Part shown: piece by piece, positions 1-64,000 of the stretch
Numbering within the stretch: the first letter of the stretch is position 1
Layout: each line of letters begins with the position of its first letter
Source: Morganella morganii
GTDB lineage: Bacteria > Pseudomonadota > Gammaproteobacteria > Enterobacterales > Enterobacteriaceae
NCBI RefSeq assembly: GCF_019243775.1
Contig: NZ_CP069157.1
Span: 2,170,001-2,234,000, forward strand
Reading direction: 5' to 3'
Length of the DNA: 64,000 nucleotides
The notes under the pieces: generated by a model
Databases searched by the model: none
Seen by the model: only the letters and a program-made list of their open reading frames with translations
Told to the model about the DNA's origin: nothing
Made by a program: the position numbers and the translations under genes

Positions 1-281
1 TCAGCTGCGTACTGCTGTGATTTACTGAGAGCCCGCTGCTGTTCCTGCGTTATCGCCTGGTAGTTATCGAACGTGCATTCCTGGTGTAACGGGCTGATAC
101 CGGAACGCCCCATGATTTTATGCAGTCGAGCCACACGGTTTTCGTCAGCAATCCGTTTCGCATCGATAGCGCCCTGCTCACGCTGCCACGCCATCAGCTC
201 AGCAGCATTCGTGAATTTTGGCTTGATGTGCTTCGGCTTCATGCGGTTAAACCGCGCCAGAGTCTGCGCTGCTGTTGCCAT
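1..281 (-). CDS. DnaC-like helicase loader, phage replication protein P analogue (3' end outside window)
   Basis: Translating leftward from the ATG at 281 gives 93 residues with no stop, so the gene leaves the window. The N-terminus resembles E. coli DnaC in order: an H-I-K-P-K-F segment, then L-M-A-W-Q-x-E-Q-G-A-I, then G-R-S-G-I-S-P-L-H-Q, then C-T-F-D-N-Y, and A-L-S-K-S. DnaC-type proteins load the DnaB replicative helicase; phages carry them next to an origin-binding O protein to capture the host helicase. The start overlaps the stop of the preceding O gene (ATGA), which implies translational coupling. The AAA+ ATPase core lies beyond the window and was not seen. Confidence 0.85.
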   Translation of the reverse strand, partial: MATAAQTLARFNRMKPKHIKPKFTNAAELMAWQREQGAIDAKRIADENRVARLHKIMGRSGISPLHQECTFDNYQAITQEQQRALSKSQQYAA

Positions 282-604
282 CAGAAGTCCTCCGGTATGA
301 ATTGCTGAACACGTTTAGGCTGGACAATGCGTTGCCGTGTTGGTGGTGATTTCGGCATAAACAAGCCAGTCCAGCCGTTTGATATCGATTCGTCGATTAC
401 GCTCTCAGGTGTATACCCAGCCTCGTAAAATTTAGTCAGTCTGGATATCAGCCCGTTTAGTGTCTGTTTTGTCCTGATCGGTTTTTTCAGGTCTTTCCGG
501 TAGGTAACCCAGTTCGCCCAGGTATCACGGCTCAACCAGTCAGGCAGCGGGTGTGCATTTGCATCAAACGGTTCTGACTTGGCCGGTTTTTCAGGTTTAG
601 GGGA

Positions 605-650
605 TATAGGGGTATATATATTTTCTTTTTTCTTTAAAGTATTTCTTTTG
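605..650. other. AT-rich block next to the iterons, probable unwinding element
   Basis: About 45 bp of almost pure A/T with strong strand bias (pyrimidines on the plus strand) directly flank the iterons on the P-gene side. In lambda an AT-rich element sits in the same place and melts when O binds. The function here is inferred from layout alone. Confidence 0.6.
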
Positions 651-652
651 TG

Positions 653-737
653 TGTCTCCAAACCAGAGACATTGTTTGTCTCTAACTTAGAGACTTTTTT
701 TTGTCTCCAGATTAGAGACACTGTCTCTAAGTTGATT
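653..737 (-). repeat. Phage origin iterons inside O
   Basis: Three 18-bp copies of an imperfect palindrome (GTCTCT-N6-GAGACA on the minus strand) lie at 653-670, 677-694 and 702-719. A half copy follows at 722-733. Spacing is 24 bp, then 25 bp; the extra base is in the T8 run. Together with the adjacent AT-rich block, and being inside the O gene, this is the layout of the lambda origin. Confidence 0.8.
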
Positions 738-1214
738 TTTCCACGCCGAAACCTCTTTGTTTACCCCTATCTTATTGCCATCTTTCACAATGTAATTCAT
801 TGAAATTAATTCGTTCTTTACCTTGTTAACGTTCTGCCGGGACAGGCCGGTAATTTCTGCCAGCTGAGAATCTGTTATCCGGTCATTTTTCTTCCCGAAC
901 CCGTATGTTTTTCTGATCAGTGCCAACATTACCCGGAACTGTCTGGCCGTCAGGTTGCAGCATGAGAGAGACTCCAGCAGTTCGTTGGCGAGTTTAGTGT
1001 AACCATCGTCCAGGTCTGCCACTCGTGATTGCTCCTGCTTAACAGGGAATTCATACACTTCCGCTGTATTCATAGCGACCTCCATATCTTTGTTTCGTAA
1101 TTACTTTCATGTATAATTACTCCGTTATTTGCTGTATCAAAAAAGGGAAACTTTATGTTTCCCTCTTTTCAACAACACTGGCTATTGATACAGTATAAAT
1201 ATTAAGTGCTTTTC

Positions 1215-1541
1215 TTAATACGCCTCTGCTGCTCCAACAGCCGGGGCGTTTTCTTTTATTCTCATCTGAGATAGCTCACCAATCTGTTTCCACAGAAACC
1301 GATACTCCTCCTCACTGATTTTTCTCTCGCCAGGCAAAACAAAATCCCTGATACCGGCTGCGGCCAATGTTTCGCATATCTCCGGTAACTTTTCTGTTCT
1401 GCGCAGGATTGTTGAATCGTGAACACCGAGTAATTTTGCAACTACCGTCTGTGTGGTGTTTCTGATTGCCTGATGAGCGGTTGTCATCAGATGATTTGAC
1501 ACAAACCGGTTGAACGATTTGCGTGGATTTGCATTTTCCAT
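1215..1541 (-). CDS. cII: CII-like lysogeny activator
   Basis: The product is 108 aa from ATG 1541, with AAGGA about ten bases upstream. It begins M-E-N-A-N-P-R-K and has a helix-turn-helix-like stretch (T-Q-T-V-V-A-K-L-L-G-V-H-D-S-T-I) at about residues 30-50, where lambda CII has its DNA-binding motif. Sequence likeness to lambda CII is weak. The call rests mainly on position: the third gene of the PR operon, after cro and nutR and before O, with a TTGC-N6-TTGC element over its own start. CII activates PRE to establish lysogeny. A longer in-frame start at 1580 lacks a convincing ribosome binding site. Confidence 0.75.
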   Translation of the reverse strand: MENANPRKSFNRFVSNHLMTTAHQAIRNTTQTVVAKLLGVHDSTILRRTEKLPEICETLAAAGIRDFVLPGERKISEEEYRFLWKQIGELSQMRIKENAPAVGAAEAY

Positions 1542-1551
1542 AATGTAAATT
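1519..1551 (+). promoter_or_regulatory. PRE, CII-activated promoter
   Basis: TTGC (1519-1522), six bases, TTGC (1529-1532) is the CII recognition pattern. A -10-like TAAATT at 1546-1551 lies 17 bp after the -35 region between the repeats. The element overlaps the cII start and reads rightward toward cI, antisense to cro, exactly as in lambda. Confidence 0.8.
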
Positions 1552-1609
1552 CCTTTTGGTATAGATAGTCCGTAGCTCACATCCTGTGAGGTAGTTTTAT
1601 ATGTAAATC

Positions 1610-1662
1610 GTCACTTTATCAGTGACTCCGTAGCAGCTAACAGCTCTGCGATTGTTAAAGAA
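1610..1662 (-). promoter_or_regulatory. nutR site (boxA and boxB)
   Basis: On the minus strand, boxA TTCTTTAACA (1653-1662) is followed by boxB at 1610-1626. BoxB has a 6-bp stem, GTCACT/AGTGAC, closing a GATAA pentaloop. The site lies between cro and cII, the usual nutR position. The same loop occurs in nutL at 4669-4685. Confidence 0.85.
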
Positions 1663-1671
1663 CCAGGGTAA

Positions 1672-1881
1672 CTACATATACCTCTGCGGATACAAAATCT
1701 GCATTTCAGTGATTTTTTGTTCGTAAAATTTCACCAATTTTTCAGCAATCTCAAGTGATGCCGCCTGAGCGCCGCGCTCCAAACGACTGAGGTTCCCGAC
1801 ATCGTAGTTAATTGCGGCTGCTACCTCTGCAATTGTTAATTGCTTCTCCAAACGAATTTTCCTTAACGGCGTTATTTGCAT
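1672..1881 (-). CDS. cro: Cro-like repressor
   Basis: A 69-aa protein that is essentially one HTH_XRE domain: L-T-I-A-E-V-A-A-A-I-N-Y-D-V-G-N-L-S-R-L-E-R-G. The recognition helix closely matches that of the divergent repressor (D-V-G-N-I-S-R-L-E-R), so both should bind the same operators. ATG 1881 has GGAG just upstream. It is the first gene from PR. Cro proteins shut down the immunity promoters and favour lytic growth. Confidence 0.85.
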   Translation of the reverse strand: MQITPLRKIRLEKQLTIAEVAAAINYDVGNLSRLERGAQAASLEIAEKLVKFYEQKITEMQILYPQRYM

Positions 1882-1899
1882 ATCTCACTCCATTTTGAA

Positions 1900-1959
1900 T
1901 GCGCCACACGCATATTACCATATACTTTGATATGCGCAATACGCTTTGTGTGAGACGCA
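1900..1959. promoter_or_regulatory. OR: three 13-bp operators between cro and cI
   Basis: TGCGCCACACGCA (1900-1912), TGCGCAATACGCT (1933-1945) and TGTGTGAGACGCA (1947-1959) share the palindrome TGCG-N5-CGCA; the first is perfect in the half sites. The same motif recurs at PL. These are the probable CI/Cro binding sites. Confidence 0.8.
1912..1939 (-). promoter_or_regulatory. PR promoter
   Basis: On the minus strand TTGCGC (1934-1939), a 16-bp spacer and TATTAT-type TAATAT (1912-1917) drive cro, cII, O and the dnaC-like gene. Operator copies overlap both hexamers. Confidence 0.65.
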
Positions 1960-1980
1960 TAAATAAAGTTGAATGATAAT

Positions 1981-2628
1981 ATGAAAATAGGAACAAAAAT
2001 TAGAGCTCTCAGAAAACAGAAGGGATTAACAATCCTGCAATTAGCCACTGCTATTGATAGCGACGTGGGGAATATCTCTCGCCTTGAAAGGAATATCCAA
2101 GGCTACTCCGAGAGCACATTAACAAAAATTGCGGCTGCTCTTGGTGTCACGGTAGCCGACCTATTCTCCGATACCACTACACAGCAACAAGATGATAATG
2201 TTGAGTTTGTTGGATTCGTCCCCAATGGCATGGTTAAAGTAGTTGGGGAAGCATTCCTGGGGATTGATGGCGCAGTGGATATGATAGAGGCCCTTGAGGG
2301 ATGGGTTCAAATTTACAGCGATGATAAGGACGCTTATGCCCTCAAAGTTAAGGGTGACAGTATGTGGCCCAGGATTCAATCAGGTGAGTATGTGGTTGTT
2401 GAGCCCAACACAGTAGTCAGATCCGGTGATGAGGTCTTTGTGCGCACTGTTGAAGGTAAGAACATGGTAAAAATACTGAATAAAACCAGAGATGGTAGTT
2501 ACCAATTCACCAGCGTCAACAATACTCACCCGCCAATCACAGTTGATCCACGTGAAGTGGAAAAAATGCACTATGTGGCAGCGATTGTAAAGCCGACTAA
2601 GTTTATCGATAAATGCGAGCAATCATAA
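1981..2628 (+). CDS. cI: CI-like prophage repressor (HTH plus S24 peptidase domain)
   Basis: From ATG 1981 the protein is 215 aa. Residues 3-60 form an XRE HTH (L-T-I-L-Q-L-A-T-A-I, recognition helix D-V-G-N-I-S-R-L-E-R). Residues 110-205 form a LexA/CI S24 domain with K-G-D-S-M (Ser127) and Lys164 in N-M-V-K-I as catalytic dyad. It should hold the prophage silent and self-cleave with RecA. I could not place the scissile Ala-Gly or Cys-Gly bond, so SOS inducibility is not certain. The in-frame TTG at 1969 is a less likely start. The 13-bp operators lie immediately upstream. Confidence 0.9.
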   Translation: MKIGTKIRALRKQKGLTILQLATAIDSDVGNISRLERNIQGYSESTLTKIAAALGVTVADLFSDTTTQQQDDNVEFVGFVPNGMVKVVGEAFLGIDGAVDMIEALEGWVQIYSDDKDAYALKVKGDSMWPRIQSGEYVVVEPNTVVRSGDEVFVRTVEGKNMVKILNKTRDGSYQFTSVNNTHPPITVDPREVEKMHYVAAIVKPTKFIDKCEQS

Positions 2629-2666
2629 GCCAGTACTGATAATCAAGCGTGTTCTAAGGACAAACT

Positions 2667-3008
2667 ATGGCATTCAATGACACTGAAGTCGTACAAATTA
2701 AACAATGTATGAACTATTTCATGGAAAAGCGTCGTCCACCAAAGCATATCCGGGATGAACATGATCTTCAGTATCGTATTGAAGACGATAGCGTAATCAT
2801 TTTCGAGGTTAGACAACTGTCCTGGAGCACCGGACGTGCGGAAGAAATGCTGGCCAAAATAACAAACAACAGAAACAGCAACTCGTGGTCCCTGTTCTGG
2901 TCTACTGATAATAATGAATGGCGGCACTATGACGGCCGAATGATAGGCAGTTTTTCTGACGCAATAAAAATTATTGATGAAGATGCAGATCATCGATTCT
3001 TCGGCTAA
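2667..3008 (+). CDS. DUF3024-family protein
   Basis: A 113-aa protein with features I recognise from DUF3024: R-P-P-K-H-I-R-D-E, Y-R-I-E-D-D-S-V-I-I-F-E-V-R, W-S-L-F-W near the middle, W-R-H-Y, and an ending D-E-D-A-D-H-R-F-F-G. Function is unknown. It lies 39 bp after cI in the same direction, so it is likely transcribed in the lysogen from the repressor promoter, in the position of lambda rexAB. That placement suggests a lysogen-expressed accessory or exclusion gene, but the sequence does not show this directly. Confidence 0.7.
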   Translation: MAFNDTEVVQIKQCMNYFMEKRRPPKHIRDEHDLQYRIEDDSVIIFEVRQLSWSTGRAEEMLAKITNNRNSNSWSLFWSTDNNEWRHYDGRMIGSFSDAIKIIDEDADHRFFG

Positions 3009-3142
3009 CAGTGGCCTGACGACACGTTTTAGCGTGTAGTGGTAAGCCGTCAGATAATATTAAAAGTAGAGATATCGTCATCACTGTAATAAACTAACAA
3101 CATCACAGGGGTACCGATACAAAGCAGAAGATCGGATTAATT

Positions 3143-3850
3143 ATGAGCAAAATTCACAAGATAAAACTTAAGCTTGGCGGGACAAAGCCAGATGAGTTAC
3201 CACAAGCAAAGCTTGTTCAATATCTTGCTGCACTTACAAAAATGTGCGGTGAAAGTGATGTTCATTTTTCATCCGTAGAAGAAGGCTCGGCTGAGTTAAT
3301 TTCATACACGAAATGCCAGAGTACTTATGGTTCGGTAATAGCAAACATAAACGCAAGTATTGCCAGTGAATCGAAAGATTATCGGGATATAGCTAAATAC
3401 CTTGCCAGAGACAATTATACGGCACAAATACTATCTGAAGATAATATAGTTATCGGCAGCATAACTCCTCACATAGAACCAAAACCAATTGCCATTACGA
3501 AAAAAACAAAAGTGCAAGGTCAGTTATATAACATAGGGGGTCGAGATGAGACTATTCCAGTCAAGTTACTCGGTGCCAATAATGAAATTTTAAATTGTGA
3601 AGCAAATCAACAAACCGCTACTCAGCTGGCAAAATATCTGTTCAAAAAAATCAGAGTTCATGGTGTTGGAGACTGGGAAAACATCAACGGCATATGGAAA
3701 CTAAAAAAACTTAAAATTGAAAAATTTGAATTACTTAAAGATATTTCAATAAAACAAGCACTATCCATTTTAAAAGAAGATGAAAATAACAAGTGGGATG
3801 AAATGGAAGACCGCGAAGACATTCTACACAAGGTTAGGAGCATCAATTGA
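3143..3850 (+). CDS. Uncharacterised 235-aa partner of the PIN protein
   Basis: I do not recognise the family. It is a soluble 235-aa protein, Lys/Ile/Asn-rich and AT-rich compared with the phage genes around it. The first about 90 residues look alpha/beta. Residues about 120-190 look beta-rich, with the stretches V-Q-G-Q-L-Y-N-I-G-G-R-D and R-V-H-G-V-G-D-W, and the C-terminus is highly charged. Its stop overlaps the TTG start of the PIN-domain gene, so the two are translationally coupled. The order (unknown gene first, PIN nuclease second) resembles an antitoxin-toxin pair, but this protein is far larger than a typical VapB and shows no obvious DNA-binding fold. Confidence 0.75.
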   Translation: MSKIHKIKLKLGGTKPDELPQAKLVQYLAALTKMCGESDVHFSSVEEGSAELISYTKCQSTYGSVIANINASIASESKDYRDIAKYLARDNYTAQILSEDNIVIGSITPHIEPKPIAITKKTKVQGQLYNIGGRDETIPVKLLGANNEILNCEANQQTATQLAKYLFKKIRVHGVGDWENINGIWKLKKLKIEKFELLKDISIKQALSILKEDENNKWDEMEDREDILHKVRSIN

Positions 3851-4401
3851 AAGTTATCATTGATACCAACATCTTAATTTGTATGATGCTAGATGTAGAA
3901 CCTCAGGGATCGTGGATAAACCCTCGAGATAACACAAAGGTTGATAATGTACACTTAAGGGCTAAAGCCCTGAAAGATTACATTGAACAAATTGGCGGTG
4001 TAATTATTGTACCTACGCCAGTTTTAGCTGAATACCTTGTTGGCATCGATAAAGAGAAGCATATTGATCATGTTAACCTCATATCATCAATGTCATGCTT
4101 TGAGTTGGTTTCATTTGATGAAATTGCAGCTATAGAATGTGCTAAATTACCGACACTTCAAGAAATTAGGCAATTGGCAAGTTCCGCAGAAAGCACCTCT
4201 AGTAAAATAAAATTTGACAGGCAAATCATATCAATTGCTAAAGCGAATAACGTTAATGAAGTATGGAGCCATGATAAAAATGTTTTTAAGAAGTGCACTG
4301 ATTTAGGGATTTCAATAAAATCTTTAGCCGATATAGCCCCACCCCCAGAGCAATTTCCGCTTTATCCAGATGATGAAACAGGCACTCACATAACACATTG
4401 A
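3847..4401 (+). CDS. PIN-domain ribonuclease-like protein
   Basis: A 184-aa protein with the four acidic positions of PIN/VapC nucleases: Asp6 in I-I-D-T-N-I-L, Glu62 in V-L-A-E-Y-L, Asp124 in K-F-D-R-Q-I and Asp143 in W-S-H-D-K-N. All four are present, so an active metal-dependent RNase is likely. It starts at TTG 3847, overlapping the stop of the upstream gene by three bases; the weak start codon suggests output is held low by coupling. It ends just before an intrinsic terminator. It sits in the cI-PL immunity interval, a common place for phage exclusion genes. Confidence 0.85.
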   Translation: MKVIIDTNILICMMLDVEPQGSWINPRDNTKVDNVHLRAKALKDYIEQIGGVIIVPTPVLAEYLVGIDKEKHIDHVNLISSMSCFELVSFDEIAAIECAKLPTLQEIRQLASSAESTSSKIKFDRQIISIAKANNVNEVWSHDKNVFKKCTDLGISIKSLADIAPPPEQFPLYPDDETGTHITH

Positions 4402-4405
4402 CCCC

Positions 4406-4430
4406 AGCCCTCCCCTGCGAGGGCTTTTTT
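4406..4430 (+). terminator. Terminator after the PIN gene
   Basis: AGCCCTC / GAGGGCT stem (4406-4412 with 4419-4425), six-base loop, then T6. It closes the cI to PIN transcription unit and insulates it from PL. Confidence 0.9.
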
Positions 4431-4554
4431 GTGCCTGTAACTCCCCGCCTATGTGATCCACACCAGATTTTGACGATTTAAAAAAAATAAATTATCAGTA
4501 AAATCAACAAAATAACTACATTAAATCTTACATAATATTACCCACCCCAAAATA

Positions 4555-4582
4555 TGCGCTTGACGCATTTGCGTTAAATGCA
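4555..4582. promoter_or_regulatory. OL: two 13-bp operators at PL
   Basis: TGCGCTTGACGCA (4555-4567) has perfect half sites and TGCGTTAAATGCA (4570-4582) has one mismatch. They are 2 bp apart and match the motif found three times between cro and cI. They overlap the PL -35 and spacer, so binding would block PL. Confidence 0.85.
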
Positions 4583-4588
4583 TATTAT
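4560..4588 (+). promoter_or_regulatory. PL promoter
   Basis: TTGACG (4560-4565), 17-bp spacer, TATTAT (4583-4588): a strong sigma-70 match lying within the two operators and reading into nutL and N. Confidence 0.85.
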
Positions 4589-4618
4589 CATAACCATCAA
4601 CGGAACACAGCACGTTGG

Positions 4619-4685
4619 TGCTCTTTAAAAACGATGATAGCGAGCTGTGTATTGGCTGTCAGAACGGTGACGCTGATAAAGCGTC
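4619..4685 (+). promoter_or_regulatory. nutL site (boxA and boxB)
   Basis: BoxA TGCTCTTTAAAA (4619-4630) closely matches the rrn boxA. BoxB at 4669-4685 is a 6-bp stem GACGCT/AGCGTC around a GATAA loop, the same loop as in nutR. It lies in the N leader, as in lambda and P22. Confidence 0.85.
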
Positions 4686-4704
4686 AACCTTCTCAGAAGG
4701 TTTT
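4686..4704 (+). terminator. Hairpin with short T run just after nutL
   Basis: AACCTT, five bases, AAGGTT and then T's directly follow boxB. It could be a weak leader terminator or part of N autoregulation; the T run is short, so this is tentative. Confidence 0.35.
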
Positions 4705-4761
4705 GGGATTGAAGCAAAGCATGATTGTACCAATCACCAAAGCCAACTGTTTGGAGGAAAT

Positions 4762-5070
4762 ATGGCAATAATCATAGTGAAAAAATCACGCAAACCTGAA
4801 TTTTTACGTGGTAACTCAGCAAACAGACGTCACGCCAGACGAAAGGCTGAAGCTATTGCCACCAAAAATGTAAAAATGAAGTTGGAGGAAATATTCAGAA
4901 CTGAACCGGACAAAAGCCCAATGAGCCGGGTAGAAAAAGCCACATCAGCATGCAGTACCCCGATTTACGACTCACCAGACAACTGCTGCTTAAACACAAC
5001 TGCCCTGTATTCAACTAAGCGATATAAGTCAAAACCAAAAACAGAATTTGGTATCACGGCCAGAGCATAA
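4762..5070 (+). CDS. N: N-like transcription antitermination protein
   Basis: A 102-aa basic protein from ATG 4762 (GGAGGAA just upstream). The arginine-rich motif N-S-A-N-R-R-H-A-R-R-K-A-E-A-I near the N-terminus matches the boxB-binding helix of P22 N (N-A-K-T-R-R-H-E-R-R-R-K), and the C-terminus (A-L-Y-S-T-K..., ending I-T-A-R-A) also resembles P22 N. It should bind the GATAA boxB hairpins of nutL and nutR, join NusA/B/E/G and let RNA polymerase read through early terminators. A longer frame to 4615 would translate through boxA and boxB and is not a credible start. Confidence 0.85.
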   Translation: MAIIIVKKSRKPEFLRGNSANRRHARRKAEAIATKNVKMKLEEIFRTEPDKSPMSRVEKATSACSTPIYDSPDNCCLNTTALYSTKRYKSKPKTEFGITARA

Positions 5071-5097
5071 CCTGCTGGGTTGTATGAGCGCAGATAC

Positions 5098-5631
5098 TTA
5101 CTCTAGAGCTTTTTTCTTTAAATACCAGTCATAAAACATAGCTTTATATTTTGTATTTAAGCTATAGGTGGCAAGATTTTTATTGTATGCATTTGGCATC
5201 CAAAAATTAAATATCTTCTTACTTACAAGTTTATTTATTGCAGGTGAGTTTCTATTGAAATCAGATAACGGTTCGCCTCGTTCAAAGAATAGATAGATAA
5301 AGTCAAATTCATCGTTTGAAAGAGAAGCGAATATGTTATCTCTTTCATTTTTATCTCTTTGATAAGCTACGAATGACACTACTCTTTTCTTTAAAAACTC
5401 AATCGTTGATCCTGCTGCTGCTGAAATAATATAACTACAGCAAAATAGTAATATGTAATACATACAGTAATCCGGAAGCACCTCTGGATTATGGGCATTA
5501 ACTGCTTCCTTGGCTTTGTCTGGTGTAAATATAACCAACAGTATCAAGATAAAAACCATATAAACCAACCTATTAAGCGTAATTCCTCGCAGGAAAAACT
5601 TAACAAACTCCTGCCACCATGAGTTGTTCAT
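5098..5631 (-). CDS. sieB: Superinfection exclusion protein SieB-like
   Basis: A 177-aa protein, opposite to the PL operon and directly after N, exactly where P22 and lambda carry sieB. Two hydrophobic segments (about residues 20-37 and 55-75) are followed by a charged cytoplasmic domain with D-F-I-Y-L-F-F. SieB proteins sit in the inner membrane of lysogens and abort lytic growth of some heteroimmune phages. The identification rests on placement, length and topology as much as on sequence. ATG 5631 has no clear Shine-Dalgarno. Confidence 0.7.
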   Translation of the reverse strand: MNNSWWQEFVKFFLRGITLNRLVYMVFILILLVIFTPDKAKEAVNAHNPEVLPDYCMYYILLFCCSYIISAAAGSTIEFLKKRVVSFVAYQRDKNERDNIFASLSNDEFDFIYLFFERGEPLSDFNRNSPAINKLVSKKIFNFWMPNAYNKNLATYSLNTKYKAMFYDWYLKKKALE

Positions 5632-5650
5632 AGGCTATGTAATCTCTTAT

Positions 5651-5835
5651 CTGTAGGGGTGAGCAGATTATAGCCGATTTCTCGCTGTAGGGGTACACGA
5701 GAACCACCTCGCCTGATGTGGTTAAAAGCAGGCACTTCGCCCCAGAGCCTAGGGACGTTAGGTTGAATGGCTAGCACCCCGCGCGGGGATAACTATTCGG
5801 ACATCACGTAGCGCAGAGACGTGTAGTAAGAGGAA
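5651..5835 (-). ncRNA. Structured leader or antisense RNA candidate upstream of sieB
   Basis: About 200 bases without an ORF hold several hairpins: TTCTCG/CGAGAA around a 13-nt loop (5679-5703), AACCAC/GTGGTT (5702-5723) and CCCC-GCGC-GGGG (5777-5788). The motif CTGTAGGGGT occurs twice, at 5651-5660 and 5685-5694; the second copy lies in the first hairpin's loop. A TATAAT (minus strand, 5667-5672) sits between the copies and may start the sieB mRNA. From memory this resembles the C4/P4 cI immunity RNAs, but I cannot confirm it. Confidence 0.4.
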
Positions 5836-5994
5836 TTACCTCGGATAAAGGAAATATCCGATTACCGCAAGGAAGATAAAGACAACAACAGGAATCCCGA
5901 TAGTTAATTTCAGATACCTGATGAATGACTTGGTTATAGCTTTTTCTACAGCTTTCTCAATGATCGTCTCGAGTTGTTCAGGGGTTAAATTCAT
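5836..5994 (-). CDS. Small single-span membrane protein, 52 aa
   Basis: ATG 5994 is preceded by AAGGAG. The product has an amphipathic, charged N-terminal helix (E-Q-L-E-T-I-I-E-K-A-V-E-K) and then one membrane span of about 20 residues (I-P-V-V-V-F-I-F-L-A-V-I-G-Y-F-L), ending Y-P-R. It is co-oriented with sieB, against the early operon, so it may be expressed in the lysogen. I do not recognise the family. An exclusion or membrane-sensing accessory role is possible, as is a small toxin. Confidence 0.65.
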   Translation of the reverse strand: MNLTPEQLETIIEKAVEKAITKSFIRYLKLTIGIPVVVFIFLAVIGYFLYPR

Positions 5995-6300
5995 AACTGC
6001 TCTCCTTAGTTTTTCTAACTATATCCGGGGAGCGGACATTGTTCCAGAGTGAAATTATGCGCCATTAATTTATGGAAAAGGCAGTTGGAATATAACTGCC
6101 TTAATGTCCATCAGAAGGAAACAAACATAAATGAGACAGGAAGAAAAAGATACCGCCAGGAATGGTTGCTGTAATCAAAGGTAATAAAGCAAAAGCCTCA
6201 ATAATCTGCTCCTCATTGTTATCACTAAATATATTTTAATCAGCATCAATAAAATTTCAATATATCCTTTATTTTTCAGGTATATCCGTAGGTAAACAAC
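5995..6300. other. Intergenic stretch of the PL operon
   Basis: No convincing gene on either strand. A 9-bp stem AAGGCAGTT/AACTGCCTT at 6078-6102 is followed by TTTTCC when read leftward, so it could be a weak terminator for leftward RNA or a pause site that N overrides. The rest is AT-rich and unremarkable. Confidence 0.5.
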
Positions 6301-6477
6301 ATGAAAACTAAACCTTGTCGCGCTGCGTGCGGTTCTGACGTGGCGTGCATCTCTATGCCATTTTTACGCCTTGCCCGATGTGCGGCAAGGGTAGCGATAT
6401 CCACCGGAAAGTCCCGCATTTGGGATCTGGCTAACCAATTACAGATGAGAGCTTACGGGAGAAAGATATGTCGCTGA
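6301..6477 (+). CDS. Possible small phage protein, 58 aa, Cys-rich start
   Basis: ATG 6301 opens a 58-codon frame beginning M-K-T-K-P-C-R-A-A-C-G. Another frame within it (about 6350-6430) reads T-P-C-P-M-C-G-K-G, a zinc-ribbon-like knuckle, so the true product may be a zinc-binding protein with a frame problem here. No good ribosome binding site is visible. Low confidence. Confidence 0.3.
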   Translation: MKTKPCRAACGSDVACISMPFLRLARCAARVAISTGKSRIWDLANQLQMRAYGRKICR

Positions 6478-6644
6478 TGACTGCAAAACAAAAACACACC
6501 AAGGAACAGGTTATTGAGTTGTTCAATCAGGCTGACATGGATGAAAAGCAGATTGAGCAGATTGTGTCGGAGTGGCGTTGGCGCAGGGAGAACGCCAAAA
6601 CAAGCCGCATTCTCCATCAGTGCAGAATGAGGCTACCGGCATGA
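6468..6644 (+). CDS. Small phage protein, 58 aa, unknown
   Basis: ATG 6468 has GGGAGA five bases upstream. The product is charged and helical, with T-K-E-Q-V-I-E-L-F-N-Q-A-D-M-D and then W-R-W-R-R-E-N. It is the first of three genes whose starts overlap the previous stop by four bases (ATGA at 6641 and 6802), typical of coupled phage early genes. Function unknown. Confidence 0.65.
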   Translation: MSLMTAKQKHTKEQVIELFNQADMDEKQIEQIVSEWRWRRENAKTSRILHQCRMRLPA

Positions 6645-6805
6645 ACACATACACAATACAGGATGCTCAGGTAGAACGGCAACGGATTGCCGAACAGCGC
6701 AGGAAACGAGAGCAGAAAGAAAAGGATGATTACTGGTTTCGTGAAAGTGTCGGATTGCCAAACGGACGGGTACCGGCAGAATTTTTAAGCGGAGAATTCA
6801 CATGA
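6641..6805 (+). CDS. Small phage protein, 54 aa, unknown
   Basis: It starts at ATG 6641, overlapping the previous stop; a longer frame from 6572 has no basis. The product is strongly charged, with E-R-Q-R-I-A-E-Q-R-R-K-R-E-Q-K-E-K likely forming one helix, followed by W-F-R-E-S-V-G-L-P. Function unknown; early-operon position suggests a role near recombination or host takeover. Confidence 0.65.
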   Translation: MNTYTIQDAQVERQRIAEQRRKREQKEKDDYWFRESVGLPNGRVPAEFLSGEFT

Positions 6806-7164
6806 TGGAATATCCACGACGCATAGGGAAACCCGCAGGCTCCGGTGGAACGTATGAGGACAATTATCAACGCGCCCTGAAATCAGCAATTGAGCAAATG
6901 GATTTGCAACGGCGGGGGAAACCGACCGGAGAGCCTTCACTGTCAGAGCAACGGGTGGCCGAGACACTTTACAACATCTGCCGTATCACCGCCCTTCACT
7001 ATCCCCCACTACCCGCAAACATCAAAGCAGCACGGAATGCTGCTGAGACACAGGCGTGGAGAGAATGGAGGACTGAACATGGAAAAGCTACCGGTGTCGG
7101 TGGTGTTGATTATTACGGCGGTGGGCGTGCGGAATCACGCCCCGGCCAGAGATTGGGGGATTAA
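6802..7164 (+). CDS. Phage protein of unknown function, 120 aa
   Basis: ATG 6802 overlaps the previous stop and has GGAGAA upstream. The middle holds a helix-rich, charged region (residues about 25-90, including L-S-E-Q-R-V-A-E-T-L-Y-N-I-C); the tail is Gly/Arg-rich and looks disordered. I do not recognise the family. It ends three bases before erf and is probably co-translated with it. Confidence 0.7.
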   Translation: MMEYPRRIGKPAGSGGTYEDNYQRALKSAIEQMDLQRRGKPTGEPSLSEQRVAETLYNICRITALHYPPLPANIKAARNAAETQAWREWRTEHGKATGVGGVDYYGGGRAESRPGQRLGD

Positions 7165-7166
7165 TC

Positions 7167-7781
7167 ATGTCTGAAGTCTATAAGGCAATAAGTGCCGTAG
7201 CCAAGGAACTGGCTGAGACAGGCATCAAAAAAGGGAGCAGGAATTCACAACAGGGGTTTATGTTCAGGGGGATCGACGCTGTATACAACGCCCTTGCCCC
7301 GGCGCTGGTTAAGCATGGCCTGATTATCCTTCCTCGCATTATGGAGCGTTCTGTCACGGAGCGACAGACACAAAAAGGCGGCACCTTATTTTATGTCGTG
7401 GTGAAGGCTGAGTTTGATTTCATTGCCACGAAAGACGGCAGCAAACACACAGTGACCACCTTTGGCGAAGCTATGGATAGCGGGGACAAGGCAACCAACA
7501 AAGCAATGTCTATCGCTTATAAATACGCAGCTTTCCAGGCATTTTGTATTCCTACCGAAGAAACTGCGATTGATGCTGACGCAGAGGTTCACGATGTTGT
7601 TCCACGTAATCCAGAGCAGATTTTGGGTGACTATACCGAATTTCTTAATGTCACAAGTGACACAAAGACGATTGAGGCTGAATACCGGAAAGTATGGCGA
7701 ATGCTGAACGGTAGCGACAAACAGGATGAATGTAAGCGCCTCACCGGCATCAGGATCAACGAACTTAAGCAGGCGGCATAA
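7167..7781 (+). CDS. erf: ERF-family single-strand annealing recombinase
   Basis: A 204-aa protein of the ERF superfamily (P22 Erf length). The conserved core is present: F-R-G-I-D-A-V-Y-N-A-L-A-P at about residues 30-45, then L-I-I-L-P, and the G-E-A-M-D-S-G-D-K-A-T-N-K-A-M-S-I-A-Y-K segment at about 99-118. ERF proteins anneal complementary single strands and circularise or recombine phage genomes. ATG 7167 is three bases after the previous gene. It is followed with no gap by ssb, its natural partner. Confidence 0.92.
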   Translation: MSEVYKAISAVAKELAETGIKKGSRNSQQGFMFRGIDAVYNALAPALVKHGLIILPRIMERSVTERQTQKGGTLFYVVVKAEFDFIATKDGSKHTVTTFGEAMDSGDKATNKAMSIAYKYAAFQAFCIPTEETAIDADAEVHDVVPRNPEQILGDYTEFLNVTSDTKTIEAEYRKVWRMLNGSDKQDECKRLTGIRINELKQAA

Positions 7782-8177
7782 ATGGCAATTAACGTAATTA
7801 CAGTCAGCGGCAATCTCGGAAAGGATTGTGAGCAACGATGGACTCCGGCAGGGAAAGCCGTTGCATCGTTTAGCCTACCGGTGAAACAGGGATATGGCGA
7901 GCACGAAAAGACATCGTGGGTTATCTGTAAAATGTTCGGCGCGAAAGCTGAGAAATTGCCAGAACACCTGAAAAAAGGAATGAAGGTGACGGTTACTGGC
8001 GAGTTCATCATGGAGGAATGGACAGGTCAGGATGGCAATAAACGATCAGCGCCGGTGATTATCGTGAACCAGTTGGATTTCAGCAACAATCAGGCAGGAA
8101 GCCAGAAGCCGCAGACGCAGCAAGCTCCAGCACGGAATGAGCCACCGATGGATTTTGACTATGATGTTCCGTTTTAG
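7782..8177 (+). CDS. ssb: Single-stranded DNA-binding protein
   Basis: A 131-aa SSB: the OB fold begins I-N-V-I-T-V-S-G-N-L-G-K-D and includes W-V-I-C-K-M-F-G and V-T-V-T-G-E-F. A Gln-rich linker leads to the acidic tip M-D-F-D-Y-D-V-P-F, the interaction tail of bacterial SSBs. The start immediately follows the erf stop. It should coat phage ssDNA and hand it to Erf. Confidence 0.93.
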   Translation: MAINVITVSGNLGKDCEQRWTPAGKAVASFSLPVKQGYGEHEKTSWVICKMFGAKAEKLPEHLKKGMKVTVTGEFIMEEWTGQDGNKRSAPVIIVNQLDFSNNQAGSQKPQTQQAPARNEPPMDFDYDVPF

Positions 8178-8287
8178 GATGAAGCGTAATGCAGGGATGA
8201 TCAGGTAGACGAAAGCGTTAAGTTATAACACCACAGAAAGCAGAGAACGGACGCAGACGAATAGCAAGGGATTGCCTTACGGAATTA

Positions 8288-8455
8288 ATGCAGCACACAT
8301 CAGACGAACAACACACCGCAATACTCGGCAAATACACACCGAAATTCAAACCACTTAATCACCCGTGCTTTCCTGAGAAGAAAGTGCCTGGGTATTACGT
8401 GCGTACGTTACAGCAGGAGGATGAAGTATGGGGGTTGCAACTAAACCCACATTAA
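8288..8455 (+). CDS. Small phage protein, 55 aa
   Basis: ATG 8288 opens a 55-aa frame rich in Pro, His and Lys (K-F-K-P-L-N-H-P-C-F-P-E-K-K-V-P-G-Y-Y-V) that overlaps the start of xis by 28 bases. The composition is protein-like and small genes are usual at this place in P22-type phages. The ribosome binding site is weak. Function unknown. Confidence 0.5.
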   Translation: MQHTSDEQHTAILGKYTPKFKPLNHPCFPEKKVPGYYVRTLQQEDEVWGLQLNPH

Positions 8456-8856
8456 CCAGAGGCAGAGCCCTAACTTTATATTGGCCGACCGTAGACGCCT
8501 ACCCGATGGATAGCCGTGAAGCCTGTGCTTTCATGGGAATATCTTACCCTACCCTGAAAAAATGGATTGATTCCGGCAGGCTTTCCGGCTCGAGAAAAGA
8601 TCCGCTTAAGCCCAAATCGCCGTGGCAGTTTACCCGTGCAAATTGCATTGCAGCCATCAACTACAAAATGCACAATACGCCGGAAAGCGTGATTAGTGCG
8701 GAAGAGGAAAGGATATGTCAATCTTCCGGAGAGGCGAGATATGGTACGCCAGTTACTCGCACAATGGTAAAAGAATTAAGGAGTCGCTTGGTACAACGGA
8801 CAAAAAACAAGCGCAGGAGTTGCATGATAAACGAAAGGCCGAGCTGTGGCGCGTAA
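8428..8856 (+). CDS. xis: Excisionase, P22 Xis-like
   Basis: A 142-aa protein with a MerR-like winged helix at about residues 27-75 ([20 protein letters not shown], then R-L-S-G-S-R-K-D-P), followed by a tail (Y-G-T-P-V-T) resembling P22 Xis. GGAGG lies eight bases before ATG 8428. The last 140 bases overlap int in another frame, as in P22. Xis bends DNA at att and turns the integrase toward excision. Confidence 0.85.
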
Positions 8857-9866
8857 ACTCACTGGGTGAAACTCCGAAGGTTACTTTTGAGGTTGCCTGT
8901 ACGCGGTGGCTCGAGGAAAAATCAGGCAAAAAATCTCTTGATGATGATAAAACCAAAATACTGTTTTGGCTCGATCACTTTGAAGGGATGCACCTGGCAG
9001 ATATTGATGAGATTAAAATCTATGATGCTGTCAGTAAGCTGAAAAATCAGAAGCTGAAAGAAAATTGGGAAAAGCATATTTCCGGCAGGAAGCGGCGTGC
9101 AGTCAGTAAAAAATCAGAGCCGGTTTCTGTAGCAACCAAATCTGCTTACCTGGCTTTCATCAAGTCACTGCTCCGCGCCGCTGAACGCGACTGGAAGTAT
9201 CTCGATAAAGCCCCGAATATCCGGGTGCCAAAACCGAAGAATAACCGGGTCCGATGGCTCGAGCCACGGGAAGCAAAACGCCTGATCGATGAATGCAGTG
9301 AACCTCTTAAATCTGTTGTGACATTTGCTCTGGCTACCGGCCTGCGGCGCTCCAATATTATTAACCTGGAATGGTCACAAATAGATATGCCGAGAAAAGT
9401 AGCGTGGATTCCCCCGGATCAGACCAAATCAGGGAAAGCATTGGGTGTTGCTCTTAACGACACTGCGTGCCGCGTCCTGCGTGAGCAGATAGGCAATCAC
9501 ACAAAGTATGTTTTTGTGCATACGAAGGCTAAAAACAGATCTGACGGCTCAATGACTCCGGTTGTCAGAAAAATGCGCGTTGACGGTAATACTGCTTTCA
9601 GGACTGCACTTAAACGTGCCGGTATAGAAAACTTCCGTTTTCACGACCTTCGCCACACATGGGCGAGCTGGTTAATTCAGGCGGGAGTACCGCTGTCCGT
9701 ATTGCAGGAAATGGGGGGATGGGAATCAATAGAAATGGTACGCCGGTATGCTCACCTGGCACCGGGTCATCTGAGCCAGCATGCGCAGCAAATCGATGCT
9801 GTTTTTGGTGAGGATGTCCCAAATATGTCCCACCCGACCCTGAGTGTGGTTGGTGAGCACAAATGA
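8715..9866 (+). CDS. int: Tyrosine-recombinase integrase, P22 type
   Basis: A 383-aa integrase. The N-terminal arm-binding part starts [11 protein letters not shown]; a SAM-like core-binding domain covers about residues 53-165. The catalytic set is complete: Arg211 (T-G-L-R-R-S), Lys238, His310 and Arg313 (F-H-D-L-R-H-T-W), Trp336 and Tyr345 (R-R-Y-A-H-L). It reads toward and ends 38 bases from the 3' end of tRNA-Thr, so the attachment core is expected in that tRNA end. P22 also uses a tRNA-Thr gene. Confidence 0.95.
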
Positions 9867-9867
9867 A

Positions 9868-9900
9868 AAACCCGCTAACTGGTTGAGAGTTAACGGGTTT
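9868..9900. terminator. Bidirectional hairpin between int and tRNA-Thr
   Basis: AAACCCGCTAAC pairs with GTTAACGGGTTT around a nine-base loop (one G-T pair). Read leftward it is followed by T's, so it can end the tRNA transcript; read rightward it can end int. Confidence 0.75.
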
Positions 9901-9904
9901 AATA

Positions 9905-9980
<76 letters not shown>

Positions 9981-9985
9981 GAATT

Positions 9986-10073
9986 TGGCGGAAGGATAGA
10001 GATTCGAACTCTAGGACGGTCTCCCGTCGGCGGTTTTCAAGACCGCTGCCTTAAGCCACTCGGCCATCCTTCC
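9986..10073 (-). tRNA. tRNA-Ser (anticodon TGA)
   Basis: An 88-nt class II tRNA with encoded CCA, acceptor GGAAGGA/TCCTTCC, long variable arm and anticodon loop CTTGAAA. Five bases separate it from tRNA-Thr, so the two are co-transcribed. Confidence 0.97.
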
Positions 10074-10083
10074 ATGGGGCGCG

Positions 10084-10112
10084 ATTATGCTGAAAAATGA
10101 GGAACCTGTCTA
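10084..10112 (-). promoter_or_regulatory. Promoter of the tRNA-Ser/tRNA-Thr unit
   Basis: Minus strand TAGACA, 17-bp spacer, CATAAT, followed by a GC-rich discriminator (CGCGCCCC) typical of stringently controlled stable-RNA promoters. Confidence 0.7.
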
Positions 10113-10280
10113 CCCCTATATGCAAAAAAATCCGATTTTTTTGTCTGCCTGCTCAACATTCGTGCATCATACCGGCCCTGCGGCGGAATACTGCTGTTAT
10201 TGTGACGGGAATTAGTATGATAGAATTAATTCCCGGTGAATTTACAGTCAAGTACTTACTATAAGGTCGCAACGGAACAT

Positions 10281-12995
10281 ATGTACAGACAGTCACATTC
10301 CAAGCCTTATGCGATACCCGGCTTTTATGCATCATTTGTTTCGTTATTAGTCTTATCTCTCTTTTTATACGGATATAACTATTACGATGCCTGGCTGGGA
10401 AGCAAAAAAGGCGCACTCTACAGTTTCAGCACACGGATAGAACATCAGGTTGAAACGTACCGCTATCAGTCCGCTGAGCTGTTCCGGCTCGCCAATACCA
10501 CGGACACCGAGAAGCGGCCTGAGCTCGTTCCGCCGCATAAGATCCTGAATGATATTTACTGGATTGACAGCCGTGTGCCGGTTGTGGATGCCATCCTGTT
10601 CGGCCAGACCAATGATGAGACCTACGCCATCGCACGGCGTTTTTCAGACTATCTGACCATTCTGTGGGGCGGTGAAAATCAGTTTAATTCTGTATATTAC
10701 CTCAACGGACTGGATAACAGTCTGCTGCTGGTGACATCCCATTCTGCCCTGCGTCCGGAGCTGCGCTACCGCGAAAGCCCGCTGACATTGGGTGCCGATG
10801 AAAAACGGGCGGAAATGCTGGCGGATTCCACAGCGCTGGATGAGCGGGAAACCCTCTCCTCCTTTACCAAGATGCCGTCAGAATCAACCTATTACTATAC
10901 CTACCGCGCAATGTTTAATAACCCCGGTCAGCTGACCAGCGTGGTGGCGTTTGATTTACCGGTGAATAACCTGGTGCCGGATAATCTGGATCTGTCCAAT
11001 CTGTCACTGATCCCGGCCGAGACCCACACCCTCAGCAACCGTCCGAATGCGGTGCAGATCAGTATTAACGGCCTGTCACTGAAACTCAGTTACCGTCTGC
11101 GTGAAATGCCGTATCAGGTGGTTTATCAGCTCTCACTGCTATCTCTGGCCGAAGAGATGCTGGCGGCCAATATCTGGCTGTTAATTTCTGTCTTCCTGTT
11201 CAGTATGCTCTCCGTCGGCGGCCTTGTTTATATCCGCAAACGGTTCATTTCCCCGCTCAATACACTGGTCCGCCAGGCCAGAAACAGTGAGGCGATAACC
11301 AATGAAATTGTGGCGCAACTGCCTATCGGGCTGGCGATTTATGATTTTGCCGCCAATAAACGGCTGGTCAGTAATACCATCGCCAGTCAGTTGCTGACCC
11401 TCAGCGACCTGAACAAAACCCGCGATATGGCCCGCGAGCACCAGGGCCGGATCCAGACCACCATTGATAACGTGGTTTATGAAGTCAGTATGAATCCGGT
11501 CCGTAATATGAATGATACTTATCTGATTCTGTTCCGGGATGTGGATCAGGAAGCGCTGACCGCACGCCGCCTGCAATTGTCTGACCGTGAGTATAAGAAA
11601 AGTATCAAAGCCCGTCAGTCTGTGCTGTCAAATATCCGTTCAGAGCTGGTGGTGCCGGTCAAACAGCTCGGTAATGACCTGCATACGCTGGCACCGTATG
11701 TGACTGATCCCGCCGGCGGCATGCTGATGGATAAAGTGGTAACGGAATCCGGTTATCTGTGTGAGTGGATCGAAAATATTATTCTGCTGGCTGACCTGGA
11801 AAGTGATGACTGGAAACCGACCAATGATGAATTCCTGTTGTCACAGACCGTCGAAGATATCGTTAAACAATTCTCACGTCAGATAAATGACAAAGGCATT
11901 CCGCTTTATTTCCATAACAGTATTAATAAACAGCTGAATTACATTGGTGACGGCCCTATTATCAGTAAGATATTTTTATTATTACTGAATTATGCTGTCA
12001 GTAATTTAAAATACGGTAAATTGGTTATTCGCCTTAAGAATATATTTAAAGATGAACATAATAATATCAGATTGGAAATAATCGCCAGCGGCTCCGGTCT
12101 GCCGCAATCTGATCTCGTTAATCTGCACGATCCGTTTATGTTTCAGGTCGCGGAGACGGAAGGTCGTCCGAACTCGGGGCTGGCATTCTATTTGTGTGAT
12201 TTATTATGTAAAAAACTCAGCGGAGAGCTGAAAATAGACAGTAAACCAGACATCGGCACACACTACACTGTCGAGTTGCCGCTGCCTGCCACCGAGATGA
12301 TCGGTGAGCCGTCAGAGGTGCTGGAAGATACGCTGTTTAAGATCAATATCATTAATCCGAGTATTCGGGAAATAATTAACGCAATTATAATTGAAAACGG
12401 CGGAATTTTATTTGATAAAAATCGCGCATTATTGCAAGATGAATATGACATCCTGATAACTGACTTTGATAAGAAAGCGAGAAAGCCAATACTCTTTTTA
12501 CGAAATGACATTATTGAACACAGAATGATTACGCCTTCCCTGGTGGAGTGTAATTATAATTTCAATGATGAAATTCTGAATGCTATTACGCTGCTTATCG
12601 AACAAAGCTTAACTTCGGATGAGTTTGATGATAGATTCTTACCCGGGAATCCGGGTATTAATACAGCAGCGCTTTCCGTCGGGGAAGTTGTTGCGTTATA
12701 TAAAAATCAGCTGGCACAAAGTACGTATAAAGACTTGTTTGCCACCACAGTCCCTCCTGATATAAGTAAGATGTACACGGAAGCAGAATTAAGTGAATTG
12801 CAGCCACTGGCGCTGACAGTACATCGGGTCAAAGGGGTCTTTGCTGTGCTCGACTTTGATTATCTGAAATCACGCTGTGAAGATATAGAACGCTGTATCG
12901 CTGACAAAAACAAAATGAAGGTGGATGAAGGTATCCGGGAAATTGATGCCATTGTCACTGAATTGCTGCAGCAAGGTAACCAAGAGTATGAATAA
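10281..12995 (+). CDS. rcsD: Rcs phosphotransfer protein RcsD
   Basis: A roughly 904-aa inner-membrane protein. A membrane span at about residues 14-32, a periplasmic sensor region and a second span near 293-315 are followed by a histidine-kinase-like region without a usable phospho-accessor, and a C-terminal HPt domain with the phosphorylated His in L-T-V-H-R-V-K-G (near 848). It relays phosphate from RcsC to RcsB in the envelope-stress system. Compared with E. coli, the periplasmic stretches W-G-x-E-N and Y-Y-L-N-G are kept. GTG 10236 is an alternative start; I prefer ATG 10281 with CGGAAC upstream. It overlaps rcsB by eight bases. Confidence 0.93.
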   Translation: MYRQSHSKPYAIPGFYASFVSLLVLSLFLYGYNYYDAWLGSKKGALYSFSTRIEHQVETYRYQSAELFRLANTTDTEKRPELVPPHKILNDIYWIDSRVPVVDAILFGQTNDETYAIARRFSDYLTILWGGENQFNSVYYLNGLDNSLLLVTSHSALRPELRYRESPLTLGADEKRAEMLADSTALDERETLSSFTKMPSESTYYYTYRAMFNNPGQLTSVVAFDLPVNNLVPDNLDLSNLSLIPAETHTLSNRPNAVQISINGLSLKLSYRLREMPYQVVYQLSLLSLAEEMLAANIWLLISVFLFSMLSVGGLVYIRKRFISPLNTLVRQARNSEAITNEIVAQLPIGLAIYDFAANKRLVSNTIASQLLTLSDLNKTRDMAREHQGRIQTTIDNVVYEVSMNPVRNMNDTYLILFRDVDQEALTARRLQLSDREYKKSIKARQSVLSNIRSELVVPVKQLGNDLHTLAPYVTDPAGGMLMDKVVTESGYLCEWIENIILLADLESDDWKPTNDEFLLSQTVEDIVKQFSRQINDKGIPLYFHNSINKQLNYIGDGPIISKIFLLLLNYAVSNLKYGKLVIRLKNIFKDEHNNIRLEIIASGSGLPQSDLVNLHDPFMFQVAETEGRPNSGLAFYLCDLLCKKLSGELKIDSKPDIGTHYTVELPLPATEMIGEPSEVLEDTLFKINIINPSIREIINAIIIENGGILFDKNRALLQDEYDILITDFDKKARKPILFLRNDIIEHRMITPSLVECNYNFNDEILNAITLLIEQSLTSDEFDDRFLPGNPGINTAALSVGEVVALYKNQLAQSTYKDLFATTVPPDISKMYTEAELSELQPLALTVHRVKGVFAVLDFDYLKSRCEDIERCIADKNKMKVDEGIREIDAIVTELLQQGNQEYE

Positions 12996-13638
12996 CCTGA
13001 ATGTTATTATCGCTGATGACCATCCTATTGTTCTGTTCGGGATAAAAAAGTCCCTGGAACAGCTGGAAACGGTTAATGTTGTTGGTGAATTTGAAGATTC
13101 CACTTCACTCATCAATAACTTAGCACGCCTGGATGCGGATGTTCTGATCACTGACCTTTCCATGCCGGGAGATAAATATGGTGATGACATCACGCTTATC
13201 AAGTATATCAAGCGCCATTATCCTGACCTGGCGATTATTGTGCTGACCATGAACAATAATCCGGCGATCCTCAGTGCCGTACTGGACCTCGATATCGAAG
13301 GGATCGTACTGAAGCAGGGTGCGCCGGCTGATCTGCCGAAAGCACTGGCCTCTTTGCAGAAAGGAAAGAAATTCACCCCTGACAGCGTTTCCAAACTGCT
13401 GGAAAAAGTGAATGCCAACGGGTACGGCGATAAGCGCCTGTCTCCGAAAGAGAGTGAGGTTCTGCGTCTGTTTGCCGAAGGGCATCTGGTCACTGAGATT
13501 GCGCGTAAACTGAACCGCAGTATCAAAACTATCAGCAGCCAGAAAAAATCCGCCATGCTGAAACTGGGTGTAGATAACGATATCGCTCTGCTGAATTACC
13601 TTTCGTCTGTCACTATCGACAGCCACAGAGACGAGTAA
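12988..13638 (+). CDS. rcsB: Response regulator RcsB
   Basis: A 216-aa protein from ATG 12988, with receiver domain (A-D-D-H-P near the start, phospho-acceptor Asp56 in L-I-T-D-L-S-M-P) and C-terminal LuxR-type HTH (S-P-K-E-S-E-V-L-R-L, then I-K-T-I-S-S-Q-K). Length and sequence match E. coli RcsB. It controls capsule, motility and envelope genes and represses flhDC, which matters for the fli genes in this window. The start overlaps the rcsD stop; coupling is likely. Confidence 0.97.
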   Translation: MNNLNVIIADDHPIVLFGIKKSLEQLETVNVVGEFEDSTSLINNLARLDADVLITDLSMPGDKYGDDITLIKYIKRHYPDLAIIVLTMNNNPAILSAVLDLDIEGIVLKQGAPADLPKALASLQKGKKFTPDSVSKLLEKVNANGYGDKRLSPKESEVLRLFAEGHLVTEIARKLNRSIKTISSQKKSAMLKLGVDNDIALLNYLSSVTIDSHRDE

Positions 13639-13666
13639 TCCGGAAACGTTTTACAGTACTGATGCA

Positions 13667-13698
13667 AAACCGCCATTCAGATGAACGGCGGTTTTTTT
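13667..13698. terminator. Terminator shared by rcsB and rcsC
   Basis: AAACCGCC / GGCGGTTT stem with a 12-nt loop and T7. It lies between the convergent stops. Confidence 0.9.
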
Positions 13699-13707
13699 AT
13701 GTGCCGG

Positions 13708-16554
13708 TTATTCAGCCCCGGGCGGCGTGACCTGCGGAATGTAGTGCTGCATCATGGTGCGCAACGCCTGCATCGAGACCGGTTTGGAGAGACAATCGTT
13801 CATGCCGGAAGCCAGACAGCGCTCGCGCTCTTCGGCCAGCGCGTTGGCGGTGATCCCGATAACCGGTAGTGTCATCCCCTTCTCTCTCAGTGTGCGGGTC
13901 AGGTCATAACCGTTCATATTCGGCATATTGACGTCTGACAGAATAATATCCACCTCATGGGTTTCGAGGAAGTCGAGTGCATCCAGCCCGTCATCCGCCG
14001 TTGCGGTGTGGAAGCCGAACAGATGCAGCTGATCTGACAGCAGATGGCGGTTAATCGGATGGTCATCCACAATCAGGATCCGGACATGCGCGGCCTGCTG
14101 ACTGTCCGGCAGCAGCGGCGGCGGCAGATCATCGGCTTCCTGACGACGATTATTCAGGCGGTCAGAGACAAAATCAAACAGCCCGTCGAGCTGATGGGTA
14201 TTATGCCGCCAGTGATTGCCGCCCATCGGCACCGGTTTGTCAGTATAACCGGCATCCAGTTCAATCAGCAGACGCACCTGTTTCATCGCCGGGGTCACCA
14301 TGTCCGTGATCACTACCGCACAGGCAATATCTGAGCATTCAGACAACGGAACCGCTGCCGGGGCAATATCCTGCCAGTAACGCTGCATATAATCCGCCAG
14401 CACGCCGTTGCGGAACTCAAAGACCAGCGGTACAGTCAGCGGCACAATATCCGCATGATGGCCGGACGGATAGGCGGTATAGCACGGGAAGCGGATCCCG
14501 AACAGACTGCCGACCTCTTTCTGTGATTCCACCATCATGTCGCCGTCCATCAGTGAAATCAGCTTTTCACAGATAGGCAGCCCCAGCCCGGTACCCTGCG
14601 ACGGGCTGTCCGTGTTCGGCATAATCTGATAGAACGGGTCGAATAACTGGCGCAGTTCATCCTCACTGATACCGCCGCCGGTATCCTGAATATCCACATG
14701 CAGATATTCGCCGCAGACATAGACATGAATGCACACCATCCCGACATGCGTGTATTTAATCGCATTATTAAACAGGTTGGCGATCACCTGCTGCATCCGC
14801 ACCGGATCATTACAGACCAGCTCCGGCACATCTTTTTCAATAAAGCAGTACAGTGAAAGGTGTTTTTTCGCCACCAGCGGCAGGTAGTTTGCCACCACAA
14901 AATGAATATGTTCGCGGAAGTTAAACTCTCTCGGCTCAATTTTCAGCTGTTTGGATTCAATTTTGGAGAAGTCGAGAATATCACTGATAATTTTCAGCAA
15001 TAATGAGGAGGAGTTATTCATCGTGCCGAGCAGGCGCTGGGCATCCCGCGAATGTGCCATGGACTGTAACAGCTCCAGGTTACCGATAATACCGTACAGC
15101 GGCGTGCGCAGCTCATGACTGACCGTGGCAAGGAACATGGATTTCGACTGGTTAGCCTGCTCTGCCGCCTGTGCCGCATCCTGTAACGAGCTTTCCAGCT
15201 GCACACGTGCGCTGATATCCACCAGCACACAAATCGCCACTTCCTCGTTCTGGTAACGGGAATGCACAAAACTGACCTGAAGGTGCCCTCCGTTACGGGT
15301 CACCATATCTTCCATTCCCTGCCGTTTATCTTTTATCAGCAGGCCGATACGGTTGCGATCCTCAAACGAAAGCATACGCCAGTAATTATGAGCCAGCTCA
15401 TTACTCAGCAGTGCCGTACCGTCGAGTGTGCGCAGAATGCAAATCCCGACCGGTGCGGAGGCCACAATTTTATGGTTGAACTGCTCGTGCTCCTCCAGAC
15501 GCATTGCGCTGTTTTCGGCCGGCATAAATATCCGCCGTTCCAGCAGCCAGGTAAACAACCCGATAATAATGGCGGAGATCAGATTAAGAATCGCCCCGTT
15601 AAGGATCTGAAATTTCAGTTTTTCATAGATTGAGCTCAGCGGCGTGGTATATACCACACTCAGCAGGGACGGCGTGAGCCTGCGTTTAAAGACCAGTTGG
15701 GTGAATTCGTCGTCATAGCCGAAATAATTATCGTCTACCAGATAACGGTCTTTATTTTTCTGTGTGTTAATTTCTTCCGGATAAGAGAGCACGACATCAT
15801 CCTGCTCATTAATAATCACCATATTGGCCGGGAAATCGCGCAGGCGGTTAAAGTTTTCCAGCTGCAGATTACGCTCAATGCCCATCAGTGCCAGAAAACG
15901 CCCGTCATAATACAGCGGCATCATCACAAACAGGCTGGCCATTCCCTGATTACTGCCCGGCGCCGCCCAGTAAATAGTGCGCTCTTTCCCCTGACTTTTC
16001 AGGCGGAAATAGTTCTGAGAGTAATCATTGACCATTCTGCGCAGCGTTTCGCTGCTGGTGGAAAGGTTGCGGATCGGAAATGACACCATACACAGGGTTT
16101 TTGAACCGACCAGAAAGACCTGATTCAGCCCCATCGGTGCGGCGATATTGTTCTGCCAGTACGTCAGGAGATCTTTGAATGCAATAATATACGGGCCGCT
16201 GCCGGTGCGGAAGGCCGCGCAGTCGCCTTTGGTATTCAGTGCCCGGTAATCAATAAAAAAGCCGTCGGTGGTCCGGTCTGCGGGCTCTCCCGGCCGTACT
16301 TCTTTATTTTCGACAAACCGTTCATTCATATAACGGATATCGCGGGTCATATCAGTGGATTGCCGGAAATAGGCTAATAAGGCATCGTAATCGGAATAAT
16401 ATTGCTGGCGGATATCATTGCGCATCCCGTTATAGATATTCAGTAAATAGAATACCGTCACCAGCGCCCCCAGCCCCCATAACATCACACCGACGATCCG
16501 GAACAGGTAACGCGAAATTTTCAGTGATGTCTGGAAAGATGAAAAGTATCTCAA
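13708..16554 (-). CDS. rcsC: Hybrid sensor kinase RcsC, TTG start
   Basis: From TTG 16554 the protein is 948 aa, practically the E. coli length (949). The initiator is followed by R-Y-F-S-S-F-Q-T-S-L-K, aligning with E. coli M-K-Y-L-A-S-F-R-T-T-L-K, and GGAG sits five bases upstream. Two membrane spans flank a periplasmic domain; a PAS-like region, the kinase core (His in T-V-S-H-E-L-R-T-P-L-Y, G-x-G-L-x-G boxes G-T-G-L-G-L) and a receiver (Asp in I-L-S-D-V-N-M-P-N-M) follow. It phosphorylates RcsD. A longer frame to GTG 16623 has no ribosome binding site. Confidence 0.95.
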   Translation of the reverse strand: MRYFSSFQTSLKISRYLFRIVGVMLWGLGALVTVFYLLNIYNGMRNDIRQQYYSDYDALLAYFRQSTDMTRDIRYMNERFVENKEVRPGEPADRTTDGFFIDYRALNTKGDCAAFRTGSGPYIIAFKDLLTYWQNNIAAPMGLNQVFLVGSKTLCMVSFPIRNLSTSSETLRRMVNDYSQNYFRLKSQGKERTIYWAAPGSNQGMASLFVMMPLYYDGRFLALMGIERNLQLENFNRLRDFPANMVIINEQDDVVLSYPEEINTQKNKDRYLVDDNYFGYDDEFTQLVFKRRLTPSLLSVVYTTPLSSIYEKLKFQILNGAILNLISAIIIGLFTWLLERRIFMPAENSAMRLEEHEQFNHKIVASAPVGICILRTLDGTALLSNELAHNYWRMLSFEDRNRIGLLIKDKRQGMEDMVTRNGGHLQVSFVHSRYQNEEVAICVLVDISARVQLESSLQDAAQAAEQANQSKSMFLATVSHELRTPLYGIIGNLELLQSMAHSRDAQRLLGTMNNSSSLLLKIISDILDFSKIESKQLKIEPREFNFREHIHFVVANYLPLVAKKHLSLYCFIEKDVPELVCNDPVRMQQVIANLFNNAIKYTHVGMVCIHVYVCGEYLHVDIQDTGGGISEDELRQLFDPFYQIMPNTDSPSQGTGLGLPICEKLISLMDGDMMVESQKEVGSLFGIRFPCYTAYPSGHHADIVPLTVPLVFEFRNGVLADYMQRYWQDIAPAAVPLSECSDIACAVVITDMVTPAMKQVRLLIELDAGYTDKPVPMGGNHWRHNTHQLDGLFDFVSDRLNNRRQEADDLPPPLLPDSQQAAHVRILIVDDHPINRHLLSDQLHLFGFHTATADDGLDALDFLETHEVDIILSDVNMPNMNGYDLTRTLREKGMTLPVIGITANALAEERERCLASGMNDCLSKPVSMQALRTMMQHYIPQVTPPGAE

Positions 16555-16728
16555 AGGGGCTCCGCCAATAATGAATCTGATATATTCACGAGGTTTCAGA
16601 CTGTTATGTCTAGGATATACCACTGTGCAATGTTTACAAAACCCCCGGGGTAAATAAAAAGCAGGAACAATATTATTGTTCCTGCTTTATCGGTTTTTCT
16701 GATTTTATATTACCGGAAACCGGTGATA

Positions 16729-19344
16729 TTAATCGTTATTCTCTTCTGCATTATCATCAGATGCCGCATCCGTCACTTCACCGTCTTCAGAGAAATCATT
16801 TTCATCCTCTTCCGGCTCCGCAACACGCTGCAGACCGACCACTTTCTCTTCTTCTCCGGTACGGATCAGCGTCACACCCTGGGTATTACGGCCCACGATA
16901 CTGACTTCAGAGACGCGGGTGCGGACCAGAGTACCGGCATCGGTGATCATCATAATCTGATCATCCGCACCGACCTGGATTGCACCCACGACTTTCCCGT
17001 TACGCTCACTCACTTTAATGGAGATAACCCCCTGAGTGGCGCGGGATTTGGTCGGATACTCCGCTTCCGCAGTCCGCTTACCGTAGCCGTTTTCGGTGAC
17101 CGTCAGAATTTCACCTTCACCGCGCGGAATAATCAGTGACACGACCGCATCGTCGTCACCCAGACGGATACCGCGCACGCCGGTGGCGGTACGCCCCATG
17201 GCACGGACAGCATCTTCCGCAAAGCGGACGACTTTACCGTCAGCAGAGAACAGCATCACTTCGTTGCTGCCGTCAGTCAGGTCAACGCCAATCAGCTCAT
17301 CACCCTCATTGAGGTTGACGGCGATAATACCGGCGTTACGCGGACGGCTGAAGTCCTGCAGGGAGGTTTTCTTCACGGTACCGCTGGCGGTCGCCATAAA
17401 GACAAACTTACCTTCTTCATATTCACGGACCGGCAGAATAGCAGTGATACGCTCGTTCTGTTCCTGGTCCAGCGGTAATATGTTGATAATCGGACGACCG
17501 CGCGCACCACGGCTGGCTTCCGGTAACTGATACACTTTCAGCCAGTACAGCTTCCCTTTGTTGGAGAAGCAGAGAATGGTGTCGTGGGTGTTTGCCACCA
17601 GCAGACGTTCGATAAAGTCTTCTTCTTTGATACGGGCGGCAGATTTACCTTTCCCGCCGCGGCGCTGGGCTTCATAATCGGTCAGCGGCTGATACTTCAC
17701 ATAGCCCTGATGGGACAGTGTCACCACCACGTCTTCCTGACTGATCAGATCTTCGATGTTGATATCCGCTGTGTTTTCTGTGATATCAGTACGGCGCTTA
17801 TCGTTGAACTGCTCTTTCACTGCCACCAGCTCTTCACGGATGACTTCCATCAGACGCTCAGGGCTTTGCAGGATATGCAGCAGACCGGCAATCAGTTCCA
17901 GTAACTCGCGGTATTCGTCGAGCAGTTTTTCATGCTCCAGACCGGTCAGTTTCTGCAGACGCAGATCCAGAATCGCCTGAGCCTGAACTTCGGTCAGATG
18001 ATACAGACCATCGCGGATACCGAACTGCTCATCCAGGCCTTCCGGACGTGCGGCATCATCACCGGCACCGGCCAGCATGGCGGCAACCGTACCCAGTTCC
18101 CATGCCTGTGCCAGTAACCCGGCTTTTGCTTCCGCAGGCGTCGGCGCACGGCGGATAAGCTCGATAATCGGGTCGATATTGGCCAGTGCAATCGCCAGAC
18201 CTTCGAGGATATGGGCGCGTTCACGGGCTTTACGTAATTCGTAGATTGTCCGGCGGGTCACCACTTCACGGCGGTGGCGCACAAACGCACTGAGAATTTC
18301 TTTCAGATTGAGGATCTTCGGCTGTCCCTGATGCAGGGCAACCATATTGATACCAAACGTGGTCTGCATCTGTGTCAGCAGATAAAGGTTGTTCAGTACT
18401 ACTTCACCGACCGCATCGCGTTTGACTTCAATCACAATGCGCATACCGTCTTTATCGGATTCATCACGCAGTGCGCTGATACCTTCCAGACGTTTCTCTT
18501 TAACCAGCTCGGCGATTTTCTCAATCAGGCGGGCTTTGTTCACCTGATACGGAATTTCATTAACGATAATGGTTTCGCGGCCGGTTTTTTCATCCGTTTC
18601 CACTTCAGCGCGGGCACGGATATGAATTTTGCCGCGTCCGGTGCGGTAAGCATCGAGAATACCGCGGCGGCCGTTGATAATCGCCGCAGTCGGGAAGTCC
18701 GGCCCCGGGATGTGCTCCATCAGACCTTCGATGCTGATATCTTCATCATCAATATAGGCAAGGCAGCCGTCAATGACTTCACCCAGGTTATGCGGCGGAA
18801 TATTGGTTGCCATCCCGACAGCAATACCGGATGAACCATTCACCAGCAGGTTCGGGATGCGGGTCGGCATCACATCCGGGATCATTTCGGTACCGTCATA
18901 GTTCGGTACAAAATCCACGGTTTCTTTGTCGATGTCGGCTAACAGTTCATGGGCAATTTTCGCCATACGGACTTCCGTATAACGCATTGCCGCTGCGGAA
19001 TCACCGTCGATTGAACCAAAGTTACCCTGACCATCCACCAGCATATAGCGCATTGAGAACGGCTGAGCCAGGCGGACAATCGTTTCATACACAGCACTGT
19101 CACCATGGGGGTGATATTTACCGATCACATCCCCGACCACACGGGCAGATTTTTTATAGGCTTTGTTCCAGTCATTACCCAGTTCTTTCATCGCGAATAA
19201 TACGCGGCGATGAACCGGTTTCAGACCATCCCTGACATCGGGGAGCGCGCGTCCGACAATAACGGACATGGCGTAATCCAGATACGAGCTTTTCAGCTCC
19301 TCTTCGATGTTAACGGGCAAGATTTCTTTGGCATTGTCGCTCAT
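16729..19344 (-). CDS. gyrA: DNA gyrase subunit A
   Basis: An 871-aa type II topoisomerase subunit starting M-S-D-N-A-K-E-I at 19344. Active-site Tyr122 lies in A-A-M-R-Y-T-E-V. The C-terminal beta-pinwheel has the GyrA box (Q-R-R-G-G-K-G), and the tail is very acidic. In the quinolone region, Ser83 is present (G-D-S-A-V-Y-E) and residue 87 is Glu where E. coli has Asp. A longer frame to 19404 is not the likely start. Confidence 0.98.
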
Positions 19345-19531
19345 GGAGCCAGTATCCCTCATTACTCCGGATTCAAGGTGCGGAACTATACCACAAATCG
19401 CCAATGTTTAAAAAAGGAGATATAGAAATCGGGAGAGTATTTTATTTCTGACGCATCCGCGCCCGGCATTGTATACTGACGCCATCGCGTATTCCGGCAG
19501 GTTCTGCCGCAGCAAGAGAGAGAAAGAGACC

Positions 19532-20257
19532 ATGAATGACACAGCTTCCCCGCTGACAGCCAATGTCGATCCTGCGGAAATTAAAAAGTTTGAGGATGTT
19601 GCCTCACGCTGGTGGGATCTTGAGGGTGAATTTAAACCGCTGCACCGGATCAATCCGCTGCGTCTGGCTTATATTCAGCAGCGGGTTAACGGTGTGTTCG
19701 GGAAGAAAGTGCTGGATGTCGGCTGCGGTGGCGGAATTCTGGCAGAAAGTATGGCGCGGGAAGGTGCGGATGTCACCGGGCTGGATATGGGCGCGGAGCC
19801 GCTTCAGGTTGCGCGTCTGCATGCACTGGAAAGCGGCACAGATATCACCTATGTGCAGGAAACAGTGGAACAGCACGCAGAAAAACATGCGCAACGGTAT
19901 GATGTGGTGACCTGCATGGAGATGCTTGAGCATGTGCCGGATCCTGCGTCTGTAGTGCGTTCCTGTGCCCGTCTGGTCAAACCGGGGGGCGATGTGGTGT
20001 TCTCCACCATTAACCGCAACAAGAAAGCCTGGTTTATGGCTGTTATCGCAGCAGAATATATTCTGAAGATGGTACCGCCCGGTACGCACGATGCGAAAAA
20101 ATTTATCCGTCCGGCAGAGCTGATTGACTGGCTGAATAATACCGGTCTGCGCGAGCAGCACATGATTGGCTTACATTACAACCCGTTAAGCGATAAATTC
20201 TGGCTGGCACCCAATGTGGATGTAAATTATATGTTGCATACCCGTTTTATTTTATAG
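19532..20257 (+). CDS. ubiG: Ubiquinone O-methyltransferase UbiG
   Basis: A 241-aa class I SAM methyltransferase with motif [10 protein letters not shown] at about residues 60-68 and the family signature [12 protein letters not shown]. It catalyses both O-methylations of ubiquinone synthesis. ATG 19532 follows AGAAAGAGACC. Divergent from gyrA with about 190 bp between, the same order as in E. coli. Confidence 0.96.
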
Positions 20258-20633
20258 TGTCAAGTTAATTACTCCGGCGATTAATAAAACGCCAAACAAA
20301 TCGCATTTTTCTAAAATTATCGCTTCGCGTAATAAGGTAAGCACAGTTTCATTTTGTCAGGGATCTCAGTGCTTACCACTCTGTCAGCGGGTGACTATCC
20401 TCAAGTTATCCACAAAAGATCCTGATTTTATACACTTGATCCTGAGCGCATTTATCATTATCTTGTTACCCATCTTTTACAGACACACTACATCTTGTGT
20501 TTAAATCGCTCAGCACCCGCTATTGACTTTCCCGGAACATTTGTTTCAGGGATCGTTTTTTATCGGGCAGATACACGTTATCAGCGCGTTAATCACAACA
20601 GGGTGTCATTTTCAAAACAGGGTATATCAACTG
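20258..20633 (+). promoter_or_regulatory. nrdA control region: DnaA box and two NrdR boxes
   Basis: A perfect DnaA box TTATCCACA lies at 20406-20414. NrdR-type boxes lie at 20453-20468 (weaker) and 20485-20500 (ACACTACATCTTGTGT), exactly 32 bp apart, the usual spacing. A promoter TTGATC (20436-20441), 17 bp, TATCTT (20459-20464) overlaps the first box. This supports control by dNTP state (NrdR) and replication (DnaA). Confidence 0.8.
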
Positions 20634-22928
20634 ATGAACCAGAATCTGCTTGTTACCAAACGTGATGGTCACAAAGAACGTATCGATTTAGACAAAATCC
20701 ACCGCGTCATTACCTGGGCCGCTGAAGGTCTGAATAATGTCTCTGTCTCCCAGGTCGAGTTACGTTCCCAGATTCAGTTCTACGACGGGATCCGTACCGC
20801 GGATATTCATGAAACCATGATTAAGGCCGCCGCCGACCTGATTTCCGCTGAAACACCGGATTATCAGTATCTGTCTGCCCGCCTGGCTATTTTTAACCTT
20901 CGCAAAAAAGCCTACGGCCAGTTTGAGCCGCCGGCGTTATATGCCCATGTACAGAAAATGGTGGCTGCCGGTAAATATGACGAAAATCTGTTAACCGATT
21001 ACACCGAAGCTGAATTTGACCAGATGAATGAGTTCATCGATCACTGGCGTGATATGAATTTCTCTTACGCCGCCGTCAAACAGCTGGAAGGGAAATATCT
21101 GGTTCAGAACCGTGTTACCGGCGAAGTGTATGAAAGTGCACAATTCCTGTATATCCTGGTTGCGGCCTGTCTGTTCTCGCATTATCCGAAAGAGACCCGT
21201 CTGGATTATATCCGCCGGTTCTATGACGCCACGTCAACCTTCAAGATTTCCCTGCCGACGCCGATTATGTCCGGTGTCCGCACCCCGACCCGCCAGTTCA
21301 GCTCCTGTGTGCTGATCGAGTGCGGCGACAGCCTGGACTCCATCAACGCGACCTCCGGTGCGATTGTCAAATATGTGTCCCAGCGTGCCGGTATCGGTAT
21401 CAACGCGGGTCGCATCCGTGCGCTCGGCAGCCCGATCCGCGGCGGTGAGGCATTCCACACCGGTTGTATCCCGTTCTACAAACATTTCCAGACCGCCGTG
21501 AAATCCTGTTCTCAGGGCGGCGTGCGCGGTGGTGCGGCGACGCTGTTCTACCCTATCTGGCATCTGGAAGTGGAAAGCCTGCTGGTACTGAAAAACAACC
21601 GTGGCGTTGAGGGCAACCGTGTCCGCCACCTCGATTACGGCGTCCAGATCAACAAACTGATGTATGAACGTCTGATCAAAGGCCAGGATATCACCCTGTT
21701 CAGCCCGTCCGATGTACCGGGGTTATATGACGCGTTCTTCGCCGATCAGGATGCGTTCGAGCGTCTTTATGAGCAGTATGAGAAAGATCCGTCTATCCGC
21801 AAACAGACGCTGAAAGCGGTGGAACTGTTCTCCCTGATGATGCAGGAACGTGCCTCGACCGGCCGTATCTATATTCAGAACGTGGATCACTGCAACACTC
21901 ACAGCCCGTTTGATCCGTTTATCGCGCCGGTGCGCCAGTCCAACCTGTGTCTGGAAATCGCCCTGCCGACCAAACCGCTTAACGATATGAATGATCCGAA
22001 CGGGGAAATCGCGCTGTGTACGCTGTCCGCGTTTAACCTGGGTGCCATTGAGAACCTCGATGAGCTGGAAGAACTGGCTATCCTGGCAGTACGTGCCCTG
22101 GATGCCCTGCTCGATTACCAGGATTATCCGATTGAAGCGGCACGCAAAGGCTCAATGGGCCGCCGTACCCTGGGTATCGGGGTGATTAACTTCGCTTACT
22201 ACCTGGCGAAACACGGTGTGCGCTATTCCGACGGCAGCGCCAATAACCTGACTCACCGCACCTTTGAAGCTATTCAGTATTACCTGCTGAAAGCCTCCAA
22301 TGAGCTGGCAAAAGAGTACGGAGCATGCCCGTGGTTTAACGAAACCACCTATTCACAGGGCATTCTGCCGATCGATACTTACAAGAAAACCCTGGATCAG
22401 CTGACCAACGAGCCGCTGCATTATGACTGGGAAGGCCTGCGCGAAGAGATCAAAAAACACGGTCTGCGTAACTCCACCCTGTCTGCCCTGATGCCGTCAG
22501 AGACATCCTCGCAGATCTCCAATGCCACCAACGGCATTGAGCCGCCACGCGGTTATATCAGTGTTAAAGCCTCGAAAGACGGTATTCTGCGCCAGGTCGT
22601 GCCGGAGTATGAGCGCCTGAAATCCGCGTATGAACTGTTATGGCAGATGCCGGGTAACGAGGGCTATCTCCAGCTGGTGGGGATTATGCAGAAGTTTGTC
22701 GATCAGGCGATTTCGTCCAACACCAACTATGATCCGACCCGGTTCCCGAGCGGCAAAGTACCGATGAACCAGTTACTGAAAGATTTGCTGCTGGCCTATA
22801 AATACGGTGTGAAAACACTTTATTACCACAATACCCGCGATGGTGCGGAGGATACCCAGGAAGACCTTCCTGAGGAAGTGGTCATCGCCGACGATGATGG
22901 TTGTGAAGGCGGCGCGTGTAAAATTTAA
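20634..22928 (+). CDS. nrdA: Ribonucleotide reductase class Ia, alpha subunit
   Basis: A 764-aa subunit beginning M-N-Q-N-L-L-V-T-K-R-D-G. An N-terminal ATP cone (about 5-90) precedes the 10-stranded barrel with Cys pairs in S-S-C-V-L-I-E-C and S-N-L-C-L-E-I, the L-C-T-L-S-A-F-N-L Cys, and the C-terminal redox pair C-E-G-G-A-C-K-I. It reduces ribonucleoside diphosphates. A longer reading frame starts at 20523, but homology fixes the start at 20634. First gene of nrdA-nrdB-yfaE. Confidence 0.98.
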   Translation: MNQNLLVTKRDGHKERIDLDKIHRVITWAAEGLNNVSVSQVELRSQIQFYDGIRTADIHETMIKAAADLISAETPDYQYLSARLAIFNLRKKAYGQFEPPALYAHVQKMVAAGKYDENLLTDYTEAEFDQMNEFIDHWRDMNFSYAAVKQLEGKYLVQNRVTGEVYESAQFLYILVAACLFSHYPKETRLDYIRRFYDATSTFKISLPTPIMSGVRTPTRQFSSCVLIECGDSLDSINATSGAIVKYVSQRAGIGINAGRIRALGSPIRGGEAFHTGCIPFYKHFQTAVKSCSQGGVRGGAATLFYPIWHLEVESLLVLKNNRGVEGNRVRHLDYGVQINKLMYERLIKGQDITLFSPSDVPGLYDAFFADQDAFERLYEQYEKDPSIRKQTLKAVELFSLMMQERASTGRIYIQNVDHCNTHSPFDPFIAPVRQSNLCLEIALPTKPLNDMNDPNGEIALCTLSAFNLGAIENLDELEELAILAVRALDALLDYQDYPIEAARKGSMGRRTLGIGVINFAYYLAKHGVRYSDGSANNLTHRTFEAIQYYLLKASNELAKEYGACPWFNETTYSQGILPIDTYKKTLDQLTNEPLHYDWEGLREEIKKHGLRNSTLSALMPSETSSQISNATNGIEPPRGYISVKASKDGILRQVVPEYERLKSAYELLWQMPGNEGYLQLVGIMQKFVDQAISSNTNYDPTRFPSGKVPMNQLLKDLLLAYKYGVKTLYYHNTRDGAEDTQEDLPEEVVIADDDGCEGGACKI

Positions 22929-22940
22929 GGTGAATAAATA

Positions 22941-24071
22941 ATGTCTTATACAACATTTTCGCAGGTACATAATGATCAGCTGAAAGAACCGATGTTCTTC
23001 GGCCAGCCGGTAAACGTCGCCCGTTACGATCAGCAGAAGTACCCGATTTTTGAATCACTGATTGAAAAACAGCTCTCCTTCTTCTGGCGTCCGGAAGAAG
23101 TGGACGTATCCCGCGATCGCATCGACTACAATGCCCTGCCGGATCACGAAAAGCATATTTTCATCAGCAACCTGAAATACCAGACCCTGCTGGATTCCAT
23201 CCAGGGCCGCAGCCCGAACGTGGCGCTGCTGCCGCTGATCTCCATTCCGGAGCTGGAAACCTGGGTGGAAACCTGGTCTTTCTCGGAAACCATTCACTCG
23301 CGTTCTTACACGCATATTATCCGTAATATCGTGAATGACCCGTCGGTGGTATTCGATGATATCGTGGCAAACGAAGAGATCATCAAACGTGCGGAAGATA
23401 TTTCCGGCTATTATGATGATCTTATCCGTATGACCAATGAATATCATATGTTCGGTGAAGGAACGCATACCGCAAACGGTAAAACCTTTACTGTTACCCT
23501 GCGCGCCCTGAAACGCCAGCTGTATCTGTGCCTGATGAGCGTCAACGCGCTGGAAGCGATCCGTTTCTATGTCAGTTTCGCCTGCTCTTTCGCCTTTGCC
23601 GAGCGCGAACTGATGGAAGGTAATGCGAAAATCATCAAACTGATCGCCCGTGATGAAGCGCTGCACCTGACCGGCACCCAGCATATGCTTAACCTGCTGC
23701 GCAGCGGCCAGGATGACCCGGAAATGGCGGAAATCGCCAAAGAGTGCGAGCAGGATTGCTACGACCTGTTTGTCCGTGCGGCGGAGCAGGAAAAAGAGTG
23801 GGCAGATTACCTGTTCTGCAACGGCTCAATGATCGGTCTGAACAAAGATATCCTGTGTCAGTATGTGGAATATATCACCAATATCCGCATGCAGGCGGTG
23901 GGTCTGCCGCTGCCTTTCAAAGTCCGCTCGAACCCGATTCCGTGGATCAACGCCTGGCTGGTATCTGATAACGTCCAGGTGGCACCACAGGAAGTGGAAG
24001 TCAGCTCCTATCTGGTCGGTCAGATTGACTCTGAAGTCAACACTGACGAACTGAGTAACTTCGAACTCTGA
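22941..24071 (+). CDS. nrdB: Ribonucleotide reductase class Ia, beta subunit
   Basis: A 376-aa diiron-tyrosyl radical subunit. Iron ligands and the radical Tyr fall in the usual helices ([11 protein letters not shown] for Glu, His and Tyr; D-E-A-L-H-L for the second Glu-His pair). The C-terminal tail ([10 protein letters not shown]) binds NrdA. It begins 12 bases after nrdA and overlaps yfaE by one base. Confidence 0.98.
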
Positions 24072-24337
24072 TGCCCCGCTATAAAATCACCCTGCATGGC
24101 AACATGCAGGGTATTCAGCTGCATTATGTCAGTGAAGAACACAACAACCTGCTCAATACACTCGAACAATCCGTCCCGGTGGAATACCAGTGCCGTGAAG
24201 GCTATTGCGGTGCCTGCCGTGTCCGCCTCAAACGCGGTAAAGTCGGTTACCGGCAGCGGCCGGTGGCGTTTATTAATGACGGTGAAATTCTTCCCTGCAG
24301 TTGCTACCCGCTGAGTGACATCGACATCGAACTGTAA
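24071..24337 (+). CDS. yfaE: [2Fe-2S] ferredoxin YfaE, NrdB cofactor maintenance
   Basis: An 88-aa plant-type ferredoxin: cluster ligands in C-R-E-G-Y-C-G-A-C and a fourth Cys in L-P-C-S-C. YfaE supplies electrons to regenerate the NrdB diferric-tyrosyl cofactor. Start and nrdB stop share a base (TGATG). Confidence 0.95.
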   Translation: MPRYKITLHGNMQGIQLHYVSEEHNNLLNTLEQSVPVEYQCREGYCGACRVRLKRGKVGYRQRPVAFINDGEILPCSCYPLSDIDIEL

Positions 24338-24348
24338 GCTGTTTTGTG

Positions 24349-24373
24349 ACCGGATCTGCAATCCGGTTTTTTT
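24349..24373 (+). terminator. Terminator of the nrd operon
   Basis: ACCGGAT / ATCCGGT stem, five-base loop, T7. Confidence 0.9.
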
Positions 24374-24383
24374 ACGCCATTAG

Positions 24384-24447
24384 TGTAACGATATATTTAC
24401 GATATACGTAATTTAAATTTGACACCTTTCCTGTTTTTCATTACGCT
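24384..24447 (+). promoter_or_regulatory. tyrP promoter with TyrR boxes
   Basis: A strong TyrR box TGTAAC-N6-TTTACG lies at 24384-24401 and a weaker one, CGTAAT-N6-TTGACA, at 24407-24424, 23 bp further on. The weaker box covers the -35 TTGACA (24419-24424); a 17-bp spacer leads to TACGCT (24442-24447). The pattern resembles E. coli tyrP, repressed by TyrR with tyrosine. Confidence 0.75.
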
Positions 24448-24486
24448 TTGCGCACATATTATTGATTGAAATATCATGAGGTTTTG

Positions 24487-25692
24487 GTGAAAAATCGTAC
24501 ACTCGGCAGTGTTCTGATTGTTGCGGGAACAACGATCGGTGCCGGTATGCTGGCAATGCCCCTGGCGGCTGCGGGGATCGGGTTTCCGGTCATTGCGGTT
24601 ATTCTGATCGGCCTGTGGGCTATCATGAGCTACACCGCCTTACTGATGGTTGAAGTGTATCAGTACAGCTCACCGGATACCGGCTTAGGCAGCGTCGCCC
24701 GTCAATACCTCGGATTACCGGGTCAGCTCCTGACCGGCTTCAGTATGTTATTGCTGATGTATGCCCTGACCACTGCCTATATCGGCGGTGCCGGGGAAAT
24801 GATCTCCGCCAGCCTGCAAAACTGGTGGCAAATATCTGTTACACCGGGTACCGCGACCATTATCTTCACCCTCGTCGGCGGCCTGGTGGTGTGTGTCGGG
24901 ACTCACTCGGTTGATTTTATCAACCGTATCCTGTTCACCGGTAAAATTATCTTCCTGATCATCATGCTCGCCGTCATGATGCCGCATGTGAATATGACCA
25001 ACCTTGTCAGCATGCCAATTCAGAACGGACTGGTGCTTTCCGCTATCCCGCTGGTGTTTACCTCTTTTGGTTTCCACGGCAGTGTACCCAGCCTGGTGAA
25101 TTACATGAACGGCGACAGCAAAAAGCTGCGCTTTATTTTCCTCACCGGCAGTGCCATTCCGCTGGTGGCGTATCTGCTGTGGCAGATTGCCACGCTCGGC
25201 GCGATCCCGTCCGATACTTTCTTTGGTATTCTGGCGCAGAAATCCGGCCTTGACGGCTTACTGACGGCACTCAGTGAGACCGTGGCCAACAAATACGTGG
25301 ATATCGCGGTCAGCCTGTTTATGGATCTGGCACTGGCTACCTCATTCCTGGGTGTGGCGCTGGGGTTATTTGATTACCTGGCAGACCTGTTCCGCCGCAA
25401 AAATTCCGCCTTCGGCCGTACACAAACCGGGATTCTGACCTTTGCCCTGCCGCTGATTTGCGCCCTGTACTACAAAAGCTTTACCGGTGCGCTGGCGTAT
25501 GCCGCAATGGCGCTCTCCTTCCTGGCGCTGATCCTGCCGTCATTATTAGCGTGGAAAGTACGGCAGAACCCGAAAGCAGGTGCTTACCGTGTTGCAGGCG
25601 GAAACGGTGTGCTGATCTTTATCTTCCTGTTCGGCCTGCTGGTGATCTCCATCGAGTTCATCAAAAGCGCCGGTTATCTGCCGAATATCTGA
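24487..25692 (+). CDS. tyrP: Tyrosine-specific transporter TyrP
   Basis: A 401-aa HAAAP-family permease with about eleven membrane spans. The GTG start gives V-K-N-R-T-L-G-S, aligning with E. coli TyrP M-K-N-R-T-L-G-S, and GAGG lies just upstream. Signature stretches shared with TyrP are [12 protein letters not shown] near the start, F-G-F-H-G-S-V-P-S, and [13 protein letters not shown]. It is a proton symporter importing tyrosine. The TyrR boxes upstream support the substrate. Confidence 0.93.
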
Positions 25693-25706
25693 TGTCATTC
25701 TTCTGA

Positions 25707-25737
25707 AAACAAGCCCGGAAACCCGGGCTTGTTTTTT
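25707..25737 (+). terminator. Terminator between tyrP and the metC-like gene
   Basis: AACAAGCCCGG / CCCGGGCTTGTT hairpin with a three-base loop and T6; it can serve both convergent genes. Confidence 0.9.
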
Positions 25738-25738
25738 A

Positions 25739-26922
25739 TCAGTGCGCGGCATTCAACCGTGCAAATCCGGCGGTTAAATCCGCTATCAAATCCTCCGTGT
25801 CTTCCAGTCCGATTTGCAGGCGCACTGTCAGGCCGCCCGGCTGCCAGTCAGTGACCGTCCGGTAACGGCTGCAGTCAAACGGCACTATCAGGCTCTCAAA
25901 TCCCCCCCCCAGGAATAGCCCATCGCGAAAATATCCAGCCCGTCGAGCATCGCCGCCAGGTCGTCTGTGGTGTATTTCGCATTCAGAACCACCGAGAACA
26001 GACCGGAAGAGCCGGTGAAATCCCGCTTCCAGATCTCATGCCCCGGACATTCCGGGAAGGCCGGATGCAGTACTTTGCTGATCTCCGGACGGGATTGCAG
26101 CCACTCAACGACTTTCAGCGCCCGGTGCTGTGCTTCTTTCAGGCGGATATGCAGTGTACGCAGACCGCGCAGCACAAGGAAGCAATCCTCAGCACCGGGC
26201 AGCATCGCCATCTGGTCATAGGTTTTGCGCAGTTCCGGCCACCACTGTGCATTGGCGGAAATCAGCCCCATCAGCACATCCGAATGACCTCCGGGGTATT
26301 TGGTACCGGCTTCCAGGGAGATATCACAGCCGTGTTCATGAGCGCGGAAAAAAAGCGGGGTCGCCCAGGTGTTATCAATAACGGTTGTCACATGATGGCG
26401 TTTCGCCACGGCGGTGATCGCCGGAACATCCTGCACCTCAAATGTCTGGGAGCCGGGGGACTCAAGGAAAATCACCGTTGTTTCCGGGCGGATCAGCGAT
26501 TCAATCCCCGCGCCGATCAGCGGATCATAATAGGTGGTGGTAATGCCCATCTTCGCCAGCAAACCGCCGCATAACTGCCGGGTCGGGTGATAAACGGAAT
26601 CTGTCATCAGCAGATGATCGCCGCTTTTCAGGGTGGTCAGCAGCGCCAGTGTCACCGCCCCCAGCCCGGACGGGGATAACACCGTACCCGCCGCACCGGT
26701 CAGTTCACTCCAGGCATTTTCCAGTGCCGCGATCGTCGGTGTTCCGTCAGTACCGTAATGAAATTCCGCCCGGCGGTTGATCAGGGCATCATACGTCGGG
26801 AAGACCACCGTCGAGCCGCGGTATACCGGGGTATTCACAAATCCGTGCTGTGATGCGGGGTTACGGCCGCTCTGTGTCAGCCGGGTTTCTGTCCGCAAAG
26901 GGCGGCGTGCATGTTCTGACAT
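25739..26922 (-). pseudogene. metC: Cystathionine beta-lyase-like gene, frameshifted at a G9 run
   Basis: A PLP enzyme of the Cys/Met family: Y-H-P-T-R-Q near 115, F-L-E-S-P-G-S, and the PLP lysine in G-T-K-Y-P-G-G-H-S-D. ATG 26922 has GAGG upstream. The frame stops at 25888 after S-W-G-G-D. If the C9 run at 25902-25910 had one base fewer, it would read W-G-G-F-E-S-L-I-V-P and continue about 50 residues, through L-Q-I-G-L-E-D, to a stop at 25739, the normal family ending. The missing part includes conserved substrate-binding residues, so as written the enzyme is probably dead. MetC versus a paralogous lyase is not settled. Confidence 0.85.
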
Positions 26923-27130
26923 AATCACCTCAATAATAGTCTGCCTGGTTATACTGCTATCCTGCCATAAGGGCGGCAGCTTTCCTTAGTAGCTTTTCAG
27001 CTAAGATATGCCGTTATCCTCACCGGCCGTGGCGTAAAGAAATATCTGGCAATTTTGCTGCATCACTATTATTAATAAGTTACGAAACCTTATATTATCA
27101 ACAGATTAATTTTCACATAACGGAAAGGAT

Positions 27131-27802
27131 ATGGAATCAGAAGAAATCAGGGACCGACGTCCGATTAAAGCCCGGCAGACCCGCTGGGCGACCTCAGCCG
27201 CCCGTCTGCTGCAACAGCGCGGTGCAACCCCGAACGGTATATCTGTTGCCAGTTCAGTCTGTGCATTACTTGCCGCTGCTGCCTTTTACGGTGCCCTGAA
27301 CTGTGAAATAACGGCACTTCGTATCATCCTGTTTTTGCTGGCCGCACTGATAGTACAGGGACGGCTTATCTGTAATCTGCTTGACGGTATGGTGGCGGTC
27401 GAAGGCGGCCTGCGCAGCCCTGTTGGTGCCGTATTTAACGATTTGCCGGATCGCGTTTCGGACAGCCTGATCCTCATCGGTGCCGGTTACGGACTGGCCG
27501 GTTTTATCGCTTATGCCCCGCAGCTCGGCTGGGCGGCGGCGCTGATGGCAGTGATGACCGCCTATGTCCGGGTACTCGGCGGCAGTTGTGAGCAGCCGCA
27601 GAAATTTTCCGGCCCGATGGCCAAACAGCACCGGATGGCGCTGCTGACCGCAGGGGCCGTTGCCGCCTGTTTTCTCCCGCTGTATCAGGCTCAGTGGCTG
27701 TTTCTTATCATACTGTGGGTGATTACCCTCGGCGCACTCTGGACCACCGTGCGCCGTACCCGCATACTGATGGCTGATTTACGTAAGGATAATAAAGGAT
27801 GA
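27131..27802 (+). CDS. CDP-alcohol phosphatidyltransferase family protein
   Basis: A 223-aa protein with about five or six membrane spans. It has the family motif D-G-x2-A-x(n)-G-x3-D-x3-D as L-L-D-G-M-V-A ... G-A-V-F-N-D-L-P-D-R-V-S-D (about residues 90-115). Such enzymes replace CMP in CDP-diacylglycerol with an alcohol. The alcohol here is unknown; E. coli YnbA is a comparable orphan. ATG 27131 follows GGAAAGGAT. First of four overlapping genes. Confidence 0.85.
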   Translation: MESEEIRDRRPIKARQTRWATSAARLLQQRGATPNGISVASSVCALLAAAAFYGALNCEITALRIILFLLAALIVQGRLICNLLDGMVAVEGGLRSPVGAVFNDLPDRVSDSLILIGAGYGLAGFIAYAPQLGWAAALMAVMTAYVRVLGGSCEQPQKFSGPMAKQHRMALLTAGAVAACFLPLYQAQWLFLIILWVITLGALWTTVRRTRILMADLRKDNKG

Positions 27803-28476
27803 CCCGTAAAACGTTTTCGCCGGATCAAAAAATTGTCCCGGCGCTGCTGGTGTCGGTATGCCGGTTTCTGACCGGGATCCGCGCAAAGCAGAACGCCCCG
27901 CTGCCGGAAGGTAAACCCTGTATTTATTATGCTAACCACTCCAGTCACCTTGACGGACTGGTGATCTGGTCCTGCCTGACCAGTGCGGCGCGAAAACGCG
28001 TTCACCCGGTGGCGGCGCAGGATTACTGGGATAAAACCGGGTTCCGCCGTTATATTGCCAAACGTATTTTTGGTGCGGTGCTGATCGCACGCGGTAAAAA
28101 AATCGAACCGGCAACAGAGGATGAACTACAGAAGACCACACCGGCGGAGAATCCGCTGGATGTGATGCAGAATGTTCTCGATACCGGAGATTCCCTGATT
28201 TTGTTCCCGGAAGGCACACGCGGCGACGGTGAAAAGATTCAGGATTTCAAAGCCGGGCTCTGGCATTTATCCCGCAATAACCCGGATGCGGTGCTGGTGC
28301 CGGTCTATCTGGAAAACCTCAACCGCGTTCTGCCGAAAGGCTCACGGCTGATTGTGCCGATTATCTGCACCGCCACATTCGGTGCTCCGGTTGAACCGGC
28401 CGGGGAAGAAGAGAGCAAAGCAGACTTTTTAGTACGGACCCGCCAGGCGTTAGAGGCAATACATCATGAAAGATAA
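27799..28476 (+). CDS. PlsC-type 1-acylglycerol-phosphate acyltransferase
   Basis: A 225-aa protein with motif I N-H-S-S-H-L-D at about residues 45-51 and motif III F-P-E-G-T-R-G at about 135-141. These enzymes add an acyl chain to lysophosphatidate. The chromosome should have a housekeeping plsC elsewhere, so this is likely a second, dedicated enzyme. It overlaps the neighbour genes at both ends (ATGA at 27799). Confidence 0.88.
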   Translation: MTRKTFSPDQKIVPALLVSVCRFLTGIRAKQNAPLPEGKPCIYYANHSSHLDGLVIWSCLTSAARKRVHPVAAQDYWDKTGFRRYIAKRIFGAVLIARGKKIEPATEDELQKTTPAENPLDVMQNVLDTGDSLILFPEGTRGDGEKIQDFKAGLWHLSRNNPDAVLVPVYLENLNRVLPKGSRLIVPIICTATFGAPVEPAGEEESKADFLVRTRQALEAIHHER

Positions 28477-29392
28477 TGAATTATTCTGGATCTTCAGCGG
28501 GCTGTTCGGGTTCCTGGCGGTGGCAACGGTTATCGGCCTGATCCTGAAGCATGTTAAGGGAAACACCTCTGTTATCAGTAACCTGAATGCCCGTATCCGT
28601 GCCTGGTGGCTGATGTGTATTATCGCCGCGGTGGCTATCAGCATCGGGCCCATCGGCTCTGTGGTACTGTTTGCCTTTATGTCCCTGCTGGCACTGCGTG
28701 AGCTTATCACTCTGACGCCGACACACCGCGCCGACCACGGTGCCCTGTTCTGGTGCTTCTTTATCATTCTGCCGGTACAGTATGTGCTGGTCGGTGTTCA
28801 GTGGTATAACCTGCTGGCGGTCTTTATCCCCGTCTATGCGTTCCTGTTTATCCCGACCCGCATGGTGCTCTCCGGCGACACCCGCCACTTCCTGGAGCGC
28901 ATGGCAAAAATCCAGTGGAGTGTGATGATTGCGGTTTACTGCCTCAGTTATGCTCCTGCACTGCTGGTACTGCCGATTCCGGATTTCACGGATAATATCA
29001 ACCTGCTGCTGTTTCTGATGATCGTGGTTCAGATTTCTGACGTGCTGCAATATGTGTTCGGTAAACTGTTCGGCAAACGCCCGATTGTACCGAAACTCAG
29101 CCCGAACAAAACCGTTGAAGGCTTTATCGGCGGGATCCTCAGTGCGAGCTGTGTCGGTATGGCACTGTGGTGGGCCACACCGTTCAGCCCGTGGGCGGCA
29201 TTCCTGCTCTCACTGTTGATTTGCCTGGCCGGTTTCGCGGGCGGGTTGTGTATGTCCGCCATCAAGCGGGACAGCGGGATCAAAGATTTCGGTGCCATGA
29301 TTGAGGGTCACGGCGGCATGATGGACAGACTGGATTCCCTCTGCTTCGCAGCCCCGGTTTTCTTCCATGTGCTGAAATATTTTTATACCTGA
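28466..29392 (+). CDS. CdsA-like phosphatidate cytidylyltransferase
   Basis: A 308-aa protein with about eight membrane spans. The C-terminal CdsA signature is K-R-D-S-G-I-K-D-F-G, then E-G-H-G-G-M-M-D-R-L-D-S. It would convert phosphatidate and CTP to CDP-diacylglycerol, the substrate of the first gene product. E. coli YnbB is comparable. It overlaps the acyltransferase by 11 bases and abuts the phosphatase. Confidence 0.9.
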   Translation: MKDNELFWIFSGLFGFLAVATVIGLILKHVKGNTSVISNLNARIRAWWLMCIIAAVAISIGPIGSVVLFAFMSLLALRELITLTPTHRADHGALFWCFFIILPVQYVLVGVQWYNLLAVFIPVYAFLFIPTRMVLSGDTRHFLERMAKIQWSVMIAVYCLSYAPALLVLPIPDFTDNINLLLFLMIVVQISDVLQYVFGKLFGKRPIVPKLSPNKTVEGFIGGILSASCVGMALWWATPFSPWAAFLLSLLICLAGFAGGLCMSAIKRDSGIKDFGAMIEGHGGMMDRLDSLCFAAPVFFHVLKYFYT

Positions 29393-29976
29393 TGATTCAG
29401 GAAATTCTGCTGATCCGCCACGGTGAACCGGTGCCGGACAGAAAAACACCGCTGGCCCTGCGCAACCTCTGTGCCTGGCTGGCGGAATATGATGCGGGCG
29501 GAATTATCCCGCCGGCCGCTCCGCCTTTATCGCTGTCCGCTGAAGAATTGTCCCGTTATTTCCCGGTAGCCAGTCCGCTGTTTCGTACCACGGCATCCCT
29601 GGCCATTCTCGGGATCACACCCCGCGCCATTGTTGATGAACTGCATGAAGCAGTACTTCCCCTGTTCTCTCCTGCACTGCTGATGCCGGTAAAACTGCCG
29701 CCGATGTGGTGGGTAACCGCATTCCGGCTGCTGTGGCTGGCGGGTGGCGGAAAATCTGTTCCCTCTGTGGCACAGGTACGCGGACGGGCACAATGTGCCG
29801 CACAAATCCTCTCAGACTATGCACAGGAACATGGCGCTGTACTGGTCATGGCGCACCGGATTATCAATCACGCCCTGCGCCCTGCACTGGAACAATCCGG
29901 CTGGCAGATGACAGAAAAAACACATAACAGCTACTGGGGAATGATGCGGTTCACCCGTGACGCACCACACCGGTAA
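29392..29976 (+). CDS. Histidine phosphatase superfamily protein
   Basis: A 194-aa protein with the R-H-G catalytic motif (L-I-R-H-G-E-P) at residues 8-12 and the second His in V-M-A-H-R-I at about 152. Its stop-start junction with the CdsA-like gene is TGATG. In this operon it may dephosphorylate a phosphatidyl-phosphate intermediate, as phosphatidylglycerophosphate phosphatases do; that is inference from context only. Confidence 0.8.
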   Translation: MIQEILLIRHGEPVPDRKTPLALRNLCAWLAEYDAGGIIPPAAPPLSLSAEELSRYFPVASPLFRTTASLAILGITPRAIVDELHEAVLPLFSPALLMPVKLPPMWWVTAFRLLWLAGGGKSVPSVAQVRGRAQCAAQILSDYAQEHGAVLVMAHRIINHALRPALEQSGWQMTEKTHNSYWGMMRFTRDAPHR

Positions 29977-30129
29977 TGTCAGCCGGTGTATTCTGAACCG
30001 TATACCTCCGCACGTTTCGCCACATCCGCTCTGTTTTGCTCACTTTCCCGTATAAGACTCTGCCTGCTTTGTTCCGCAGGCTGATCATCTGCTGCTGCCT
30101 TGCTTATTTTTAAATAGTTATTGCCATTA

Positions 30130-30168
30130 AATGAATATTTATGTATTTTTAATTAAAAATCACGCATA
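30130..30168 (+). promoter_or_regulatory. Tandem ARG-box-like sites
   Basis: AATGAATATTTATGTATT (30130-30147) fits the 18-bp ArgR consensus with about two mismatches; a weaker copy at 30151-30168 is 3 bp away, the usual ArgR spacing. They lie just upstream of the binding-protein gene. Confidence 0.5.
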
Positions 30169-30182
30169 AAAATGAGGTTGTC

Positions 30183-30950
30183 ATGTTTAAAAAATTAGTC
30201 TTTGCAGGCTGTTTATCATTATTAGCATTCACCGGGGTAAGCCAGGCCAAAGAAACCTATGTGGTCGGTGCAGGCGGTACCTATCGCCCGTTTGAATTTG
30301 AAAACAGTGAAAAACAACTCGAAGGGTTTGATATCGATATTATCAAAGCGGTTGCTGCCGCCGAAGATTTTGACGTCAAATTAATCAACACGCCGTGGGA
30401 AGGTATTTTCGCCACACTGTCCGCCGGGGATCGCGATATTTTAATTTCCGGTATTACCATCACCGATAAACGCAAACAGATGGTGGATTTCTCCGCCCCG
30501 TATTTCCCGGCAGAACAGGCAATTGTGGTGAATGAAAATTCACCAATCAGCGCGTTATCTGAACTGAGTAAATATAATGTCGGTGTGGTGAACTCCAGCA
30601 CCGGGGATATTGTGGTTTCTGATGTGCTCGGCAAAACCAGCACCGCCATCAAACGCTTTGATAATACTCCGCTGCTGTTACAGGAATTATATGAAGACGG
30701 CGTGGATGCGGCGGTCGGTGATGTCGGTGTGGTGAAGTTTTATATTAAAACCCATCCGGACAAGAAATTTAAACTGATTTACGACAATCATTTTGAAAAA
30801 CAGTATTTCGGCATTGCCGTCGCTAAAGGTAATACGGAATTACAGGAAAAAATTAACCGTGGTCTGGCAAAAATTATTGCCGACGGTACTTACGCCAAAA
30901 TCTATCAGAAATGGTTCGATAACGACGTACCTTCCCTGCCCGCGCAGTAA
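30183..30950 (+). CDS. Polar amino-acid ABC transporter, periplasmic binding protein
   Basis: A 255-aa SBP family 3 protein. The signal peptide (M-F-K-K-L-V-F... to V-S-Q-A) is cleaved near residue 22. The mature part has Y-R-P-F-E-F, G-F-D-I-D-I-I-K-A-V and D-R-D-I-L-I-S-G-I-T-I-T, typical of lysine/arginine/ornithine and glutamine binders. ARG-box-like sites upstream favour a basic amino acid. Followed by a hairpin and the permease and ATPase genes. Confidence 0.9.
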   Translation: MFKKLVFAGCLSLLAFTGVSQAKETYVVGAGGTYRPFEFENSEKQLEGFDIDIIKAVAAAEDFDVKLINTPWEGIFATLSAGDRDILISGITITDKRKQMVDFSAPYFPAEQAIVVNENSPISALSELSKYNVGVVNSSTGDIVVSDVLGKTSTAIKRFDNTPLLLQELYEDGVDAAVGDVGVVKFYIKTHPDKKFKLIYDNHFEKQYFGIAVAKGNTELQEKINRGLAKIIADGTYAKIYQKWFDNDVPSLPAQ

Positions 30951-30970
30951 TTCATTATTTATCTGATTAA

Positions 30971-30993
30971 AAACCCGCTTCTGCGGCGGGTTT
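30971..30993 (+). terminator. Intra-operon hairpin after the binding-protein gene
   Basis: AAACCCGC / GCGGGTTT with a seven-base loop and no long T run. Such hairpins partly terminate or protect mRNA, giving more binding protein than membrane components. Confidence 0.6.
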
Positions 30994-31018
30994 GATCTGT
31001 TTTTTCAGGATGGATGTT

Positions 31019-31783
31019 ATGTCAGCTTTCCGCTGGGAAATTATAGAAGAATACGCTCCGTTATTTATGGACGGGGCACTGATGACAATAAAATGTACCA
31101 TTATCTGTGTCATCCTGGGGACTCTCTGGGGACTGACGCTCGGCCTCGGCCGGACAGCCCGTGCCGAACGCGGCCCGGCAAAATGGCTGCTGCTGTTCTT
31201 TGTGCAGTATCCGGTGCGGTTTTATGTCAGTGCATTTCGTGGCACGCCGCTGTTTGTGCAGATCATGGTGGTTCACTTCGCACTGGTGCCGCTGTTTATC
31301 AACCCGCGTGACGGCCTGATGGTCACCAGCGGTATTATTACCTCTGATACGGCCAGAATGCTGCGTTCCGAATACGGCGCATTTCTCTCCTGTATTGTTG
31401 CTATCACACTCAATGCCGGGGCGTATGTTTCCGAGATTTTCCGCGCCGGGATTCAGTCCGTCGATCGCGGTCAGACAGAAGCCTCCCGCGCACTGGGCAT
31501 GAGCTGGGGAAAAACCATGCGTAAGGTGATCCTGCCGCAGGCTTTCCGTCGTATTCTGCCGCCGCTGGGTAACAATGCGATCGCGATTGTCAAAGATTCC
31601 TCCCTGGCCTCTGCTATCGGCCTTGCCGACCTGGCATATGCCGCGCGGACAGTATCCGGCGCATATGCTACTTACTGGGAGCCATACCTGGTCATCTCCG
31701 TTATTTACTGGATGCTGACATTCCTGCTGGCGCAGCTGGTTCAATACACCGAAAGAAGGTTGAGCAGAAGTGATTCACGTTAA
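31019..31783 (+). CDS. Polar amino-acid ABC transporter, permease
   Basis: A 254-aa HisM/GlnP-type permease with about five spans and the EAA loop ([10 protein letters not shown], then I-L-P-Q-A-F-R) that docks the ATPase. It carries an insert (about residues 90-120, with I-N-P-R-D-G-L-M) longer than in E. coli GlnP. I chose ATG 31019 because of AGGA eight bases upstream; 31010 is possible. It overlaps the ATPase gene. Confidence 0.9.
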
Positions 31784-32492
31784 TAATTTACAGAAAAAAT
31801 TCGGCAATACCCATGTGCTGCGCGGCATCAGCTGCGATATCCGTCCGCAGGAAGTTGTCTGTGTGATAGGGCCGTCCGGCTCCGGAAAAAGCACCTTTCT
31901 GCGCTGCCTGAATGCTCTGGAACGCCCGGATTCCGGTGAGATTGTGGTAAACGGCACCGATGTGTGTGATCCGAAAACAGATCTGAACAAAATGCGCGAA
32001 CATACCGGTATGGTATTCCAGCGCTTCAATCTGTTTCCGCATATGACGGTGCTGGATAACATTACCATGGCGCCGCTGATGGTGTCCGGACTGAAAAAAG
32101 CCGATGCTCTGCTTAAAGCGGAGCGGTTACTGGAAAAAGTCGGTCTGCCGGACAAAATTGATGCCTGGCCGGAGAGTTTATCCGGCGGTCAGCAGCAGCG
32201 CGTAGCTATTGCCCGTGCCCTGGCGATGGATCCGACGGTGCTGCTGTTTGATGAACCGACTTCCGCGCTCGACCCGGAGCTGGTCGGTGAAGTACTGAAT
32301 GTGATGAAAGCCCTGGCTCATGAAGGCATGACAATGGTGATTGTGACCCATGAGATGAATTTTGCCCGCGAAGTGGCAGACCGTGTCTTTTTTATCGATC
32401 AGGGGATTATTCAGGAGTCCGGCACACCGGAGCAGATTTTTAATCATCCTCAGAACCCGCGTACCGCCGCGTTTCTCAGCCGCGTGCTGTAG
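31770..32492 (+). CDS. Polar amino-acid ABC transporter, ATP-binding protein
   Basis: A 240-aa GlnQ/HisP-type ATPase from GTG 31770, inside the permease gene. Walker [11 protein letters not shown]-loop M-V-F-Q-R-F, signature L-S-G-G-Q-Q-Q-R, Walker B V-L-L-F-D-E-P and switch His in V-T-H-E-M are all present, so it should be active. Confidence 0.95.
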
Positions 32493-32516
32493 TTTTTGCT
32501 GCAGTGAATAGTGACT

Positions 32517-32547
32517 AAGGACAGAGACAAAACGTCCCTGTCCTTTT
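32517..32547. terminator. Terminator between the ABC operon and ade
   Basis: AAGGACAG / CTGTCCTT hairpin followed by TTTTC, between convergent genes. Confidence 0.8.
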
Positions 32548-32551
32548 CTGT

Positions 32552-34318
32552 TTATGCCGTTAATTCACTGTGTGTAAAAACAAATTTATTCACATCATAT
32601 AACCCGAGACTGGTGAGTTTCAGTGTCGGGATCACCGGCAGCGACAGGAATGCCATCTGAATAAACGGCTCATCCAGCATCACCCCGCAGTCGCGGCAGG
32701 CCGCTTTCAGCGACTCAATTTCAGCGGCGATTTCATCCGCCGTTTTATCACTCATCAGCCCGGCAATCGGCAGTGTCGCATGGCTCAGCACCCGGCCGTC
32801 CGCAACCACACACATCCCGCCGCCACCGGCAATCAGCTGATTCACCGCCAGCGCCATATCCATCGGATCAATACCGGCGACAACAATATTATGGCTGTCG
32901 TGGCTGACCGTTGACGCCAGGGCCCCGCGCGTCAGACCGAAATTGTGCAGCAATGCGGTTGCCGGTGGTGTCTGGCGGCCATAGCGCTCAATCACCGCAA
33001 GCGAGCAGATATTATCACGGTCATAGCGGAGTCCGTCCCAGCTGACCCGCTGCTCACAGGTGATCAGCTCATTCGGGATCACACTGATCGCGCGGTATTC
33101 ATGACCGGCAACCGGCACAAAAGCAAGAGACTGCGCTGTCACGGCCTGACGGCGGACAGTATTCTGCATTGGCGGACGTGATGCTGCCTGTTTAGCCTCC
33201 CGCTCACGCAGCAGCGCCGCTTTATCCACCCAGCGGCCGCCGCACATAACCGCCTGAATATCGACCGTTTTCTCATCCCGCAGCAGAACCAGGTCCGCCT
33301 GTTTCCCCGGCGCCACCAGCCCGAGGTTTTTCAGCCCGAAATGCCGGGCCGCGGACCAGCTGGCAACACGGTAAGCAATATGTACCGGAATCTGATGCTG
33401 GTTAATCAGACGATACACCAGCGCATTCATATGCCCCTCGTGAATGATTTCCCAGGGATTGCGGTCATCAGTGCATAACAGACACTGCGGGCTGCTCATC
33501 GCCGTGATAAGCGGTGCCAGCGCATCCAGATTCCGTGCCGCCGACCCTTCGCGGATCATCAGCGCCATTCCCAGCGCCAGTTTTTCCAGCCCTTCCTCAT
33601 AACGGTGCGATTCGTGGCAGTTTTCAATCCCCCCGGCAATATAGCCGTTGAGGTCTTTCCCGGTGACCATCGGGCAGTGACCATCCAGCGTCATACCGCG
33701 GAATGCATCCAGTTTATCCAGCGTTTCCGCCTCACCGGCAATCACCGCCGGGAAATTCATCATCTCCGCCAGTCCCGGCACATGGGGATGATCCTTGTAT
33801 TTCAGCATCTCTGCCAGCGGGAAATCTGCGCCGTTCACATCACTGCCCGGTAATGCCGGCACACAGGAACTCACCTGAACAAACTGATTCTGCTGTGCCT
33901 GTTCCGCGCAGCGCAGAAACCACTCAATCCCCTCTTCTCCCATGACGTTCACGATTTCATGCGGATCACACACAATGGTCGTGACTCCCAGCGGCAGCGT
34001 GGCACTCTCAAAGGTGACCGGGGTCATCATGCTGGATTCAATATGCAGATGTGCGTCAATAAATCCGGGTACGACCACCGCATTTTTACCGTCGATAACC
34101 TGATGCGCCGGTGCATCCTTATACACCGTACCGACACCGGCAATCGCATTTCCGCTTATCACCACCGGGCCCGGAAATTCACCACCGTTAATCAGATCCA
34201 GAATCCGGACATTATCAATACGATAATCCGCCGGTGCCTCACTGCGGGCCACGGCGAGGAGTGTTGTCATTTCTTCGCGGCTGCGCGTGCAGGTGCGCTT
34301 ATTTTTCTCACTGTTCAT
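32552..34318 (-). CDS. ade: Adenine deaminase
   Basis: A 588-aa amidohydrolase, the length of E. coli Ade. The metal site H-L-H appears in [11 protein letters not shown], and C-D-P-H-E-I-V-N-V and L-C-T-D-D-R-N-P are family hallmarks. It converts adenine to hypoxanthine and ammonia. ATG 34318 has a G-rich ribosome binding site. It is divergent from an adenine permease, so import and deamination are paired. Confidence 0.96.
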
Positions 34319-34408
34319 CACTGCCCCCTGTTTTTCTCTCACATTGATAATGTGAATTCGCGGTGTTCTCTCTGTCCTGTGAGGTGTACCGGAATAAAGG
34401 TGATCCCC

Positions 34409-34435
34409 GCCGCAACTGTTACAAATTATTGCGGC
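34409..34435. promoter_or_regulatory. Inverted repeat between ade and the adenine permease
   Basis: GCCGCAA, 13 bases, TTGCGGC: perfect 7-bp arms in the divergent promoter region. It could be a dimer-binding operator for a local regulator, or a hairpin in one leader. Confidence 0.45.
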
Positions 34436-34539
34436 ACAACCGGATGATTACGGTTTCTCACGGAATGTCATTACGATGCTGGCATTGATTATGCATTTAT
34501 CAGACCAGTTATCTTTTCCCCGGGAGACAGGAGCATAAA

Positions 34540-35874
34540 ATGGATAGTCAAACACCGGAAACCATCCGGGAAACAGGTGTACTGGGACGTTTATTCCGTT
34601 TACAGGCACACGGTACCACGGCACGAACCGAAGTTATCGCCGGTATAACCACCTTTCTTACTATGGTGTATATCATTTTTGTTAACCCGCAAATCCTCGG
34701 CGCTGCCGGGATGGATACACAGGCTGTCTTCGTCACCACCTGTCTGATTGCGGCATTCGGCTGTATTCTGATGGGTTGTCTGGCAAATCTGCCGGTCGCA
34801 CTGGCACCGGCAATGGGGCTGAACGCCTTTTTTGCTTTCGGTGTGGTCAGCGCCATGGGTTACTCCTGGCAAATAGGGATGGGGGCTATCTTCTGGGGTG
34901 CACTCGGCATGCTGCTGCTGACGGTCTTCCGCATCCGCTACTGGATGATAGCCAATATCCCGCTGAGTCTGCGGGTGGGGATCACCAGTGGTATCGGGCT
35001 GTTTATCGCTATGATGGGGCTGAAAAATATCGGCCTGGTTGTGGCGAATCCGGCCACGCTGGTTTCCATGGGAGATCTGACCTCCCATTCCGTCTGGCTC
35101 GGCGCACTGGGCTTTTTTATTATCACCATTCTGGCCTCCCGCCGTATTCACGCAGCGGTGCTGATCTCCATTGTGGTCACCACGCTGATTGGCTGGGGGC
35201 TGGGGGATGTCACCTACAACGGTGTTTTCTCCATGCCGCCGGATGTTACCAGCGTGCTGGGCAAAGTGGATGTGGCCGGTGCCTTTAATATCGGGCTGTC
35301 AGGGATTATTTTCTCGTTTATGCTGGTTAACCTGTTTGACTCATCAGGTACCCTTATCGGGGTAACCGATAAAGCCGGGCTGGCAGATAAAGACGGTAAA
35401 TTCCCGAATATGCAGAAAGCCTTGTATGTGGATAGTGTCAGCTCCGTGATCGGCGGCTTTATCGGCACATCATCTGTCACCGCGTATATTGAAAGTACCT
35501 CGGGGGTTTCTGTCGGCGGCCGGACAGGGCTGACCGCCGTGGTGGTCGGGATCCTGTTCCTGCTGGTGATTTTCCTCTCCCCGCTGGCCGGAATGGTGCC
35601 TGCCTATGCGGTCGCCGGTGCGCTGATTTATGTCGGGGTGCTGATGACATCGAGCCTGGCACGGGTCAACTGGAATGACCTGACTGATGCAGTACCGGCC
35701 TTTATCACCGCGATTATGATGCCGTTCAGTTTCTCCATCACAGACGGTATTGCGCTTGGTTTTATCTCTTACTCTGTGATGAAGCTGGGGACCGGGCGCT
35801 GGAAAGAGCTGAATCCGTGTGTGATTCTGGTTGCCCTGCTGTTTGTGCTGAAGTTTGTGTTTGTCGACCACTGA
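34540..35874 (+). CDS. adeP: Adenine permease, NCS2 AzgA-type (AdeP/YicO-like)
   Basis: A 444-aa purine transporter with about twelve to fourteen spans. It has the AzgA-type motifs T-F-L-T-M-V-Y-I-I-F-V-N-P, A-P-A-M-G-L-N-A-F-F-A-F, D-S-S-G-T-L-I-G-V and S-S-V-T-A-Y-I-E-S-T-S-G. It is expected to import adenine with protons. Context (divergent to adenine deaminase) supports adenine over guanine/hypoxanthine. Confidence 0.88.
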   Translation: MDSQTPETIRETGVLGRLFRLQAHGTTARTEVIAGITTFLTMVYIIFVNPQILGAAGMDTQAVFVTTCLIAAFGCILMGCLANLPVALAPAMGLNAFFAFGVVSAMGYSWQIGMGAIFWGALGMLLLTVFRIRYWMIANIPLSLRVGITSGIGLFIAMMGLKNIGLVVANPATLVSMGDLTSHSVWLGALGFFIITILASRRIHAAVLISIVVTTLIGWGLGDVTYNGVFSMPPDVTSVLGKVDVAGAFNIGLSGIIFSFMLVNLFDSSGTLIGVTDKAGLADKDGKFPNMQKALYVDSVSSVIGGFIGTSSVTAYIESTSGVSVGGRTGLTAVVVGILFLLVIFLSPLAGMVPAYAVAGALIYVGVLMTSSLARVNWNDLTDAVPAFITAIMMPFSFSITDGIALGFISYSVMKLGTGRWKELNPCVILVALLFVLKFVFVDH

Positions 35875-35882
35875 TGTTTCTG

Positions 35883-35909
35883 CCGGATGGCGGGTTTCCC
35901 GTCATCCGG
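35883..35909. terminator. Hairpin between adeP and the DUF2007 gene
   Basis: CCGGATG-GCGGG / CCCG-TCATCCGG hairpin with a three-base loop; T-poor tail, so a moderate terminator for the convergent genes. Confidence 0.65.
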
Positions 35910-35912
35910 ACA

Positions 35913-36326
35913 TTATTTTGCTTTCTCTTTAAAACGATGATGCAGCGCTTTAAATGGAATAGCGAGGCCGAGCGTCAGAAAAATAAGAAACACAAACCCT
36001 ATATTGACATAATCTTCTGTACTGTTTTCAGTCACCGGTTCCGGATCCGCTGCCGCCGGTTCCCCTTCCTCATTAATTCCGAAATCTCCGTGATGATAAT
36101 CCGCCAGAATCTCCTGTGCTCTGGTTAACTCGTCCTGATTAACCAGCAGCTTCACACCGCCGACAGCCTGAGCATACATCTGGTTATTCCAGACAATATT
36201 TTCATCCAGCAGCATCACCTCAATCCCTTCGGATTCCAGCAATCCGGCTTCAATCCTGGCATCCAGCGGCGACAGATACTGAGCCAGTAATGCATAGCGG
36301 CTGCGTGTCGGGTGTATATTCCACAT
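35913..36326 (-). CDS. DUF2007-domain membrane-anchored protein
   Basis: A 137-aa protein. Residues about 12-75 match the DUF2007 (putative signal-transducing) pattern, with A-R-I-E-A-G-L-L-E-S-E-G-I-E-V and V-G-G-V-K-L-L-V. An acidic linker and one C-terminal membrane span follow. The domain is PII-like in fold, but its role is unknown. No operon partner. Confidence 0.8.
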   Translation of the reverse strand: MWNIHPTRSRYALLAQYLSPLDARIEAGLLESEGIEVMLLDENIVWNNQMYAQAVGGVKLLVNQDELTRAQEILADYHHGDFGINEEGEPAAADPEPVTENSTEDYVNIGFVFLIFLTLGLAIPFKALHHRFKEKAK

Positions 36327-36708
36327 AATACCTCCTTCGGTTGGCTGCCCTGACTGAATAGCCCGTATTCCGGCCGGCGTCAGTGCGTGATAGCAGAAAG
36401 GATCGGCGATAATTTCCGGGAAAACAACCTGAATTTAGCCTTTTTGCAGCAGGAATAAGTTTAATGACCAGTTTCGCTATAACACTTTAAACTGTTCTAA
36501 TCCAGCCGGGTGATATAAAAAAACATCAATAACTTCCCTTTATGATACTGACAACATAAATTTCTTATGGAAGATTTTAATAATGAATTATTTGATTAAT
36601 AAAATATGAAGAACACTATTCTTACAGCCATTGTATTCCCGCCAAATATCCTTTAGCATTTAGTGCTGAAAAAACTTAATCCTATTCAGAATATTGATCT
36701 TTGACCTG
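36327..36708. other. Intergenic stretch upstream of the sulfatase-fold transferase
   Basis: About 380 AT-rich bases; a 10-codon frame at about 36580 is too short to call. CTTAAT-type half sites near 36676 faintly recall PmrA boxes but are not convincing. Confidence 0.4.
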
Positions 36709-38253
36709 ATGCTGAAAAAATATAAATACCCGCTGTTATTTGTCGCTGCCATACTGTTGAGTTATCTCACCAATACATTCTTGTATCAGCGTGATTCAAC
36801 CGGCCCGCATTTAGCCACCCTGTTTTTGGTTTTATGCACCATTATTCTTCTGAACTGTAAACACTGGCTGCCTGCCGTTGCAGGATTTATTATTACACTG
36901 ATTTTTTCACTGGAAGTCGGTTATTTCACCGAATTCCACGAACGAATTTCTGCCGGTGTTCTCTATTCAGCACTGGAAACAAATAATTCTGAAGCAACAC
37001 TGATGCTGGGGCACTATTTATATTCCATCATATTGCCTGCCCTGTGCATAAGCGTATTAATTTTTATCTGCTTCCGGAGAAAAAGACTCCGCCTTCCCCG
37101 CTGGTTTACATTATCACCGGTGTTCATTTTCGGCTTTCTGATGATTTCCCTGCTCCGTGAAGTCATCCCGGAATACCGTAATTTATCCATTAATTTCAGC
37201 GAAGACCCTTATGAACTGGGGACGTATCTCCGCGAGAAATTTCCTGTTGTCGCCGGAAATATTATGTATGTTTCCTCCGTTGCTCTCAGCCATGACAAGT
37301 ATACGGAGAATTATCCTGACCGGAAACCAAACCGGGTGCTGGCGTCTGCCGGAAAACCACAGAATAAACTCATCATCTTTATCATCGGAGAATCATCATC
37401 TCCGTCCAGATATCATATCTACGGGTATTCCAAAGAAACAACACCGGAAATGGAACGCATTTTTCAGGGTGACAAGGCCTGCGTGACAGACAAAGTGCAT
37501 TCATCCTCCCCGATAACACGGGATTCCATTTCATTGTCACTTTCATTTTACACACCGGAAAGCGAAGAAAATTTATTCCGTCAGAAATCGGTTATTGAAA
37601 TAGCACAGGATCAGGGATACAAAACTTACTGGCTGGGCGCTCAGTCTCTGGTCGGCGTTAACGGTTCAAAATATGGCTATCTTGCCCGGCGGAATAATAC
37701 TGTTATTGTGGAAGAAAACAATGACATGAAACTGCCTGAGTTATTAAAGCAGGCGCTGGCCGAGCCAGATGAATACAAATTTATTATTCTGCATTTATGG
37801 GGCAACCACATGCCTTATACAAATTATACAGAAACAGAAAAGCAGCAGCTGAATGACGCCGGTGACTATGATCTGACCATTCGTCACACCGATAATGTGA
37901 TTGGCCGTCTTTATGATGAAGTTGAATCAGTAACCGATGACTATATTTTCATCTACACCTCCGATCACGGAGAAATTGTCGGTAAAGGCCACGGTTTTTC
38001 CAAAGGCGCGGATCAATTCCTGATTCCGTTTTTATATAAATCAGGGAATCCGTCTTATGGCTGTGAATTTATTGAAAAATACCGCAATCAGGATGGCTGG
38101 ATCAGCGGATTAATGAACAAATATATTTTATCTGAACTGCTTGGTTATTCATTAGACCAGTCGATTGCGGAACCGGATAAACAGCATGATCGGATCCTTT
38201 CAACTGACGGTTATGCGATTCCGTTTTCATCTTATTTCAACAAGAATAAGTAA
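36709..38253 (+). CDS. Phosphoethanolamine transferase-like protein (sulfatase fold)
   Basis: A 514-aa protein with about five N-terminal spans (first about 200 residues) and a periplasmic alkaline-phosphatase/sulfatase domain: I-G-E-S-S-S-P-S-R, then Y-G-Y-S-K-E-T-T-P-E-M, and the metal motif T-S-D-H-G-E near 405. A Thr in S-P-I-T-R-D-S takes the nucleophile position, more like CptA/EptC than EptA. It would move phosphoethanolamine from phosphatidylethanolamine to a lipid or sugar acceptor; the acceptor is unknown. The start is uncertain (ATG 36709 or TTG 36694). AT-richer than the core genes around it. Confidence 0.8.
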   Translation: MLKKYKYPLLFVAAILLSYLTNTFLYQRDSTGPHLATLFLVLCTIILLNCKHWLPAVAGFIITLIFSLEVGYFTEFHERISAGVLYSALETNNSEATLMLGHYLYSIILPALCISVLIFICFRRKRLRLPRWFTLSPVFIFGFLMISLLREVIPEYRNLSINFSEDPYELGTYLREKFPVVAGNIMYVSSVALSHDKYTENYPDRKPNRVLASAGKPQNKLIIFIIGESSSPSRYHIYGYSKETTPEMERIFQGDKACVTDKVHSSSPITRDSISLSLSFYTPESEENLFRQKSVIEIAQDQGYKTYWLGAQSLVGVNGSKYGYLARRNNTVIVEENNDMKLPELLKQALAEPDEYKFIILHLWGNHMPYTNYTETEKQQLNDAGDYDLTIRHTDNVIGRLYDEVESVTDDYIFIYTSDHGEIVGKGHGFSKGADQFLIPFLYKSGNPSYGCEFIEKYRNQDGWISGLMNKYILSELLGYSLDQSIAEPDKQHDRILSTDGYAIPFSSYFNKNK

Positions 38254-38461
38254 GCAGCCGCATACTGTTCAGTTATAAAATGCCGGGCAAACCGGACGCA
38301 GTATACCGGTCTGTCACTTCCGGTATGCTGTCCCCGCCATTAAAGATTGACAGGACAGAACGGAAATGGTTTATTTCGTTGCAGGCGTCATTTTTACATC
38401 AGTATCAGACATATAAAAATCCTGTGACTGAATAACCAGCAATATGCTAAGAGTCGATTAT

Positions 38462-39451
38462 ATGAGCAGCAACGCTTTAGTCTCGGTCATCATTCCGGCA
38501 TACAATGCTGAAAAATTCATCGGCCGCGCTCTGGACAGTGTGATAAAACAGACCTGGCCGTCGGTCGAAATAGTCATTATTGATGATGGTTCGTCAGATA
38601 ATACCGCCGCCGTCTGCCGGGAGTATATGAGCAGCCACGATCACATCCGGTATATCCGGAAACAGAACGGCGGCGTTTCATCCGCACGTAATGAAGGTAT
38701 TAAAGCGGCCTCCGGATGCTATATCTGCTTTCTGGACAGCGATGACACTTATGAACCGGACTTTATCCGGACACTGGTGAGTAAAGTCACACAGGATGAC
38801 CGGGATTTCGCCTACTGTTTATTCAGAAAAATACATTCCGACGGCCATATTACACAGTCAGTATGCTATGACAACACAGATACCGTTATTACCGACTTTC
38901 TGAACTTTGATTATTTTGATATCTGCTGTTTAATGCTGAAAAAAGAGTTTCTGGATAAGAATAATTTATTTTTTGATTCATCCATGGTTGTGGGTGAAGA
39001 TGTTTTATTTATCCTTGAATGTCTGAACAAAGGCGCCTTTTCCTATATTAAAGAGTATTTATACAATTATATTTATCACAGTGAATCACTGATGAATAAA
39101 AAATGGAAGAAGGCGGATTACATCAGTGACCTGGATGCCTGGAAAAAAATTCTTTCTTACATCGCTGAGACGTATAATAAACCGGATAAATCATCCGTTT
39201 TCAGTAAAGTCCGCGCTAAAGTATTAAGCCTGCAGATTCAGTTTATGTGGAACATGCTGGCTACCGGTCTTTACCCGGATTTAAAGTCTTATATCAAAGA
39301 CTTCAGCTACCATAAATCTGATTTTACATTAATCAGAAAACCGGGAAAAAACAAATTCCGTCTGAATATTGTATTATCCGGTAATATTTTCGTGTGGCGT
39401 ATAGCACGTAAATTTCTGACAAAGAAAAAAAACATCATCCCTGCCGGTTAG
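38462..39451 (+). CDS. Family 2 glycosyltransferase
   Basis: A 329-aa GT-A enzyme: V-S-V-I-I-P-A-Y-N-A at the start, the D-D-G-S-S-D-N-T nucleotide-binding loop near residue 45, and the catalytic D-S-D-D at about 95. The C-terminal half is basic and AT-rich. It probably adds one sugar to LPS, capsule or a glycolipid. No polysaccharide cluster surrounds it. ATG 38462 is preferred over 38444 because of AGAG upstream. Confidence 0.88.
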   Translation: MSSNALVSVIIPAYNAEKFIGRALDSVIKQTWPSVEIVIIDDGSSDNTAAVCREYMSSHDHIRYIRKQNGGVSSARNEGIKAASGCYICFLDSDDTYEPDFIRTLVSKVTQDDRDFAYCLFRKIHSDGHITQSVCYDNTDTVITDFLNFDYFDICCLMLKKEFLDKNNLFFDSSMVVGEDVLFILECLNKGAFSYIKEYLYNYIYHSESLMNKKWKKADYISDLDAWKKILSYIAETYNKPDKSSVFSKVRAKVLSLQIQFMWNMLATGLYPDLKSYIKDFSYHKSDFTLIRKPGKNKFRLNIVLSGNIFVWRIARKFLTKKKNIIPAG

Positions 39452-39457
39452 GTATAT

Positions 39458-39505
39458 ATAACAGGGAGTGTCAGATTATAATGTTATCTGAACATTCCCT
39501 GTTAT
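39458..39505. terminator. Long hairpin after the glycosyltransferase gene
   Basis: Arms of about 19-20 bases (ATAACAGGGAgTGTcAGAT with one bulge and one mismatch) around a ten-base loop. No T run follows, so it may terminate poorly or stabilise the mRNA end. Confidence 0.5.
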
Positions 39506-39692
39506 CCTGCATGAACCTGTTATGACAGCCCTTGTCAGATTAATCCGTAAAAATCTTTTTAGGTTGAGCATTCCATTACCGTCGAGCCGCGCGCTGATAA
39601 GGTGATTGCCAAAAAATAACCTGCGATTCCGCCATCTGAATAATACCAGTCCGGAAAATTCCCCGCAGATAATATGCACTGCGGGGATCGTT

Positions 39693-40292
39693 TTATATTG
39701 CCAGTAATTTATCCAGCCCTGCCGTTTTCACTGAGCCATGTGAAATAAAACAGAGCTGATACCAGAAAGAACCACTTTCTGACTGCAGTTTTTCCGTATA
39801 AAACGCATTAGCTGATAATGCACGGATAAGCAGACCGGTCCGGTAAAGCATGACGGCTATAATAACGGCGGATAATCCCGCAAACAGTGTGGTCAGGCTG
39901 AAAATATCCGCATCTGTCCGGATATACTGAACCAGTAACAGCGCAATAAAACCCAGTTGAGTGATACCTTTCAGTAACAGCAGGCGGAAGAAAAAATCCT
40001 TCATATTTTGTTCAAGTGCAAAACACGGATTTTTTAAAATCGCCCGCTCTTCTTTCACCGGTATGCTGTAAACATACACTATCCAGTGGCTGATATCATG
40101 GCTGCGGGAAACCAGTCCCTTCTCTTTTAATGTATGTAAACGGAGAGAAACCACCAGTTGCCAGACAATTCCGTGAAATAACAAATAAAGCAGAAACGCA
40201 TTCATGCCCCAAAAACCGGTAAGCACCGCAAGTAATATAAAAAAGGCAACTCTTCCTGAATAGATCCAAAAAGGAACAATCTGGTAATTCAT
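39693..40292 (-). CDS. Membrane protein of unknown function, 199 aa
   Basis: From ATG 40292 (GGGAACGACG upstream). Four hydrophobic spans are arranged as two pairs: about 10-55 and 125-165, with a charged cytoplasmic loop between (H-D-I-S-H-W-I, then P-V-K-E-E-R). I do not recognise the family. It stands alone in an AT-richer region. Confidence 0.65.
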   Translation of the reverse strand: MNYQIVPFWIYSGRVAFFILLAVLTGFWGMNAFLLYLLFHGIVWQLVVSLRLHTLKEKGLVSRSHDISHWIVYVYSIPVKEERAILKNPCFALEQNMKDFFFRLLLLKGITQLGFIALLLVQYIRTDADIFSLTTLFAGLSAVIIAVMLYRTGLLIRALSANAFYTEKLQSESGSFWYQLCFISHGSVKTAGLDKLLAI

Positions 40293-40667
40293 CGTCGTTC
40301 CCTGTGTTTTTTTGTCCATAAATACCATTCCGCAATAAAAAAATCCCCTGTGATATATCACCAGTATAACCGGAAAATCCCCAAAATATACTATTCTGAC
40401 CCGTTACCGCCGGTTTGGGTTTTCTTATTAATGTTACTGCAAAAAATGTCCTTTCCTGATGTTTCGTAAACCAGCGTGACATTATTTTCACCCATAAAAA
40501 AACTAATGCGAAACAATAGCCGTCAGCCTATATATAACACCAACCCCATGAATTTAACGGAAAATTTCGCGTTACTCATTCTGAGAAATGTGTCACACTA
40601 TTCGCTTACAGCACCATTTTTGAATGAATAAAAATAATGGTTATTTTTTAGCTTAACGGATTTGTTT
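40293..40667. other. Intergenic stretch between the orphan membrane gene and cycA
   Basis: About 375 bases holding the two divergent promoter regions. I found no clear hexamers, known operators or hairpins. Confidence 0.4.
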
Positions 40668-42065
40668 ATGGACGAAAAAACGCCTGCCACGCCGCCACGC
40701 GGCGAACTCAAACGCAGTTTAACCAACCGGCATATTCAGCTGATTTCCATCAGCGGGGCAATCGGCACCGGGTTATTTATGGGCTCCGGTAAAACGATTT
40801 CACTGGCAGGCCCTTCGGTATTATTTGTCTATATAATCATCGGGTTTGTCTTATTCTTTGTCATGCGGGCAATGGGCGAGATCCTGCTGTCAAACCTGAA
40901 TTATAAATCGTTCAGTGATTTTGCCTGTGACCTGATTGGCCCGTGGGCCGGTTTTTTTGTCGGCTGGACGTACTGGTTCTGCTGGGTAATAACCGGTATT
41001 GCCGATGTGGTGGCTATTACCGGCTATATCATGCACTGGGCACCGGATTTTCCGCGCTGGGTCAGCTCGCTGCTCTGTATTTTGCTGTTACTGTCCCTGA
41101 ACCTGGCAACAGTGAAATTATTCGGCGAAATGGAATTCTGGTTTTCCATGATAAAAATTGTCGCGATTGTGGCACTGGTTATTATCGGCGGCATTCTTAT
41201 CGGCACACATTTTGTTTCACCGGAAGGACATGAGGCGGCGTTATCCAATATCTGGTCCGACGGAGGTATGTTCCCGAAAGGGATAATCGGATTCTTTGCC
41301 GGGTTCCAGATAGCCATTTTTGCCTTTGTCGGTATCGAGCTGGTGGGTACTGCCGCAGCGGAAACCCGTGACCCGGTGAAATCCCTGCCGCGGGCCATTA
41401 ATGCCATTCCGTTCCGGATTATTGCATTTTATGTGCTGGCGCTGATTATTATTATGTCTGTCACGCCGTGGCGCTTCATTCCGGCAGATAAAAGCCCGTT
41501 CGTGGAACTGTTTGTTATGATCGGCGTTCCGGCGGCAGCGAGTCTGGTGAACTTTGTGGTGCTGACAGCCGCAGCGTCCTCTGCAAACAGCGGTGTGTTC
41601 TCCACCAGCCGGATGCTGTTCGGGTTAGCCAAACAAGGCAGCGCACCAAAACAATTCTGCCGTCTGTCAAAACAGGCAGTACCGGCCACCGGACTGATTT
41701 TCACCTGCATCTGTTTGTCTGTCGGGGTGATTCTGCTCTACTTTATCCCTGATGTGATGCATGTGTTTACCCTGGTAACAACAGTATCCGCTATCCTGTT
41801 TATGTTTATCTGGAGCATGATCCTGTACAGCTACATTATGTTCCGCCGCCGTCGTCCTGAGCTGCATGCTGCATCAGTCTATAAAGTGCCGTTCGGCAGT
41901 TGGATCCCGTGGGTGTGTCTGTCCTTCTTTGCCTTTGTGATTGTGCTGCTGACACTGGAGACCGATACCCGCCAGGCGCTGCTTGCCACGCCGTTATGGT
42001 TCATCCTGCTGGCAGTCGGTTACCGGAATGTCAGAAAGCACCGCCTTGCACAGGCACAAAAGTAA
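40668..42065 (+). CDS. cycA: D-serine/D-alanine/glycine transporter CycA
   Basis: A 465-aa amino-acid permease (APC, AAT family) with twelve spans. Highly similar to E. coli CycA over its length: L-T-N-R-H-I-Q-L-I, G-A-I-G-T-G-L-F-M-G-S-G, Y-K-S-F-S-D-F-A, P-K-G-I-I-G-F-F-A-G-F-Q-I and S-S-A-N-S-G-V-F-S. It imports glycine, D-alanine, D-serine and D-cycloserine. ATG 40668. Confidence 0.93.
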   Translation: MDEKTPATPPRGELKRSLTNRHIQLISISGAIGTGLFMGSGKTISLAGPSVLFVYIIIGFVLFFVMRAMGEILLSNLNYKSFSDFACDLIGPWAGFFVGWTYWFCWVITGIADVVAITGYIMHWAPDFPRWVSSLLCILLLLSLNLATVKLFGEMEFWFSMIKIVAIVALVIIGGILIGTHFVSPEGHEAALSNIWSDGGMFPKGIIGFFAGFQIAIFAFVGIELVGTAAAETRDPVKSLPRAINAIPFRIIAFYVLALIIIMSVTPWRFIPADKSPFVELFVMIGVPAAASLVNFVVLTAAASSANSGVFSTSRMLFGLAKQGSAPKQFCRLSKQAVPATGLIFTCICLSVGVILLYFIPDVMHVFTLVTTVSAILFMFIWSMILYSYIMFRRRRPELHAASVYKVPFGSWIPWVCLSFFAFVIVLLTLETDTRQALLATPLWFILLAVGYRNVRKHRLAQAQK

Positions 42066-42073
42066 CGGACAAA

Positions 42074-42100
42074 AAATCCCGGGATAACCCGGGATTTTTA
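42074..42100. terminator. Terminator between cycA and putP
   Basis: AAATCCCGGG / CCCGGGATTT perfect stem, four-base loop, T-rich tail; serves both convergent genes. Confidence 0.9.
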
Positions 42101-42113
42101 TTTTTATACTCTG

Positions 42114-43607
42114 TTACTCAGTCCGTCCGAGGTAACGGTCTTCCGCCTCAGTGAAACGTCCCTGAACTGATTTGTCCGGTTCACGGCCTGCCAGGCTGAC
42201 CACCACAATCGCAATACCGGCCAGAATAAAGCCCGGAATAATTTCATATAAATTAAACCACTTATATTCTATCCAGATAAGAACCGTCACCGCGCCGGTA
42301 AACATCCCCGCCAGTGCGCCGTTACGGGTCATCCGCTTCCAGATAACAGAGAACAGGATAACCGGCCCGAATGCTGCGCCGAACCCGGCCCATGCGTTAC
42401 TGACCAGCCCCAGCACTTTGTTGTTTTTATCCATCGCAATGTAGATAGCGATCGCCGCAATCACCAGCACCATAATGCGCCCGACCAGCACCATCTCTTT
42501 CTGTGAGGCATTCTTACGGAAAAACGGTTTGTAGATATCTTCCGTCAGGGCACTGGCACTGACCAGCAACTGACAGCTCAGGGTACTCATGACCGCTGCC
42601 AGGATGGCAGAGAGCAGAATACCGGCAATCCACGGATTAAATAAGATAGAGGTCAGGCTCATGAAAATCCGCTCACGGTTTTCAGTCACCGAGCCCGCCA
42701 GTTCCGGGTTTTGCTGGAAGAAGGCAATACCGAAGAAACCGACACAAATGGTTCCCGCAAGGCAAAGGATCATCCAGGTCATACTGATACGGCGTGCACT
42801 GCGGATGGTGTGATGAGAATCCGCCGCCATAAAACGCGCCAGGATATGCGGCTGCCCGAAATAGCCCAGTCCCCAGCCCAGCAGGGAGATAATCGCGACA
42901 ATATCCAGCCCGCGGAACATATCCACATACGCAGGGCTTTTCGCTTCGATAATTGCCAGCGCTGTATCAAACCCGCCGACAGACACAATCACCATAACCG
43001 GTGTCAGGATCAGGGCGAAAATCATCAGTGTCGCCTGCACGGTATCTGTCCAGCTTACCGCCAGGAACCCGCCGAGGAAGGTATAAGCGATAGTTGCCCC
43101 AGCCCCGAGCCACATGGCTTTTTCATAACTGATACCGAAGGTGCTTTCAAACAGCAGACCACCGGCCACGATGCCGGAAGCACAGTAAATAGTGAAGAAA
43201 ATCAGGATCACGGCTGCGGAGACAATCCGCAGAACACGGCTTTTATCCTCAAAACGCTGCGTGAAGTAATCCGGCAGCGTCAGCGCATGGTTGACTTCCG
43301 TCTGAAGGCGCAGACGACCGGCAACAATCCGCCAGTTAAGCCAGGCACCGATACACAGACCGATAGCAATCCAGGATTCGGAAATACCGGAGAAGAAAAC
43401 CACACCCGGTAATCCCATCAGCAGCCAGCCGCTCATGTCGGATGCACCGGCGGATAATGCAGTCACAAAACTGCCCATCCGGCGGCCGCCGAGAATATAG
43501 TCGTCGAAGTTATTGGTGGAGCGGTAGGCCATATAGCCGATGAACAGCATCCCGGCGATATAGACAATAAATGTCACAATCAGCGGCGTGGTCAGCGTCA
43601 TTGTCAT
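42114..43607 (-). CDS. putP: Sodium/proline symporter PutP
   Basis: A 497-aa SSS-family transporter with about thirteen spans. It has the PutP stretches Y-I-L-G-G-R-R-M-G-S, L-S-A-G-A-S-D-M-S-G-W-L-L-M-G-L-P-G and L-G-Y-F-G-Q-P-H-I-L-A-R-F-M. It imports proline with sodium for PutA. ATG 43607 has AGGAA upstream. Divergent from putA across a shared control region. Confidence 0.96.
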   Translation of the reverse strand: MTMTLTTPLIVTFIVYIAGMLFIGYMAYRSTNNFDDYILGGRRMGSFVTALSAGASDMSGWLLMGLPGVVFFSGISESWIAIGLCIGAWLNWRIVAGRLRLQTEVNHALTLPDYFTQRFEDKSRVLRIVSAAVILIFFTIYCASGIVAGGLLFESTFGISYEKAMWLGAGATIAYTFLGGFLAVSWTDTVQATLMIFALILTPVMVIVSVGGFDTALAIIEAKSPAYVDMFRGLDIVAIISLLGWGLGYFGQPHILARFMAADSHHTIRSARRISMTWMILCLAGTICVGFFGIAFFQQNPELAGSVTENRERIFMSLTSILFNPWIAGILLSAILAAVMSTLSCQLLVSASALTEDIYKPFFRKNASQKEMVLVGRIMVLVIAAIAIYIAMDKNNKVLGLVSNAWAGFGAAFGPVILFSVIWKRMTRNGALAGMFTGAVTVLIWIEYKWFNLYEIIPGFILAGIAIVVVSLAGREPDKSVQGRFTEAEDRYLGRTE

Positions 43608-44128
43608 AATTAAGTTCCTGTACTGAATTTATAGTCCGTCACGTATCAGCATTGCGTGTACCAATCGCTGTACAGGATGCGCGTCACACCGGTGTTACTG
43701 TGTTGCACATCGCCTCAGCCATCCCTGGTCTGCACAGACAATGCCCCGTCAATTATCATTATTTGTTAAATCTGTGATGAGTTGTGTTCAGCCCGATAGT
43801 AACGACAACAACAATAAAACAACAATTAATTAACGATACTAAAGTGAAGATTTGTGATTTTTATCACGGGATATGTCATCAGAAAGTGATGCGGTTAATC
43901 ACCTGATTTAATCATTATACGCCCTAAAACTGACAATATACTATTGTTATATAATGATTTTATTTTAACCAATACGGTTTATTTCTTAATCATTTTCTCA
44001 GATCAGTATAAAACAGCGACATTATTCACACTTTACACATCTCTTTATTTAACAATGTTGCACAAAGTTGCAACCTCATAGATATTAATGTGCAACGCAT
44101 GACCTGTTGCCGTTTATGAGGAGTGAAC
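43608..44128. promoter_or_regulatory. put control region: PutA operators and CRP site
   Basis: GTTGCA-type half sites, the PutA recognition sequence, cluster at 44057-44062, 44067-44074 (GTTGCAAC, both strands) and 44091-44096, with one more at 43702-43707 near putP. A CRP site, TGTGA-N6-TCACG, lies at 43853-43868. This supports PutA autorepression and catabolite control of both genes. Confidence 0.8.
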
Positions 44129-47100
44129 ATGGTGAGTACCACAATGGGCGTCAGACTGGATGATGAAACCCGTGAGCGGATCAAAGCCGCAGCGCAAAAA
44201 ATTGATCGCACGCCGCACTGGCTGATCAGACAGGCTATTTTTGATTACCTGACTCAGCTCGATTCTCTGCCGGACGGCACACTGCCTGCTGCCGGAGCAC
44301 CTTCCGCACAGGAAGATGAAACAGTACCGGCTGAGCCGCCGGTCAGCTGCCAGCCGTTTCTGGAATTTGCCGGTGATATCCTGCCGCAATCCGTGACCCG
44401 CGCAGCTATCACATCCGCGTACCGTATTCCGGAGCCGGAAGCGGTCGCTATGCTGCTGCCGCAGGCGCAACTCTCCCCGGATGCCGCACAGGCCACGCAT
44501 AAACTGGCTTACGGTCTGGCAGAAAAGCTGCGTAATCAGAAAAACAGCAGCGGACGCGCCGGACTGGTACAGGGACTGCTTCAGGAATTCTCCCTCTCCT
44601 CCCAGGAGGGGATCGCGCTGATGTGCCTGGCAGAAGCACTGCTGCGTATTCCTGATAAAGCCACCCGTGATGTGCTGATCCGCGATAAAATCAGCCACGG
44701 TGACTGGAATTCTCACCTCGGCCAGAGCAAATCCATGTTTGTCAATGCCGCCACCTGGGGGCTGCTGTTCACCGGTAAGCTGGTTGCCACGCATAATGAA
44801 GCGGGACTGAGCCGCTCACTGAACCGTATCCTCGGCAAAAGCGGTGAACCGCTGGTGCGCAAAGGTGTGGATATGGCAATGCGCCTGATGGGCGAGCAGT
44901 TTGTTACCGGTGAAACCATCGCCCGTGCGCTGGCAAACGCCCGTAAAAATGAAGCCAAAGGCTTCCGCTATTCTTACGATATGCTGGGCGAGGCCGCACT
45001 GACGGCCGCAGATGCACAGGCCTATCTGGTCTCTTATCAGCAGGCTATCCACGCCATCGGCAAAGCCTCCGCCGGACGCGGTATTTATGAAGGGCCGGGC
45101 ATCTCCATCAAACTGTCTGCCCTGCACCCGCGCTACAGCCGAGCGCAGTATGACCGCGTGATGTCCGAACTTTATCCGATCCTGCGTGACCTGGTGGTGA
45201 TGGCGCGTCAGTACGATATCGGAATCAATATTGATGCGGAAGAAGCTGACCGCCTGGAAATCTCCCTCGATTTACTGGAAAAACTCTGTTTTGACCCGCA
45301 ACTGGCGGGCTGGAACGGCATTGGTTTTGTTATCCAGGCCTATCAGAAACGCTGCCCGGTGGTGGTGGATTATCTGATTGACCTGGCATCGCGCAGTCAG
45401 CGCCGTCTGATGATCCGTCTGGTAAAAGGCGCTTACTGGGACAGCGAAGTCAAACGCGCCCAGGTCGACGGGCTGGAAGGCTATCCGGTGTATACCCGCA
45501 AAGTTTATACGGATATCTCTTACCTCGCCTGTGCCCGTAAACTGCTGTCAGTGCCAAATCTGATTTATCCGCAGTTTGCCACCCACAACGCCCACACCTT
45601 ATCCGCGATCTACCAACTGGCGGGCAATAACTATTATCCCGGTCAGTATGAGTTCCAGTGTCTGCACGGCATGGGTGAACCGCTGTATGAGCAGGTGGTC
45701 GGCAAAGTGGCGGACGGCAAACTGAACCGGCCGTGCCGCGTGTATGCACCGGTTGGTACCCATGAAACCCTGCTGGCTTATCTGGTCCGCCGCCTGCTGG
45801 AAAACGGCGCGAATACCTCCTTTGTCAACCGGATCGCCGACGGCACTATTCCGCTGGAGATGCTGGTGGAAGACCCGGTTGCGGCAGTTCAGGCAATGGC
45901 CGCCAAAGAAGGCGCTGTCGGCCTGCCGCATCCGAAAATCCCGCTGCCGCGCAATCTGTACGGCAATACGCGGGTCAATGCCGCCGGTCTGGATCTGAGT
46001 AACGAGCACCGTCTGGCATCGCTGTCGAGTGCCCTGCTCAGCCACGCCGGGGATAATCTGCTCAGTGAACCACTGACCGGCGGAACATTTACACCGTCCG
46101 CACCGGCAGAGCCGCAACCGGTCAGAAACCCGGCGAATCATCATGATATTGTCGGCCACGTTCGTCCGGCCACAGAAGATGAAGTGGATCATGCCCTTGC
46201 CACCGCCTCCGGTGCAGCGGAGATCTGGTTCGCCACCCCGGCACAGGAACGGGCGGACATCCTTATCCGCGCCGCACAGCTGATGGAAGATCAGTTGCAG
46301 CCGCTGCTCGGGATCCTGGTGCGGGAAGCCGGTAAGACCTTTGCCAACGCGATTGCCGAAGTCCGTGAAGCCGTTGATTTTCTCAATTATTATGCCTCAC
46401 AGGTGAAAACTCACTTTGCCGGTGATACGCACCGTCCGCTGGGGCCGGTGGTCTGTATCAGCCCGTGGAACTTCCCGCTGGCAATTTTCACCGGTCAGGT
46501 AGCCGCTGCCCTCGCCGCCGGAAACCCGGTGCTGGCAAAACCGGCGGAACAGACTCCGCTGGTGGCAGCTGTTGCCGTTTCACTGCTCCATGACGCCGGT
46601 GTTCCGCGTGAAGTGCTGCAACTGCTGCCGGGTGACGGCGAAACAGTCGGTAACCAGCTGGTGTGTGATCCGCGTGTTCAGGGCGTGATGTTTACCGGCT
46701 CCACCGCGGTCGCGAAGATTTTACAGCGCAATCTGGCCGCCCGTCTCAGTACTGAAGGCCGGGTGATCCCGCTGATCGCCGAAACCGGTGGCCTGAATGC
46801 GATGGTCGTGGATTCCTCCGCCCTGACAGAACAGGTGGTCACCGATGTGGTCAGTTCCGCCTTTGACAGTGCGGGTCAACGCTGTTCAGCGCTGCGTCTG
46901 CTCTGCATCCAGGAGGATGTGGCTGATCGCACCATAGAGATGCTGAAAGGCGCGATGGCGGAATGCCGTCTCGGCAACCCGGACATACTGGCAACCGATA
47001 TCGGCCCGGTGATTGATGAAGAGGCACATAACGGCATCCGCCAGCATATTCAGCAGATGCGCGGTAAAGGCAGACCGGTGTATCAGTCCGCCTTCGGAAT

Positions 47101-48103
47101 GGAAACCGGTTCACCGGCGATTCTTAACGGCACCTTTATCCCGCCGACGCTGATTGAACTGGATGATGTTTCTGAACTGACGCGGGAAATTTTCGGTCCG
47201 GTGCTGCATGTGGTCCGTTACCAGCGCGATACCCTGCCGGAACTGACGGAGAAAATTAATGCCGCCGGTTACGGGCTGACATTCGGTATCCATACCCGTA
47301 TCGATGAAACTATCGCACAACTGACGCAGCAGATTGAAGCCGGGAATATTTATGTTAACCGCAACATTGTCGGTGCAGTGGTCGGTGTTCAGCCGTTCGG
47401 CGGCGAAGGGCTTTCCGGTACCGGTCCGAAGGCAGGCGGCCCGCTCTATCTCCACCGCCTGCTGGCGGAACAGCCTGATGATTCAGTGGTCAGCCTTCTG
47501 GCAGAACAGGATGATCTCAATCCGCCGGATGTCACTCTGCGGACACAGTTACTGGCACCGTTTGATACTTTCCTCACCTGGCTGGAGGCGCAGCGCCGCC
47601 ACGATGTGCTGACAGCGGTTATCCGTTACGGCGAGTTATCACAGGCCGGTACCTGCCGTCTGCTGCCGGGACCGACCGGGGAGCGCAACAGTTATTATCT
47701 GCTGCCGCGCGGAACCATTCTCGGCCTGAATGATTCGGAGCAGGATGCTCTGCTGCAACTGGGTGCCACACTGGCATCGGGCTGCCGTCAGCTCTGGCCT
47801 GCGGCGGAACATACCCGTTCACTGTATAACGCTTTGCCGGACAACGTCCGTGCGCAAATCACACTGACAGAAGAGTGGTCAGCGGATGGTGTGATCTTTA
47901 ACGGTGTGATTTTCCACGGTGACAGTGATCGCCTGCAGGCAGTAAACCGGGATGTGGCTGCACGCGGTGGTGAGATTGTGCCGGTTGCCGGGCTCAGTCA
48001 CGGTGATACACAAATCCCGCTGATGCTGTTACTGCATGAGCGTGCGGTTAGTGTGAATACCGCTGCGGCGGGCGGAAACGCCAGTCTGATGACTATCGGC
48101 TGA
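44129..48103 (+). CDS. putA: Trifunctional proline utilisation flavoprotein PutA
   Basis: A 1,324-aa protein. Residues 1-45 form a ribbon-helix-helix DNA-binding domain (T-M-G-V-R-L-D-D-E-T-R-E-R-I). A proline dehydrogenase barrel covers about 260-570, followed by the P5C dehydrogenase at about 640-1130, with the catalytic Cys in S-A-G-Q-R-C-S and Glu in A-E-T-G-G. It oxidises proline to glutamate at the membrane and represses put when proline is scarce. ATG 44129 has GGAG upstream. Its own binding sites lie 33-72 bases before the start. Confidence 0.97.
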   Translation: MVSTTMGVRLDDETRERIKAAAQKIDRTPHWLIRQAIFDYLTQLDSLPDGTLPAAGAPSAQEDETVPAEPPVSCQPFLEFAGDILPQSVTRAAITSAYRIPEPEAVAMLLPQAQLSPDAAQATHKLAYGLAEKLRNQKNSSGRAGLVQGLLQEFSLSSQEGIALMCLAEALLRIPDKATRDVLIRDKISHGDWNSHLGQSKSMFVNAATWGLLFTGKLVATHNEAGLSRSLNRILGKSGEPLVRKGVDMAMRLMGEQFVTGETIARALANARKNEAKGFRYSYDMLGEAALTAADAQAYLVSYQQAIHAIGKASAGRGIYEGPGISIKLSALHPRYSRAQYDRVMSELYPILRDLVVMARQYDIGINIDAEEADRLEISLDLLEKLCFDPQLAGWNGIGFVIQAYQKRCPVVVDYLIDLASRSQRRLMIRLVKGAYWDSEVKRAQVDGLEGYPVYTRKVYTDISYLACARKLLSVPNLIYPQFATHNAHTLSAIYQLAGNNYYPGQYEFQCLHGMGEPLYEQVVGKVADGKLNRPCRVYAPVGTHETLLAYLVRRLLENGANTSFVNRIADGTIPLEMLVEDPVAAVQAMAAKEGAVGLPHPKIPLPRNLYGNTRVNAAGLDLSNEHRLASLSSALLSHAGDNLLSEPLTGGTFTPSAPAEPQPVRNPANHHDIVGHVRPATEDEVDHALATASGAAEIWFATPAQERADILIRAAQLMEDQLQPLLGILVREAGKTFANAIAEVREAVDFLNYYASQVKTHFAGDTHRPLGPVVCISPWNFPLAIFTGQVAAALAAGNPVLAKPAEQTPLVAAVAVSLLHDAGVPREVLQLLPGDGETVGNQLVCDPRVQGVMFTGSTAVAKILQRNLAARLSTEGRVIPLIAETGGLNAMVVDSSALTEQVVTDVVSSAFDSAGQRCSALRLLCIQEDVADRTIEMLKGAMAECRLGNPDILATDIGPVIDEEAHNGIRQHIQQMRGKGRPVYQSAFGMETGSPAILNGTFIPPTLIELDDVSELTREIFGPVLHVVRYQRDTLPELTEKINAAGYGLTFGIHTRIDETIAQLTQQIEAGNIYVNRNIVGAVVGVQPFGGEGLSGTGPKAGGPLYLHRLLAEQPDDSVVSLLAEQDDLNPPDVTLRTQLLAPFDTFLTWLEAQRRHDVLTAVIRYGELSQAGTCRLLPGPTGERNSYYLLPRGTILGLNDSEQDALLQLGATLASGCRQLWPAAEHTRSLYNALPDNVRAQITLTEEWSADGVIFNGVIFHGDSDRLQAVNRDVAARGGEIVPVAGLSHGDTQIPLMLLLHERAVSVNTAAAGGNASLMTIG

Positions 48104-48126
48104 TAATCACAGGGACTTAAAACGGA

Positions 48127-48155
48127 AAAAGGGAACGAAAGTTCCCTTTGTTTTA
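48127..48155 (+). terminator. Terminator after putA
   Basis: AAAGGGAAC / GTTCCCTTT stem with GAAA loop and a T-rich tail, also facing fliZ. Confidence 0.88.
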
Positions 48156-48189
48156 TCATTTACTGATAAAAAATGGTCTGACTGATAAA

Positions 48190-48702
48190 TCAGTGTTTAC
48201 CCTGCCAGTCAAGATACTGTTCGTACTTGCGCAGTGCGATGTTGTAGTTGCTCAGGGCGGAGTCAGATAAATCTTCACTCAGCTGAGCCTGGATAATTTC
48301 AGTGGAGAATTCTGTGGTGGCCGGGAAGGCTTTGGAGGACAGCAGTTCATCGAGACGGCGCAGACAGACAACATATTCGCGCACGGTGCTGTGGCTCATT
48401 TCCGTTTCTTCAAACAGATACTGTTTGAATGCCATGATATCGAAATAATCGGTTGCACTGTTGCAGTAGATCTCGCTGCAGAAACGGCAGAGTGCCACAA
48501 ATTTGTCCTGCAATCCCATCCAGGTGGTGTCATCGATCATATCTGTCATTTCAGAAATAGCTTCTTTATTGATCAGCTGACCGTTGAAAACCAGGGAGAT
48601 GCGGTCGAGGGTTTTGTGACAATGACTGCAGTGAGTCTGACTGTGTTTGAAGTCTTTAATGTAACGGCTTACGGGCCGTTTCTTTTGTTTTGAAACAGAC
48701 AT
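48190..48702 (-). CDS. fliZ: Flagellar regulator FliZ
   Basis: A 170-aa protein whose N-terminus R-P-V-S-R-Y-I-K-D-F-K-H-S-Q-T-H-C matches E. coli FliZ. Two Cys pairs (C-S-H-C and C-R-F-C) follow, then a phage-integrase-like SAM helix region (E-M-S-H-S-T-V-R-E-Y-V). In E. coli it opposes RpoS at selected promoters and tunes flhDC. Downstream of fliA in one operon; fliY is not present. Confidence 0.93.
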   Translation of the reverse strand: MSVSKQKKRPVSRYIKDFKHSQTHCSHCHKTLDRISLVFNGQLINKEAISEMTDMIDDTTWMGLQDKFVALCRFCSEIYCNSATDYFDIMAFKQYLFEETEMSHSTVREYVVCLRRLDELLSSKAFPATTEFSTEIIQAQLSEDLSDSALSNYNIALRKYEQYLDWQGKH

Positions 48703-48759
48703 ATTCTGGCGCCTTGTGTAGTCTAGTCTAATAAAAATAAATCAAAGATAAAGTCAAAG

Positions 48760-49482
48760 TTACTTCATGGATTTTAAGCGCGCCCGCAGCCTTTTGATTG
48801 CCTGGCTGTGTAACTGGCTGACGCGGGATTCCCCCACTTCCAGCACTGCGCCTATCTCCTTGAGGTTCAGCTCTTCCTGATAGTAAAGAGTCAGAACCAG
48901 TTTTTCACGTTCAGGCAGTTGTTTTATCGCCTCAACCACCTGGTGACGCAAACTCTCGTCTACCAACAAACCGAGCGGGTTGCCCCCGTCATCATCATCA
49001 CGGACGGGTTCGCAGCTCTCACCGTGGATTTCGTGCCACTCATCGTAAGAAAACAGCTGGCTGTTATTGGTATCGGTTAAGACCTGACGGTATTCTGCGA
49101 TATCCATCTGTAACGAATCAGCGATTTCCTGCTCTGTGGCTGCACGCCCCAGAGACTGTTCGAGCGCGCGCACGGCTTTGGTTATTTCCCGCGCCTGACG
49201 GCGCACACTGCGGGGGGCCCAATCTCTTCCCCGCAATTCATCCAGCATTGCCCCGCGGATCCGTTGTACCGCATAGGTTGCAAAGGTGGCACCCTGCATG
49301 GCGTCAAAACGCTCCACTGCATGCAGTAAGCCGATACCCCCGGCCTGAATTAAGTCGTCAATATCAACGCTTGCCGGTAATCTCACCTGCAACTTCAGGG
49401 CTTCGTGCCGGATAAGGGGATAATAACGCTCCCACAGGCTATTTTTGTTGATAACACCTTCGGCGGTATACAAATCACTCAC
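48760..49482 (-). CDS. fliA: Flagellar sigma factor FliA (sigma-28)
   Basis: From GTG 49482 the protein is 240 aa (E. coli 239) and starts V-S-D-L-Y-T-A-E-G-V. Regions 2 (L-I-Q-A-G-G-I-G-L-L-H-A-V-E-R-F-D, then R-I-R-G-A-M-L-D-E-L-R), 3 and 4 (L-K-E-I-G-A-V-L-E-V-G-E-S-R-V-S-Q) are intact. It directs late flagellar transcription; matching promoters are at 50952 and 52529. An upstream TTG at 49545 would add 21 unmatched residues. Confidence 0.95.
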   Translation of the reverse strand: MSDLYTAEGVINKNSLWERYYPLIRHEALKLQVRLPASVDIDDLIQAGGIGLLHAVERFDAMQGATFATYAVQRIRGAMLDELRGRDWAPRSVRRQAREITKAVRALEQSLGRAATEQEIADSLQMDIAEYRQVLTDTNNSQLFSYDEWHEIHGESCEPVRDDDDGGNPLGLLVDESLRHQVVEAIKQLPEREKLVLTLYYQEELNLKEIGAVLEVGESRVSQLHSQAIKRLRARLKSMK

Positions 49483-49805
49483 AACCTGAAACACCCTTCG
49501 AGATTCATGAAAGGCTTTTATTATCGTGCCCTGAAAAGAATTCAATCCGGTGAGTAGTGAGGTAAATCACGCCTTATTTGCCTTATCCTAAATCACCTCA
49601 TTAACAAATAGCAATACTCTCTTTCATTTTTATCATAAATTTTGCAAAATTCCGGTTATTTTATATGACAAAAAGAAAAATAGGCGTTCATTAATAGAAT
49701 AAAAAAACAAATAGTTAGAATATTATTTGTTCTGTTATGGGTAACATCTATAAAAAAAGGTCAGAATATTCTGACCTTTTAAATACCTTAAAGCAACTAC
49801 GTAAA
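49483..49805. other. Region between fliA and the flagellin gene
   Basis: About 320 AT-rich bases. It holds the flagellin terminator (49755-49780) and presumably the fliA promoter, but I find no clear FlhDC or sigma-28 site. Confidence 0.4.
49755..49780 (-). terminator. Terminator of flagellin gene 1
   Basis: A perfect 26-bp palindrome, AAAAGGTCAGAAT and its complement, giving T4 at the 3' side. Confidence 0.85.
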
Positions 49806-50876
49806 TTAACGTAACAGGCTCAGAACACCCTGAGGAACCTGGTTTGCCTGTGCCAGAACAGCGGTACCCGCCTGCTGCAGGATCTGACCACGGCTCATGT
49901 TAGACACTTCTGTTGCGAAGTCTGCGTCCTGGATACGGCTGCGTGCTGCGCTCAGGTTGTTAACAGAGTTGTTCAGGTTGTTGATGGTAGACTGCATACG
50001 GTTCTGGAATGCACCCAGTTTTGAACGGTATGAGTCAACAGTTTTCAGTGCTTCGTCCAGTTTTTTGGTGGTTGCATCGTTGACTTTGTCAGCATCTGCT
50101 TTGGACTTGATATCAGTCAGTTTATCACCAACGACCAGGTTACCTTGTGTCGCTGTAGTTCCGTCTTTTTCGAAGGTTTTCACTTCAAAATAATCCGCAC
50201 CTTTCTTAGCAACGATAGTACCGGTTGCTGTTTCAAACAGTTCGTGGCCTTTCAGATCAACAGTCGTAAATGTTGCATCTACTTTAGCAGCCTCTGCTTT
50301 TTCTGCTGTTGCATCAAGCTTAGTATCTGATTTCAGAGCAGTATAAGTCGGCAGTTCGAAATCTTTCAGACCCAGTTTAGCCAGATCAATTTTCTGCATA
50401 TCCAGTTCAATGACTTCACCGTCGTTTGCACCAACCTGGAAGTTCATTTTAGTGCCCTGCTCCAGCACTTTAATGCCGTTGAACTGAGTTTGTTCAGAAA
50501 TACGTTTGATTTCTGACAGGCGCTCGTTCACTTCTTCCTGGATAGAACCGATATCGCTCTTGGAGTTAGTACCGTTTTTCGCCTGAACGGTCAGTTCACG
50601 GATACGCTGGATGTTGTCGTTGATTTCGTTAACAGCACCTTCAGCAGTCTGTGCGATAGAGATACCGTCGTTAGCGTTACGGGAAGCCTGTGCCAGGCCT
50701 TTTACGTTAGCGGTGAAACGGTTGGCGATTGCCTGGCCTGCAGCGTCATCTTTTGCGCTGTTGATGCGGGCACCTGAAGACAGACGCTCAATTGCAGTGC
50801 CTAATACGCCCTGTGAACGGTTTAAGTTGTTCTGAGTAACCAGAGACAGAACGTTAGTATTGATAACCTGTGCCAT
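49806..50876 (-). CDS. fliC: Flagellin, copy 1 (expressed type)
   Basis: A 356-aa filament protein. The conserved N-terminus ([12 protein letters not shown]) and C-terminus ([12 protein letters not shown]) form the D0/D1 coiled core; the middle (about 180-265) is a short variable domain rich in Lys and Thr. It is preceded by a perfect sigma-28 promoter. The terminal regions are nearly the same as copy 2 on both sides, so recombination could exchange the variable part. Confidence 0.96.
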
Positions 50877-50951
50877 GATATATGTCCTTGTTATTGAAAA
50901 TAATAAACAGCGTTTATCTGTTTGGCTTTCTGATTTTCGCCAGCAATAACA

Positions 50952-50978
50952 CTATCGGCACCCTGAGAGACCACTTTA
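50952..50978 (-). promoter_or_regulatory. Sigma-28 promoter of flagellin copy 1
   Basis: Minus strand TAAAGTGG, 11 bases, GCCGATAG: the FliA consensus with correct spacing, about 75 bases before the start codon. Confidence 0.9.
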
Positions 50979-51033
50979 GGTTTTTTGGTAAATATTTTTA
51001 GAAAATTGTCGCAGAAATGGTTTCCTCAGACAT

Positions 51034-51061
51034 AAAAAAAGCCGGAACAGTGGTTCCGGCC
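51034..51061 (-). terminator. Terminator of flagellin copy 2
   Basis: GCCGGAAC / GTTCCGGC hairpin with a four-base loop and T7 on the minus strand. Confidence 0.9.
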
Positions 51062-51106
51062 AAACCATAACACAGAGGAATTGCCTGATTTATAATGAAA
51101 TAATGA

Positions 51107-52258
51107 TTAACGCAGTAAGCTCAGTACTGACTGTGGTACCTGGTTTGCCTGCGCCAGCACTGATGTTCCCGCCTGCTGCAGAATCTGGCCACGACTCATA
51201 TTAGAAACTTCAACGGCAAAATCGGCATCCTGAATACGACTGCGTGCGGCACTCAGGTTGTTAACAGAGTTGTTCAGGTTATTGATGGTGGACTGCATAC
51301 GGTTCTGGAATGCACCCAGCTGGCTGCGCTGAGTATCCACTTTGGCCAGGGCATCATCCAGCGTCTTCAGGATTTCATCTGCCGGAGGTTTCGTACCTGC
51401 TGCCAGTACCTTGATTTCACGGCTGGTATCAACACTGACGTTAGCATGATAATCTGTACCGGTAGCATCTTTTTCCACACCGGTTACTTTTGCTTCATAA
51501 GTAACATCTTTCGTTCCCCCTTTACCGTCATCTATTTTACCGGTGACCAGGTAGGTATCTTTTATTGCAACGCCGTTTTCATCTTTGGCTTCTTTCAGCT
51601 CTGTCGGTGCGGCAGACCAGGTCACACCTGAGAATTCAAATGATGCTGCTTTATTTGGCGTTGAGGCACCATCGTCAAATTCATCTGCAGTTTTCGTTGC
51701 ACCTTCCTGACGATACACGGCACTCAGTGTGGAGAAATCCATACCTTTCAGACCCAGCGCCTCACGGTCAACTTTCTTCAGATCAATATCGATTGTTTCA
51801 CCATCATTGGTACCAACCTGGAAACTCATTTTTTTATCGCCGGATAAAACTTTGATGCCGTTGAACTGCGTTTGTTCTGAAATACGGTCAATCTCTGCCA
51901 GGCGCTGGTCAACTTCTTCTTTTATAGAGTTGATATCGCTTGCCGAGTTAGTGCTGTTTTTGGCCTGCACACCCAGCTCACGAATACGCTGGATGTTATC
52001 GTTGATTTCATTGATAGCACCTTCCGTTACCTGCGCCAGTGAAATACCGTCACTTGCATTACGGGATGCCTGGGTCAGACCTTTCACATTGGCGGTAAAG
52101 CGGTTGGCAATCGCCTGACCTGCAGCATCATCCTTTGCACTGTTAATACGGGCGCCGGAAGAAAGACGTTCAATGGCAGTTCCTAACACGCCCTGAGAAC
52201 GATTTAAATTATTCTGGGTAACCAGTGACAGAACATTGGTATTAATAACTTGTGCCAT
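51107..52258 (-). CDS. Flagellin, copy 2 (no recognisable sigma-28 promoter)
   Basis: A 383-aa flagellin. D0/D1 parts nearly match copy 1 (differences such as G-L-T versus G-L-A, and Q-S-V versus Q-G-V near the ends), but the middle (about 180-300) differs fully. Upstream I see TAAAGTGA followed by GCCCGTTA at wrong spacing, not a proper FliA site, while copy 1 and fliD have good ones. This resembles the silent flaB copy of Proteus, which serves as a donor of antigenic sequence. The reading frame itself is intact. Confidence 0.94.
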   Translation of the reverse strand: MAQVINTNVLSLVTQNNLNRSQGVLGTAIERLSSGARINSAKDDAAGQAIANRFTANVKGLTQASRNASDGISLAQVTEGAINEINDNIQRIRELGVQAKNSTNSASDINSIKEEVDQRLAEIDRISEQTQFNGIKVLSGDKKMSFQVGTNDGETIDIDLKKVDREALGLKGMDFSTLSAVYRQEGATKTADEFDDGASTPNKAASFEFSGVTWSAAPTELKEAKDENGVAIKDTYLVTGKIDDGKGGTKDVTYEAKVTGVEKDATGTDYHANVSVDTSREIKVLAAGTKPPADEILKTLDDALAKVDTQRSQLGAFQNRMQSTINNLNNSVNNLSAARSRIQDADFAVEVSNMSRGQILQQAGTSVLAQANQVPQSVLSLLR

Positions 52259-52587
52259 AACGATATTTCCTTTTTTTGTATGAAATAATGTGAGTTATTT
52301 TTGCCGTCGCTGCGGAGTAATACTGTTAACGGGCGATAATTCACTTTATTTACAGACAAAAAGTCGTCATTTTATCAATATCAGGCACATTTATCCGGAT
52401 AACGCATTTTGTGAGATTTGTAATCAAATTGCTGCCCCCGACGCTCATTTTTGTTTCTTTATCTTAATGGTGACAATAACCCTGCTTTCCCTGCGCAACT
52501 CTGCCCATCATTTTTTGCCGTTAACGCTAAAATTCTTCCGCTGCCAACCGATAACTATGTAAAACCAATCAAATTCAGGAGAAGTAC
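52259..52587. other. Divergent region between flagellin copy 2 and fliD
   Basis: About 330 bases. The only clear signal is the fliD sigma-28 promoter at 52529-52555. A 90-codon frame at 52290-52562 overlaps that promoter and is not believable as a gene. Confidence 0.6.
52529..52555 (+). promoter_or_regulatory. Sigma-28 promoter of fliDST
   Basis: TAAAATTC, 11 bases, ACCGATAA, about 30 bases before the fliD start. Near-consensus with correct spacing. Confidence 0.88.
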
Positions 52588-54033
52588 ATGGCAGGCATAG
52601 CATCGTTAGGCGTCGGCGCAAATATGGACCTTAATCAGCAAATGGACATGCTGGAAAAAGCAGAAATGCGCCGTCTGGAGCCGTTAACTGCCCAAAAAAC
52701 AGCGTGTGAAGCACAGATTAGTGCTTTCGGAAAGTTACAGTCTTCACTGGAAAAATTAAAATCCGCCTCTGAAGCACTGAAAAAATACGGTGATATCAGT
52801 ACCACCAAAGTCAGTGAAGAAAATAAATACTTTGGTGTGTCCACCACAGGTAAAGCACAGCCGGGTCAGTATGATGTCAGCATCGAGCGACTGGCTAAAA
52901 ACCAGACCTTATCCGGAAAAGGTGTTGCTGACGGTAAGACATCAATGGGTAACAGCAACGCTGAACGAACTGTTTCCATTAAAATCGGTGACGGCAGTGA
53001 TGCGAAAAAGAATTTTGATATAAAACTGAGCAGCGATAAAACATCGCCGATTGAAGTCGCTGATGCCATAAATAAAGCGGATAAAGGCGTCTCTGCTAGT
53101 GTGGTAAAAGATAAACAGGGTGAATACCACCTGGTGTTAATCAGTAAAACCCAGGGGACCAATTCTGCTATCAGTATTTCTGTTACCGGCGATGATGATC
53201 TGGATAAAGCCATCGGCGGAAAATCAGAAAAACAAACCGACGGTACCGTTAAATTTATCAGTAACGGCGGCATGAAGCAGACGACCGCACCGGAAAACGC
53301 ACTGTTCACTGTAAATGGTATCGAACAGGAATCACAGACTAACGAAGTCAAAGATGCTTTTTTTGGTCTGACACTGACACTGAAAAAAACCACTGAAAAA
53401 GACAGTGCCGGAAAACCAATTACTGAACCGCTGGTTGTTTCTTCTGATATTGAACCGGCCAAAAAGAAAATTAAAGAGTGGGTGGATGCTTATAACGAGT
53501 ATCAGAAACTCTGTAAAGATCTGACCAAATATACCAAGACAGAAAAAGGTGAGGCGGCGGATAAAAGTAATGGTCCGCTGATTGGTGATTCCACGGTACG
53601 CGGTATCCAGAATACTATCCGCGGGCAAATCAGAACACCGAATGGTGACGGTACACTCAACACCATGAGCAAACTCGGTATCAAGCAAAAGTTAGACGGT
53701 ACCCTGGAGATTGATGACAAAGTTCTGGATAAAGCATTAAAAGAAAATGGTTCCAGTGTTAAAGAGTTCTTTGCGGGGGACGGAAAAGAGACCGGTTTTG
53801 CCACTGAAAACTTTAATTATCTGAAAAAGACATTAGACAGCCGTGAAGGTACGATTCATAACGCCACCGACGGTCTGGAGAAAAAGAAAAAAGGTATCGA
53901 TAAACGTATCGAACAAACCAATAAACAGATCGAAAACACCATGGATCTGTATCGCCGTCAGTTCCAGAATCTGGACAAAATGATGAACTCCCTGAGTGGC
54001 ACCACACAAGCACTCGGCAGAATGTTAGGTTAA
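52588..54033 (+). CDS. fliD: Flagellar filament cap FliD
   Basis: A 481-aa cap protein (HAP2). N-terminal coiled region (residues about 10-75, with L-E-K-A-E-M-R-R-L-E-P-L) and C-terminal coiled coil (about 430-475, R-I-E-Q-T-N-K-Q-I-E-N-T) match FliD family ends; the middle is Lys/Thr-rich. It folds flagellin at the filament tip. ATG 52588 follows AGGAGAA. Confidence 0.95.
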   Translation: MAGIASLGVGANMDLNQQMDMLEKAEMRRLEPLTAQKTACEAQISAFGKLQSSLEKLKSASEALKKYGDISTTKVSEENKYFGVSTTGKAQPGQYDVSIERLAKNQTLSGKGVADGKTSMGNSNAERTVSIKIGDGSDAKKNFDIKLSSDKTSPIEVADAINKADKGVSASVVKDKQGEYHLVLISKTQGTNSAISISVTGDDDLDKAIGGKSEKQTDGTVKFISNGGMKQTTAPENALFTVNGIEQESQTNEVKDAFFGLTLTLKKTTEKDSAGKPITEPLVVSSDIEPAKKKIKEWVDAYNEYQKLCKDLTKYTKTEKGEAADKSNGPLIGDSTVRGIQNTIRGQIRTPNGDGTLNTMSKLGIKQKLDGTLEIDDKVLDKALKENGSSVKEFFAGDGKETGFATENFNYLKKTLDSREGTIHNATDGLEKKKKGIDKRIEQTNKQIENTMDLYRRQFQNLDKMMNSLSGTTQALGRMLG

Positions 54034-54038
54034 AAATA

Positions 54039-54437
54039 ATGTATCAGCGCAAGGCAAATCAGGCTTATCAGCAAGTTAATCTTGAAAGTGAAATTACCAA
54101 TGCCTCGCCTTATCAGTTGATCCGGATTTTGTTTAACGGGGCGCTCAGCGCCCTTCGCCGCAGCGAAATCTTTATGGAGCAAAATGATATTGCCGCCAAA
54201 GGTAAGGAACTGTCGAAAGCGATTAATATTATTGATAATGGCCTGAAACAGGCTCTGGATTATGATGCCGGCGGTGAGTTGGCACATAATCTGGCCTCTC
54301 TGTATGACTATATGATTATGCGGTTACTCAACGCAAATATCGAAAATAACGTGACCTACGTAAAAGAGGTCTATCAACTGCTCTCCGATCTCGCGGCAAC
54401 ATGGCAACAAATCGGGGCAAATGTGGATGAAAGATAA
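54039..54437 (+). CDS. fliS: Flagellin chaperone FliS
   Basis: A 132-aa helical protein beginning M-Y-Q-R-K-A-N-Q-A-Y, with the S-P-Y-Q-L-I-R-I-L-F-N-G-A-L family stretch. FliS holds flagellin unfolded until export. It starts six bases after fliD and overlaps fliT. Confidence 0.95.
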   Translation: MYQRKANQAYQQVNLESEITNASPYQLIRILFNGALSALRRSEIFMEQNDIAAKGKELSKAINIIDNGLKQALDYDAGGELAHNLASLYDYMIMRLLNANIENNVTYVKEVYQLLSDLAATWQQIGANVDER

Positions 54438-54816
54438 TCAGGTGAGTATTCAAACGACCATCAATTTACACGATATATATCAACATGTACTGACACTGAG
54501 TGAAGAACTCGTTACCCTGGCCAGAAACAGTGAATGGGATGATTTGATTGCCCGTGAAACTGATTATGTTTGTGCAGTTGAACACCTGACACAGTTATCT
54601 CATGAACTGGAAAAAGAACAGCCGGTGACCGGCGAACTGGTGGAAATACTGCAGGCTATCATTGAAAATGAACGGGTAACAAAAATTTATTTGCAGGATC
54701 ACCTCAACTTTCTGAGTAAAGAAATAAAACAGCTTGACCAACAACGGGTGATTAATAAAAGTTACGGGCAATTCACTGACCCGGATTATTCGATTCATGT
54801 TAAACCAGTAGAATAA
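54427..54816 (+). CDS. fliT: FliT, FliD chaperone and FlhDC antagonist
   Basis: A 129-aa helical protein with the FliT pattern: S-E-W-D-D-L-I-A-R-E-T-D-Y-V near 35, I-I-E-N-E-R-V-T-K near 78, and a C-terminal coil. It binds FliD and, when released, FlhDC. It overlaps fliS; ATG 54421 is an alternative start. Confidence 0.85.
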   Translation: MKDNQVSIQTTINLHDIYQHVLTLSEELVTLARNSEWDDLIARETDYVCAVEHLTQLSHELEKEQPVTGELVEILQAIIENERVTKIYLQDHLNFLSKEIKQLDQQRVINKSYGQFTDPDYSIHVKPVE

Positions 54817-54867
54817 GTTTTTTTGATCAGCGCGGTGTCTTAAAATAATGAAAAAATGGCCTGATCT

Positions 54868-54907
54868 GTTCCGGCCGGACAGTCGTTCCCTGCCCGGCCG
54901 GAACGTT
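54868..54907. terminator. Hairpin between fliT and crcB
   Basis: Perfect 11-bp GC-rich stem GTTCCGGCCGG / CCGGCCGGAAC with a 15-base loop, then GTTTTG. Shared by convergent transcripts. Confidence 0.8.
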
Positions 54908-54910
54908 TTG

Positions 54911-55309
54911 CTATTCAGCGGTATTTTTTACACCGGGTTTCACACAATTTCCCAGATATAACCCCGCCATGACAGCTGCAAATCCGCCGATCACACTGAC
55001 CAGCAAATAAGTTATTCCGGTACCCAGTAACGCCGGGGATGACATTATTTCAAATGTTCCGTACACAAAGCTGCTGAATGTGGACAATCCGCCCATAATA
55101 CCGGTTGCCACCAGCGCATTGACATACTGATTAATCCGGTTGCGCTGTAATAATGCCGCCGTTATTCCCAGCAGGAATGAGGCAATAATATTAGCCGCCA
55201 GAATATCAAGCGGAAATCCGTCATGCAGAGACGGCACACCAAGCATCAGTAATTCACGGCAGATTGCGCCGAATGCCCCGCCAATAAAAATAAGAATCAC
55301 CATATTCAT
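54911..55309 (-). CDS. crcB: Fluoride channel CrcB/Fluc, second subunit
   Basis: A 132-aa four-span protein: G-G-A-F-G-A-I-C-R-E at the start and G-I-M-G-G-L-S-T-F-S-S-F in span 3 are the Fluc ion-path motifs. It exports fluoride. ATG 55309 has GAGGATAA upstream; longer frames lack support. It follows a second crcB by ten bases, so the pair may form a heterodimer. Confidence 0.93.
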   Translation of the reverse strand: MNMVILIFIGGAFGAICRELLMLGVPSLHDGFPLDILAANIIASFLLGITAALLQRNRINQYVNALVATGIMGGLSTFSSFVYGTFEIMSSPALLGTGITYLLVSVIGGFAAVMAGLYLGNCVKPGVKNTAE

Positions 55310-55319
55310 ATTGTTATCC

Positions 55320-55700
55320 TCATGCCGCCAGCCAGACACCCAGTGCGGCAGCAGCCAGACCCGCCACAACAGAGATAAGCAAATAACCGAAAGCCAGCAT
55401 CCGTTGTTTTGAATTCACCAGTTTTGCCGCATCCAGCTGCATACTGCTGAAAGTGGTGTAACCGCCGAGAATACCGGTCAGAACAGCCGCATGCAGGAAT
55501 GAACCGAAGCGGTCATGCCAGTCAATCACGAATAACGTGCTTAAGAAGCCGATAATAAAAGCACCCGAGATATTAATAATAAAGGTGCCCAGCGGAAAAT
55601 GGCCGTGATAACGTTCGCCTGTCAGTTTACCGACCCACCAGCGCAGTAATGAACCGCTGCCGCCGCCGATTCCGACCCAGAAAATATCAATTGCTGTCAT
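55320..55700 (-). CDS. crcB: Fluoride channel CrcB/Fluc, first subunit
   Basis: A 126-aa four-span protein with G-I-G-G-G-S-G-S-L-L-R-W-W and G-I-L-G-G-Y-T-T-F-S-S-M. The two channels are only moderately alike; paired genes are known from bacteria in which both halves are needed. I searched upstream for the fluoride riboswitch and could not make one out. Confidence 0.93.
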   Translation of the reverse strand: MTAIDIFWVGIGGGSGSLLRWWVGKLTGERYHGHFPLGTFIINISGAFIIGFLSTLFVIDWHDRFGSFLHAAVLTGILGGYTTFSSMQLDAAKLVNSKQRMLAFGYLLISVVAGLAAAALGVWLAA

Positions 55701-55877
55701 ATAACCTCACCTGTAAATAGCATCGTCAGGAGAAATACGTACCGCGGATAGTGTAGATCCTCTCTCTTTACTTCACAATTACCATGTTGAAACCGGCTGA
55801 ATTTGTACAAAGATACCGGATCTGAAGTCCGGTTACAGGTTATACCCTGCAATATTCTGTGGCTATACGGAGAACGG

Positions 55878-56216
55878 CTACCAATAGCTGACGGTCAGCA
55901 GGATAATCATTATTCCTCCCGTCAGCGCGGCAGCCGACAGACAAAAACGATGCCCTGGTGCAGTTATTACCGGGTGCCGCCGGATATTACGGTAAACACG
56001 GATCAAATCCCCTGACAATATCAGCAGCAGAATGACCACCAGGAATTTACTGACCAGGTATAACGAATCCCAGAATTCAGCAGAAACCGGCGGTTCCCGC
56101 AGGTTATTATTTATCCGTTGCACCAGTGCAATTCCGATAACTGTATACAACCATACCCGGAAATAAAAACCGGCCAGTATTATCACGCTTGTCATTACTG
56201 TTTTATATCTCTTCAT
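55878..56216 (-). CDS. Small membrane protein of unknown function
   Basis: A 112-aa protein with three hydrophobic spans (about 8-30, 53-70 and 90-110) and a basic loop (R-N-I-R-R-H-P-V). I do not recognise the family. It stands alone between crcB and a lipoprotein gene. Confidence 0.6.
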   Translation of the reverse strand: MKRYKTVMTSVIILAGFYFRVWLYTVIGIALVQRINNNLREPPVSAEFWDSLYLVSKFLVVILLLILSGDLIRVYRNIRRHPVITAPGHRFCLSAAALTGGIMIILLTVSYW

Positions 56217-56327
56217 TTGTACTCTTTATACAGATAAAAAAGCGCCGATACGGAACTAATAGTATTTTTGTGCTGTCAAAAACAGAGTAAAAACACACTA
56301 CTTTAACACACTCATTAAGGACAACTG

Positions 56328-56831
56328 ATGAAATCAGCCTATGTTATTGCTCCGCTCTTCTTATTAATGGCAGGATGCAGTCAGAATGCACGGACAGACC
56401 AGGCAGCAGAGAATACCAGGACATTATATATTGACTCTGAACTCGCCGATTGCGTGGGTGTTGCGCCGATGAAATGCATGAAAATAAAAGAATCCCCTGA
56501 TGCAGAGTGGGAATTTTTCTATCAGAGCATCGACGGGTTTACTTATGAGCCGGGATACCAGTACCGGGTGTCCGTTAAAACAACGAATGTTCCTAATCCG
56601 CCTGCGGATGCACCGAATATCCGCTATCAGTTAATCTCTGTACTGAGTAAGGATCCTGTACCGGCGAAAGGTGGAAAAATTAGTATGGCAAACCCGGCAT
56701 CCGTTTATTGTGAACAATCCGGCGGTAAAACAGAAATCGTTAAAGCGGCATCCGGCTGGACCGGTTACTGTAATTTACCGGGTGGTGAGCGGGTTGAGGA
56801 ATGGACGTATTACCGCAAAAACCATAAATAA
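56328..56831 (+). CDS. Lipoprotein with DUF4377-like and DUF333-like domains
   Basis: A 167-aa protein with lipobox L-M-A-G-C (Cys17). Residues about 30-110 (L-Y-I-D-S-E-L-A-D-C-V-G-V) look like DUF4377. Residues about 120-165 (A-N-P-A-S-V-Y-C-E-Q-S-G-G-K, then G-Y-C-N-L-P-G-G) match DUF333. Both are small envelope domains of unknown function; the joining is unusual to my knowledge. Outer-membrane location is likely. Confidence 0.78.
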   Translation: MKSAYVIAPLFLLMAGCSQNARTDQAAENTRTLYIDSELADCVGVAPMKCMKIKESPDAEWEFFYQSIDGFTYEPGYQYRVSVKTTNVPNPPADAPNIRYQLISVLSKDPVPAKGGKISMANPASVYCEQSGGKTEIVKAASGWTGYCNLPGGERVEEWTYYRKNHK

Positions 56832-56842
56832 ACAGATCAAAA

Positions 56843-56869
56843 AGAGCGGGAAAACCCGCTCTCTTTATT
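56843..56869. terminator. Terminator between the lipoprotein and MliC-like genes
   Basis: AGAGCGGG / CCCGCTCT stem with AAAA loop and T-rich tail. Confidence 0.88.
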
Positions 56870-56896
56870 TATCCGGTACAACAAAAATTATCTTTG

Positions 56897-57229
56897 TTAT
56901 TTCACTAATTTACAGGTACGGCCTTTATCTTCGGCAACTTTGCCTTTCACCGCATCATCCTCTGAGATGCTGGCCAGATTCAGTTCATTTTTTCCGTTTG
57001 ACCAAAGCTGGAAATTTTCGCCGACATAACGGGCACCGCTGGCAGCAACAGCTTCTTTCAGAACAATAATTTCATCGCTGTATACCATCACTGCAGTTTT
57101 GGCATCCGGGAAAGCAACTTTAATTTTTTGCCCGTCACAGTTATAGGTATCCGTTTTGGCCGCAAATGCAGGGCTTGCCAGTAATGCAGAAACTAACGCG
57201 ACAGCAGACACAGACAGAGTTTTACGCAT
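56897..57229 (-). CDS. MliC-family periplasmic lysozyme inhibitor
   Basis: A 110-aa protein with a signal peptide ending A-F-A near residue 23 (not a lipobox). It has the MliC pattern: Y-N-C-D-G-Q-K-I near 30, A-A-S-G-A-R-Y near 62 and F-Q-L-W-S-N-G-K near 73, with a second Cys near the end. Such proteins protect against host C-type lysozyme. Confidence 0.85.
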   Translation of the reverse strand: MRKTLSVSAVALVSALLASPAFAAKTDTYNCDGQKIKVAFPDAKTAVMVYSDEIIVLKEAVAASGARYVGENFQLWSNGKNELNLASISEDDAVKGKVAEDKGRTCKLVK

Positions 57230-57451
57230 CGAATGCTCCTGAAAACGAGCAATGCAACCGTTAATATTATTGCGCTTTGATTATGCACCTGCCATCAATA
57301 ACCAATATAGGATATATCTGTAATCCCGTTTCCCGGTTAATTTTTCCGCTGTTGCCCGGTGATATTTAAATCGCTATTCCGCGGAACGGTGCTATTATCA
57401 GTATAATTACGCAGACATTATTTAATCTTTATTACAGGCGGAGTTATACCA

Positions 57452-58045
57452 ATGATAATATTCTCATCTCTGCGGCAGTTTATGCGTATTTATCAGTCAC
57501 CGGCAGTATTGATATTGCATTTCATTATCATTATATCCGTTATTCTTCAGATTTTGATCAGCAACTGGATGTCTGTTTCCGTCACCGGCGTTATTCCCGC
57601 AAGCGGCTATCGCTTATTTTTTACCTGGCTGCATATTATTACCGGTCTTTCATTCTGGGTTTCCGGTACCCTGCTTATTGCTCTCTGCTTTCATCAGCGG
57701 GGAATAAAGCACTATTATCCGTGGGCTTTCGGCTGTTTTTCGCAGATAGCGGCAGACTGCCGCGCCCTGCTGCACGGGAAATTACCGGAATCCGCTCCCG
57801 GAGGTCTGGCAACCAGCGTTCAGGGGCTGGGTCTCGGTGCACTGGTACTGGTCGTACTATCCGGTACAGCCTGGTTTATATTATGGGCGGCGGGGTCAGC
57901 TTATGCCGGTGAAATACGTAACCTGCACAAAACGCTGACGGGACTGATTGAAGCGTATATTATTGGTCATGGTGCAATGGGGTTATTGCATTTTATAGTC
58001 TGGCTGCGGAAAAAATCAGTTTATGATAATAATCAAACCCGTTGA
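57452..58045 (+). CDS. Cytochrome b561-like membrane protein
   Basis: A 197-aa protein with four spans. His residues fall in the spans as expected for two b hemes (L-H-F-I-I-I-I, W-L-H-I-I-T-G, L-H-K-T-L-T-G, H-G-A-M-G-L-L-H). Members shuttle electrons from quinol. ATG 57452 follows GGAG. Confidence 0.83.
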   Translation: MIIFSSLRQFMRIYQSPAVLILHFIIIISVILQILISNWMSVSVTGVIPASGYRLFFTWLHIITGLSFWVSGTLLIALCFHQRGIKHYYPWAFGCFSQIAADCRALLHGKLPESAPGGLATSVQGLGLGALVLVVLSGTAWFILWAAGSAYAGEIRNLHKTLTGLIEAYIIGHGAMGLLHFIVWLRKKSVYDNNQTR

Positions 58046-58085
58046 TGTTCTATCCGGAGATAATGTATCCTCGGCACCGCTGTAA

Positions 58086-58117
58086 AATAATAAGCCCCTC
58101 CGGGGCTTATTATTTTT
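58086..58117. terminator. Terminator between cytochrome b561 and lipoprotein genes
   Basis: AATAATAAGCCCC / GGGGCTTATTATT perfect stem with a three-base loop and T5; bidirectional. Confidence 0.9.
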
Positions 58118-58130
58118 ACGACAACAGCAG

Positions 58131-58825
58131 CTAGTCATTTTTCTTCAGATTCGCCACTAACTTTTCCAGCATCTCTGCTTTGTATAATACCGGTGCAATA
58201 TTGCCGCTCTCAAGTAACGCATTAGACACGTCAGATAACTTAAAGCGTACTTCTTTCCCGACGATACCCACACGGCTCGCAATCAGCGGTTTATTTTTCG
58301 CTTCCGTACCGGTCATGAACACACTCATCGCCGCAATATTCGGGATCGGTAATTTACCTTTTTCCAGCACCAGCGTCATTTGCAGTTTCAGATCACCGGG
58401 AGCAGACTTTTTGGCCGACTGCAAACGTTTAATCGTTTCCGGCGTGATCATCACACCGGCATAGAGCTCGTCATTTGAAAAAATATAAATCCCGGCATTT
58501 ACCGCCTTCATATCATCAGCGATAAACCCGACCCCGACAGGAACGATAAAACTGGCATAGGAATTAAATTTCTCTTTATAACATTCCTTGTATTCCGCAC
58601 CGGAGAAGACAGCCGGCATCTGCTCTTTAATTCTGATAAGACTTTTTGATTCTTTCCGTGAATCTTCGAAATCATTACAGGCCGGTACTTCCACATTGAT
58701 ATTACCGGCGACCAGTTTGTGTTCATGAAAGACTAGGTCATCTGTATTTACCGTGGTTTCAACATCCACTTTACACCCTGCCAGAAATAAAACAGCGATC
58801 AGTACAGGAAGAATTTTTTTTTCAT
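58131..58825 (-). pseudogene. Lipoprotein gene, signal peptide out of frame at an A9 run
   Basis: Starting at GTG 58769, a 212-aa soluble frame (V-D-V-E-T-T-V-N-T-D) runs to 58131. Just upstream, in the same frame, lies I-L-P-V-L-I-A-V-L-F-L-A-G-C-K, a perfect lipobox, but no start codon. ATG 58825 (GGTGA upstream) followed by ten A's instead of nine would give a full lipoprotein. As written the signal peptide is lost. Two readings remain: an A-run error or a real on/off switch. Function unknown; the body has no domain I recognise. Confidence 0.7.
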
Positions 58826-59029
58826 TTTTTCACCAATATGTATTTATGATTCATTTATTTAAACACACATGCAGTGAGATTAAAGCGATTCGGGAAGTTT
58901 TTGTGACAATGCAGATAAAAACGGGGTAATTGAAAAGCATATAACCGGAATTTTTTTAATAAATAACCCCGTATTGGCAGAATACTTAAATATGAAAGCC
59001 CGCAGCTTCGGGCATTCATATAATAATAT

Positions 59030-59341
59030 TTACACCGGCATTGACATAATTTCCTGATAAGCAGCCACCAGTTTATTACGTACCTGAATACCCATTTGCA
59101 GGCTCAGGCTCGCTTTCTGCATGTCCACCATAACATCATTAAGGGAAATATCGGCTTTGCCGAGTGTGAAATCTTCCACCTTTTTTGCTGAATTAACGCG
59201 GGTGGTATTGATCTCATTCACTGCTGAGATCAGGTGATCACCAAACCCCGGTGCATCAACGACCGGTTTCGTCTGGCTTGCTGCCTGTGCTGCTGTTACA
59301 TTCAGCTGGGAGACGACTCCCTCAATTGCCTGAATTGTCAT
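59030..59341 (-). CDS. fliE: Flagellar hook-basal body protein FliE
   Basis: A 103-aa protein from ATG 59341 (I-Q-A-I-E-G-V-V-S-Q-L), ending L-Q-M-G-I-Q-V-R-N-K-L-V-A-A-Y-Q-E-I-M-S-M like E. coli FliE. It joins the MS ring to the rod. Divergent from fliFGHI. Confidence 0.95.
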   Translation of the reverse strand: MTIQAIEGVVSQLNVTAAQAASQTKPVVDAPGFGDHLISAVNEINTTRVNSAKKVEDFTLGKADISLNDVMVDMQKASLSLQMGIQVRNKLVAAYQEIMSMPV

Positions 59342-59615
59342 GTTTTTTCTTCCGTTAACAGGGATAAATGTGCACTGCGGAAGCCATTTTCTGCTGAAAA
59401 AGACACCGGTCACATCCTATTGCCTGCATACCCTAACACACCCTTTTTAACTTGAAGCCCGTAAATAACACCAAAATCACAGGCTGATTCTGTCATTAGA
59501 TTTGTTATTTGCAGGGAATAATAGCAGCGTAAAAAAGTGACGTTACAAAGAGGGAAATTACGTTGTTTCGCCAAAACTATTTTCACCCGTCAAATCTGCA
59601 AGGCAGGGAATGTTT

Positions 59616-61316
59616 ATGAGTGCCGCACCACAAGACACCGGAGATACCAAAAAGGGATTCGCCCTGATTATTGACCGTATTAAGGCTGATCCGAAGGTTC
59701 CGCTGATGGTCGCCGGCGCGGCTGCAATTGCCGTTATTGTTGCGCTGTTCCTCTGGATGCGCAGCCCGGATTACCGCGTTCTGCTCAGTAACCTGAGTGC
59801 CAAAGACGGCGGCGATATTGTCAGCCAGCTGACACAGATGAATATGCCTTACCAGCTTGCGGATAACGGCAGTGCCATTCTGGTACCTGCTGATAAAGTG
59901 CATGAGCTGCGTCTGAAACTGGCTCAGGCCGGTCTGCCGAAAGGCGGTAATACCGGTTTTGAACTGCTGGATAAAGAGCAGTTCGGTATCAGTCAGTTCA
60001 GTGAGCAGGTGAACTATCAGCGCGCCCTCGAAGGGGAACTGTCACGCACTATCGAATCACTCAGCCCGGTACAGACCGCGCGGGTGCATCTGGCGATCCC
60101 GAAACCGACCCTGTTTGTCCGCGAGCAGAAATCACCGACAGCCTCCGTCACCGTCGGATTGCTGCCGGGCCGCGCACTGGATGAAGGTCAGATCAGTGCG
60201 ATTGTGCATATGGTCTCCGGCAGTGTGTCAGGATTAACCTCCTCCAACGTTATTATTGTTGACCAGACCGGACGTCTGCTGACAAACAATGATAACAGCC
60301 AGCAGTCTGTCAGCACGTCGCAGATGCGTCTGACCCAGGAAACTGAAGCACGTCTCAAACAACGTATTGAAGACCTGCTTGCCCCGCTGGTCGGCCGTGC
60401 CAACGTACAGGCGCAGGTAACCGCTCAGGTGGATTATTCCAAAGTCGAACAGACCGCCGAAGAATACAAACCAAACCAGCAGCCGGATTCCGCCGCTGTC
60501 CGCTCGCGTCAGAGCAGCCAGAGTCAGCAGAACAGCAACGGCGGCCCGGGCGGCGTGCCGGGGGCATTATCCAATCAGCCGGTCAGTGCCCCTTCCGCCC
60601 CTGTTGAAACAGCAAAAGCGGATACAAAAGATAACAAAAATGCATCTCCTGCCGATAATAAAAGTAACAGCAACATTAATTCGCAGAGTGATAAGACCAC
60701 AAACTACGAAGTGGATCGCAAAATCAGTCATACCCAGCGCCAGATTGGCGTGGTTGACCGTCTCTCTGTCGCGGTAATTATTAACTGGCTGCCGCAGAAG
60801 AAAGAAGACGGCACCGAAGAAATGCAGCCGCTGCCGCCGGAAATGATTAAAGAGATTGAATCGCTGACCCGCGAAGCGATGGGGTATTCCGTCAGCCGCG
60901 GTGACAGCCTGAGCATAACCAACTCCCGCTTTACCGATGAAGGTCAGCTAACTGAAGAGCCGTCGCTCTTCACAAGCCCGGTCATCATTGCGCAGGCACT
61001 GGAGTACGGCAAGATCCTGCTGCTGTTACTGGTGGGCTGGCTGCTGTGGCGCAAAGGTATCAGACCGCAGTGGCAGCGTTACCGCAAAGCACAGCAGGCG
61101 GAAGCAGAAGCCCGTATGTTTAAGGCGACTCAGATGAAGACCCCGCTCGTGGCTGATGATGTTATCAGTGACGATATGGACGAGAAAACCCGCCGCCGCC
61201 TGACCCGTCAGCGTGTCAGCGCCGAAATTCAGAGTCAGCGTATCCGTGAGATGGCGGATAAAGATCCTCAGGTTGTGGCAATGGTTATCAGTCAGTGGTT
61301 AGGAAAAGCACAATGA
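59616..61316 (+). CDS. fliF: Flagellar MS-ring protein FliF
   Basis: A 566-aa protein with an N-terminal span (residues about 30-48), ring-building motifs ([14 protein letters not shown]), a Ser/Gln/Asn-rich beta-collar insert (about 290-360), a second span (about 455-475) and a C-terminal FliG-binding tail ([12 protein letters not shown]). ATG 59610 is an alternative start. First gene of fliFGHI. Confidence 0.96.
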
Positions 61317-62305
61317 ATTTAAGCGGAACAGAAAAGAGCGCCGTCATGCTGATGACGCTCGGTGAGGACCAGGCCGCCGAGGTCTTTAAACACCTGAACA
61401 ATAAAGAAGTCCAGCAGCTGAGTATGGCGGTCTCCAACATGCGTCAGGTCTCCAATGCCGAGCTGGCGGAAGTCCTGACTGAGTTTGAGGAAGCGGCGAT
61501 TCAGTATGCGGCGCTGAACATCAATACCAATGATTATCTGCGTTCCGTGCTGGTTAAGGCGCTGGGTGAAGACCGCGCCGCCAGCCTGCTGGAAGATATC
61601 CTCGAGAAGCACGAAAGTGCGTCCGGGATCGAAAGCCTCAACTATATGGAGCCGCAGACTGTGGCCGATATTATCCGCGACGAACATCCGCAGATTATCG
61701 CCACCATCCTGGTGCATTTAAAACGCAACCTGGCCGCCGATGTGCTCGAACTGTTCGACGAACGCCAGCGCAACGACATCATGCTGCGTATCGCCACCTT
61801 TGGTGGTGTGCAGCCGGCGGCACTGGCGGAACTGACCGAAGTCCTCAACAATCTGCTGGACGGCCAGAACCTCAAGCGCAGCAAAATGGGTGGCGTGAGA
61901 ACCGCAGCCGAGATCATCAACCTGATGAAAAGTCAGCAGGAAGAAGGTGTTATCGGGGCAATGCGCGATTACGACGGCGAACTGGCACAGCGGATTATCG
62001 ACGAAATGTTCCTGTTCGAGAACCTTATCGAAGTGGACAACCGCAGTATCCAGCGCATCCTTCAGGATGTCTCCAACGACTCGCTGGTTATTGCACTGAA
62101 AGGCTGCAACGAAGAGCTGCGCGAACACTTCCTGCGCAATATGTCCACCCGTGCGGCTGAGATTGTCCGTGATGATCTGGAGTCCCGTTCACCGGTGCGT
62201 ATGTCGCAGGTTGAGAATGAACAGAAATCTATTCTGCTGATTGTCCGCCGTCTGATGGAAACCGGCGAAATTGTGATTGGTGGTGGTGACGATGTCTATG
62301 TCTGA
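61313..62305 (+). CDS. fliG: Flagellar motor switch protein FliG
   Basis: A 330-aa protein matching E. coli FliG, with the conserved L-V-H-L-K-R and the torque-generating C-terminal charged helix ([12 protein letters not shown]). The EHPQ motif is [11 protein letters not shown]. It begins inside the fliF stop (ATGA). Confidence 0.97.
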
Positions 62306-63029
62306 TAAGGAAAACACCGGCCTGCCGTGGAAGCGCTGGCAGCCGCGGGAGCTGAATCAGTGGGATCTGAATTCCTCTGTGCTCCCTGCCCTGTCCGATG
62401 AGCCGGAACCGGAAAAACCCAAAGTACCCTGCCTGGAGCCGAAAGAGGTGCTCGAGCAGATCAATCTGCTGGATAATCTGAAAGAAGAAGCGCAGCGCAG
62501 CGGTTTTCAGTCCGGCCATGAGCAGGGACAGAAAGCCGGTTATGATGCCGGATTTACTCAGGGTCTGCAGGACGGCGCTGAACAGGGTCGTCAGCAGGTA
62601 CTGGCAGAACAGCAACCGGTCACGGAAGCGTGGCAGAAACTGTTATCCGAGTTCAGTTATTCTCTCGACAGTTTTGACAGCGTGGTAACCACCAAACTGC
62701 TGCAGATTGCCCTGACCGCCGCCCGCCAGGTGCTCGGTCAGCCTGCCGTCTGTGACGGTACCGCACTGCTCGAAGAGATCAGCCGTCTGCTTCAGCAGAA
62801 ACCGCTGTTTGCCGGTCAGCCGGAGCTGCGGGTCAACCCGGCACATGTTGAGATGATCGAGCAGCATATCGGTACCCAGCTCAGTCTGAACGGCTGGCGT
62901 CTGGTACCGGATCCGCAGCTGCATGCGGGCGGATGCCGTGTGGTGGCGGATGACGGCGAAATCGATATGAGTGTCGCCACCCGCTGGCAGGAGCTGTGCC
63001 GGTTATACGCGCCGGAGACCTTGTTATGA
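62298..63029 (+). CDS. fliH: Flagellar export regulator FliH
   Basis: A 243-aa protein beginning [12 protein letters not shown], like E. coli M-S-D-N-L-P-W-K. A run of G-x3-G repeats ([13 protein letters not shown], about 70-100) forms the dimer helix; the C-terminus has [12 protein letters not shown]. It holds FliI inactive until docking. It overlaps fliG and fliI. Confidence 0.92.
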
Positions 63030-64000
63030 CCGCGCGGATTGGCCGCTGGATAGGCGCACTGGAAGGTTTTGAATCCCGGATGTCCGGCGTGGCGATGACC
63101 CGCCATTACGGACGTCTGACCAAAATTACCGGGCTGGTGATGGAAGCCGAGGGTATCAAAATGCCGCTCGGCGCCACCTGTTTTATCGAGCGCGTGATCA
63201 ACGGGAACACCGAAGAAGTTATCTGTGAAGTGGTCGGTTTTAACGGGCCGCGTATGCTGCTGATGCCGCTGGCAGAGCTGGAAGGTATCGCGCCGGGTGC
63301 CCGTGTCTATGCACAATCCACCGGAAGCGGCGGGCAGACCAGCCGCCAGCTGCCGCTGGGTGATGAACTGCTCGGCCGTATCCTTGATGCCTCCGGTAAC
63401 CCGCTGGACGGCAAAGGGCCGCTGGAAGCCAAAATCCGCGCCCCGCTGATTACGCCGCCAATCAACCCGCTGGAACGGTCGCCGATTAACAGTGTGCTGG
63501 ATGTCGGTGTCCGCGCTATCAACGCCCTTCTGACCGTCGGACGTGGTCAGCGTATGGGGCTGTTTGCCGGTTCCGGTGTCGGGAAAAGTGTGCTGCTCGG
63601 CATGATGGCGCGTTTCACACAGGCGGACATTATTGTGGTCGGGCTGATTGGTGAGCGCGGCCGCGAAGTAAAAGATTTTATCGAGAACATCCTCGGCGCG
63701 GAAGGACTTCAGCGTGCGGTGGTTGTCGCGGCACCGGCGGACGTTTCCCCGCTGCTGCGGATGCAGGGTGCCTCCTATGCCACGCGGATCGCGGAATATT
63801 ACCGTGATCTGGGTCGCAATGTGCTGTTAATTATGGATTCACTGACCCGTTACAGTATGGCACAGCGTGAAATTGCGCTCGCCATCGGAGAACCGCCGGC
63901 GACAAAAGGCTATCCTCCGTCGGTGTTCGCAAAATTACCGGCACTGGTCGAACGGGCAGGCAACGGTAAAAACGGCGGTTCTGTCACCGCGTTTTACACT
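63026..64000 (+). CDS. fliI: Flagellum-specific ATPase FliI (3' end outside window)
   Basis: 325 codons are visible with no stop. Walker A G-S-G-V-G-K-S-V lies at about residue 180, then [12 protein letters not shown], Walker [12 protein letters not shown]. It closely matches E. coli FliI and powers export of flagellar substrates. The start overlaps the fliH stop by four bases. Confidence 0.97.

Follow-up and report, generated by a model that had tools for sequence, protein, structure and literature searches.

Genes A and B of a Morganella morganii prophage form a real two-gene unit whose pairing is close to obligate, as is strongly supported by their joint occurrence and correlated divergence across the loci collected here. 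What is new is the family of A, which is undescribed, together with its pairing with a PIN gene; the PIN family, the VapBC-like layout and the rexAB-like slot are known. The pair was analysed within a window of 64,000 nucleotides (contig NZ_CP069157.1, positions 2,170,001 to 2,234,000), that is, the whole stretch of DNA considered, in which the following features surround it:

1672..1881, minus strand: Cro-like small regulator, so called by position, with weak repressor-family matches
1897..1944: putative operator-like repeats of the OR side, between cro and cI
1981..2628, plus strand: cI-like repressor with HTH_3 and Peptidase_S24 matches, upstream of A
2667..3008, plus strand: DUF3024 gene between cI and A, PADLOC candidate PDC-S43 (E 1.6e-30)
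3143..3850, plus strand: gene A, ATG start, 235 aa
3847..3850, plus strand: overlap of 4 nt, TTGA, with the TTG start of B over the TGA stop of A
3847..4401, plus strand: gene B, TTG start, 184 aa, PIN-family predicted ribonuclease (VapC-like)
4406..4425, plus strand: hairpin resembling an intrinsic terminator, then a T run, from a sequence scan
4552..4592: putative operator-like repeats of the OL/PL side, overlapping the promoter-like site below
4560-4588: -35/-10-like promoter site within the OL/PL-side repeats
4762..5070, plus strand: N-like antiterminator, downstream of the pair
minus strand: CII- and O-like genes, on the strand opposite to cI, A and B

These surroundings are an ordinary lambdoid immunity region, with an integrase gene at 8715 and Erf-like, SSB and excisionase genes also further along. 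The earlier note on this DNA had described the position of the pair as rex-like, and it is so: A and B lie between cI and OL/PL, on the cI strand, with the terminator-like hairpin after B. The separation of cI from A by the DUF3024 gene, which could be a further lysogen-expressed gene, is a detail added to that description. The overlap of the A stop with a TTG start was likewise borne out, both reading frames being present and AGGAG lying six bases 5' of the TTG, and A and B are probably coupled in translation through it. The strong terminator at which the pair was said to end stands as a hairpin with its T run, but terminator-like sites as a class are not above chance (4 found against 2.9 expected in shuffled sequence); promoter-like sites are no commoner than chance either (11 against 10.6). 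Operator-like repeats common to the cro/cI gap and the stretch before N flank the block. ATATGCGCNNNACGC, a motif derived from the sites at 1930 and 4552, matches both exactly by construction; with up to two mismatches it occurs 12 times in the 64 kb against a mean of 7.1, a number not above chance, as 9 of 100 shuffles reach it, and six of the 12 matches cluster at 1869-1944 and 4552-4585. Gene order, signals and operator-like repeats, taken together, place A-B in the slot of lambda rexAB, a position from which the pair would be expected to be expressed in the lysogen.

Two further genes of the region deserve mention. The protein encoded at 5098-5631 on the minus strand, adjoining N, matches PHROG 1301 (inhibits SieB; E 2.2e-33) and weakly PHROG 6399 (SieB; E 1.4e-4), and is a second exclusion-related gene in the Morganella prophage. 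At the other end, the minus-strand frames 281-721 and 687-1085 overlap and match successive parts of the O-like replication family phrog_678; the gene may be split.

How firmly do A and B belong together? Their co-occurrence had been set beforehand as a point on which the proposal could be refuted, and they were found to co-occur from either side. PIN relatives were gathered without requiring A (8 viral loci from one query, the best 80 of 92 genome loci, and 41 viral loci from an alignment), and together with the loci of other searches these gave 128 loci, reduced to 105 at 95% B identity, the window's own pair being one of them. A lies directly upstream of B in 98 of these 105 non-redundant loci. 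Five of the remaining seven run off the available sequence and two are decayed: in L057 a transposase frame separates the first 25 positions of A from the later part of B, and L056 has a decayed B without a start and no A. A search from the A side returned 51 viral loci, or 49 distinct places, 29 of them on contigs known from the B side and several near-identical; B is found next to A in 47 of the 49, and in 18 of the 20 places new to the A side. The two exceptions are a record that ends at the A stop (L212) and a locus in which B is cut after 38 residues (L208), where an HNH-endonuclease-like frame follows and A is intact (3742-4372).

The junction between the genes is equally constrained, falling within -20 to +25 nt in 90 of the 91 measurable loci (7 were not measurable), with an overlap in 69; at these 91 loci B starts with ATG in 52, TTG in 32 and GTG in 7. 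Pairwise identities of A and B correlate with r 0.90 over 94 loci, a value not reached in any of 1000 permutations. Damage to the pair is one-sided: a broken B stands beside a whole A in five places, namely L208 and four loci with B in two frames (L091, L093, L126 and L133), whereas no broken A beside a whole B was noticed among the loci examined, the nearest case being the short A of L077. A second copy on the plasmid of L023 has both genes broken (L025). A whole A beside a broken B, and not the reverse, is what would be expected if B were toxic, and sequencing errors may contribute to the pattern. At L133 (5941-6494), on the Kingella potus plasmid p1Npotu, the two frames of B overlap and the frame of A is whole.

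B scores 27.9 bits against Pfam PIN (PF01850), above the curated cut-off of 23.6, and the family covers most of its length, in agreement with the predicted fold of a relative. The four acidic residues named in the earlier note are invariant wherever they can be read in 98 aligned rows (Asp6 in 95/95, Glu62 in 96/96, Asp124 in 98/98, Asp143 in 98/98), the rows counting the window's own sequence twice and the missing cells coming from three loci with B in two frames. Against the NCBIfam VapC model NF047959, B reaches 14.5 bits, far below the cut-off of 80; PADLOC gave no match to B at E 1, and its profile found no match at 0.1 among the sequences of solved structures.

A, in which no family had been recognised at the outset, remains without one: neither Pfam (at E 10) nor NCBIfam or PADLOC (both at E 1) yields a match, and its PHROG matches, 19868 (E 2.7e-60) and weakly 14814 (E 0.11), are both of unknown function. 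Its profile gave no match better than E 0.23 among the sequences of solved structures. The predicted structure divides A into an N-terminal domain (residues ~1-110), an SSB/PriB-like OB fold (~118-201) and a C-terminal tail; five strands, with a helix between strands 3 and 4, make up the OB part, and the fold lists cover the OB and PIN parts. The tail carries Trp218, present in 88 of 95 A rows, and Arg232, present in 96 of 99, at a distance of 14 residues. Antitoxins of the VapBC type are typically small and contain a known DNA-binding domain such as AbrB, RHH, Phd and the like; no such family is among the 19 weakly matching ones listed for 38 A proteins. The description of A as much larger than a usual antitoxin holds for its length, although the Trp...Arg pattern in its last ~20 residues resembles an antitoxin tail. 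A natural variant from Luteibacter (L077, 5504-5986), of 160 aa, has the OB part and the Trp and Arg of the tail but no N-terminal domain.

One candidate assignment for A, DUF6575, was tried and dropped. The 38 A proteins have no match to it at E 10, the BFVD fold match from which it came is loose (E 4.8e-9, TMq 0.43, rmsd 8.0), and 185 genomes gave a single sub-threshold match, a coiled-coil-like frame whose scores identified it as neither A nor B. The fold match may nevertheless deserve a better look, since DUF6575 is named in PMC9519451 among the domains of validated E. coli defence systems.

Among known systems, VapBC (Shigella VapBC, FitAB) comes closest, with a PIN toxin bearing the four acids, an antitoxin gene that immediately precedes the toxin gene and overlaps it, as A does with B, and an antitoxin tail with an aromatic residue and an Arg 14 apart. 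The difference lies in A, whose 235 aa hold a predicted N-terminal domain and OB fold in place of the small DNA-binding domain of VapB. As B stays below the cut-off of the VapC model and A is no small DNA-binding antitoxin, the pair is not filed as VapBC; by analogy, it may resemble VapBC in its working, with an unusual antitoxin. Lambda RexAB also consists of two co-oriented genes after cI and before PL on the cI strand, but RexB is described as a membrane effector (PMC12894663) whereas B is a PIN-family protein, and neither A nor B matches a Rex family in PHROGs. The pair therefore sits like RexAB but is no RexAB. P22 SieA is reported to block DNA injection (PMC10883804), and no PHROG match ties A or B to it. 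PD-T4-10 of E. coli, according to PMC9519451, is likewise encoded by two overlapping genes, its A neutralising its toxic B in an abortive defence against T-even phages, so that two overlapping genes of no recognised function can constitute a toxin-antitoxin and a defence system at once; its proteins are presented there as without predicted function, whereas gene B here is a recognisable PIN gene. DS-5, a DefensePredictor system, has two proteins of which one is a PIN ribonuclease, and is an example of a PIN protein and its partner acting in defence without forming a toxin-antitoxin system (PMC13092281). Its partner, however, has DUF5830 and an AcrIF4-like domain, and none of the 38 A proteins matches DUF5830 at E 10, which, judged by domain and not by sequences, rules out DS-5 as the same system. 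As for SSB and PriB, with which A shares the predicted fold of residues 118-201, the OB part of A is joined to other parts, and Pfam SSB has no match in the 38 A proteins. In the open-licence literature we found no description of a PIN and OB-fold pair, nor of a PIN/VapC pair as prophage exclusion genes.

What could such a pair do for its prophage? On balance, with chances that we judge to be about even, we read A-B as a VapBC-like toxin-antitoxin system in which a large antitoxin is also the phage sensor, giving lysogens exclusion. Several observations stand behind it: A and B occur together and overlap, the active site and the tail are conserved, and the pair lies between cI and PL in this prophage and next to other lysogeny regulators in several more. 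B, as a PIN-family protein, would be a toxic ribonuclease, and A its predicted antitoxin and likely also the sensor. The C-terminal tail of A may lie over the PIN domain and keep B inactive, with Arg232 inserted among the four acids of the active site in the manner of VapB Arg64 in VapC, a placement drawn from the sequence pattern. In Shigella VapBC, Trp47, Trp50, Phe51 and Phe60 of VapB are described as packing into VapC and Arg64 as entering the VapC active site (PMC3384007). The spacing of 14 between Trp218 and Arg232 in A equals that between VapB Trp50 and Arg64, one of several possible pairs, and the Trp...Arg tail is probably the best lead to the mechanism, not a proof of it. In the least certain step, the N-terminal domain and the OB fold might bind a product of infection, be it single-stranded DNA, RNA or phage SSB, upon which the tail would loosen. 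Going by the PIN/VapC family, the freed B would then cut tRNA or other RNA, so that growth would stop and the superinfecting phage abort.

A structural model bears on the contact between the two proteins. In some bacteria A and B abut in frame, and one such pair (L045) was read through its natural stop for folding, with an input of 10 more in-frame pairs plus A-only and B-only rows (85 rows, none misplaced). The resulting model of 432 residues has a pLDDT of 92.2 and a loose junction at 242-248. Its pTM of 0.84, high for 432 residues, suggests that the model is confident about how the A and B halves are arranged towards one another, a weak indication, as the chains are joined and the inter-domain error is unreported.

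Carriers of the pair are scattered. Going by record titles, they comprise Enterobacterales, Pseudomonas, other Gamma-, Alpha- and Betaproteobacteria, and Acidobacteria. Within the class, the A profile matches 3 of 369 genomes, the window's own included, and 29 of 30 carrier genomes have one copy of B; the pair is thus rare and unevenly distributed, which is what one would expect of a mobile or immune gene. In E. coli it is present in at least 32 of 5,426 complete genomes, all at >=99% identity to the one version of the pair searched, and its annotation there is confined to 'hypothetical protein' and 'PIN domain-containing protein'. A DNA search of the pair against phages gave no match, and protein searches with three A queries each found the same 2 of 50,697 phage records.

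The pair adjoins lysogeny regulators in prophages with unrelated architectures, as several repressor-linked cases illustrate. Pseudomonas phage Ostro has the order cI-A-B; P22-like prophages of E. coli have the pair after an Arc-family (mnt-like) gene, in the stretch that separates the tailspike/antirepressor side from the DNA-transfer genes; and on a Kingella potus plasmid with phage genes, a LexA-type repressor lies ~2 kb upstream. Among loci with enough upstream sequence, 14 of 24 viral loci but 2 of 68 genome loci have a same-strand repressor-like gene in the 3 kb upstream of the pair; four of the 14 (L001, L003, L008 and L009) supplied seeds for the repressor search. The repressor family phrog_4 was matched by 13 of 92 neighbour proteins.

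At genome loci, in turn, the two genes on each side of the pair include, among those listed, matches to a type III methyltransferase (5.7e-165), both genes of AbiE, AbiTii, PD-Lambda-2, AbiO, Nhi, a type II methyltransferase, a type II restriction enzyme and HEC-01A/B. The matches fell into 51 families for 138 proteins and 151 families for 125 proteins, the first 25 families of each being listed; the 138 come from the first 150 proteins listed, from which 12 of L050, L052, L056 and L057 were omitted as short or A-less. A control from 20 of the same genomes (125 of 157 proteins) gave 11 families, without any methyltransferase, restriction-enzyme or Abi model: its matches were mad2/3/8, HTH_VI, capH, AriA, two 'control protein' models, C3a186 and PDC-S07. 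As the generic models mad2, mad3, HTH_VI, capH and AriA occur in case and control alike, only specific models count. The comparison is crude, in that the tallies are of families and not of proteins, that several models can match one protein, and that neighbour genes were called as the longest open frame; the control genes have a median length of 308 aa and the neighbour genes one of 227 aa, a difference that goes against the claim. Not every locus has a defence neighbour, most of the Pfam neighbours listed being housekeeping genes or IS1595 transposases. To the question of the earlier note, whether such genes cluster with defence or prophage genes, the answer is partly yes, given the repressors of the viral loci and some R-M and Abi neighbours absent from the control.

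These neighbourhoods bear on what else the pair could be. R-M and Abi neighbours would also suit a single phage-targeting nuclease of which A and B were two needed subunits, the OB fold bringing B to phage nucleic acid and B alone being inert, as is reported for DS-5. The predicted SSB-like OB fold, common in nucleic-acid binders, points the same way, as does DS-5 itself, in which loss of the partner is reported to have abolished defence without unrestrained toxicity (PMC13092281). However, the Trp...Arg tail, the order of A before B and the broken B genes beside whole A genes fit a restrained toxin better, and A proteins lack the DUF5830 of the DS-5 partner, which leaves the subunit arrangement rather improbable in our view.

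A toxin-antitoxin-like layout need not imply defence, and the presence of the pair in viral contigs and on plasmids of Cupriavidus and Methylobacterium would agree with a selfish addiction module that keeps prophages or plasmids in place without anti-phage action. We consider this unlikely, as 66 of the 68 genome loci with enough upstream sequence have no nearby repressor, some loci adjoin R-M or Abi genes of a kind absent from the control, and in prophages the pair occupies the slots of rexAB or sieA. A position between OR-cI and OL-PL could, finally, suit a regulator that acts by RNA decay on the immunity region of the prophage itself, processing for example cI or PL transcripts; but the pair is also found in the immI of P22-like prophages and in genomes that have no phage repressor nearby, and such a role seems very improbable.

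Returning to the toxin-antitoxin reading, its broadest form would be a widespread, undescribed phage-triggered class in which an OB-fold antitoxin directly reads phage single-stranded nucleic acid or SSB and signals to a PIN ribonuclease via a VapB-like tail, so that sensor and antitoxin are one protein, repeatedly acquired by unrelated prophages as a superinfection-exclusion gene. We put this forward tentatively, as a possible but doubtful extension. The toxin-antitoxin exclusion reading, if right, would add a two-gene immune unit in the carrier groups listed above, and it would open a direct test of phage sensing by toxin-antitoxin systems, since the sensing part would be a separate, recognisable fold that is partly missing in the natural variant L077. 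The pair is now named in both the rexAB slot of lambdoid prophages and the sieA region of P22-like prophages.

Two records are of interest for the genes themselves. A single contig of Pantoea latae (NZ_MWUE01000022.1) carries two different A-B pairs ~12 kb apart (L017 and L019), and the IMG/VR loci L099 and L104 seem to be this DNA again. In phage Pacha_bin_1 (L002), the submitted annotation of the A region consists of a short opposite-strand frame and a C-terminal piece (3920-4390 and 4472-4741), and a whole A frame is open at 3968-4741.
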